A stretch of 38,410 nucleotides of DNA from Opitutaceae bacterium. Lineage in GTDB: Bacteria > Verrucomicrobiota > Verrucomicrobiia > Opitutales > Opitutaceae. The stretch is from positions 1 to 38,410 of the forward strand of contig JACSRI010000167.1 of NCBI GenBank assembly GCA_014879845.1, written 5' to 3'. The position numbers were made by a program, and so were the translations under genes. The notes under the pieces were generated by a model that searched no databases, was not told where the DNA came from, and was given only the letters and a program-made list of their open reading frames with translations. Shown here piece by piece: positions 1 to 38,410 of this stretch (position 1 is the stretch's first letter; each line of letters starts with the position of its first letter).

Positions 1-876
1 GATGCCGTTGGTCACCTGGTCGAGGATGACCGAGCGCGAGGAGTCGGCCAGGTCGGAGTCGATCTCGACACCGCGGTTGATCGGCCCCGGGTGCATGATG
101 ATCGCGTTCGGGTGCAGCCACGAGGCGCGGGTCTTGTTCAGGCCGAACATGCTCGTGTATTCGCCGAGCGAGGGAAAGTGGCTCGAGGTCTGGCGCTCGT
201 GCTGGATGCGCAGGAGCATGACCGCCTCGGCGTCGGCCAGCGCGCTGCGCAGGTCGTGGGAGACCTTTACGCCGAACTCGGTGAACTGGTGCGGCACGAG
301 CGTGGAGGGCCCGACGAGCGTGACCTCGGCGCCGAGCTTGGTCAGGGCCCAGATGTTCGAGCGCGCGACGCGGCTGAAGAGGATGTCGCCGAGGATGGTC
401 ACGCGGCGGCCCTTCAGGCTGCCGAAGTGCTCGCGCATGGTGTAGACGTCGAGCATGGCCTGGGTGGGATGCTCGTGCGCGCCGTCGCCGGCGTTGATCA
501 CCGGGATGTGCAGGAGTTTCGAAAGGTAACCAGGCGAACCGGCGGCGGAGTGCCGGATCACGATCATGTCGGCGTTGAGCGCCTGGATGTTCTGCGCGGT
601 GTCGCGCAGCGTCTCGCCCTTGGTCGTCGAACTCGCGTTCATGTCGAGCGAGATCACGTCGGCGGAGAGACGCTTGGCCGCGGTCTCGAAGGCGACACGC
701 GTGCGCGTGCTCGGCTCGAGGAAGAGGTTGACCACGGTCTTGCCGCGCAAGGCGGGCAGTTTCTTGTGCGAGCGGCCGAGGGTGCGCTTGAAGGCGGCCG
801 CGACGGAGAGCACCTGCTCAAGTTCGTCGACGGAGAGATCCTCGATCGCGATGAAGTCCTTGCGTTTCCAGGTCAT
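1..876 (-). CDS. pyrB: Aspartate carbamoyltransferase catalytic chain, 3' end cut by window
   Basis: Condenses carbamoyl phosphate with aspartate, the first committed step of pyrimidine synthesis, in the cytoplasm. The minus-strand frame gives 292 codons starting MTWKRKDFIAIEDLS and still open at base 1, so the last residues lie outside the window; family members are about 300-330 residues. The carbamoyl-phosphate loop FLEPSTRTR is near residue 50, HPTQAMLD near 140, and a late HPGPINRGVEI segment contributes to the active site. All family landmarks seen are intact. It lies 47 bases downstream of pyrR on the same strand, so the two are very likely co-transcribed. The ATG at 876 is preceded by a C/T-rich stretch rather than a purine Shine-Dalgarno. 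Confidence 0.96.
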   Translation of the reverse strand, partial: MTWKRKDFIAIEDLSVDELEQVLSVAAAFKRTLGRSHKKLPALRGKTVVNLFLEPSTRTRVAFETAAKRLSADVISLDMNASSTTKGETLRDTAQNIQALNADMIVIRHSAAGSPGYLSKLLHIPVINAGDGAHEHPTQAMLDVYTMREHFGSLKGRRVTILGDILFSRVARSNIWALTKLGAEVTLVGPSTLVPHQFTEFGVKVSHDLRSALADAEAVMLLRIQHERQTSSHFPSLGEYTSMFGLNKTRASWLHPNAIIMHPGPINRGVEIDSDLADSSRSVILDQVTNGI

Positions 877-923
877 GGAGGCGGTGGGCGGAAAGGGGAG
901 CCGGCCGGCGGGAGCCGTCGGAC

Positions 924-1460
924 TCAGGGGGCGGTGATGGTGATGATGTCGGCCGAGGGATCGGCGGGATCGAGGCGCACGCGCACGCGCTCCTCGGGCG
1001 AGGTGGCCTCGTGGGCGCCGACGTAGTCGGCGGCGATGGGCAGGCGGTGGTTGCCTCGATCGACGAGCACAGCGAGCTCGACGCGCGTGGGGCGGCCGAG
1101 CGAGAAGACCTCCTCGAGCGCGGCGCGCACCGTGCGGCCGGAGAAGAGGACGTCGTCGACGAGGATGACCGTGGCGCCCTCGATCTCGATCGGGATGTGC
1201 GTCTCGGGCACGTCCTTGGGGATCGGGTGGCGGCCGATGTCGTCGCGATGGAAGGTGACGTTGAGCACGCCGTGGTCGATCGGCCGGCCGAGCGCGGCGG
1301 AGAGTTCGCGGGCGAGGCGCTGGCAGACCGGAATGCCGCCGTTGGCGATGCCGAGGAGCACGAGAGGAGAGGTCTGCCGATGGCGGTGGGCGATCGCGTC
1401 GGCCACGCGCGCAAAGGCCGCCGAGACATCGGCGGCGTGAAGGGTTTTCCGTGTGCTCAC
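924..1460 (-). CDS. pyrR: Bifunctional pyr operon regulator / uracil phosphoribosyltransferase
   Basis: PyrR family, 178 residues, the usual length. The PRPP-binding signature VILVDDVLFSGRT is near residues 99-111, and the N-terminal region carries the typical LGIANGGIPVCQRLA segment. In characterised members the protein binds UMP and pyr mRNA and can convert uracil plus PRPP to UMP. Here it is encoded directly before pyrB, matching the usual pyrR-pyrB order. Whether it regulates by RNA attenuation is not shown: I could not identify a convincing PyrR-type antiterminator in the 217 bases upstream or the 47 bases before pyrB. Confidence 0.95.
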   Translation of the reverse strand: MSTRKTLHAADVSAAFARVADAIAHRHRQTSPLVLLGIANGGIPVCQRLARELSAALGRPIDHGVLNVTFHRDDIGRHPIPKDVPETHIPIEIEGATVILVDDVLFSGRTVRAALEEVFSLGRPTRVELAVLVDRGNHRLPIAADYVGAHEATSPEERVRVRLDPADPSADIITITAP

Positions 1461-1526
1461 GGGCGGCGAGTGTGCGGCTTGGGGCGCGCGGCGGTAAAGC
1501 GGAATCGCGGCGCGCGGGCGCGCGGT

Positions 1527-1659
1527 GAATGCGGAACTCCGGACTTCGAACGCTGAACGAAACGTGAAGCGTGCTCAGTTCCCGGGCCCGATTGCGCGGA
1601 TTCGGTCGGCCACCTTCGCACTTTGGCGTTCGACGTCCAACGGCCAGCGTTCGGCGTTC
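1527..1659. repeat. Inverted pair of heptamer arrays upstream of pyrR
   Basis: The gap between the helicase stop and the pyrR start contains two arrays of 7-base units in perfect phase. On the plus strand 1527-1561 reads GAATGCG, GAACTCC, GGACTTC, GAACGCT, GAACGAA. On the minus strand 1659-1625 reads GAACGCC, GAACGCT, GGCCGTT, GGACGTC, GAACGCC. Both share a GAACGCY-like consensus, so the arrays form an imperfect inverted repeat around a 63-base spacer. The 9-mer CGAACGCTG (1547-1555) is exactly repeated in inverse at 1645-1653. Function is unknown. The pyrR promoter must lie in or near this element if pyrR is not read through from the helicase gene. Confidence 0.6.
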
Positions 1660-1677
1660 TACCGCAGGCTGTTTGCG

Positions 1678-4035
1678 CTACGGCGGGGCTTCGATCCACG
1701 CCGTCAGTTCTGCCTCGGTCGCGATCACCGCGCCGTCGCGATACTCTGGCGCGAGCAGGCTGCGGTAGGCGGGGAGCGCGAACCGTCGGCAGTGCAGCAG
1801 GACTTTCGCGCGCTGGCCCGGTGCGCGCACGAGGCGGCCGAGCGCCTGGTTGACCTTGATCATGCCGGGGATCTGGTAGACCTCGCGGAACGCGGCCTCG
1901 CGGTCGGGCGCACGTGATGAGGCGAGGCGGGCGCGCTGGATGGCGTTGACCTCGGGCAGGGCCGGGCCGACGACCAGCGCGCGGCTCACGCGCCCGCCCA
2001 ACAGGTCGATGCCTTCGGCGAAGGTGCCACCGAGCACGAGCAGGATGATGTCGGCGAGCAGCAGCGACTCCTCGATGAACTCACGCTGCGCGGGCAGGTC
2101 GACCCCGCGCGGCTGCAGCGCGCAGCGCAGGTCGGGTCGCAGGGCGCGGAGACGCTCCTCGATGCGGGTGGCGTAGGCGAAGGAAGGGAAGAAGGCCACC
2201 ACCGGGCCCGGCTCGGTCGGGCTCTTTAGCGCGGCGATGGTGCGCGCCGTCGTGGCCTCGTGGCGGACGCGGTGTTCGTAACGCGTGTCCACGCGCCCGT
2301 CGATCGCGACGTCGTAGGCGGCGTCGCGCCAGGGCGTGGGTGCGACGAGGTGGGCGGGTGGCGGGTCGAGATGAGTGAGGCCGCATGAGCGCAGGAACGA
2401 GTCCACGGGCGAAAGGGTCGCGGAGAGAAACACCACGTGCCCGAAGTCGTGCAGCGTCTCGGCGATCGCGGCCGAGGCGTCGGTGCAGGTGAACCGCACC
2501 ACGCCGCGCGCCGGCGACCACAACAACTCTGGTTGCATGCGGCCACCCGACTCGGCGGTGGCATGCAGGCCGGCCGCCTGGAAGAGCGTGTCGCACACCG
2601 CGGGCCCGAGCGCCGCGAGGTCGAGCGTGGCCGCGTGCAACGCGCCGGCCACGCCGCCGAGCAGGTCGTGCAGGTCGGCCGCGGCGTCGGGCGGTAGTTC
2701 GTCGATCGGATCGACGCGTCCGAGGAAGAGTGCGAGCTGCTCCCACGCCGCGGTGAGCGCCGCCGTGGCGCCTGCGCCCTCGAGCGCGGCGAGCGCGACG
2801 CGCGCGGCCTCGTGGGACAACTCGCTCGAGTACGCGTCGGCCACGCGCGAAGGCAGGTTGTGCGCCTCGTCGATCACGAGCAGCGTCTGCGCGGGTTCGA
2901 AGCCCGGCATGTCGGCCAGGAAACCGCGATTGGCCGGCGCGAAGATGTAGTTGTAGTCGGCGATCCAGATGTCGGCGAACGGCAGCGAGGCCCGCGTGAT
3001 CTCGTAGGGACAGAGCGAGACGGCGCGGCCCGCGGCGCGCAGCGCCTCGAGGTCGCGCGGGAGCGAGGGATCCTGGGCGAAGCGTTGCAGGCCGCTCGCC
3101 GGCCAGCGCAAGTCCTGGTCCGCGAGGTGCGGGCACACCTCGTGCACGCAGTGAAACGTGTCGTGGATACAGTGCTCGGCCTTGCTGCGGATCTGCCAGA
3201 AGCTCGCGCCGGGTGGATCGCCCACCATGGCGCGGATCTGCCGCACGACCTCGAGTTGCCCGGTCGATTTGCCGGTGAGGTAGATCAGGCGCGTGAGCTG
3301 CCCGGTCGCCAGGGCGTCGAGCGCGTATTCGAGCGCGCACCCGGTCTTGCCGTAGCCGGTCGGGGCCTCGAAGAGCACGACCGGCGAACGCGAGGCCGCG
3401 GCGCGGAGGTCGGCGAGGATGCTCTCCTGTCCGGGGCGCGGCGTGGTGAAGGCCGGCGCAAAGCGCAGGGTGCGCAGCCGCTCGAGCCCGGCGCGTCGTT
3501 GCTCGGCGAAGCCGCACAGCTCGGCCAGTCGCGCATCGAAGACCGCGTGCGCAGCTTCGGGGTCCTGCGTGATGACCTGCGTGATGCCCGTGGCCGGCTC
3601 GACGAAGACCAGTTCGCCGGCGAGTATCCCCGCGGCGGTGCCGGGCTCGCGGTGCAGGCATTGGTAGACGGCGAGCTGGCGGAAATACTCGGTGTAGTGG
3701 TTGCGCAGCGACAACGGGTCCGCGGGCAGCGGCTGCATCACCGTCTTGACCTCGCGCACCACCGCGGTGCCCGCGCGAAAGACCACCTGGTCGACGCGGC
3801 CCGTGAGCGTCACGCGCCATCCCCGCCACGGCACCGTCGCCTCGATCGGCACCTCGAAGCGCGCGGCCGGGTCGGCGGCGGCGAGTTGTTGACGCAGGTT
3901 CTCGTGCCAGACCTGCCCGAGTTGCGCGCGCCACAACTCCATGCGCCCGTAGCCCCCGGCGCCCGGGCCGGTGGTGAACTCGGCGAACTCGCGCGCGTTG
4001 AGCGCGATCGTCCGGTCGGTGATGGAAACGTGCAT
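1678..4035 (-). CDS. PD-(D/E)XK nuclease domain fused to Rad3/DinG-type iron-sulfur DNA helicase
   Basis: The 785-residue protein has two parts. Residues about 58-130 look like a RecB/Cas4-type nuclease: GRVD (D82), REVK (E95, K97) and QLAVYQ (Q120-Y124). Residues about 200-785 are a superfamily 2 XPD/DinG-like helicase with Walker A EAPTGYGKTG (224-233), four cysteines C289, C296, C301, C342 placed as in the 4Fe-4S domain, IADYNYIF (about 358-365) and a DEAH box at 389-392. It probably unwinds, and perhaps cleaves, damaged or structured DNA. The start is the ATG at 4035, where family similarity begins; the same frame stays open upstream only as a shadow of the RecO-like gene. It lies downstream of that gene, supporting a repair role. 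Confidence 0.85.
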   Translation of the reverse strand: MHVSITDRTIALNAREFAEFTTGPGAGGYGRMELWRAQLGQVWHENLRQQLAAADPAARFEVPIEATVPWRGWRVTLTGRVDQVVFRAGTAVVREVKTVMQPLPADPLSLRNHYTEYFRQLAVYQCLHREPGTAAGILAGELVFVEPATGITQVITQDPEAAHAVFDARLAELCGFAEQRRAGLERLRTLRFAPAFTTPRPGQESILADLRAAASRSPVVLFEAPTGYGKTGCALEYALDALATGQLTRLIYLTGKSTGQLEVVRQIRAMVGDPPGASFWQIRSKAEHCIHDTFHCVHEVCPHLADQDLRWPASGLQRFAQDPSLPRDLEALRAAGRAVSLCPYEITRASLPFADIWIADYNYIFAPANRGFLADMPGFEPAQTLLVIDEAHNLPSRVADAYSSELSHEAARVALAALEGAGATAALTAAWEQLALFLGRVDPIDELPPDAAADLHDLLGGVAGALHAATLDLAALGPAVCDTLFQAAGLHATAESGGRMQPELLWSPARGVVRFTCTDASAAIAETLHDFGHVVFLSATLSPVDSFLRSCGLTHLDPPPAHLVAPTPWRDAAYDVAIDGRVDTRYEHRVRHEATTARTIAALKSPTEPGPVVAFFPSFAYATRIEERLRALRPDLRCALQPRGVDLPAQREFIEESLLLADIILLVLGGTFAEGIDLLGGRVSRALVVGPALPEVNAIQRARLASSRAPDREAAFREVYQIPGMIKVNQALGRLVRAPGQRAKVLLHCRRFALPAYRSLLAPEYRDGAVIATEAELTAWIEAPP

Positions 4036-4047
4036 CGTCGGGGCGCC

Positions 4048-4089
4048 GAACATCGAACATCCGCCCGCGGACATCCAACACCCAAGTGC
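4048..4089. repeat. Heptamer array between the RecO-like and helicase genes
   Basis: Six phased 7-base units on the plus strand: GAACATC, GAACATC, CGCCCGC, GGACATC, CAACACC, CAAGTGC. The unit resembles the GAACGCY units upstream of pyrR, so both ends of the helicase gene carry related heptamer arrays. No inverted partner array is apparent in this 95-base gap. Function is unknown. Confidence 0.5.
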
Positions 4090-4130
4090 GCGATGCCGCC
4101 GTCCTGCCCAGGCCCGGCGCGGCACCGCGT

Positions 4131-4754
4131 TCAGCGCGTGGGAAACACAAAGTCGTGTTCGTGGGCCAGATAGTCCTCGAGCGCGGTGGCGAGCCGTCGG
4201 ACCTCGGCCTCCGGCGTCGTTTGCCCGGCTGCCGGCTGGCGCAGGACCGCGTCGATCGCGGTGCGGTCGCCCGCCGGGAGTTGGCGGATCCACGCCTCGC
4301 GCACGGGAAACCCCTCGTCGCGCGCGAGCAGGAACACGCTCTTGAGGTACACGGCGTCGGGCCGGATGCCAGTCTCCCACGCGTCGAGTGCGCGCTCGAG
4401 CAACGCCGCTACCGTCGCGCGGCTCTCCTCGTGCACGGGTGTGCGGGCGAGCACACGGGCGAAGCGGCAGGCGTGCGTCAGGGCCGCATAGGATGCACCG
4501 AGTCCGGTCCGGCGGCGCAGCGGCAGGGCCTCGCGCACGAACCAGGTGCGCCCCTGGTTGCGCGTCTCGAGCGTGGCGCGGGCGAAGTCGAAGAGGTCGA
4601 GCATGGGCGCCGCAGCCGCGGGCTTGGCAGTGATGCGCTGCATGCATTCCAGGCGTCCGTCCGCGGCGGAGAACACCGTCAGCCGCATCCAACCTTCGGC
4701 GCCGGGCCCGCGGTCGAGCACGTGAAATTCGGTGGCGAGGGTGGGGGCGCTCAC
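4131..4754 (-). CDS. RecO-like DNA repair/recombination protein
   Basis: 207 residues. The N-terminus (about 5-40: TLATEFHVLDRGPGAEGWMRLTVFS split by short loops) resembles the OB fold of RecO, which starts with a similar strand pattern and a phrase describing continued growth of the chain against ssDNA. The rest is helical, with LFDFARATLE and FARVLARTPVHEES matching the RecO helical region. RecO loads RecA onto SSB-coated DNA. I see no CxxC zinc motif, which many RecO proteins have, and the protein is shorter than the usual 230-250 residues, so this is a divergent member. Its place between a DUF502 gene (37-base gap) and a repair helicase gene fits a repair role. Confidence 0.6.
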   Translation of the reverse strand: MSAPTLATEFHVLDRGPGAEGWMRLTVFSAADGRLECMQRITAKPAAAAPMLDLFDFARATLETRNQGRTWFVREALPLRRRTGLGASYAALTHACRFARVLARTPVHEESRATVAALLERALDAWETGIRPDAVYLKSVFLLARDEGFPVREAWIRQLPAGDRTAIDAVLRQPAAGQTTPEAEVRRLATALEDYLAHEHDFVFPTR

Positions 4755-4791
4755 GGCGTCGTCTCCAGGTCCGGGAGAACCGGTCGCGCGC

Positions 4792-5550
4792 TCAAGCGAC
4801 GGTCGCGGGCGGCGGAGGTGTCGGTGGCGACGGCGCGCGCGAGGACGAACCGCCCGACGTCGATGCGGTTCTTGCGGTCCCAGGCCAGGGCGGCGTGACC
4901 GCGCCGCCGGAGATGATGCACTTCATCGCCTCGCCGACCGTCATGTCCATCTCGACGAGACTCTCGCGGGGCACCATCACGAGAAAGCCGCTGGTCGGGT
5001 TCGGTGTGGTCGGAATGAAGACGTTGAAAAGCTCGTGGCTCGTGCGCGCCTGGGCCTCGCCCTGCGTGCGGTTGGTCAGGAACCCGATGGCCCACATGCC
5101 CGGCCGCGGGAACTGCACCAGGACGACCTTTTGGAAGACCGCTCGGTTTTGCGACGAGAAGGTCTCCACGATCTGCTTCACCGAGTGGTAAATCGCGCCG
5201 ATGAGCGGCACCCGCTCCATCACGCGCTCGGTCTGGGAGAACAGGAACCGACCCGCGACGTAGCGCGTGAGATAACCCAGCAGCGTAATTTGGGCGAGGG
5301 CGACGACCGTCGCTACCACGTTCCAGCCAAAGATCACCAGCCCCCGGTAGGCCGCCGGCACCGCCTCGCCCTCGAGGAGGCCATGGGGCAGGAAGAACAG
5401 GAAGAAATCGCGGAAATTGCCCCCGATCTGGCCCACCAACCAGTTGAGCACGAACACCGTGACCAGGATCGGCGACAGGGCGATCAGGCCGGCGAGGAAA
5501 GCTCCGCGGATGGATTTGAAGGTGGACCCGGACGCAGCGGACATGGGCAT
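4792..5550 (-). CDS. DUF502 family inner-membrane protein
   Basis: 252 residues with the DUF502 layout: a first membrane helix (about 17-38, AGLIALSPILVTVFVLNWLV), a second (about 68-95) and then the conserved soluble part with ERVPLIGAIYHSVKQ, VVLVQFPRPGMWAIGFLTN and the C-terminal TTPNPTSGFLVMVP, a family hallmark. The last 35 residues are Pro/Ser/Ala-rich and probably disordered. No biochemical role is established for most DUF502 proteins. It is the first gene of a minus-strand run with the RecO-like and helicase genes and is divergent from the SNF2 gene; a second in-frame ATG two codons later is an alternative start. Confidence 0.85.
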   Translation of the reverse strand: MPMSAASGSTFKSIRGAFLAGLIALSPILVTVFVLNWLVGQIGGNFRDFFLFFLPHGLLEGEAVPAAYRGLVIFGWNVVATVVALAQITLLGYLTRYVAGRFLFSQTERVMERVPLIGAIYHSVKQIVETFSSQNRAVFQKVVLVQFPRPGMWAIGFLTNRTQGEAQARTSHELFNVFIPTTPNPTSGFLVMVPRESLVEMDMTVGEAMKCIISGGAVTPPWPGTARTASTSGGSSSRAPSPPTPPPPATVA

Positions 5551-5651
5551 GGGATCTGCGAGCCAGCCGCAAATGTCACGCGCAGAAATAGCCCAAGAAG
5601 CCCCCGCTTTGGGCGATTATCAGAACATCTAACCCCTCCGGAAAAAAGGGT

Positions 5652-5679
5652 TTGCACGCCGCCGTCCGAAACCTATCCA
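5652..5679 (+). promoter_or_regulatory. Possible sigma-70-like promoter of the SNF2 gene
   Basis: TTGCAC (5652-5657) and TATCCA (5674-5679) are separated by 16 bases and end 13 bases before the chosen ATG at 5693, implying a very short or absent leader. The -10 box is a weak match. It lies in the 142-base divergent gap with the DUF502 gene. This is a pattern match only. Confidence 0.25.
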
Positions 5680-5692
5680 CTGGCCCCTTTTG

Positions 5693-8452
5693 ATGCAGCT
5701 GCACGGCCCCAAGAGAGTGTATACGCAGGACTCGCTCGAGTTCTGGTTCGGCAAACTCGAACTCGAGTGGGACGGGTACTTCTCCGCCGAACATCTCGAG
5801 GCCGGCCGGGAGTTGTATCGCACCGGGGGCATTCGCGAGGTGGGTCTGACCGCGACGGACGCGATCATCCACTGCCGCGTCGACAAGAAGGACGAGTATT
5901 CCGTGCTCGAGTGGGGACCGTCCGGTCTGGTCGTGCGCTCCTCGAGTGCCAACGAGACCTTGGCCCAGACCATCGCCGTAGCCGGCCTGCACGAGATCGA
6001 GGAACTCGTCGCGGACGAGATTCCCATCCTCCCGCTCGAGACGCCGCCCGCGCCCGCGGTTTCCGGGTCCCCGGCCGCGGCGCTCGCCCACGCTCCCTCT
6101 CCCGCTCCGGTGGCTCCGGCCACCTCGACCAACGGCCACGGGCCGACGCCGGCCGAATCGCGCCCCAGCCTCCGCGCGCCCGCCGCCGCCAGTCGCGCTG
6201 CGGCGTCCGGCTCGACCTCGCCGGCCGCGGCCCGCCCGGCCGAACCCGCCGGCAAGACGCGTCGCGATCTGCTCCTCAAGCTCAGTGTGAGCCCCGCCGG
6301 ACTCGTCTGCGAGCCGTGGTGGGCCGAGGGCGGCAACGCGCGCCACCGCGCCCACCAGCCGACGATTCGCCCGGTCGGCAGCACCGGCTCGGTGCCGCTC
6401 AGCGGCAAGACGACCCTGGCGTCGACCAACGGTCATGCGAATGGCGGCGCCGCCGTGCCGACTCCGTCCGCGACCGAGCGCATGAAGCTCATCTCGCTCA
6501 CCGCGCTGGCGCGCAAGAGCCACTTCCGTTTTCATCCCGAGCTCGGCGCCTACGTGCTCGAGCAGGTCGCGGAGATCCCGCACTTCCTCAAGGGCACGCT
6601 TCCGGTCTGGGCTAAGTCGTTTCGGATCGAGCAGGAGCCCTCCGTATCCAAGCTCGCCACCGGCGTGCAGACCGTGCGCATCGAGGCGCGTGTGCGCCGC
6701 GGCGCCGGCAACGCGATCGACCTCGAGTGGATCTTCCGCACGGGTGAGCAGATGATCAGCCCGACCCAGATCAAAGCCATCACCGAGGCTCACGGCGGTC
6801 CGGTCGTGCTGCCCGACGTCGGCCTGGTCGCGCTCTCGGCCGACAGCCTGAAGAGCCTGCGCCAATGGACCGACGCCACCGCGACCTTCAAGCAGGGCCG
6901 CGTCCCGGCCTACCTGCTGTTTTCCCTCTTCAACGACCGTCGCTTCGAGCTCACCGTCTCGCCCGAGCTCGAGCAGTGGCGGCAGGGCCTGCTCGGCGCC
7001 ACGCCCGGCTCCTATGACCTGCCGGAGTATCTCCGCCCGTATCAGCGCCGCGGAGTCGAGTGGATCGCACACCTCGCCGATCACGGCTGCCACGGCCTGC
7101 TGGCCGACGAGATGGGCCTGGGCAAGACCGTGCAGATCGTGGCCCTCCTGTGTGCCCGCCCGATCCAGGGCAAGTCGCACCTCGTCGTCTGCCCGGCCAG
7201 CGTCGTGCCGGTCTGGGCCGACGAACTGCGCCGCTTCGCGCCCGACCTGCACGTCTTCACTCTGAAGAACGGCGTCGACTTCGCCCACGAGCCGCGCTCT
7301 GGCGTATGGCTTGCCAGCTACGCCCAGTTGCGCAACCACCGCGCCCTCCTCGACAAGATCGAGTTCGGCTACGCCGTGCTCGACGAGGGTCAGTTCATCA
7401 AAAACCCGGACGCGAAGGTGACCAACACCTGCTTCGCCATCCAGGCCCGCCACCGCATCGTGCTCACCGGCACGCCGCTGGAGAACCGCCAGCTCGATCT
7501 GTGGTCGATCTTCCACTACCTGCTGCCCGGCCTCTTCGGCACGCGCGCCGACTTCGAGACCGCGCTCCTCAACGAACGCGAGGCCACGATGGAGAAGCTG
7601 CGGCGGCAGCTTGAGCCGTTCATCCTGCGCCGCACCAAGGCGCAGGTCGCCACCGAGCTTCCGCCCAAGGTTGAGGTCGATGTGCTCTGCCCGCTCAGCG
7701 ACCTGCAGCGTGCCGAATACGCGCGCGTCTGCCGCGAGGGCCTCGACCGGCTTGGCGACGACATCGACCGCGCGATGCGCGAGAAGGCCTTCGGCTTCCT
7801 CAGCCTGCTCACGCGCCTGCGCCAGATCTGCTGCGATCCCGACCTCCTGCCGTGGTTGTCGGCCGATCCCTCCGCGAGCGGCAAGCTCCAGCTCCTCGTC
7901 GAGCGGCTGGCCGAGGTGATCAGCAGCGGCCACAAGGTCGTGATCTTCTCGCAGTTCGTCATGTTCCTGCGCCGTGTCGAGGAGGTCCTCATTCAGCAGT
8001 TTCCCGACGTGCCGCGCTTTGAACTCACCGGCGCGACGCTCGACCGGCAGAAGCCCGTGCAGGATTTCCAGCAGAGCGACCGCGCCGCCTTCATGCTCGT
8101 CAGCCTCAAGGCCGCGGGCACCGGCATCACGCTGCACTCCGCCGACTATGTCTTCCTCCTCGACCCGTGGTGGAACCCGTCAGTCGAGGAACAGGCGATC
8201 GACCGCGTGCACCGCATCGGCCAGACGCGCACGGTCTTCGTCTACCGCATGGTGACACAGGGCACGATCGAGGAGCGCATCACCGCGCTCAAGGCCGAGA
8301 AGAAACAGCTCTTCCGGCGCATCATCGAGGGCATGAGCGGCGACGTCGACCTGGGCGAGCACTTCAAGTCGCTGCGCCAGCTCATCGAACTCGCCGCCGA
8401 GCCGGTGGAAAGTGCCGAGATCGTGGATACGCCGACCGGCACGCAGGGGTAG
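5693..8452 (+). CDS. SNF2-family DEAD/DEAH-like helicase
   Basis: 919 residues from the ATG at 5693 (a TTG at 5690 is one codon earlier). The N-terminus (about 20-80) has the spacing of a SWIM-like domain (FSAEHLEAGRELYRTGG) but lacks its zinc ligands. A Pro/Ala/Ser-rich linker spans about 115-190. The SNF2 core has LRPYQRRGVEW, Walker A in ADEMGLGKT (471-479), motif II DEGQ (564-567), LTGTPLENR, then the C-terminal lobe with FSQFVMFLRRVEE, SLKAAGTGITL, DPWWNPSVEEQA and DRVHRIGQTR. Such proteins translocate along duplex DNA and remodel bound proteins; bacterial members are mostly uncharacterised. Motif II has Gly where DEAH/DEAQ is usual, with the catalytic Asp-Glu retained. Confidence 0.93.
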   Translation: MQLHGPKRVYTQDSLEFWFGKLELEWDGYFSAEHLEAGRELYRTGGIREVGLTATDAIIHCRVDKKDEYSVLEWGPSGLVVRSSSANETLAQTIAVAGLHEIEELVADEIPILPLETPPAPAVSGSPAAALAHAPSPAPVAPATSTNGHGPTPAESRPSLRAPAAASRAAASGSTSPAAARPAEPAGKTRRDLLLKLSVSPAGLVCEPWWAEGGNARHRAHQPTIRPVGSTGSVPLSGKTTLASTNGHANGGAAVPTPSATERMKLISLTALARKSHFRFHPELGAYVLEQVAEIPHFLKGTLPVWAKSFRIEQEPSVSKLATGVQTVRIEARVRRGAGNAIDLEWIFRTGEQMISPTQIKAITEAHGGPVVLPDVGLVALSADSLKSLRQWTDATATFKQGRVPAYLLFSLFNDRRFELTVSPELEQWRQGLLGATPGSYDLPEYLRPYQRRGVEWIAHLADHGCHGLLADEMGLGKTVQIVALLCARPIQGKSHLVVCPASVVPVWADELRRFAPDLHVFTLKNGVDFAHEPRSGVWLASYAQLRNHRALLDKIEFGYAVLDEGQFIKNPDAKVTNTCFAIQARHRIVLTGTPLENRQLDLWSIFHYLLPGLFGTRADFETALLNEREATMEKLRRQLEPFILRRTKAQVATELPPKVEVDVLCPLSDLQRAEYARVCREGLDRLGDDIDRAMREKAFGFLSLLTRLRQICCDPDLLPWLSADPSASGKLQLLVERLAEVISSGHKVVIFSQFVMFLRRVEEVLIQQFPDVPRFELTGATLDRQKPVQDFQQSDRAAFMLVSLKAAGTGITLHSADYVFLLDPWWNPSVEEQAIDRVHRIGQTRTVFVYRMVTQGTIEERITALKAEKKQLFRRIIEGMSGDVDLGEHFKSLRQLIELAAEPVESAEIVDTPTGTQG

Positions 8453-8458
8453 GGATCC

Positions 8459-8482
8459 CGCGGCCGCGCGAAGGCGGCCGCG
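8459..8482. repeat. GC-rich hairpin between convergent genes
   Basis: A perfect 9-bp stem, CGCGGCCGC with GCGGCCGCG, and 6-base loop GCGAAG. It lies just after the SNF2 stop and before the stop of the convergent sialidase-like gene. There is no T-run on either side, so it is not a classical rho-independent terminator, but its position would suit a bidirectional one. The core resembles the hairpin at 32862-32881, suggesting a dispersed palindromic repeat. Confidence 0.5.
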
Positions 8483-8542
8483 TGTGGTATGTGCGCGTGG
8501 GTCGATGGGCCCGCGCGGATGCCTCGGCGAGGCTTCCCTGCC

Positions 8543-9568
8543 TCACACCGCCAGCGGTCGCCCGTCGCTGATCGAGCCGAGCGGTTTCGGATCGAAGAAC
8601 TCCTCCAGCCGCCAGCGCACGGTCAGCAGGTGGTAGCCGTCGTGCACGGACGATTTGTCCGAGTAGCTGGCCGTCAGCAGCGCGCCGTCGCGGCACATCA
8701 TGGTCGACGGGTAGCCGCAGTCGCGCGCCTCGCCGAACTGGTAGATGACCGCCGGAGCGCCCCAGGTCGCGCCGCCGTCCTTGCTTAGGCGGGCGCCCAG
8801 GCCCATGAGCCCGCGGTTGCGGATGCCATAGGTGAGCAGCACGCGGTCCCGGCCCAGGTCGGTCAGGTCGCCCGGGTGCTGCATAGGCAGCGTGACCGGC
8901 CCCCGAGCCATCCACGTGCGGCCTGTGTCGGTCGAGGCGAACAACTCGAGGTGATGATCGCGATGCGTGCGAACCACGGCGAGCAGCCCGGATGCATCGC
9001 GGTCGATCACGACCGCCTCGTTGGTGTCGCCGTTGCCGATCTCGCTCGAGTCGCCCCAGCTCGCACCGCCGTCGGTGCTGAACAGCATCCAGGTGCGGCT
9101 CGGCTGACCCTGGCCCCAGCTGCGGTAGACCGTGGCGGCGAGACGGCCGTCGGGCAAGGCGAGCACCCGCCCGTGCGGAATGCAAAAGCTGCTGGGCACG
9201 TCGATGCGCGGAGCCGTGTCGACCTGCCAGCGTGCGTTGTCGCCCCGCAGGGTCGAGTACCACACCGGCTGGATGCCGACCATCGCGCCGTCGCGCAAGG
9301 TATGGCCGGTGGACAACACGACCCAGCGGCCTGCATGATCGAGGCCCGAGGCGATGTGAGTGCGGCTGGTGCCCGGCAGGTGCGGCGCGGGGAGGCCGAG
9401 TTCGGACCACGGTGCTCCCTCGTCCTCACTCACGCAGGCGGCGAGGTCGCCCTCGGTGAAACCATGGCTGGGGCGATTGTGGTAGACGATGCCGAGGCGA
9501 TCGTCGGCCAGCCGGGTCAGCACCGGCCAGGCGCACGCGTCTCGGGCTACGAGTGTCGCTTCCACCAT
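8543..9568 (-). CDS. Sialidase-superfamily (BNR/Asp-box) protein, no signal peptide
   Basis: 341 residues with Asp-box repeats SEDEGAPW, STDGGASW, STDTGRTW and SKDGGATW spread through the chain, as in a six-bladed sialidase-type propeller. The first strand carries RLADDRLGIVYHNR, which could supply an arginine of the substrate-binding triad, but I cannot assign catalytic residues securely. No signal peptide or lipobox is visible, so the protein looks cytoplasmic. Family members include exo-sialidases and enzymes acting on other sugars; substrate is unknown. It follows the lipoprotein gene but lies beyond that gene's terminator, so it probably has its own promoter. Confidence 0.75.
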   Translation of the reverse strand: MVEATLVARDACAWPVLTRLADDRLGIVYHNRPSHGFTEGDLAACVSEDEGAPWSELGLPAPHLPGTSRTHIASGLDHAGRWVVLSTGHTLRDGAMVGIQPVWYSTLRGDNARWQVDTAPRIDVPSSFCIPHGRVLALPDGRLAATVYRSWGQGQPSRTWMLFSTDGGASWGDSSEIGNGDTNEAVVIDRDASGLLAVVRTHRDHHLELFASTDTGRTWMARGPVTLPMQHPGDLTDLGRDRVLLTYGIRNRGLMGLGARLSKDGGATWGAPAVIYQFGEARDCGYPSTMMCRDGALLTASYSDKSSVHDGYHLLTVRWRLEEFFDPKPLGSISDGRPLAV

Positions 9569-9633
9569 CGCCCCACGTTCGCCGGCGGCGTGCGAGGGAA
9601 CAAACCGATTCGGCGTCGCGCGAAGCGCCCAGG

Positions 9634-9659
9634 AAAAAGCCCGGCGCGCGGCCGGGCTT
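9634..9659 (-). terminator. Rho-independent terminator of the glycine-zipper lipoprotein gene
   Basis: Stem AAGCCCGGC (9637-9645) with GCCGGGCTT (9651-9659), loop of 5 bases. Read on the minus strand it ends in TTTTT (9638-9634). It starts 27 bases after the lipoprotein stop codon. Confidence 0.85.
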
Positions 9660-9686
9660 CTTCGCGGACCGAAGGAGATGCGCCTG

Positions 9687-10250
9687 TCAGGGAGTCGTGG
9701 CAGTCGCGCCGGAGCCCTGGCTGCGGAGGCGCTCGGCCTCCTCGCGCGCGGCCTTCTCGCGCGCCTCGTATTCGGCGAGCTGCTTCGCCTTCTTCATGGA
9801 CTCATCCTGCTCCTTGCGGAGGCGGGCGAGCTCGGCCTCGGCGGCCTCCGCACGCTGGCGTGCGGCGATGAGCTCGGGATCCTCGATCCGGGCGCCCGCC
9901 GCGATCAGGCGGCGACGTTCCGCCTCGGCGGCCTCGCGCTCGGCCTGGGCACGTTGCTGGGCGCGCATGCGGGCGGCCTCGGCCTCGGCTTGGCGGCGCT
10001 CTTCAGCCTCGCGCACATCCTTGGAGTTGCCGACGGCGCCGCCCACGGCCGCGCCCGCCGCCGCGCCGATGGCCGCGCCCGCGCCGGTCTCGCCGGACTG
10101 GTGACCGACGATGCCACCGATGATCGCGCCAGTCACGGCGCCGACGGCCGCGCCGGTCTTGGTGTTTTCCCCTGCGGTCTGGCAGCCGGTCAGGCCGGCA
10201 ACGGAGCCCGCGAGGGCAAGGGAGAGGACGGATTTGGTCCAGGTCTTCAT
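9687..10250 (-). CDS. Glycine-zipper lipoprotein with coiled-coil tail
   Basis: 187 residues. A type II signal peptide ends in lipobox LTGC with the lipidated Cys at 23. Residues about 32-75 are glycine-zipper repeats (GAAVGAVTGAIIGGIVG, AAIGAAAGAAVGGAVG), which pack in membranes. Residues about 80-180 are Ala/Glu/Arg-rich heptads (EAEERRQAEAEAARMRAQQ), a long predicted coiled coil. Similar lipoproteins sit in the outer membrane and are linked to envelope stability or stress. The retention signal (Gln at +2) favours outer-membrane sorting if the E. coli rule holds. Single-gene transcription unit with its own terminator. Confidence 0.85.
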   Translation of the reverse strand: MKTWTKSVLSLALAGSVAGLTGCQTAGENTKTGAAVGAVTGAIIGGIVGHQSGETGAGAAIGAAAGAAVGGAVGNSKDVREAEERRQAEAEAARMRAQQRAQAEREAAEAERRRLIAAGARIEDPELIAARQRAEAAEAELARLRKEQDESMKKAKQLAEYEAREKAAREEAERLRSQGSGATATTP

Positions 10251-10333
10251 GGAAAGGAAGGAGAGATGCCGATATGACGGCGAGACTCCGACCGCGATTC
10301 AACTTTTCGAGTTCCGCGGGGCCAAGAAGCCTT

Positions 10334-12262
10334 TCAGCGGGGTGGACGGCGTTTCCCCGCCCGGCTTGAGGCGCTGCCGGGGCGCTTGGCGCGGGAGATG
10401 CGTGGGCGCGGGGCGGTCGTTGCGGACTCCTTGGCAGTCAGGTCGATACGCACATCGTAGTCGCCGGCCTCGGCGTCCTCGGCCCGCGTGCTGGTGGCCC
10501 CGTAGCGGCGGAAGAGTGCGAGCATGGGCAGGTTGTCCTTGCGAACCCGGCCCCAAACCGATGCGAGGCCCCGCCGGCGGGCGACGGCGAGCAGGGCGTC
10601 CATCAGCGTCGAAGCCATGCCGCACCGGCGCTTGGTCTCGCGCACCACGAAAGCCACCTCGGCGGACTTGCCGTCCGGGTCGAGGTAATAGCGCCCGACG
10701 GCGTGGATCATCTCGCGTGGTCCCTGCGTCTCGAAGATCGCGAGCGCGAGATCGCGCGACTGGTCGACATTGACCAGGTCGTAGGCGCGCTCGCGCGGCA
10801 TGCGCGTGACCGCATACCCATAGCGCATCTGGATCGTCTCAAGCGTGTGCGAGTAGAAGAACTCCTGCAGCCGCCGGATGTCGGAGGGGTGCAGCGGGCG
10901 CAGCAGGTAGCGGCCGTCCGCCAGGGTGAGGCGCTGCGACTCGAGGTCGCCGAGGTCGCCGACCGGCCGCGGGGAGCTGCGCTGGTAGGCCGGCACGAGT
11001 CCCGTGGCGACCGCCTCGCGCAACAGGTCGTCTCGATACTTTGGATGCGCCACCTGGATGAGTTCGAGGGCCCGTTCGCGCAGGCTGCGGCCGCGCAGCG
11101 TGGCGACGCCGTACTCGGTGACGATGTAATGCACGTCGCCGCGCGAGGTCACCACGCCCGCGCCCTCGCGCAGGTGGGGCACGATGCGCGAGGTCCTGCC
11201 GTCGGCCGAGGTCGAGGGCAGGGCGATGATCGGCAGGCCGCCGCGGCTCATCGTCGCGCCGCGGATGAAGTCCACCTGGCCGCCGAGCCCGCTGTGGAAC
11301 CCGTGGCCGAGCGGATCGGCCACGACCTGGCCGGAGAGATCGAGCTCGAGGGCGGCGGTCACTGAAACCATCCGGTCGTTGCGCGCGATCACCAGCGGGT
11401 TGTTGACATATTCCGTCGGGTGAAACTCCACGTGCGGGTTGTCGTGGACGTAGTCATACAGCTCCTGCGTCCCGAGGCAGAAGGAGGTGATCGTCTTGCC
11501 GGTGTGCAGGCTCTTGCGGCGATTGTTGATCGCGCCGCTGCGCAGGAGGGGCAGATAGCCGTCGCCGAGCAACTCGCTGTGCACGCCCAAGTCCCTGTGG
11601 CCCGCGAGCGCGGCGAGCACCGCGTCGGGCAGCGCGCCGATGCCGACGCGCAGCGTGCTGCCGTCCTCGATCAACTGCGCGACGTAGCGGCCGATCGTCT
11701 CCATCTCGGGCGTGCCGCCGACCGGCGGCACGGCGACGAGCGGCTCGTCGTAGGGCAGGAACGCGTCGATGCGGTCGACATGGATAAAGCTCTGCCCGTG
11801 CGTGCGCGGCATGCGCGGGTTGAGCTGCGCGATCACCACGCGCGCGGCGCGGCACGCGGCCGAGACCACGTCGACGCTCACGCCGAGCGAGCAGTAGCCG
11901 TGTACGTCCGGCGGAGTCACCTGCACGAGCGCGGCATCGAGCGGCAACACGCCGTCGAGGAAGAGTCCCGGGATCTCGGAGAGAAAACACGGCGTGTAGT
12001 CGGCGCGGCCCTCGCGCACGGCGTCCCCGAGCGTCGGCCCGTGCACGAAGGTATTCACCACGAACGTATCCGCCAGGGCAGGATCCAGCCAGGGCGTGGG
12101 GCCGGCGGTGTGGACGTGGACGAGTTCGACGTCCTTGAGTTGCGGCGCCGCCGCCACGAGCGAGCGCATGAGCGCGTGCGGGCAACCGGCGCCCGAGCCG
12201 ACGAAGACGCGGCTGCCGGGGCGGATCAGCTTTTCCCAGTCGTAGGGTGTCAGCTCGACCAT
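10334..12262 (-). CDS. Acetyl-CoA hydrolase/transferase fused to GNAT acetyltransferase
   Basis: 642 residues. Residues about 1-435 match the acetyl-CoA hydrolase / 4-hydroxybutyrate CoA-transferase family: GSGAGCPHALM, VSPPDVHGYCSLG-like VTPPDVHGYCSLGVSVD, GIGALPDAVLAAL, LGDGYLPLLRSGAINN, HPTEYVNNPLVIARND and a late IVTEYGVATLRGRSLRERA. Residues about 450-610 are a GNAT domain (YLLRPLHPSDIRRLQEFFY; VAFVVRETKRRCGMASTLMD as the acetyl-CoA loop, with RRCGMA in place of the usual R/Q-x-x-G-x-G/A). The tail is Arg/Lys-rich. It may move CoA between short acids, with the GNAT part sensing or using acetyl-CoA, for example for lysine acetylation; that link is inference. It lies near a PocR-AraC regulator and nifJ, consistent with fermentation. 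Confidence 0.88.
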   Translation of the reverse strand: MVELTPYDWEKLIRPGSRVFVGSGAGCPHALMRSLVAAAPQLKDVELVHVHTAGPTPWLDPALADTFVVNTFVHGPTLGDAVREGRADYTPCFLSEIPGLFLDGVLPLDAALVQVTPPDVHGYCSLGVSVDVVSAACRAARVVIAQLNPRMPRTHGQSFIHVDRIDAFLPYDEPLVAVPPVGGTPEMETIGRYVAQLIEDGSTLRVGIGALPDAVLAALAGHRDLGVHSELLGDGYLPLLRSGAINNRRKSLHTGKTITSFCLGTQELYDYVHDNPHVEFHPTEYVNNPLVIARNDRMVSVTAALELDLSGQVVADPLGHGFHSGLGGQVDFIRGATMSRGGLPIIALPSTSADGRTSRIVPHLREGAGVVTSRGDVHYIVTEYGVATLRGRSLRERALELIQVAHPKYRDDLLREAVATGLVPAYQRSSPRPVGDLGDLESQRLTLADGRYLLRPLHPSDIRRLQEFFYSHTLETIQMRYGYAVTRMPRERAYDLVNVDQSRDLALAIFETQGPREMIHAVGRYYLDPDGKSAEVAFVVRETKRRCGMASTLMDALLAVARRRGLASVWGRVRKDNLPMLALFRRYGATSTRAEDAEAGDYDVRIDLTAKESATTAPRPRISRAKRPGSASSRAGKRRPPR

Positions 12263-12345
12263 GGGTGAGCGCGAGCGTGAGCGAAGTCCCGCGTCTTGTC
12301 CGCTCGAATCCGACCTTGGCGCGGGCTAACCGGCTGCCGAAGGCC

Positions 12346-12364
12346 CGCAGGCTGGAAGCCTGCG
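12346..12364. repeat. Short palindromic repeat
   Basis: CGCAGGCT (12346-12353) with AGCCTGCG (12357-12364), 3-base loop. It lies in the gap between the AraC-type regulator stop and the CoA-hydrolase gene start, with no T-run on either strand. Such GC palindromes recur between genes in this window. Confidence 0.5.
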
Positions 12365-12387
12365 CTTCGCCGCGAAACGACCTCGAC

Positions 12388-13341
12388 CTACCGCCGCACC
12401 GCCGCAGCGGCGCCGGCCTTGGGCAGGCGCTCGCGGTAGTCGGTCGGCGACTGGCCGGTGATGCGCTTGAAGACGCGGTTGAACTGCGAGAGCGATTGGA
12501 AGCCGACCTCGAAGGCCACCTCGCTCACGCGCACGTGCGGGTTGAGCAGGAGCTGCTTCGCCTTCTCCACGCGGACGCGCCCGAGATATTCAGTGAAGGT
12601 GAGGCCGGTCGCCTTCTTGAACATCTTGCAGAAATAAAACGTGCTCGTGTTGACCGCGCGGGCCACGGCGGCGAGCGAGATGTCCTCCGACTGGTTGCGC
12701 TCGATGTAGTCCTTCGCGCGCGTGATCATCGGGTTCTCGGTGTTCTCCTCGCGGACGAGCACCTGGTTGCTGATCATGCTGAGGTGGTCGGCGAACACCT
12801 TGAGCAGGCGGATCATCGCGCCGTACTGCTCGTTGGATATGACCTTCGAGGCAAAGTAGGCGTCATGCAGTTTCTTGACGTCGAAATCGATACCCCAGCG
12901 GATGAGCTGCTGCGCCGTGCGGTCGAACTCCTCTTCCGTCGGCGGCTCGGTCAGGACCTGTCCGGTGCGCAGGAAGCCCACGAGACTTTCGCCAAGGCGC
13001 ACGGGCACCGCGGTGTCGCAGAAGCCCGCGAAGCATTTCATCGTGACCGGGTCGGCCGTCTCCGAGCCTTTCTCGCTCAACTTGCCCTGGATCTCGAGGC
13101 AGGCCGCACAGGTCTTGCTCGTGTCGGCCATGGCATGACAGAACGGACTCTCGTTCGCATCACCGCTCAACGGAAGCCCCCAGGTCTCGGGCGGCGTGAG
13201 TGCGAAAGGCAGACCGGTGGCGCTGCGAAACGCCTGCTCGTAATCCTTGAAGATTCGGGAGCGGGTGAGCTTTTCGACGAGAACCTTGCCAGTGTTGTCC
13301 ACGATGCCGCAACGGTTACTCAGGGCTCCGCATTTCTTCAA
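12388..13341 (-). CDS. AraC-family transcriptional regulator with PocR sensor domain
   Basis: 317 residues from a TTG at 13341; a GTG at 13302 (codon 14) is an equally plausible start and no Shine-Dalgarno favours either. Residues about 20-190 form a PocR-type ligand domain with Cys-rich signatures (FCHAMADTSKTCAACL, TMKCFAGFCDTAVPV, LVGFLRTGQVL), a layout that in relatives senses hydrocarbon derivatives or redox/ligand signals. Residues about 205-305 are two AraC helix-turn-helices (ISLAAVARAVNTSTFYFCKMFK; VSEVAFEVGFQSLSQFNRVFKRITG). It transcribes towards the CoA-hydrolase/GNAT gene and could regulate it; no operator was identified. Confidence 0.88.
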   Translation of the reverse strand: MKKCGALSNRCGIVDNTGKVLVEKLTRSRIFKDYEQAFRSATGLPFALTPPETWGLPLSGDANESPFCHAMADTSKTCAACLEIQGKLSEKGSETADPVTMKCFAGFCDTAVPVRLGESLVGFLRTGQVLTEPPTEEEFDRTAQQLIRWGIDFDVKKLHDAYFASKVISNEQYGAMIRLLKVFADHLSMISNQVLVREENTENPMITRAKDYIERNQSEDISLAAVARAVNTSTFYFCKMFKKATGLTFTEYLGRVRVEKAKQLLLNPHVRVSEVAFEVGFQSLSQFNRVFKRITGQSPTDYRERLPKAGAAAAVRR

Positions 13342-13461
13342 GTGGGTTCATCGATGGAACGTCAGGTTTGCGGGCGCACGGATGCATGGGCCCGGGCCGG
13401 AATCGCGGGTGAGGGGCGGTGGCGGGTCGGACCGACCCATGCGCCACGCCCCGGCCGGGTG

Positions 13462-13506
13462 ACTGTGAACCGCAGGGAGGCGCGCCGCGCCCGACCTCCT
13501 TACAGT
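13462..13506. repeat. Imperfect palindromic element
   Basis: ACTGT (13462-13466) and ACAGT (13502-13506) bracket GGGAGG (13475-13480) and CCTCC (13495-13499) around a GC-rich core. It lies in the 182-base gap upstream of the AraC-type gene, directly after the small orphan gene. It could be a dispersed repeat or a weak terminator; there is no T-run. Confidence 0.35.
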
Positions 13507-13523
13507 GCGTCCGGGCGACCCGA

Positions 13524-13961
13524 CTACCGCACACCCGAGGAGAAGCGGCGCGCGTGCTCGCGCATTTCCCGGTCAATCAGGTGCTTGAATACGTTTTCGA
13601 GCGCGCTGCGCAGGGTCTCGCGGTCGGCGGATGAATACAGCGCGCAGAACGAGGGATCGCCCTCGACGAAGTCGCCCAGGACGTCGCGGCCGGTCAGGAA
13701 GAGCTCCATGTATTGATCGGCCGAGAGCGAGACGTCGGCGTTGACGTCGCACAGGAACGAATCGTGGGCCGCGAGGTGCGGGTCGTTCGGCTCGAACTTG
13801 AGCATGCGCACCACCTCGTCGAATGCCCGGAAGATGAGCATATACGGGAAGGGCGACTGCGACGGCAGCGGTGATCCGATGTTCTCCTTAAGGGCGAACT
13901 TCCACCGGGTCACGAGCCGGAATTTCCTCTTCTGGAGGAAACGCAGCATTTGCCGTCTCAT
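13524..13961 (-). CDS. Small helical protein of unknown function
   Basis: 145 residues from the ATG at 13961 (a TTG three codons upstream is possible). The N-terminus is basic (MRRQMLRFLQKRKFRLVTRW), then acidic amphipathic helices follow (FRAFDEVVRMLKF, SADQYMELFLTGRDVLGDFV, REMREHARRF). The basic start, the Trp and the helical content loosely recall the N-terminal sensor domain of RsbR-type co-antagonists, but I cannot assign it. No signal peptide or membrane helix. It is read in the same direction as the PocR-AraC gene, 182 bases upstream of it. Confidence 0.7.
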   Translation of the reverse strand: MRRQMLRFLQKRKFRLVTRWKFALKENIGSPLPSQSPFPYMLIFRAFDEVVRMLKFEPNDPHLAAHDSFLCDVNADVSLSADQYMELFLTGRDVLGDFVEGDPSFCALYSSADRETLRSALENVFKHLIDREMREHARRFSSGVR

Positions 13962-14029
13962 CTGCTGCAAGTATGGATCCTCCTGTTCGGCCCAACTATG
14001 CAGGCCTTGGCGTTATTTCTGCAGGTGTT

Positions 14030-14086
14030 GACCCGAGGGAGGCGTGCACCCGCACCATCGTGCGGGTGTGCCATCGGGCTCGGGTC
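14030..14086. other. Nested two-stem intergenic hairpin
   Basis: Outer stem GACCCGAG (14030-14037) with CTCGGGTC (14079-14086), a short GGC/GCC pairing at 14041-14043/14070-14072, and inner stem CACCCGCAC (14047-14055) with GTGCGGGTG (14060-14068) around loop CATC. It lies downstream of the dihydroorotate-dehydrogenase-like gene. There is no T-run on the minus strand. It may act as a terminator or mRNA-stabilising structure, or be a dispersed repeat. Confidence 0.5.
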
Positions 14087-14112
14087 TCGGTTCATCGTGG
14101 AAGTGCTGGCCC

Positions 14113-15105
14113 TCAGACCTTCCAGATCTGGAGAACCTTCAGGTAGTTCGCGCGCTCGTAGGCCGCCGGGTCCGGGCAGTGACGCAGGCTCATGTTGCCC
14201 TTCATCTGCGCGACCGACTCGAACTCGTGCTGCTCCATCCAGAACTTCAAGCCGTCCACCAGCGTGTGGATGTGCTTCGGCCCGAAGTGCAGGAGCGAGG
14301 AGACGACCTGGACGGCATCAGCGCCGGCCATGATCGACTTCACCACGTCGACAGCGCGGTGCACGCCGCCACTGCAGGCGAGCGAGCTGCGCACGTTGCC
14401 GTGGAGGATGCCGAGCCAGCGCAGGCGCAGGCGTAGCTCCGCGGAGTTGGACAACTCCAGCTTCGGCACGGTCTCGAGATTCTCGGGATCGATGTCGGGC
14501 TGGTAGAAGCGGTTGAACAGCACCAGGCCGTTCGCCCCGAGCGCGTCCACCTGCGTGGCGAAGTGTGCGAGCGACGAGTAGAAGGGCGAGAGCTTCACCG
14601 CGATCGGAATCTTGATCGCGTTGCGCACGGCCCGCAGCACATCGAGCGTGCGCGACTCCACCTCGTCGCCCGACTCGGCCGGGTCGGTCGCGACGTAGTA
14701 GAGATTCAACTCCAGCGCATCGGCGCCGGCCTGCTCGATCATCTTGGCGTGGTCGATCCAGCCGCCGATGCGCGTGCCGTTGAGCGACGCGATGACGGGG
14801 ATCTTGACGGCCTCCTTGATCGAGCGGATGCGCTCGAGGTACTTGTCCGGCCCGAGGTGGTAGTCCTCCTGGTTCGGGAAGAACGACGTGGCCTCGGCGA
14901 ACGACTCGGCCATGGCTGCCTCGTGCTGGAAGGCCGCCTCCTGGTCGCGGATGAGCTGCTCCTCAAAGAGCGAGTGCATCACGATGGCCGCCGCACCGGC
15001 GTCCTCGAGCTGACGCACGGTGTCGAGGTTGTCGACCATGGGGGAGGCTCCCGGCATGATCGGGTGGGGTAGTTTCAGGCCGAGGTAGGTGGTCTCGAGA
15101 TTCAT
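14113..15105 (-). CDS. Dihydroorotate-dehydrogenase-like flavoprotein linked to PFOR
   Basis: 330 residues, a TIM-barrel resembling class 1 dihydroorotate dehydrogenase: LGLKLPHPIMPGASPM at the start, VIASLNGTR near 108-116, ALELNLYYV near 134-142, IAVKLSPF near 173-180 and a phosphate-binding end CSGGVHRAVDVVKSIMAGADAVQVVSS. The family-specific C-terminus MSLRHCPDPAAYERANYLK distinguishes it from housekeeping PyrD. Proteins of this type are commonly encoded beside, or fused to, pyruvate:ferredoxin oxidoreductase, as here (43-base gap after nifJ). The electron donor and acceptor are unknown; a role in oxidising dihydroorotate should not be assumed. Confidence 0.88.
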   Translation of the reverse strand: MNLETTYLGLKLPHPIMPGASPMVDNLDTVRQLEDAGAAAIVMHSLFEEQLIRDQEAAFQHEAAMAESFAEATSFFPNQEDYHLGPDKYLERIRSIKEAVKIPVIASLNGTRIGGWIDHAKMIEQAGADALELNLYYVATDPAESGDEVESRTLDVLRAVRNAIKIPIAVKLSPFYSSLAHFATQVDALGANGLVLFNRFYQPDIDPENLETVPKLELSNSAELRLRLRWLGILHGNVRSSLACSGGVHRAVDVVKSIMAGADAVQVVSSLLHFGPKHIHTLVDGLKFWMEQHEFESVAQMKGNMSLRHCPDPAAYERANYLKVLQIWKV

Positions 15106-15148
15106 GATGGGATGACGGAGGATTTGCTGTGCCGTTCGATTCTCTCGT

Positions 15149-18766
<3,618 letters not shown>

Positions 18767-18899
18767 GGTGATAAATCCAGATTTGGCGGGCCGGGGCGTG
18801 CCCAATGAATGGGCGCACTATGCCACCGCGGGACCGGACACGCTTCGCACGGGTTGGCTACACGTGCGCGACCGTTGCGTCCGGAAGGATCGCTTAAGC

Positions 18900-18932
18900 A
18901 AAAAGCCCGAGGTCGCGGACGACCTCGGGCTT
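18900..18932 (-). terminator. Rho-independent terminator of glyA
   Basis: A 13-bp perfect stem pairs 18903-18915 with 18920-18932 around loop CGGA. On the minus strand it runs into TTTTT. It starts about 42 bases after the glyA stop and separates glyA from nifJ. Confidence 0.92.
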
Positions 18933-18974
18933 CGTGAAATGACTTGGGACTTATACCGTGCTTCGCTTCCGGGC

Positions 18975-20255
18975 TCAGGCGTAGGGCAGCGGGAAACGGC
19001 TGCACAGATCGAGCACCTTGGCCTTGGCCGCGGACCGGGCCTCCTCGCTCTCCGGGGCCTTGAGCACGGTGTCGATGGCATCGGCGATGACGTCCATCTC
19101 CGCCTCGCGCAGACCGCGCGTGGTCACCGCCGGCGTGCCGAGCCGCACGCCGCTGGCTTGGAACGGGCTGCGGGTCTCAAACGGCACGGTGTTCTTGTTC
19201 GTCGTGATGTTGGCCAGGTCGAGCGCCTCCTGGGCCTTCTTGGCCGTGAGGTCGGGCAGGTTGTGGCGCAGGTCGACGAGCATGAGGTGGTTGTCTGTGC
19301 CGCCCGATACGATCTTGTAGCCGCGCTTGACCATGGCGGCGGCGAGCGCCCGGGCGTTGGCCACGATCTGCTTCTGGTAGGCGATGAACTCGGGCTTCAT
19401 CGCCTCGAGGAAACACACGGCCTTGGCCGCGATCACGTGCATGAGCGGGCCGCCCTGGCCGCCGGGGAACATGGCGGAGTCGAGGGCCTTGGCGTGCTGG
19501 GCGCGGCAGAGGATGAGACCGCCGCGCGGGCCGCGCAGGGTCTTGTGCGTGGTCGTGGTGACGAAGTCCGCGTGCGGCACCGGCGACGGGTGGATACCCG
19601 CGGCGACGAGGCCGGCGATGTGCGCGATGTCGGCGAAGAGCAGGGCGCCGACGCTGCGTGCGATCTCGCCCATGCGCGCGAAGTCGATCGTGCGCGAGTA
19701 GGCGCTGGCGCCGACGGTGATCATCTTCGGCTTCTCGCGCTGCGCGACGGCGGCGAGTTCGTCGTAGTCGATCAGGCCGGTGTCCTCGCGCACGCCGTAC
19801 TGGACAAACTGGTACAGCTTGCCGGAAAAGTTCGCCGGGTTGCCGTGCGTGAGATGGCCGCCGTGGGAGAGGTTCATGCCCAGGACCTTGTCGCCGGGCT
19901 GGAGTGTCGAGGTGTAGACGGCGAAGTTGGCCTGCGAGCCGGAGTGCGGCTGGACGTTGGCATGCTCGGCGCCGAAGAGTTTCTTCGCCCGTTCGATGGC
20001 GAGCGTCTCGACCTGGTCGACGAACTCGCAGCCACCGTACCAACGCTTGGCCGGGTAGCCCTCGGCGTACTTGTTGGTCAGCACGCTGCCCTGGGCCTCC
20101 ATCACGGCCGGGAGCGTGAAGTTTTCCGAGGCGATGAGCTCGATGTGCGTCTGCTGGCGCTTGAGCTCGCGGCCGATCGCGGCGCTGATCTCGGGGTCGA
20201 CCTGGGCGAGGGCGCCGGCGTTGAGGAAGGAGGTGGCGGCTTGGGCGGTGGACAT
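18975..20255 (-). CDS. glyA: Serine hydroxymethyltransferase
   Basis: 426 residues from the ATG at 20255 ([12 protein letters not shown]). PLP enzyme converting serine and tetrahydrofolate to glycine and 5,10-methylene-tetrahydrofolate. Signatures: [24 protein letters not shown], the PLP segment [15 protein letters not shown] with the Schiff-base Lys, and TPAVTTRGL near the C-terminus. Length and motifs are standard. It ends at a strong terminator and, with purD and the gcvP gene in the same window, points to glycine/one-carbon and purine supply. The start is preceded by a C/T-rich tract, not a Shine-Dalgarno. Confidence 0.97.
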
Positions 20256-20404
20256 GGATCGGAAGGGAAAATGGACGCTGCTAAAGAGGACGCCGGCGGG
20301 CGCGGAGTCCACTGTGATTCTTGGAGTCGTTCAGATTCCAGCGACCGCGCGGCGGTTGGCCGGGTGGCCTCACTCGGCGTGCCGGCTGCGCGGCGGGTCG
20401 AGAC

Positions 20405-20423
20405 GCCCGGTCGGTGACCGGGC
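20405..20423. repeat. Short palindromic repeat
   Basis: GCCCGGTC (20405-20412) with GACCGGGC (20416-20423), 3-base loop GGT. It lies 15 bases downstream of the phosphatase stop in the 183-base gap before glyA. No T-run follows on the minus strand. Confidence 0.5.
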
Positions 20424-20438
20424 CTACAGTTGGACGAC

Positions 20439-20957
20439 TCAGGCCTTCCCGGGCGCAGGCTCGGGCGCCGAATCCGGTGGGATGACCAGCGTGCGCAGGT
20501 AGGCGATGATCGAGGGGATCGCCTCGACCATCGAGTCTCGGCTGGATTCGTAGGCCGCGAGGTTGCTGCCGAAGGGGTCCGGGATGTCGGGGTCGGCGCC
20601 GTCCATCAGTTCGCGCATGAGGTGCAGATTCTGAGGGATCGGATCGTAATCGAGCTCGATCATGGCCCGATGTGATTCGGTCATGCAGAACACGGCGAGA
20701 GCCTGGTTCAGGAGTTCCTGCGTCACCCGCTGGCTGCGGTGCCCGTTGAGGGTGATGCCGACCTTCTTGAGGGCCTGCACTGCGTTGTTCGCGGCGGGGT
20801 ATCCCGCCATCGCCGATGTCCCAGCCGAGATCACGGGGACCGACTTGAGTGGCTCCGGCTCGGCCGCGAGCGCGTGACGGAGCAGGGCGGCGGCCATGGG
20901 GCTGCGGCACGTATTCGCCGTGCAGACAAACAAGACATGGCCAGGCTGTTCGGGCAT
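20439..20957 (-). CDS. Low-molecular-weight protein phosphatase (tyrosine/arginine type)
   Basis: 172 residues. The P-loop CTANTCRS (residues 12-19) is the CX5RS active site, with the nucleophilic Cys12 and Arg18, and the general-acid region is DPDIPDPFG near 121-129. The Thr after Asn in the P-loop is the feature that marks protein-arginine phosphatases of the YwlE type, whereas tyrosine phosphatases usually have Ile or Ser there, so arginine phosphatase activity is possible. The C-terminal Pro/Ala tail is extra. It lies between purD (82-base gap) and glyA on the same strand. Confidence 0.9.
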   Translation of the reverse strand: MPEQPGHVLFVCTANTCRSPMAAALLRHALAAEPEPLKSVPVISAGTSAMAGYPAANNAVQALKKVGITLNGHRSQRVTQELLNQALAVFCMTESHRAMIELDYDPIPQNLHLMRELMDGADPDIPDPFGSNLAAYESSRDSMVEAIPSIIAYLRTLVIPPDSAPEPAPGKA

Positions 20958-21039
20958 CGTGACGGAAGGCGGGAACTGTCGGCAGATCCCGGGAGGGAGT
21001 CAACCGAAGGATGGGGCGGTCGGGGCGGGGTGGGTCGCC

Positions 21040-22338
21040 TCAGTGAGCGCTATCGCGGCGTAGTTGCTTCGCGCCGATGTCGCGCCGCAAGTAGCTCGAG
21101 GCGAACTGCACGCGGTCCGCGACGGCATAGGCGCGGCGGGTCGCTTCGGCCAACGTCGAGCCGAGCGCCGTCGCACCGAAGACCCGACCGCCGTGAGTCA
21201 AAACGCGGCCGACCTCGTCGCGCTTCGTCCCGGCGTGGAAGAGAAACTCCTCGGGGCCATACGAACTCGGAAGTGTGACGACCTCGCCCTTCGGATAGCT
21301 GCCGGGATAGCCCCTCGACGCGAGCACCACGCAGGTGGCATAGCCCGGCTTCACCTTGAGCTGGATCTCGCCCAGTCTGCGGGTGGCGGCGGCGTGCATG
21401 AGCGCCACCGGGTCGGTCTCCAGCCGCGGCAGCAGCACCTGCGTCTCCGGGTCGCCGAAGCGCGTGTTGAACTCCAGCACCTTCGGACCGTCGCGCGTCA
21501 CCATGATGCCGATGTAGAGCGTGCCGCGGAAGTCGATGCCCTCGGCGGCGATGGCGTCGACGCTCGGGCGGCAGATCTCGCGGTCGATGCGCGCCATCAG
21601 GGCGTCGTCGACGAGTTCGGCGGGCGAGTAGGCGCCCATGCCGCCGGTGTTGGGGCCGGTGTCGCCTTCGCCCACGCGCTTGTGGTCCTGGCTGGTGGGC
21701 AAGACCACGTAGTCGCGGCCCGAGACCACGAGGTGGATCGAGGTCTCTTCGCCCATCAGGCACTCCTCGATGAGCACCTGGGAGCCACTCGCGCCGAAGA
21801 CTTTTTCGCCGAGCATGGAGCGCACGGCGGCCTCGGCTTCGGCGAGGTCCATCGCGACGACCACACCTTTGCCGGCGGCGAGGCCGTCGGCTTTGATCAC
21901 GATCGGCATCGCGCTGGTTTGCAGGTAGTCGAGCGCGGGCTGGAGTTGGTCAAACTCCGCCGCCAGCGCGGTCGGGATGCGGTGCTTGAGCAGCAGGCGC
22001 TTGGTGAAAATCTTGCTGGCCTCGAGGCGCGCGCCGGCGGCCAGAGGCCCGTAGGCGGAAATGCCAACTTTCTCGAGCGCGTCGACCAGGCCGAGCGAGA
22101 GCGGCACCTCGGGTCCGACGACGACGAAGTTCACGCCCTCCTTCTGGGCGAGCGCGACCATGCCTGGCACATCCTCGACGCTCACGGGCGCACAGCGACA
22201 ATCCATCTCCATGCCGCCGTTGCCGGGCGCGGCGATGACCTCGCGGACGAGGGGCGAGGCGAGCGCCGACTTGACCAGCACGTGCTCGCGGCCGCCGCTG
22301 CCGACGACGAGGACTTTGAGGGAGGAGGCGGAAGGCAT
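21040..22338 (-). CDS. purD: Phosphoribosylamine--glycine ligase (GAR synthetase)
   Basis: 432 residues, normal length. ATP-grasp enzyme joining phosphoribosylamine and glycine in purine synthesis step 2. VLVVGSGGREHVL opens the protein, VVGPEVPLSLG near residue 74, KADGLAAGKGVVVA near 149, SQDHKRVGEGDTGPNTGGMGAYSP near 216 (written here in two parts: SQDHKRVGEGD and TGPNTGGMGAYSP), and the metal/ATP segment VLEFNTRFGDPE. All are intact. It uses glycine, so co-location with glyA is sensible. It lies 156 bases downstream of the LOG-family gene in the same direction. Confidence 0.96.
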   Translation of the reverse strand: MPSASSLKVLVVGSGGREHVLVKSALASPLVREVIAAPGNGGMEMDCRCAPVSVEDVPGMVALAQKEGVNFVVVGPEVPLSLGLVDALEKVGISAYGPLAAGARLEASKIFTKRLLLKHRIPTALAAEFDQLQPALDYLQTSAMPIVIKADGLAAGKGVVVAMDLAEAEAAVRSMLGEKVFGASGSQVLIEECLMGEETSIHLVVSGRDYVVLPTSQDHKRVGEGDTGPNTGGMGAYSPAELVDDALMARIDREICRPSVDAIAAEGIDFRGTLYIGIMVTRDGPKVLEFNTRFGDPETQVLLPRLETDPVALMHAAATRRLGEIQLKVKPGYATCVVLASRGYPGSYPKGEVVTLPSSYGPEEFLFHAGTKRDEVGRVLTHGGRVFGATALGSTLAEATRRAYAVADRVQFASSYLRRDIGAKQLRRDSAH

Positions 22339-22380
22339 GGGAGAAACGAAGAAGGGGAGGGTGGATGAGGAAGCAGGGTG

Positions 22381-22478
22381 GGTTGAAGTGGAAAGTTGAC
22401 GTTGAAGAAAAGAACCACGGCCGACGGGCCGGCTCCCGGACCTGCCGCTTCAACCCAAACTCGAGACTTCAACTTTCC
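22381..22478. repeat. Inverted pair of GTTGAAR-type short-period repeats
   Basis: Between purD and the LOG-family gene. Plus strand 22381-22408 reads GGTTGAA, GTGGAAA, GTTGACG, TTGAAGA. Minus strand 22473-22453 reads GTTGAAG, TCTCGAG, TTTGGGT, followed by TGAAG. The arms share GGGTTGAAG and GAAAGTTGA exactly, in inverse orientation, about 40 bases apart. The period is close to 7, more degraded in the right arm. A small hairpin CCGCGC-GCA-GCGCGG lies just beyond, near the LOG-family stop codon. Confidence 0.5.
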
Positions 22479-22494
22479 GCGCGCAGCGCGGACC

Positions 22495-24408
22495 TCAGGT
22501 GATCTGCAGGGCGCGCCGGTAGAAGGTGATGACCTCGTCCACATTGCCCGAGAAGAGGACGTAGTCGGCCATCCAGGCCGGGGCGCGCTTGGTCTTGATC
22601 ATGAGATCGAACTGCGCCTGCAGGTCCTTCCAGAACGAGTTGTGGAAAAACACATACGGCGTGCGCGGGCGGATGCCGAGCTTGAGGTTGCACAGCTCGA
22701 TTCCGGTTTCCTCGAGCGTGCCGACGCCGCCCATCGAGAAGATGCAAAAGTCCGCCACCTGAAACCATTTCTGGCGGTTGTGGCGCGAGTTCTCCGTGAA
22801 GCTGTTGAAGAAATCCACGCCCGTGTTCGGCGGCTGGGCTTCGAGTTCGAGGAACGACGCGCCGGTGAGGCAGTTCTTCTCGTGCGCGGCCGCGTTGGCC
22901 AGACCCATGACGCCGCCGCCGCCGCCGGTGAGCACGGCGACGTTCGGCCCGAAGAAATCGGTCATGCGCACGACGAGATCGCGGATGGCGCGGGCGTTGC
23001 CATCCTCCATCGAGGCGGCGCTGCCGTAGAAGGCGAGGATGGTCGAGGCGCGGAAGCGCTTCACATCCTCCTCGCGCACGAAGAAGCCGTGCTCCTTGCG
23101 ATAGACGTGCACGTAGAGGTCGCCGAGGTTCTCGTTCATCCAGTAGACGTCGATACCGAGCTGCTGGTAGACCTCGAGGCGGGCATGCGCGTCGGAGGAG
23201 AGGAAGAACGGGTTGAGCCGCGAGGCGCGCCGGAAGACGAGGCGACGCAGGGTCACGCGCGTGAGGCGGGCGAGGATTTCGATGTGCTCGAAGAGATTCG
23301 GGAAATACTCGATGACGAGCGTGTCCGAGCCGCGCGTGGCGTGGCTGAGCGCCTGCGCCACGGTGAGGTAGCCCCAGGGCTCGTTCTTCAGGCCGCGGGC
23401 GAGGCTGTCCTTGATGCTGCCGTCGAAGCTGATGCACACGCACGGATTCTCGGCTCGGGCGCTCTGGCCGCGCAGGGAGATGCCGGTGGTGGGCTTGGCC
23501 TTCGCGTCGGCGATCTTGGGGTTCGAGGCGAGCAGCTCGTAGGCCTGGCCGAGTTCGGCGCGCACGGCCTTCCGGCGCTCGCGGATGGCCTCGCGCTCGG
23601 CGGAGTCGTCGGGGCCGGCCCGGTAGACGTCGACCGAGACCATGGGGTTCACCACGACTTCGTCGCTGGTGTTGTAGATCTCGAGCATGACGTTCGTGCC
23701 GAAGGTCTTCACCGGGTCGAGGAGCACGGCGCCGGAGTGCAGCCCGAAGTTGCCCGCGCCGCGGTTGAGCACGACGTAGTGATCCTGCAGGTACATCGAG
23801 CAGCTGGTCAGGATGCCGGCGTGCGGCTGGATCTCGACGAGTTCGGTGGCCTCGCGCACCTGGACCTTGTCGAGGAAGGTGCGGGGCAGGTCGCCGCGCA
23901 GCAGACGCTCGAGGTCCGCGGCGCTCAGGGTTGGCGGCAGGGTGTAGCGGACGCGGTGCGGGGTGAGGAAGACGTGGCCGAAGCGGTCGATCGAGAGCGT
24001 GCTCGGGAGCTTGAGACGGTTCTCGCGCAACGCCTGCCAGATCTCGGTGGCGGTGAGTTTGTTCTGCTCCGGCGCGAAGAAGAGCCGGCCGGCGGCGATG
24101 CCGCGCTGCATGAGCGCGCGAAAACACGGCGCGCTCGGGTAGCTCGTGTCGTAGACGAAGGCCTCGGCCTGGAGGATGAGCGTGTCCTTCTCGAGCGTGG
24201 GCGGGTTCGGCGCGAAGATCTCGATGCCGATGCGCGCGACGGTGGAACGCTCGCTGAACTGCAGTTGCGCGCGGTGAGCACGGGCGAACTCGAGTTCCTG
24301 TTTGTTGCGCAGCTTGAACGCGATGGTGAGCTGGACGCTGGTCTCGGACTTTTCGCGGGCGGCGACGACGACGCCGTCGGCGCTGATCCAGAAATTTTCG
24401 GGCTTCAT
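22495..24408 (-). CDS. Large LOG-family (lysine-decarboxylase-like fold) protein
   Basis: 637 residues from the ATG at 24408 (MKPENFWISADG). The C-terminal part (about 455-637) is a LOG Rossmann domain with the loop GGGGGVMGLAN (495-505) and MGGVGTLEE (559-567), matching the GGGxGxM and PGGxGTxxE motifs except Met for Pro. LOG proteins cleave nucleoside monophosphates to base and ribose-5-phosphate. The N-terminal about 450 residues are unlike ordinary LOG proteins. Part of this region (about 205-275), with LHSGAVLLDPVKTFG and MLEIYNTSDEVVVNPM, recalls the beta-rich fold of dCTP deaminase/dUTPase, a weak resemblance only. Upstream of purD, same strand. The frame stays open far upstream but that part is a shadow. 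Confidence 0.85.
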   Translation of the reverse strand: MKPENFWISADGVVVAAREKSETSVQLTIAFKLRNKQELEFARAHRAQLQFSERSTVARIGIEIFAPNPPTLEKDTLILQAEAFVYDTSYPSAPCFRALMQRGIAAGRLFFAPEQNKLTATEIWQALRENRLKLPSTLSIDRFGHVFLTPHRVRYTLPPTLSAADLERLLRGDLPRTFLDKVQVREATELVEIQPHAGILTSCSMYLQDHYVVLNRGAGNFGLHSGAVLLDPVKTFGTNVMLEIYNTSDEVVVNPMVSVDVYRAGPDDSAEREAIRERRKAVRAELGQAYELLASNPKIADAKAKPTTGISLRGQSARAENPCVCISFDGSIKDSLARGLKNEPWGYLTVAQALSHATRGSDTLVIEYFPNLFEHIEILARLTRVTLRRLVFRRASRLNPFFLSSDAHARLEVYQQLGIDVYWMNENLGDLYVHVYRKEHGFFVREEDVKRFRASTILAFYGSAASMEDGNARAIRDLVVRMTDFFGPNVAVLTGGGGGVMGLANAAAHEKNCLTGASFLELEAQPPNTGVDFFNSFTENSRHNRQKWFQVADFCIFSMGGVGTLEETGIELCNLKLGIRPRTPYVFFHNSFWKDLQAQFDLMIKTKRAPAWMADYVLFSGNVDEVITFYRRALQIT

Positions 24409-24615
24409 CAAAAAAACGAATGGGGCTGTGTGAGCGCGTGGGTGGCGGGGTGCCGGTCGACCGTTGGGTCGGGCTGGGCATCCCGCTCGCGCGAGGCCCG
24501 GCACTCGAATGTCCCTTTCGTGCTTTGACAAAAGAAATCCGTCCCGCTGCGCTCGCGGTTTCCCCGCGAAACAATCCCACGATGCGGGGGTCCACACGCT
24601 CTCCGCCATCATCCC

Positions 24616-25407
24616 ATGACCATTCGTCCGCTCCTTCTCGCCGCCGGCCTGTGTGCCGCGTTGCCCGCGATCTCTCATGCCCAGGCTGTCGGCGTGCCGG
24701 CCGAGTCGGCCGCCCCCGCGGCGCGTCCGACACCGCCCGCGCCGCCCGCCGTCCCGGTGAACGACATGCTCGAGTTCTACGGGTGGTATCTCGGTCAGCA
24801 ATTCCAGTGCGAGGCCCTCGGTCTGAGCGAGCCCGAACTCGAGGCATTCACGCGCGGCATCAAGATGGCCGCCGCTGGTCAGCGCACCCAGGCCGATCCC
24901 CGCACGGTCGGTCCGGCGCTCGAGCGCTTCCTCACGTCGCGCTCGGAGACGGTGGAGAAGAAGCGTCTCGCCGACAGCCAAGCCGAACAGGACACCTTCC
25001 TCGCCGAGATCGACAAGAAGGAGGGCGTGAAGAAAACCGCGTCCGGCCTGCGCTACCAGGTGGTCACCGAGGGCACCGGTCCCAAGCCCGGCCCGACCGA
25101 CGAGGTGCGCGTGCACTATCGCGGCACGTTCGTGGACGGCACGGTTTTCGACAGCTCGATCGAGCGCGGGGAGCCCGCGACGTTTCCCGTCAATCGCGTC
25201 ATCCCCGGCTGGAGTGAAGGCGTGCAGCTCATGTCGGTGGGCGGCAAGTACATGTTCTACGTGCCCGGCGACCTGGGCTACGGCCTGCGCGGCAGCGACG
25301 GCATCCCTCCGGGCAAGCTCCTGATCTTCGAGGTCGAGCTGCTCGCCACGCAGCCGCCCGCGCCGCAGCTGCCGGGCGCCGGCCCGCTGCCGACGCTCGC
25401 GCCCTGA
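24616..25407 (+). CDS. Secreted FKBP-type peptidyl-prolyl cis-trans isomerase
   Basis: 263 residues. A Sec signal peptide covers about residues 1-22 (TIRPLLLAAGLCAALPAISHA, cut after SHA). An Ala/Pro stretch follows, then an FKBP N-terminal domain (about 50-130, EFYGWYLGQQFQCEALGLSE) that serves for dimerisation in FkpA/Mip-like proteins, then the FKBP domain (about 140-250) with VRVHYRGTFVDGTVFDSS, VIPGWSEGVQLM, and YGLRGSDGIPPGKLLIFEVEL. It should act in the periplasm as a folding helper. Divergent from the LOG-family gene (207-base gap). A strong terminator follows, so it forms its own unit. Confidence 0.93.
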   Translation: MTIRPLLLAAGLCAALPAISHAQAVGVPAESAAPAARPTPPAPPAVPVNDMLEFYGWYLGQQFQCEALGLSEPELEAFTRGIKMAAAGQRTQADPRTVGPALERFLTSRSETVEKKRLADSQAEQDTFLAEIDKKEGVKKTASGLRYQVVTEGTGPKPGPTDEVRVHYRGTFVDGTVFDSSIERGEPATFPVNRVIPGWSEGVQLMSVGGKYMFYVPGDLGYGLRGSDGIPPGKLLIFEVELLATQPPAPQLPGAGPLPTLAP

Positions 25408-25442
25408 GCCGCGCCGCGCGCCAGAATCGCCCCGGTCTGCGT

Positions 25443-25482
25443 CGAGGCGGTCCCGCATTCCGGGGCCGCCTCGCTGCTTTTT
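25443..25482 (+). terminator. Rho-independent terminator of the FKBP gene
   Basis: A 13-bp stem with one T-G wobble pairs 25443-25455 with 25461-25473, loop CATTC, followed by CTGC and TTTTT (25478-25482). It begins 36 bases after the FKBP stop codon. Confidence 0.9.
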
Positions 25483-25607
25483 CGAGCCGGCCCACCGCGT
25501 GACAATTGGCCGGGCCGCGGAGATGGGAGTTGCGCGGGCGTGTTGGTGAGGACAATCCAGCACGCGGTCCGGACGGCGTCCGCCGCCGGCACCTCGTCGT
25601 CGCACTC

Positions 25608-26801
25608 GTGAAGATCGTCCTCGTCACAGAAACCTTCCCGCCGGAGGTCAATGGCGTGGCGATGACGCTCAAGCGTCTCGTCGAGGGCGTGGCGCGCCTG
25701 GGCGACGACATCACGGTGGTCCGCCCGCGGCAGCCGGCCGACCGCACGGCCGGGCCCACGAGCGTCGCGGCCGACGCCGTCCTTGATCCGCGAGGCGACG
25801 GCCGCTTTCGCGAGGTCCTTGTGCCCGGGTTGCCGCTGCCTCGCTACGAGGGACTCATGATCGGCTGGCCCGTGCTGTGGCGCCTGCTGCGCTTGTGGTC
25901 GGCAGATCGGCCCGACGTCGTGCACGTCGCGACGGAGGGACCGCTCGGCTGGGCCGCGCTCGGAGCCACCGCGCGGCTCGCGATCCCGACGAGCTCGAGT
26001 TTCCACACCAATTTCCACCAATACGGCCAGCACTACGGCTATGGGGCGTTCCTCCATGTCGCCTTCGCCTACCTGAGAAGTTTCCACAATGAGACCGCGG
26101 TGACGATGGTGCCGACCCGCCAGATGCAGGCGGAGCTGCGCACCGAGGGCTTCTGGGACCCGGAGGTCGTCTCGCGCGGCGTGGATACCGCGTTGTTCTC
26201 GCCGGCCAGGCGCTCTGAGGACCTTCGCCGCTCCTGGGGCGCGGCGCCGGGCGCCCCGGTGTTCCTCTATGTCGGCCGCATCGCGAAGGAGAAAAACATC
26301 GAGCTGGCCGTGCAGGGTTTTCTCGCGGCGCGCGTGCATCACGCCGACGCGCGTTTCGTGCTCGTCGGCGACGGGCCGGAGCGCGAGGCGCTGCAGGCTC
26401 GGTATCCGGAGTTTCACTTCGCCGGGATGCAGCGTGGCGAGGCCCTTGCCGCCCACTACGCCTCGGGCGACGTGTTCCTCTTTCCCAGCGTCACCGAGAC
26501 GTTCGGCAATGTCGTGACCGAGGCGCTGGCCAGCGGCCTGGTGGTGGTGACCTACGACTACGCGGCCGGACGCGAACACATCCGGCATGGCGCCAATGGC
26601 ATCCTCGCCCCCTTCGATGATCCCGCGGCCTACCGCGCCGCGGTGGTCGACATCGCGGCGCGGCCGGCGGATTGGCCCGCCATCCGCGCCGGCGCCCGCG
26701 CCACGGCGTTGGGGGTGACGTGGGACGCGATCATCGCACGCTTTCGTGCGACGCTCGCTGCCGTGGCATCTCTCCATCGCGGCAACGGCGAGTGCGTATG
26801 A
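25608..26801 (+). CDS. GT4-family glycosyltransferase
   Basis: 397 residues from the GTG at 25608 (VKIVLVTETFPPEVNGVAMT), the first start in frame with the family N-terminus. A GT-B fold: donor-binding lobe with VGRIAKEKNIELAV (near 222) and the EX7E motif ETFGNVVTE (near 300), plus SSSFHTNFHQYG in the acceptor lobe. Close relatives include lipid glycosyl/mannosyltransferases such as MgtA-type enzymes using GDP- or UDP-sugars. The gene overlaps the downstream lipid-kinase gene by 4 bases (ATGA), so both are translated together and a role in membrane glycolipid synthesis is likely but inferred. Confidence 0.9.
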   Translation: MKIVLVTETFPPEVNGVAMTLKRLVEGVARLGDDITVVRPRQPADRTAGPTSVAADAVLDPRGDGRFREVLVPGLPLPRYEGLMIGWPVLWRLLRLWSADRPDVVHVATEGPLGWAALGATARLAIPTSSSFHTNFHQYGQHYGYGAFLHVAFAYLRSFHNETAVTMVPTRQMQAELRTEGFWDPEVVSRGVDTALFSPARRSEDLRRSWGAAPGAPVFLYVGRIAKEKNIELAVQGFLAARVHHADARFVLVGDGPEREALQARYPEFHFAGMQRGEALAAHYASGDVFLFPSVTETFGNVVTEALASGLVVVTYDYAAGREHIRHGANGILAPFDDPAAYRAAVVDIAARPADWPAIRAGARATALGVTWDAIIARFRATLAAVASLHRGNGECV

Positions 26802-27721
26802 GTGCCGTTCCCGACGCTCCCGTCTCCGCCCGCGCACTGCGCTGCGCGTTCATCGTCAATCCCGTGTCCGGTCGTCGCGCCTCGCGGGCGCGCCGGCGCG
26901 AGCGCGTGGCCGCATTCATCGAGCGGCATGGTCTCGACGCGCCGCTTCTCGAGTCGCGCGGCCCGGGCCACGCGACCGAGTTGGCCCGCGCGGCCGTGGC
27001 CGAAGGCCGCGGACTCGTCGTCTCGGTCGGCGGCGACGGCACGATGAACGAGGTGGCCTCGGCCCTCGTCGGCCAGCCGACGTTTTTCGGCCTGGTGCCC
27101 TGCGGTTCGGGCAACGGTCTCGCCCGCGATCTCGGCCTGCCGCTGTCGGTCGACCGCGCGCTCGACCTGCTCCTCGACGCGCGCGTGCGCGTGATCGACA
27201 CCGGCGTGGTCAATGGCCGACCCTTCTTCAACGTCGCCGGCTTCGGGCTCGATGCCGAGATCGCGCAGCGCTTCAACGCCTGCCGGGAGCGGGGGCTTGT
27301 CTCGTATTTTCGCCTTGGATTCGGCGCGCTCCGCCACACGCCGCTCGAGCGGCTCGTGATCGAGCCCGACGGTGGCCCGCCCGAGGAACTCGATTCGTTC
27401 CTGACCGCGCTGGCCAACTCGACCCAGTACGGCAACAACGCCCACGTGGCGCCGCGCGCCCGGCTCGATGACGGCCGCATCGACGTGGTGGTCGTACGCT
27501 CGCGCCATCCCGTGCTCGCCTTCTGGCTCGGGCTGCGCGCCTTCGCGGGCACACTCGATCGCGCGGCGAGCGTGCGTTCGCTGCAGGCGGCGCGTTTCAC
27601 CATCCGTCGGGCCGGGCCGGCTGCCGTGCACACCGACGGCGAGGTGCACGCGTGCGACGCCGTGCTCGACGTGCGCGCGGTGCCAGCCTCGCTGCGTGTG
27701 CTTGTGCCGCCGGCGCGTTAG
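26798..27721 (+). CDS. Diacylglycerol-kinase-family lipid kinase
   Basis: 307 residues from the ATG at 26798, which overlaps the previous stop as ATGA. Signatures of the DagK/YegS/sphingosine-kinase family: FIVNPVSGRR near the start, SVGGDGTMNEVASAL (nucleotide loop) near 77-91, and PCGSGNGLARDLGLP near 103-117, then the beta-sandwich C-terminal lobe (FFNVAGFGLDAEI; HTDGEVHA). It phosphorylates a lipid such as diacylglycerol on the inner membrane face, and is coupled here to a lipid-type glycosyltransferase. It converges on the FAD/methyltransferase gene with only 14 bases between stop codons. Confidence 0.93.
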   Translation: MSAVPDAPVSARALRCAFIVNPVSGRRASRARRRERVAAFIERHGLDAPLLESRGPGHATELARAAVAEGRGLVVSVGGDGTMNEVASALVGQPTFFGLVPCGSGNGLARDLGLPLSVDRALDLLLDARVRVIDTGVVNGRPFFNVAGFGLDAEIAQRFNACRERGLVSYFRLGFGALRHTPLERLVIEPDGGPPEELDSFLTALANSTQYGNNAHVAPRARLDDGRIDVVVVRSRHPVLAFWLGLRAFAGTLDRAASVRSLQAARFTIRRAGPAAVHTDGEVHACDAVLDVRAVPASLRVLVPPAR

Positions 27722-27735
27722 CGGTCCGATCTCGT

Positions 27736-29346
27736 TCAGCTTCGTCTCGCGGAAAACACGACGGACGCACGCTGCGGCCGGTCGGGCGGGCGATGCCAAA
27801 TCACCTGCCAGAGATTGCCGTCGAGCGACGCGGCCCAGCGTTCGATGGCTGCGAGTTCCGCCGTGCCGCCGTCGCGCTGGGGGTAGACGACGGCGACGAG
27901 TACGCCGCCGCGCCGCAGAACGGACAATGCCGCCGCAAACGCCGCCGTCGTCGACTCCGGGCGCGTGGCGACGGACGAGTTCGAGCCTGGCAGGTGCCCG
28001 AGATTGGCCACGACGGCGCCCACGCGCCCGCGCCAGGCCGGAGCGATCAGCTCGCCCAGGCCTGCGTGGTTGGCGCAGCGCAGATCGACCGGTGTCTCGC
28101 AGCCCTCGCGTGCGAGCCGGCGGCGGGTCGCCTCGAGCGCGGCAGGCTGGATGTCGATGGAAAGCACGGCGCCGTCCGCACCGACCGCCTGCGCGAGCGC
28201 GTGCGTGTCGGCGCCGTTGCCAGCCGTGAGGTCGACCGCGAAGTCGCCGGGCGCGAGTGCCGCGAGCGTGAGCGCCCGGGCCACGGCGACCGCGTCCCAA
28301 TGTCCGCTCGCGTCGCCCCTCGCGCGCGGCGGCGTGAAGCGCCGCGGCTCGGTCTCCGTCGGCAGCGGCGCTCCCGAGGTGAGATGATCGGCCAGCCGGC
28401 GTGCGAGCCACGGTACGATCACGTAGCCCTGCGAGCCGAAGCCGTTGAAGGCGTGGAGGCGCCCGGAGTCGTCGACCGCGCCGACGAGCGGCCTTGTATC
28501 CATCGTGGCGGCACGCACGCCGCAGGCCTGGGCGACCACCTCCCAGGGCGTGGCGAGATGGCGGGCGAGAAACGCCTCGAGTTCGGCGCGCCCGTCCGCC
28601 GTGGTCTCGCGCATCATGTCACCGGGGACCTTGGTGCCGCCGCACGACCAGAGACCGTCGCCCATCGGCGCGAGGTGATGCCCGCAGACGTAGGCCGAGT
28701 GCGCCTCGAGCGCCGGGGCACGCACGAGCAGCGACTCGCCGCGCACCGGGCGCAGGGGCAGGGGACGACCGGCCGCCGGAGCCAGGTCATCGATGCCACC
28801 CGCGAGGACGACATGGTCCGCGTCCCACTCGTCGGGACAGCAGCGCTGGGCGACGAGGTCGCCCGCGGCTCGCGCCTCCGACCGCAGCACGTCGACCAGG
28901 CGGCGCGCGTCGAGCGCGCCACCACCGCCGATCGCGACGCCGCCGTGGCCGGCGCCGCGCCAACCCGCTGGCAGCTCGGCGAGGTCGCGCACCGCGAACC
29001 CCGCGGCCACGATCGCTGGGATTCGACGCTCGAAGGCGGCCTGTTCGTCCGCGGTCGCAAACGTCCGCACCACCTCGACCGGGCGCAGCACGGTGGATCC
29101 GGTCGCGCGGGCGATCTCTCCATAAGCTTCATGGGCCGCCGCGAAGGTTTCCGCCGCGCGCCACGCGAGCGTGCAGCGCTGGCCGCGCACGGGGTTGAGC
29201 AGGCCCACGGCCGCCTCGCTCGCGCCCGGATGCGACGGGTCGTGCGCCACGGCCACGCGCAGGCCGGGCCCGCGCAACTCGCGCGCGAGCAACAGGCCGG
29301 CGATCCCGGCACCGAGAATGAGCACGTCGACGTGGCGCTCCGACAT
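27736..29346 (-). CDS. FAD oxidoreductase fused to MnmM (YtqB)-like methyltransferase
   Basis: 536 residues from the ATG at 29346 (MSERHVDVLILGAG). Residues 1-325 are a DAO-family flavoprotein: GAGIAG (12-17), VGLLNPVRGQR (47-57) and a C-terminal GVRAATMDTRPLVGAV (276-291) with FNGFGSQGYVIVPWLA (300-315), the pattern seen in MnmC(o). Residues about 350-536 are a class I methyltransferase of the YtqB/MnmM type: VDLTAGNGADT (371-381), IDIQ (397-400), NLGHLPG (448-454), VAVVYP (484-489). In E. coli MnmC the oxidoreductase converts cmnm5U to nm5U and an unrelated methyltransferase then makes mnm5U; B. subtilis uses MnmM for the second step. Here the order is reversed and the partner is MnmM-like, so a two-step wobble-uridine enzyme is inferred. 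It is divergent from the GNAT gene. Confidence 0.85.
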   Translation of the reverse strand: MSERHVDVLILGAGIAGLLLARELRGPGLRVAVAHDPSHPGASEAAVGLLNPVRGQRCTLAWRAAETFAAAHEAYGEIARATGSTVLRPVEVVRTFATADEQAAFERRIPAIVAAGFAVRDLAELPAGWRGAGHGGVAIGGGGALDARRLVDVLRSEARAAGDLVAQRCCPDEWDADHVVLAGGIDDLAPAAGRPLPLRPVRGESLLVRAPALEAHSAYVCGHHLAPMGDGLWSCGGTKVPGDMMRETTADGRAELEAFLARHLATPWEVVAQACGVRAATMDTRPLVGAVDDSGRLHAFNGFGSQGYVIVPWLARRLADHLTSGAPLPTETEPRRFTPPRARGDASGHWDAVAVARALTLAALAPGDFAVDLTAGNGADTHALAQAVGADGAVLSIDIQPAALEATRRRLAREGCETPVDLRCANHAGLGELIAPAWRGRVGAVVANLGHLPGSNSSVATRPESTTAAFAAALSVLRRGGVLVAVVYPQRDGGTAELAAIERWAASLDGNLWQVIWHRPPDRPQRASVVFSARRS

Positions 29347-29434
29347 GGTGGCGCGGTTGTGCCGGAGCGGTGCGTGCGGCGCATCACAATTCTCTCCACG
29401 GGCGGCGCGATCCGCGCCATGCTCACCGTGTCGC

Positions 29435-30010
29435 ATGGACCACCAGCCCAAGATCCGGACCGCGCGCCTTCTCCTTCGGCCCTACGACGACGCGGACGCA
29501 CCCGAGGTCCAGCGCCTCGCCGGCGACGCGCGCGTGGCCGACACGACCCTCACCATCCCGCACCCGTATCCCGATGGCGTCGCCGAGATGTGGATCGCGA
29601 CCCACGAGGCTGCCTGGCTGAGCGGACGCGGAGCCATCTTCGCGATCACGCGGCTCGGGCAGGGCGATCTCGTCGGCACCGTCGGGCTCACCGTCAAGCC
29701 CGAGCTGCACTCGGCCGAGCTCGGCTACTGGATCGGGTATCCATTCTGGGGGCACGGCTACGGCACCGAGGCCGCGCAGGCGGCCGTCGACTTCGGGTTC
29801 GCCATGCTCGCGCTCGACCGCGTCCACGCCCACCATTTCGAGCGAAATCCCGCCTCCGGCCGGGTGATGCAGAAGGTCGGTATGCGCGAGGAGTTCTTCC
29901 GCCGCGCCGCCGTCATGAAACGCGGCGTGCCGGAGGATGTGCGCGGTTATGCCATCTCGCGGGCGGCATGGGAGAACCTTCGCCTGCCCTCGCTGCCTCC
30001 ATCGGTGTGA
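29435..30010 (+). CDS. GNAT acetyltransferase, RimJ/RimL type
   Basis: 191 residues. RTARLLLRPYDDADAPEVQRL starts the fold as in RimJ/RimL proteins (split here as RTARLLLRPY and DDADAPEVQRL), ELGYWIGYPFWGHGYGTEAAQA carries the acetyl-CoA loop (HGYGTEA), and FERNPASGRVMQKVGM is the standard C-terminal helix-strand. These enzymes acetylate N-termini of ribosomal proteins or small amines; the acceptor cannot be read from sequence. It is divergent from the FAD/methyltransferase fusion gene, 88 bases apart. Confidence 0.9.
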   Translation: MDHQPKIRTARLLLRPYDDADAPEVQRLAGDARVADTTLTIPHPYPDGVAEMWIATHEAAWLSGRGAIFAITRLGQGDLVGTVGLTVKPELHSAELGYWIGYPFWGHGYGTEAAQAAVDFGFAMLALDRVHAHHFERNPASGRVMQKVGMREEFFRRAAVMKRGVPEDVRGYAISRAAWENLRLPSLPPSV

Positions 30011-30116
30011 GCGGCGTCCCCCGGGCCGACCGTCGCTCCGAGACTGTGTGGGATGATGCGGACTGTCCGGGTGCTTTTGACGTGAGCGCGGCGACCGTGC
30101 GCGCCAGCATCGCGCG

Positions 30117-32804
30117 ATGCTCTGCTCCAACCTGCCCCGTGCCCTCCGGCGCGGCGTCGCCACGCTCGCGGCCGCCGCGGTGTTCCCCGCATCGATCCTG
30201 GCCGACGCCCCGCGCGATCGACTGCGCATCACCGAGGACTGGCGGTTTCACCGCGGGGATGCACCCGATGCGGGCGACTCGCTCGGCTACGTCGCGATGC
30301 GTCCATGGTTCCTTCCGACCGGTGCCGCGCTGATCAACGCCGGCGTGGCCGCGCCGCAGCGCCCCGCGGGCGAGGAGCCCGGCGCCGCGGTGTCGTTCGC
30401 GCAGCCCGGCTTCGACGACAGCGGCTGGCGCCGGCTCGATCTGCCGCATGACTGGGGTATCGAGGGGCCGTTCTCCTACGATCGTCCCGGAGACACCGGC
30501 AAACTCCCGTGGCACGGGGTGGGTTGGTATCGCAAGGCGTTGCCGATCACCGCGGCTGACGCCGGCCGGCGCATCCACCTCGATATCGACGGCGCCATGG
30601 CCTACTCGGCCGTGTGGCTCAACGGCCGGTTCGTCGGCGGCTGGCCCTACGGCTACACCTCCTACCGCCTCGACCTCACCCCGTATGTGAACTTTGGAGG
30701 CGCCAATATCCTCGCCGTGCGCCTCGACAATCCCGACGACTCCTCCCGCTGGTATCCCGGCAGCGGCCTCTATCGCAACGTCTGGCTCGTGAAGACCGCG
30801 CCCGTGCATGTCGCGCAATGGGGCACGTTTGTCACGACCCCGGTCGTCTCCGCCGAGGAGGCGGTGGTGAAGGTCAACGTCCAGGTCGACAACACGACCG
30901 CGGACAAGGTCGCAGTCGCGCTCGTCACGACGATCCACGAACTGGGCGCCGACGACTCGATCGCGCCGAAACCGGTCGTGACTTCCGAGCGCGTGGAGTT
31001 CGAGATGGATCCCAAGCGCGACCGCGAGGCACTGCGCACACACACGCTGCGCGTGCCCTCGCCGCGGTTGTGGGACCTCGCCACGCCGCACCGCTATGTC
31101 GCGATCACCACCGTCGAGCAGGGCGGGACGGTGATCGACCGCGTGGAGACGCGTTTCGGCATCCGCACGATCCGCTACGACGCGGAGGAGGGCTTCTTCC
31201 TCAATGGGCGCAAGGTGCAGATGCAGGGCGTGTGTATGCACCACGACCTCGGCGCGCTTGGCGCCGCGATCAACGTCCGCGCGCTCGAGCGCCAGATCGA
31301 GATCCTGCAGGCGATGGGCTGCAACGCGATCCGCACGAGCCACAATCCGCCCGCGCCCGAGCTGCTCGAGCTCTGCGACCGCATGGGCATGCTCGTGATG
31401 GACGAGGCCTTCGACGCCTGGCGCATGGGCAAGAAGAAGATCCCCGGTACCGACGCGAAGGACGGCCCGATGCGGTTCCACGACTACGGACGCATCTTCG
31501 ACGACTGGCACGAACGCGACATGCGCGCTCTCGTGCGCCGCGACCGCAACCACCCGTCGGTCGTCATGTGGAGCATCGGCAACGAAGTCTCGGAGCTCCA
31601 CTTCAACGACGGCTGGCACCTCGCCGCCCGGCTGGCCGGCATCGTCCGCGAGGAGGACCGCAGCCGGCCGGTCACGATCGGTTCGAACAGCCGCACCGCG
31701 CCGTTCTGGGGCTTCCAGACCGCGCTCGACCTGATCGGCTTCAACTACAAGCCCGACCGGTATGCGCCGTTCCACGACGCGCATCCCGAGATACCCGTCT
31801 TCGGCAGCGAGACGGCGTCGACCATCAGCTCGCGTGGCGAGTATTTCTTCCCCGTGAGCGAGGACAAGATGGAGGGGCAGGCCGACTTTCAGGTCAGCTC
31901 CTACGACCTCTACGCGCCGCGCTGGGCGCTCGTGGCCGACGACGAGTTCAAGGGACTCGATGAGAACCCGCATGTCTTCGGCGAGTTCGTCTGGACCGGC
32001 TTCGACTACCTCGGCGAGCCCACGCCCTACAACGCGGACGTCACGAACCTGCTCAACTACTCCGATCCGAAGCAGCGCGAACTCGCCGCCAGGGAACTCG
32101 CCGATCTCGGGAAGATCCGCGTGCCGTCGCGCAGCAGCTACTTCGGCATCATCGACCTCGCCGGATTTCCGAAGGACCGCTACTACCTCTACCAGGCGCG
32201 CTGGCGTCCGGACCTGCCCATGGCGCACATCCTGCCGCATTGGAACTGGCCGGGCCGCGAAGGGCAGGTCACGCCGGTGTTTGTCTACACCTCGGGCGAC
32301 GAGGCCGAGCTTTTCGTCAACGGCGTCTCGCAGGGCCGCAAGCAGCGCGGTTCGCTCGAGTACCGTTTCCGCTGGAACGACGTGGTCTACCAGCCCGGCG
32401 AGGTGAAGGTCGTGACGTGGAAGAAAGGCCAGCCTTGGGCGGAACGGTCGATGCGGACAACGGGCCCCGCGGCGCGCCTGCTCATGGCCTCGGACCGTGC
32501 GGCGATCCGGGGCGACGGCCTCGACCTCGCGTTCGTCACCGTGACGGTCGCCGACAAGGACGGCCTGCTCGTGCCGCGATCGAAGAATGCGCTGAAGTTC
32601 ACGGTCTCTGGACCCGGCGAGATCGTCGCCACCGACAACGGCGACGCCACGAGCTTCGAGTCGTTCCAGTCGCCGGAGCGCCGGGCCTACAACGGCCTCG
32701 CGCTCGTCATCGTCCGCGCGAAGAAGGGCGCCACGGGCGCCATCGCCGTGCGCGCCAAGTCTGCGGGACTCACGACCGGCGAGACCACGATCACGGCGCG
32801 GTAG
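30117..32804 (+). CDS. Secreted glycoside hydrolase family 2 enzyme (beta-galactosidase-like)
   Basis: 895 residues. A signal peptide (about 1-30, RRGVATLAAAAVFPASILA) points to export. Domains: sugar-binding jelly roll with LPHDWGIEGPFSYD and NGRFVGGWPYGYTSYR, an immunoglobulin-like part, then the TIM barrel with GVCMHHDLGALG and RTSHNPPAPELLELCD. The acid/base is Glu490 in MWSIGNEVSE and the likely nucleophile is Glu565 in FGSETAST, both typical of GH2. A long C-terminal region (about 700-895) with AELFVNGVSQGRK resembles the extra domains of galactosidase-type members. Substrate probably a beta-galactoside, but mannoside or glucuronide enzymes share this layout. It follows the GNAT gene by 106 bases. 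Confidence 0.93.
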   Translation: MLCSNLPRALRRGVATLAAAAVFPASILADAPRDRLRITEDWRFHRGDAPDAGDSLGYVAMRPWFLPTGAALINAGVAAPQRPAGEEPGAAVSFAQPGFDDSGWRRLDLPHDWGIEGPFSYDRPGDTGKLPWHGVGWYRKALPITAADAGRRIHLDIDGAMAYSAVWLNGRFVGGWPYGYTSYRLDLTPYVNFGGANILAVRLDNPDDSSRWYPGSGLYRNVWLVKTAPVHVAQWGTFVTTPVVSAEEAVVKVNVQVDNTTADKVAVALVTTIHELGADDSIAPKPVVTSERVEFEMDPKRDREALRTHTLRVPSPRLWDLATPHRYVAITTVEQGGTVIDRVETRFGIRTIRYDAEEGFFLNGRKVQMQGVCMHHDLGALGAAINVRALERQIEILQAMGCNAIRTSHNPPAPELLELCDRMGMLVMDEAFDAWRMGKKKIPGTDAKDGPMRFHDYGRIFDDWHERDMRALVRRDRNHPSVVMWSIGNEVSELHFNDGWHLAARLAGIVREEDRSRPVTIGSNSRTAPFWGFQTALDLIGFNYKPDRYAPFHDAHPEIPVFGSETASTISSRGEYFFPVSEDKMEGQADFQVSSYDLYAPRWALVADDEFKGLDENPHVFGEFVWTGFDYLGEPTPYNADVTNLLNYSDPKQRELAARELADLGKIRVPSRSSYFGIIDLAGFPKDRYYLYQARWRPDLPMAHILPHWNWPGREGQVTPVFVYTSGDEAELFVNGVSQGRKQRGSLEYRFRWNDVVYQPGEVKVVTWKKGQPWAERSMRTTGPAARLLMASDRAAIRGDGLDLAFVTVTVADKDGLLVPRSKNALKFTVSGPGEIVATDNGDATSFESFQSPERRAYNGLALVIVRAKKGATGAIAVRAKSAGLTTGETTITAR

Positions 32805-32861
32805 CGGTTAGGCGGACCATCCTCCCGTCGGAGCGTGCCGGCACCTCCGGCTTTCCTGGAG

Positions 32862-32881
32862 GGCCGCGCTCCTGCGCGGCC
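32862..32881. repeat. GC-rich hairpin after the GH2 gene
   Basis: GGCCGCGC (32862-32869) with GCGCGGCC (32874-32881), loop TCCT. It sits in the 207-base gap between the GH2 stop and the convergent SIS gene stop, with no T-run. CCTCC (32844-32848) and GGAGG (32857-32861) just upstream form a second small stem. The core is related to 8459-8482. Confidence 0.45.
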
Positions 32882-33011
32882 GCGATGACGGATGGACAGG
32901 CGTAGGCCACCGGCGAACCGCGGCGGCGCGGGAGCACCGCCCTCCGTTTCCGAGCCGAGGCCTGGATTCACGCCGTGCCCCGATGGGCGGCGTGAGTCTC
33001 GTGCCGTGCCT

Positions 33012-34097
33012 TCACCCCACGCGCGCGAAGCCGTAGAGCGGGTCGTCCTTGCCCTTGCTCGGCCAGTTGCGCTGGTCGATGTGGAAGTGCCGGACGAGCT
33101 GGTGCACGAGGTCGTTGAAGAGCGCCTCGTATTCAAAGATCGCGAACGGGGCGGCGGCGGCCGACTTGAGGTCGATGCACGGCACGTGCGCCGCCTCGAG
33201 CATGCGCCGCGTGCGCGCGGCGAGGTCGGCCTCGGTTGGCCCTGGGCCCTCGAGGATCACGACGGGCCGCGGCTGGAGCGTCACCTCCTGGAACGGGCCA
33301 TGCGCGAATTGCAGGTAGTCCCAGATGACCGGCGCCGACCAGTAGAGGCCCTCGAGGAACTTGTAGGCGAGGTTGTGCGCGAACTCGCAGAGCGGCGCGC
33401 CGCCGATCAGGTAAAAGCCCCGGCGGAACGAATCGGCCTCGCGGATGAACCGCGCCACCGCGGTCGCCGGCGCGCGCGTGCGCAGGAGCACGCCGAGCGT
33501 GCCGGCCTCGAGCGGCGGCAGCAACTCGGCGGCGAGGCAGCGCGCGAACTGCCACGCGCTGACATAGACCGCGAGCGGCCCGATGAAGCGGATCAGCGTC
33601 GAGTATTCCTCCTCGAGCGGGCTGCGCACGAACTCCACGCCTGAGGCCTCGAGCTGGCGCACGAGGGCGGCGCGCTCGTGCTTGCCCGCCGCCTCCGCGC
33701 CAGCCGCGGTCGTCGAGGTGAAGATCACGGTGTGGTCAAAGTCGGTCGCGCGCTGGATCGCGACCTGGGCGTTGGGCGAGAGACCCTGGCTGATGACCAC
33801 GAGGGTCCGGCCGCGGCCGAACTCCGCGGGCATGTCGCAGAAGGCGGAGAGCGGGATGAACTCCGCCGGCCGGCGCGCGCGGCGATTGAGCAGGTGGACG
33901 AGGAACCGCGCGTGCGCCTCGGAGCTCCCGGTGCCGGTGACGAGAAAACTTCGCGAGGTCAGCGTGCGTGCCGACACGCGCTCGAGCGGATGCGCGAGCA
34001 TCGCGAGCAGCAGCGGCTCGACCGCGCCGAGTCGGCGCGCGAGCAGGTCGTGTCCGAGCGGGTCGGCGTGGCGGTCGTCGATGATGGGGGAGATCAT
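33012..34097 (-). CDS. SIS-domain (sugar isomerase) protein
   Basis: 361 residues built like a double SIS protein. The first half (about 50-170) has LVTGTGSSEAHARFLVHLL and LVVISQGLSPNAQVAIQ, where the Ser-rich loops bind phosphosugars; the second (about 195-345) has GFYLIGGAPLCEFAHNLAYKFLEGL and HGPFQEVTLQ. Such proteins isomerise or transfer groups on phosphosugars, or regulate genes when coupled to a HTH domain (none here). No glutamine amidotransferase domain is present, so it is not GlmS. Substrate unknown. It converges with the GH2 gene, giving a possible but unproven sugar link. Confidence 0.8.
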   Translation of the reverse strand: MISPIIDDRHADPLGHDLLARRLGAVEPLLLAMLAHPLERVSARTLTSRSFLVTGTGSSEAHARFLVHLLNRRARRPAEFIPLSAFCDMPAEFGRGRTLVVISQGLSPNAQVAIQRATDFDHTVIFTSTTAAGAEAAGKHERAALVRQLEASGVEFVRSPLEEEYSTLIRFIGPLAVYVSAWQFARCLAAELLPPLEAGTLGVLLRTRAPATAVARFIREADSFRRGFYLIGGAPLCEFAHNLAYKFLEGLYWSAPVIWDYLQFAHGPFQEVTLQPRPVVILEGPGPTEADLAARTRRMLEAAHVPCIDLKSAAAAPFAIFEYEALFNDLVHQLVRHFHIDQRNWPSKGKDDPLYGFARVG

Positions 34098-34117
34098 GGG
34101 CTCAACCGGACGAACTT

Positions 34118-34257
34118 AACCACGGATGGACACCGATGAACACGGATACGGACCAAATGATCGAAGGAGACTGAACCGGCGCCACGGTCGCCCGTGCGTT
34201 CCATGATTCGGCGTCTGGGAATCGCGAATCGGTGTTCATCCGTGTGCATCCATGGTT
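34118..34257. repeat. Inverted pair of decamer arrays (CACGGATGAA type)
   Basis: Left arm 34121-34150 on the plus strand: CACGGATGGA, CACCGATGAA, CACGGATACG. Right arm on the minus strand, 34254-34225: CATGGATGCA, CACGGATGAA, CACCGATTCG. The 30-base arms 34118-34147 and 34228-34257 match in inverse orientation at 26 of 30 positions, separated by 80 bases. It lies between the starts/stop of the SIS and GTP-cyclohydrolase-like genes. Related CACGGATGAA-type repeats are familiar to me from other environmental bacterial genomes. Confidence 0.75.
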
Positions 34258-34300
34258 TCTCCCTGTTGGGCAGACTGCAGTTGATCGGGATGTCGCGACC

Positions 34301-35908
34301 TCACTCATGCACCGAGGCCTCATCGAGGAAGATCCACTTCTCCACGTCGATGTGGTGGTCGTTGAGCGCGGCCGCGTACTCCTTCTTGCGCACGAGGCTG
34401 GCGGGCGAATTCATCACCATCTGGATCTTCTCGTTCGGGATGTGGTGACGGAGCAGGACCATGCAGGCGTCGTAGTCGCGGCTGTCGTAGCTGACGCCGA
34501 GTTTCCGATACGACTCGTCCGACGAGAGGCTCAGGCCGCGTTCCGTCATCATGCGATCGGTCGCGTAGGCGCCGAAACCCGCACCGCGGCCGTCGTAGTA
34601 GACGAGCAGGATCGCGCCCACGCCGTAGTGCACGATGTGGCGGACCGATTTCTTGAACTTTTCCCGGTTGTCCACGCTGCGCAGCGGGAAGCGGTTGAAG
34701 AGCGATTCGCTGTGCAGGCGCACGACGGGGATGTCGTAGATGCGCGGCGTACCGTAGGTCAACACCACGAACTCCTGGCTCGTGACCAGGTCGAAGTAGA
34801 CGTGCACGCGGAACCAGTACGGCGTGGTGAGCAGGTCGACGATCGGGTCGTCGGGGTGCTCGCGGCGAAACTCGGTGACGCGGTGGCTGTCGATGCGAAC
34901 GATGAAGCGATTGTCACGCAGCACCTCGTGCCCGAGCACGAGCGGGTGCTCGCCGGTCATGTAGCGCTCGAGCCCGGTCTTCTGGAAGAGCTCCTTGAAC
35001 TGCTCGCCCGTGAGCACGATCTCATCGTCCACGGGCTTCATCGGCAGGAAGTAGCTCGCCGAGTAGATGAAGCGCTGCGCGTGGGGCAGGGCGTGCGGCT
35101 TGAAGGGCAGGACGGGCTCTGGAGGCAACGCGCGCTTGGCCACGGAGAGGGCCGGCCGATTGAGGATGTGCCCGGCCGAGGCCTTGGAGGTGAGGTAGGC
35201 GAGGTTGAAGGGCGACGGCTCGAACTCGAGCGTCTCGGTGCGCGCGATCCTGATGCCTTGGGACTCGAGCGCGGCGAGCTTGTCGGGGTTGTTCGTCAGG
35301 ACGATGAAAGAGGCCGTGACGCCGAGCAGGTGGCAGATGTGGGAGATGTTGTCGTAGTTGCGGTGGTCCTTGCGCAGACCCATGCACTGATACGCCTGGA
35401 AGGTGGAGATCTGGTCGAGCGAGGCCTGTACGAGCATGCGGTCCCGCGCCTTGCCGACGTAACCCACGCCGCGGCCCTCCTGCATGAGGTAGAAGAGGAT
35501 GCCGGTGCCCTTCTTCGCGATCACCTCGATCGCGCCCTCGAGCTGCTGCACGCAGTCGCAGTCGCACCCGCGCAGGGTCTCGCTCGTCACGCACGAGGAG
35601 TGCAGGCGCGTGTAGAGCTCCTTCGCGTGCACGATGTCGCCGTAGGCCAGCGCGATGATGTAGTGCTTGTCGATGATGTCCTGGAAAATGAAGGCCCGGA
35701 AGGCGCCGAAGCGCGTGTCGAGGCTGCAGCGCGCGAGGTAGAGCGTGGTGCCGTAGAGCGGACGCTCGTGCACGGGCGTGAAATCACCGACGGAGCCGGC
35801 GCGGTGCTGCAGCATGCCGATGAGCGGCTCGAGCGCCGTGGCCGCCTGGAGGGCATCGGCGGCGGAGGTTTGGGACGGAGTCGGCGTGGCGTGCGATTTC
35901 GAAGGCAT
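34301..35908 (-). CDS. Tandem GTP cyclohydrolase II-like protein
   Basis: 535 residues from the ATG at 35908 (a second ATG 7 codons upstream is possible). Residues about 50-250 match RibA: LHSSCVTSE with C106, CDCDC with C115 and C117 as zinc ligands, QEGRGVG (143-149) and a DHR (181-183) pair like the RibA Asp/Arg. Residues about 360-530 look like a second, degenerate copy: VRLHSESLFNR has Ser for the first zinc Cys and lacks the CDC pair, but YDGRGAG (438-444) and DSR (475-477) persist. RibA opens GTP to start riboflavin synthesis; the first half could do this, the second probably is structural or regulatory. Not certain to be the riboflavin enzyme. Confidence 0.85.
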   Translation of the reverse strand: MPSKSHATPTPSQTSAADALQAATALEPLIGMLQHRAGSVGDFTPVHERPLYGTTLYLARCSLDTRFGAFRAFIFQDIIDKHYIIALAYGDIVHAKELYTRLHSSCVTSETLRGCDCDCVQQLEGAIEVIAKKGTGILFYLMQEGRGVGYVGKARDRMLVQASLDQISTFQAYQCMGLRKDHRNYDNISHICHLLGVTASFIVLTNNPDKLAALESQGIRIARTETLEFEPSPFNLAYLTSKASAGHILNRPALSVAKRALPPEPVLPFKPHALPHAQRFIYSASYFLPMKPVDDEIVLTGEQFKELFQKTGLERYMTGEHPLVLGHEVLRDNRFIVRIDSHRVTEFRREHPDDPIVDLLTTPYWFRVHVYFDLVTSQEFVVLTYGTPRIYDIPVVRLHSESLFNRFPLRSVDNREKFKKSVRHIVHYGVGAILLVYYDGRGAGFGAYATDRMMTERGLSLSSDESYRKLGVSYDSRDYDACMVLLRHHIPNEKIQMVMNSPASLVRKKEYAAALNDHHIDVEKWIFLDEASVHE

Positions 35909-35974
35909 GAACGGTGCGATGGGCCGCATCGTGTAGCAGGTGCCGGTCCGGGACGAGCGGTTTGTGGAAGCACT

Positions 35975-36022
35975 GCTGTCGGCCGCCCGCTCGCGGGCGC
36001 CCGCGAGCGGGCAGCCGACAGC
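35975..36022. repeat. 48-base near-perfect palindrome
   Basis: Centred between 35998 and 35999, 23 of 24 positions pair (only 35984/36013 fail), with CCCGCTCGCGGG flanking the centre. It lies in the 161-base divergent gap between the cyclohydrolase-like and amidohydrolase genes. A related palindrome follows the amidohydrolase gene at 36974. A dispersed palindromic (REP-like) element or a cruciform/operator is possible. Confidence 0.75.
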
Positions 36023-36069
36023 GAGGCTTTCGGCTTTGCGCGTGTGCACCGTGTCGATTTTCTCGCGCC

Positions 36070-36972
36070 ATGGCCGGCTCCGGCATCATCGACGCGCACG
36101 TGCATCTCTATCCGTCCGAGGTGTCGGCCGACCCCGCGCGCTGGGCGGCGCACCGGCACGAGCCGCTCTGGGGTGCGCTCGTCACGCCGCAGCCGGGCCG
36201 TCGGGTGCAGCAGGGTTGGGCCGATGCGGACCGGCTGCTGCGCGACATGGACGCCGCGGGCGTCGAGCGTGCGGTCCTGCTCGGTTGGTATTGGCAGCGC
36301 CATGAGACGTGCGTCTGGCACAACCGCATCTACGCGGAGTGCGTGCGTGCGCATCCCGACCGGTTCTCGGCCTTCGCCACCGTGCAGGCGGCGGCCGGGG
36401 CCGACGTGGCGATCCGGGAAATGAATCGCGCCCGCGACGACGGTTTGGTCGGGCTGGGCGAACTCTGCCCGTGGTCGGGCGGCGGCTCGGCGCTCGACGA
36501 GGACTGGCAGGCCGTGCTCGCCCACGCGGTCGCGCTGGGCTGGCCGGTCAACCTCCACGTTACCGATCCGGCCAGCCGGCTGTTTCCGGGCCGGGTCGTC
36601 ACGCCGCTCGAGGATGTCGTCACCCTGGCGCGGCAGCAGCCCGGCCTGCGCCTCATCCTCGCGCACTGGGGGGGCGGCCTCGTCTTCCACGAACTCAACG
36701 CCCACGCGCGCCAGGCGCTGCAGAACTGCGTCTACGATACGGCGGCGACGCCGTTGCTCTACGATCCGGCGATCTACGCGGCAGCCGTGCGCGCCGTCGG
36801 CGCCGAGCGGATACTCTTCGGCAGCGACTATCCGCTGATGGTCTTCCCGCGCGAGCAGAGCGAACCGGACCTTACGCGCGTGCTCGCGCAGGTGCGTGCG
36901 GCCAGCCTCGACGACGCGGCCCGCGCCGCCGTGCTCGGCGGCAGTGCGCGGCGCACTATGGGAATCGTGTAG
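36070..36972 (+). CDS. Amidohydrolase family 2 (metal-dependent hydrolase)
   Basis: 300 residues from the ATG at 36070. TIM-barrel amidohydrolase: HVH in IIDAHVHLYPSE (residues 10-12) binds the metal, NLHVTDP (about 162-168), LILAHWGGG (about 197-205) and FGSDYP (about 253-258) supply further metal and base residues. Amidohydrolase_2 members are often decarboxylases or lactonases acting on aromatic or sugar-derived acids; the substrate here is unknown. It is divergent from the cyclohydrolase-like gene and flanked on both sides by related palindromes. Confidence 0.88.
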   Translation: MAGSGIIDAHVHLYPSEVSADPARWAAHRHEPLWGALVTPQPGRRVQQGWADADRLLRDMDAAGVERAVLLGWYWQRHETCVWHNRIYAECVRAHPDRFSAFATVQAAAGADVAIREMNRARDDGLVGLGELCPWSGGGSALDEDWQAVLAHAVALGWPVNLHVTDPASRLFPGRVVTPLEDVVTLARQQPGLRLILAHWGGGLVFHELNAHARQALQNCVYDTAATPLLYDPAIYAAAVRAVGAERILFGSDYPLMVFPREQSEPDLTRVLAQVRAASLDDAARAAVLGGSARRTMGIV

Positions 36973-36973
36973 G

Positions 36974-36987
36974 CCGCTCGCGAGCGG
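36974..36987. repeat. Palindrome after the amidohydrolase gene
   Basis: CCGCTCGCGAGCGG is a perfect 14-base palindrome starting two bases after the stop codon. It shares CCGCTCGCG and CGCGAGCGG with 35975-36022, and GGCCGC (36972-36977) can instead pair with GCGGCC (36988-36993). No T-run; possibly an mRNA 3' hairpin or dispersed repeat. Confidence 0.5.
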
Positions 36988-37035
36988 GCGGCCCACGCGC
37001 GGCGCGTTCGGTCAACGCACCCGACCGGCCAAGCC

Positions 37036-38410
37036 TCAGCCGTGCGCCTCCATGCCCACGCAGGAGCACACGAGGTTGCGGTCGCCGTAGACGTTGTCGA
37101 TGCGGGCGACGGCGGGCCAGAACTTGTGCTGGCGCGTCCATGGGGCCGGGAAGGCCGCGGTCTCGCGCGGGTAGGGGCGTGCCCAGGAGTCCGATACGAC
37201 GACGTCGGCCGGGTGCGGCGCGTTCTTCAGCGGGTTGTTCGCCCGGTCGAACGTGCCGGACTCGATCGCCTTCATCTCCGCGCCGATGGCGATGAGCGCG
37301 TCGCAGAGGCGGTCGAGTTCCTCGATCGATTCGCTCTCGGTCGGCTCGATCATGATCGTGCCGGGCACGGGCCATGAGATCGTGGGTGCGTGGAAGCCGT
37401 AGTCCATGAGCCGCTTCGCCACGTCCTCGACCTCGATGCCGGCGCGTTGCTTCCAGGCGCGGAAATCGAGGATGAACTCATGTGCCACCAACTCGCCGCG
37501 TCCGCGGTAGAGCACCTGGAAGTGCGAGGCGAGGCGCCGAGCCATGTAGTTGGCGTTGAGGATGGCGTACTTCGTCGCCTCGGTCAGGCCGTCTGCGCCC
37601 ATCATGCGGATATAGGCCCAGGAGATGAGCACGACATTCGCGCTCCCCCAGGGCGCCGCCGCGACCGGGCCGATCGCTCCACGACCGGCGGGCGTGGGTG
37701 ACACGACGGGATGGCCGGGGAGGAACGGTGCGAGGTGCGCGGCCACCCCGATCGGGCCCACCCCTGGGCCGCCGCCGCCGTGCGGGATGCAAAAGGTCTT
37801 GTGCAAGTTGAGGTGGCAGACGTCGGCGCCGATGTGGCCGGGCGAGGTCAGGCCGACCTGCGCGTTCATGTTCGCGCCGTCCATGTAGACCTGGCCGCCA
37901 TGCTCGTGGATGATCGCGCAGATCTCGCGGATCGTATCCTCGAAGACGCCGTGGGTGGATGGATACGTCACCATGAGCGCGGCGAGCTCGGCCGCGTGCG
38001 CCTGGGCCTTGGCGCGGAGGTCGGCCACGTCGATGTTGCCCATCGTGTCGCAGGCGACGGGCACCACGCGCATGCCGGCCATGACGGCGGAGGCGGGGTT
38101 GGTGCCGTGGGCGGAGACGGGGATGAGGCAGACGGTGCGGCCGCCCTGGCCGCGGCTCTGGTGCCAGCCGCGGATGGCGAGCAGGCCCGCGTATTCACCG
38201 GCCGAGCCGGCGTTGGGCTGGAGCGAGACGGCGGCGAAGCCGGTGATCTCGGCGAGCCAGGCCTCGAGATCCGCGAAGACCTTGGCATAGCCGGCCGCCT
38301 GCGAGCGCGGCGCGAACGGGTGGATCCTGGCGAATTCCGGCCACGTCACGGGAAGCATCTCGGCCGTGGCGTTGAGCTTCATCGTGCACGAGCCGAGCGG
38401 GATCATCGAG
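37036..38410 (-). CDS. gcvP: Glycine dehydrogenase (decarboxylating), P-protein, 5' end cut by window
   Basis: C-terminal 458 codons of a P-protein of about 950 residues; the frame is open through 38410, so the first half lies outside. The P-protein decarboxylates glycine in the glycine cleavage system, passing an aminomethyl group to GcvH. Visible: [14 protein letters not shown] at the cut edge, [10 protein letters not shown], the PLP-lysine motif [18 protein letters not shown] and [16 protein letters not shown]. The C-terminal end (SCVGMEAHG) is typical. It is intact for its visible part. With glyA it interconverts serine, glycine and one-carbon units. Confidence 0.97.

Follow-up and report, generated by a model that had tools for sequence, protein, structure and literature searches.

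A fused FAD oxidoreductase and MnmM-type methyltransferase from an Opitutaceae bacterium, a candidate two-domain enzyme for the tRNA wobble uridine

Identification of a gene encoding an FAD oxidoreductase–MnmM fusion

The window analysed was a 38,410-nt stretch of DNA from an Opitutaceae bacterium. An ORF on its minus strand, reading from an ATG at 29346 to a stop codon at 27736–27738, encoded a protein of 536 aa (Table 1). Pfam detected a DAO domain (PF01266, residues 7–320, 91.1 bits, E 1.3e-25) followed by PF06962 (residues 394–531, 103.1 bits, E 1.5e-29), and no PF05430 (MnmC2) in this protein. The NCBIfam profile for MnmM, NF053511, scored 140.8 bits (143.8 in the genome search), narrowly above its cut-off of 135. 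These matches bore out the first-pass annotation, which had read the protein as an FAD oxidoreductase joined to a YtqB/MnmM-type methyltransferase, and GAGIAG and FNGFGSQGY lay at the residues it had named; GNGADT was at 376–381. It had also claimed that the order was reversed relative to E. coli MnmC, and this was confirmed, the oxidase being N-terminal and an MnmM-type, not a PF05430, methyltransferase being C-terminal.

Table 1. Position of the fusion gene and of its features in the window
Feature	Position	Strand	Basis or remark
FAD oxidoreductase–MnmM fusion, whole gene, 536 aa	27736..29346	minus	ORF, Pfam, NCBIfam, AlphaFold2
DAO-type FAD oxidoreductase half, residues 7–320	28387..29328	minus	PF01266
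GAGIAG, FAD-binding, residues 12–17	29296..29313	minus	G12, G14, A16 and G17 invariant in the 25-row fusion alignment
FNGFGSQGY, residues 300–308	28423..28449	minus	G302, G304, S305 and G307 invariant in the 25-row fusion alignment
Linker between the halves, residues 339–348	28303..28332	minus	pLDDT <50
MnmM/YtqB-type methyltransferase half, residues 353–532	27751..28290	minus	NF053511; PF06962 at 394–531
NLGHLPG, residues 448–454	27985..28005	minus	MnmM N101 kept, Y104 replaced by H
YPQR, residues 488–491	27874..27885	minus	MnmM Y141 kept, G143 replaced by Q, H144 by R

An AlphaFold2 model of the protein had a mean pLDDT of 88.8, and fold comparison matched its methyltransferase half with the crystal structure of MnmM (8h0s_A, TM 0.93 by target length). 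The same domain order in a single frame was found in other genomes, which argues against an assembly artefact.

The window also contained a gene for an acetyl-CoA hydrolase/transferase fused to a GNAT acetyltransferase domain (10337–12262, minus strand). Two genes of glycine and one-carbon metabolism, encoding serine hydroxymethyltransferase (18978–20312, minus) and the glycine cleavage P-protein (37039–38406, minus), were in the same window and did not adjoin the fusion gene.

Distribution of the fusion and of the adjacent gene pair

In a set of 141 genomes, consisting of the genome of origin and its relatives, both halves were found in one frame in 14. A scan of the family Opitutaceae detected the fusion in 26 of 252 genomes and 8 of 49 genera, two of the matches (G260 and G265) being partial. 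A scan of named genomes with the fusion protein alone as query found no relative. Named relatives of the FAD half were obtained with a profile built mainly from fusions, so fusions are over-represented among them. For the best 80 of 304 such loci, MnmM was fused in 24, adjacent downstream on the same strand in 35, farther away in one and absent from the stretch in 17, and three loci were incomplete. In all but one of the 35 adjacent loci of this best 80, the MnmM match started no more than 40 nt from where the FAD frame ended. Five of the fused loci came from outside Verrucomicrobiota, four of them from Mariprofundus and one from a gammaproteobacterial MAG.

The tree of the FAD family required four changes between the fused and split states, which makes a repeated origin or a secondary loss of the fusion probable. 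Both activities of E. coli MnmC are reported to function when expressed apart (PMC3936742), so fused, adjacent and separate genes would all be workable.

Association of the FAD half with MnmM

MnmM scored above cut-off in 48 of the 141 genomes, and all 48 had a match to the FAD half at E 0.001 (compared by hand). A profile of the fusion was then run against 387 genomes of the phylum, the three best candidates per genome being scored, and 83 genomes matched at 1e-20. The MnmM half was present in 62 genomes, every one of which also had the FAD half; 21 had the FAD half alone and 304 had neither (counted by hand). Two genomes, G298 and G299, are possible exceptions to the partnership: each had a free MnmM and no FAD match at E 1e-25, nor was one found in the 10 and 8 kb, respectively, around MnmM. 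These two stand-alone MnmM genes of genus g8 (L287:4680–5453 and L288:3621–4310, both minus) had intact NLGYLP and YRGH motifs.

Computation shows both domains, the order in which they lie, and that in several phyla they are fused, adjacent or present in the same genome. This linkage is evidence of partnership, not of chemistry.

Genes of the U34 pathway

The first-pass annotation had proposed to look in the genome for mnmE and mnmG, and both were present above the profile cut-offs, mnmE directly before mnmG. MnmG was above cut-off in 127 of the 141 genomes and MnmE in all 14 fusion genomes. The absence of another mnmC, which it had also proposed to check, was borne out: PF05430 had no match at E 0.001 in any of the 14 fusion genomes, that of the window included.

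According to Cho et al. 2023 (PMC9976899), no MnmC(o)-like enzyme had been identified for organisms that have MnmM or, like Bacteroides, an orphan mnmC(m). A more recent review (PMC12548931) names MnmL for this step. Its superfamily profile, TIGR01212, also matches in E. coli and is therefore wider than MnmL. At E 1e-10 it matched in five of the 141 genomes, among them one fusion genome (G019), and had no match in the genome of the window.

Relationship of the FAD half to MnmC(o) and to glycine oxidase

The description of the FAD half as MnmC(o)-like was not decided by sequence. With NCBIfam profiles it scored 68.3 bits for MnmC1 (TIGR03197) and 67.1 bits for ThiO (TIGR02352), both far below the cut-offs of 174.2 and 250.8. 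By fold comparison, glycine oxidase was closest (Z 35.9), with MnmC at Z 32.8, a gap that did not separate the two. Two trees joined the FAD family to the MnmC1 of E. coli and Proteus with a support of 99, but long branches were flagged in the second, and an AU test did not reject the topology joining the family to ThiO-type oxidases (p 0.382); the trees took in only two MnmC1 and one annotated ThiO (Azospirillum). The support of 99 was therefore rejected as proof of MnmC(o) membership. The second tree left out G013DAO (a wrong-strand frame), EcSolA, G040DAO and L128, and 11 further rows were thinned. By curated profile the FAD half is a member of neither MnmC1 nor ThiO; the tree prefers MnmC1 and does not exclude ThiO. 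Sequence alone does not place it with MnmC(o) rather than with glycine oxidase.

The side chain of cmnm5U resembles glycine, and its oxidation by MnmC1 is described as closely analogous to the reaction of glycine oxidase (PMC3648344), so this step calls for a fold of the glycine-oxidase type. The same source reports no significant activity of E. coli MnmC on glycine or sarcosine. R278 of the GVR motif was invariant in 25 aligned fusions, and in PDB alignments it aligned with the AGLRP motif of glycine oxidases.

The glycine oxidases heading the fold matches, the tie between the ThiO and MnmC1 profiles and the unrejected ThiO tree would also suit a ThiO-like oxidase of glycine or a small amine, whose product feeds MnmE–MnmG or another pathway and which has no action on tRNA. 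We consider this improbable. None of the 141 genomes had a protein above the ThiO cut-off, no thiamine family was found among the 12 Pfam-matching ORFs of 20 scanned in the window, and a partnership with MnmM or with MnmC2/MnmD (see below) would be hard to explain without a shared tRNA substrate.

When the FAD-family profile was compared with the PDB, an entry named "Predicted D-Amino Acid Dehydrogenase" (22zt_A) scored 91.9 bits, above MnmC with 85.9 bits. This name may be wrong.

Occurrence of the FAD family with MnmC2/MnmD

The MnmC2/MnmD profile NF033855 was run on 31 of the genomes behind the best 80 of 304 named loci. It scored above cut-off in 11 of 14 genomes without MnmM beside the FAD gene and in none of the 17 in which MnmM was fused to it or next door, although two of the 17 (those of L190 and L192) gave weak matches of 19–23 bits. 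The three remaining genomes of the 14 were those of L238, where the match was broken by stops, and of L229 and L249 (labelled Verrucomicrobia and Opitutales), which had neither MnmM next door nor MnmC2. At L198 an MnmC2 gene immediately preceded the FAD gene; a single-sequence query based on L198 found this arrangement at no other of the 80 named loci.

Two FAD proteins from Bacteroidia (L218 and L244) fell in a clade with those of Methylobacter and Crenothrix, with a support of 98. Members of the Methylobacter/Crenothrix clade adjoin MnmM; the genomes of L218 and L244 carry MnmC2 instead. Close relatives of one oxidase thus occur with two unrelated methyltransferases, which share nm5U34 as substrate.

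Demethylating sarcosine and dimethylglycine oxidases were among the fold matches of the FAD half, and one could imagine that it acts on a different U34 group, e.g. removing a methyl group or undoing the mark in some other way, while MnmM balances it. That the family occurs with one or the other of two unrelated nm5U methyltransferases agrees better with a step ahead of methylation. We know of no counterpart, and regard such a role as very improbable.

Among the 141 genomes, PF05430 matched in 26, of which 24 belonged to the family of the window. Of the 21 FAD-only genomes among the 387 of the phylum, it matched in all six of family f47, in frames of 255–326 aa, in seven of 12 of the window's family (Opitutaceae) and in none of three others. 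Two further FAD-only Opitutaceae, G054 and G081, lacked it, which brings that family to seven of 14. The seven Opitutaceae frames, at 691–732 aa, agreed in length with Tgt fusions that had been read in other genomes. PF05430 was also looked for in 16 genomes with MnmM and matched in two, G298 (a 763-aa frame) and G659 (22.0 bits, equal to the cut-off). Neither methyltransferase was found in seven of the 14 FAD-only genomes of the window's family and in three others.

In some Opitutaceae a queuine tRNA-guanine transglycosylase (Tgt) and a C-terminal MnmC2-like methyltransferase domain were in one chain, which brings two wobble-position activities together. One such frame (L062:1333–3351, minus), checked with Pfam and NCBIfam, scored 487 bits for PF01702, 59 bits for PF05430 and 74 bits for NF033855, the last below its cut-off of 136. 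All five loci that were read (L062, L063, L065, L067 and L071) begin as Tgt, and the Opitutaceae matches were therefore rejected as E. coli-type MnmC; the other loci were judged by frame length. A constant pairing of FAD-only Opitutaceae with the Tgt fusion was also rejected, since PF05430 was found in only seven of the 14 genomes and several genomes with PF05430 had no FAD-half match.

Nineteen FAD-only relatives in the window's family formed one starred clade (L089–L107). Seven of the 14 such genomes checked lacked PF05430 and yielded no MnmM, so the oxidase may work by itself there.

Altered residues in the MnmM-type half

Mutants K11E, D34A, N101A, N101D, Y104A, Y141F and H144A of B. subtilis MnmM are reported to be nearly inactive; K110E is given as insignificant, and Y104F as lowering activity about three-fold, so that about a third is kept (PMC9976899). 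This numbering was carried over through the MnmM of Anoxybacillus, and the comparison covered 99 distinct MnmM-like domains of the fetched loci, 32 of them fused and the fusion protein included. The fusion protein kept D34, N101 and Y141, which are listed as contacting U33/U34 (PMC9976899), and had R at position 11, as did 16 of the 32 fused domains. At four further positions it had H104, S110, Q143 and R144. Position 104 was Y or F in 97 of the 99 domains (30 of the 32 fused), the exceptions being this protein and its nearest relative G013 (R). Position 144 was H in 95 of the 99 (29 of the 32 fused). Positions 110 and 143 varied among fusions, K110 being kept in 18 and G143 in 20 of the 32, and S110 and Q143 occurred elsewhere; K110S and G143Q were therefore dropped as unusual changes.

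The first-pass annotation had named a lack of MnmM active-site residues as grounds for refutation. The outcome was divided, D34, N101 and Y141 being kept but Y104 and H144 being replaced by H and R. It had not remarked that NLGHLPG, by its H, and VVYPQRDGG, by its QR, differ from what is usual in MnmM.

The sister protein in the FAD trees, G013 (support 100 in the first and 98 in the second), had S101, R104, P141 and D144. Conservation of the methyltransferase half relative to the prediction from the FAD half was expressed as z. For the protein of the window the mean z was −0.19 against 23 other fusions, and an overall decay of its methyltransferase half was rejected on this value. The pair with G013 gave z −1.75, and the methyltransferase half of G013 itself z −1.5.

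By profile, the C-terminal half may be called an MnmM-family domain but not a proven MnmM, as the clamp residues Y104 and H144 are not conserved. Since they are altered, methylation by this protein is doubtful; it may be retained by other means, weakened or lost.

One alternative is that the FAD half makes nm5(s2)U34 and the MnmM half serves only as a tRNA-binding scaffold, so that nm5(s2)U would be the end product here. Three things speak for it: the replacement of two nearly constant residues, either of which leaves B. subtilis MnmM almost without activity when changed to alanine; the loss of N101, Y104, Y141 and H144 together in the sister protein; and the likeness of this pair in the methyltransferase half, which falls somewhat short of that expected from their FAD halves. 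Against it are the three contact residues that are kept, the NF053511 score above cut-off and the ordinary mean z against the 23 fusions. Moreover, histidine could stack like tyrosine, the Y104F mutant is still partly active, and another fusion (G269) has R144 with the rest intact, S110 and Q143 also being found in other fusions. We hold the scaffold role to be a tentative possibility, though not the reading we favour.

Proposed function

The reading we favour, and think probable, is that the fusion protein is a two-domain enzyme for the tRNA wobble uridine, in which the FAD half converts cmnm5(s2)U34 to nm5(s2)U34 and the MnmM half converts this to mnm5(s2)U34. We infer what the FAD half acts on, and the pathway, as follows. 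U34 would first receive a carboxymethylaminomethyl group from MnmE–MnmG. Oxidation of the C–N bond in this glycine-like group by the N-terminal FAD domain would then remove the carboxymethyl part and leave nm5(s2)U34, and the C-terminal MnmM domain would transfer a methyl group from SAM to give mnm5(s2)U34. The altered U34-holding residues make the methyl step uncertain for this particular protein, which may release nm5U34. The first-pass annotation had proposed an enzyme for the whole conversion of cmnm5(s2)U to mnm5(s2)U; the strong linkage of the halves in other genomes agrees with this, and the altered clamp makes its last step doubtful for this protein.

We regard the FAD half as a candidate for the MnmC(o)-like enzyme that has been missing, and the pattern of occurrence with MnmM or MnmC2 fits an oxidase of cmnm5U34 to nm5U34. 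With more reserve, we lean towards a wider view. The FAD family, separate from the known MnmC(o), would be the missing cmnm5U34 oxidase of Verrucomicrobiota, Zetaproteobacteria, some Gammaproteobacteria and Bacteroidota; it would swap partners (MnmM fused or adjacent, free MnmD, and the Tgt–MnmC2-like chain in some Opitutaceae), and the lineage of the window would be losing or changing the methyl step.

The family is a concrete candidate for this step in genomes where TIGR01212 is almost absent (5/141). If the proposal is true, the same two-step enzyme has been assembled with an unrelated methyltransferase and in reverse order, and the fusions would let the loss or change of the second step be followed. 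Our literature search found no published description of an FAD–MnmM fusion; outside its reach was Jaroch et al. 2024, the abstract of which reportedly mentions fusion proteins and alternate arrangements.

Comparison with known systems

Glycine oxidase ThiO is the closest solved fold to the FAD half, but the FAD half scores only 67.1 bits against the ThiO cut-off of 250.8 and no thiamine family was among the scanned ORFs of the window. The MnmL–MnmM pair of Bacilli resembles the arrangement described here in that MnmM directly follows its partner, with overlaps of 4 nt (Anoxybacillus record) and 1 nt (E. faecalis record). The partner in Bacilli, however, is a TIGR01212 radical-SAM protein, a family with no match at E 1e-10 in 136 of the 141 genomes, that of the window included.

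B. subtilis MnmM (YtqB) is resembled by the methyltransferase half, which is above the MnmM cut-off and has the same fold (TM 0.93 by target length), but which is fused to an FAD oxidase and has Y104, K110, G143 and H144 replaced. Unlike E. coli MnmC, the fusion has the reversed domain order, a methyltransferase of the MnmM and not the MnmC2 (PF05430) family, and an FAD half far below the MnmC1 cut-off. Like E. coli MnmC, it carries both an FAD oxidase and a SAM-dependent methyltransferase for U34 on a single polypeptide, and its FAD half shares the MnmC1 fold (Z 32.8).
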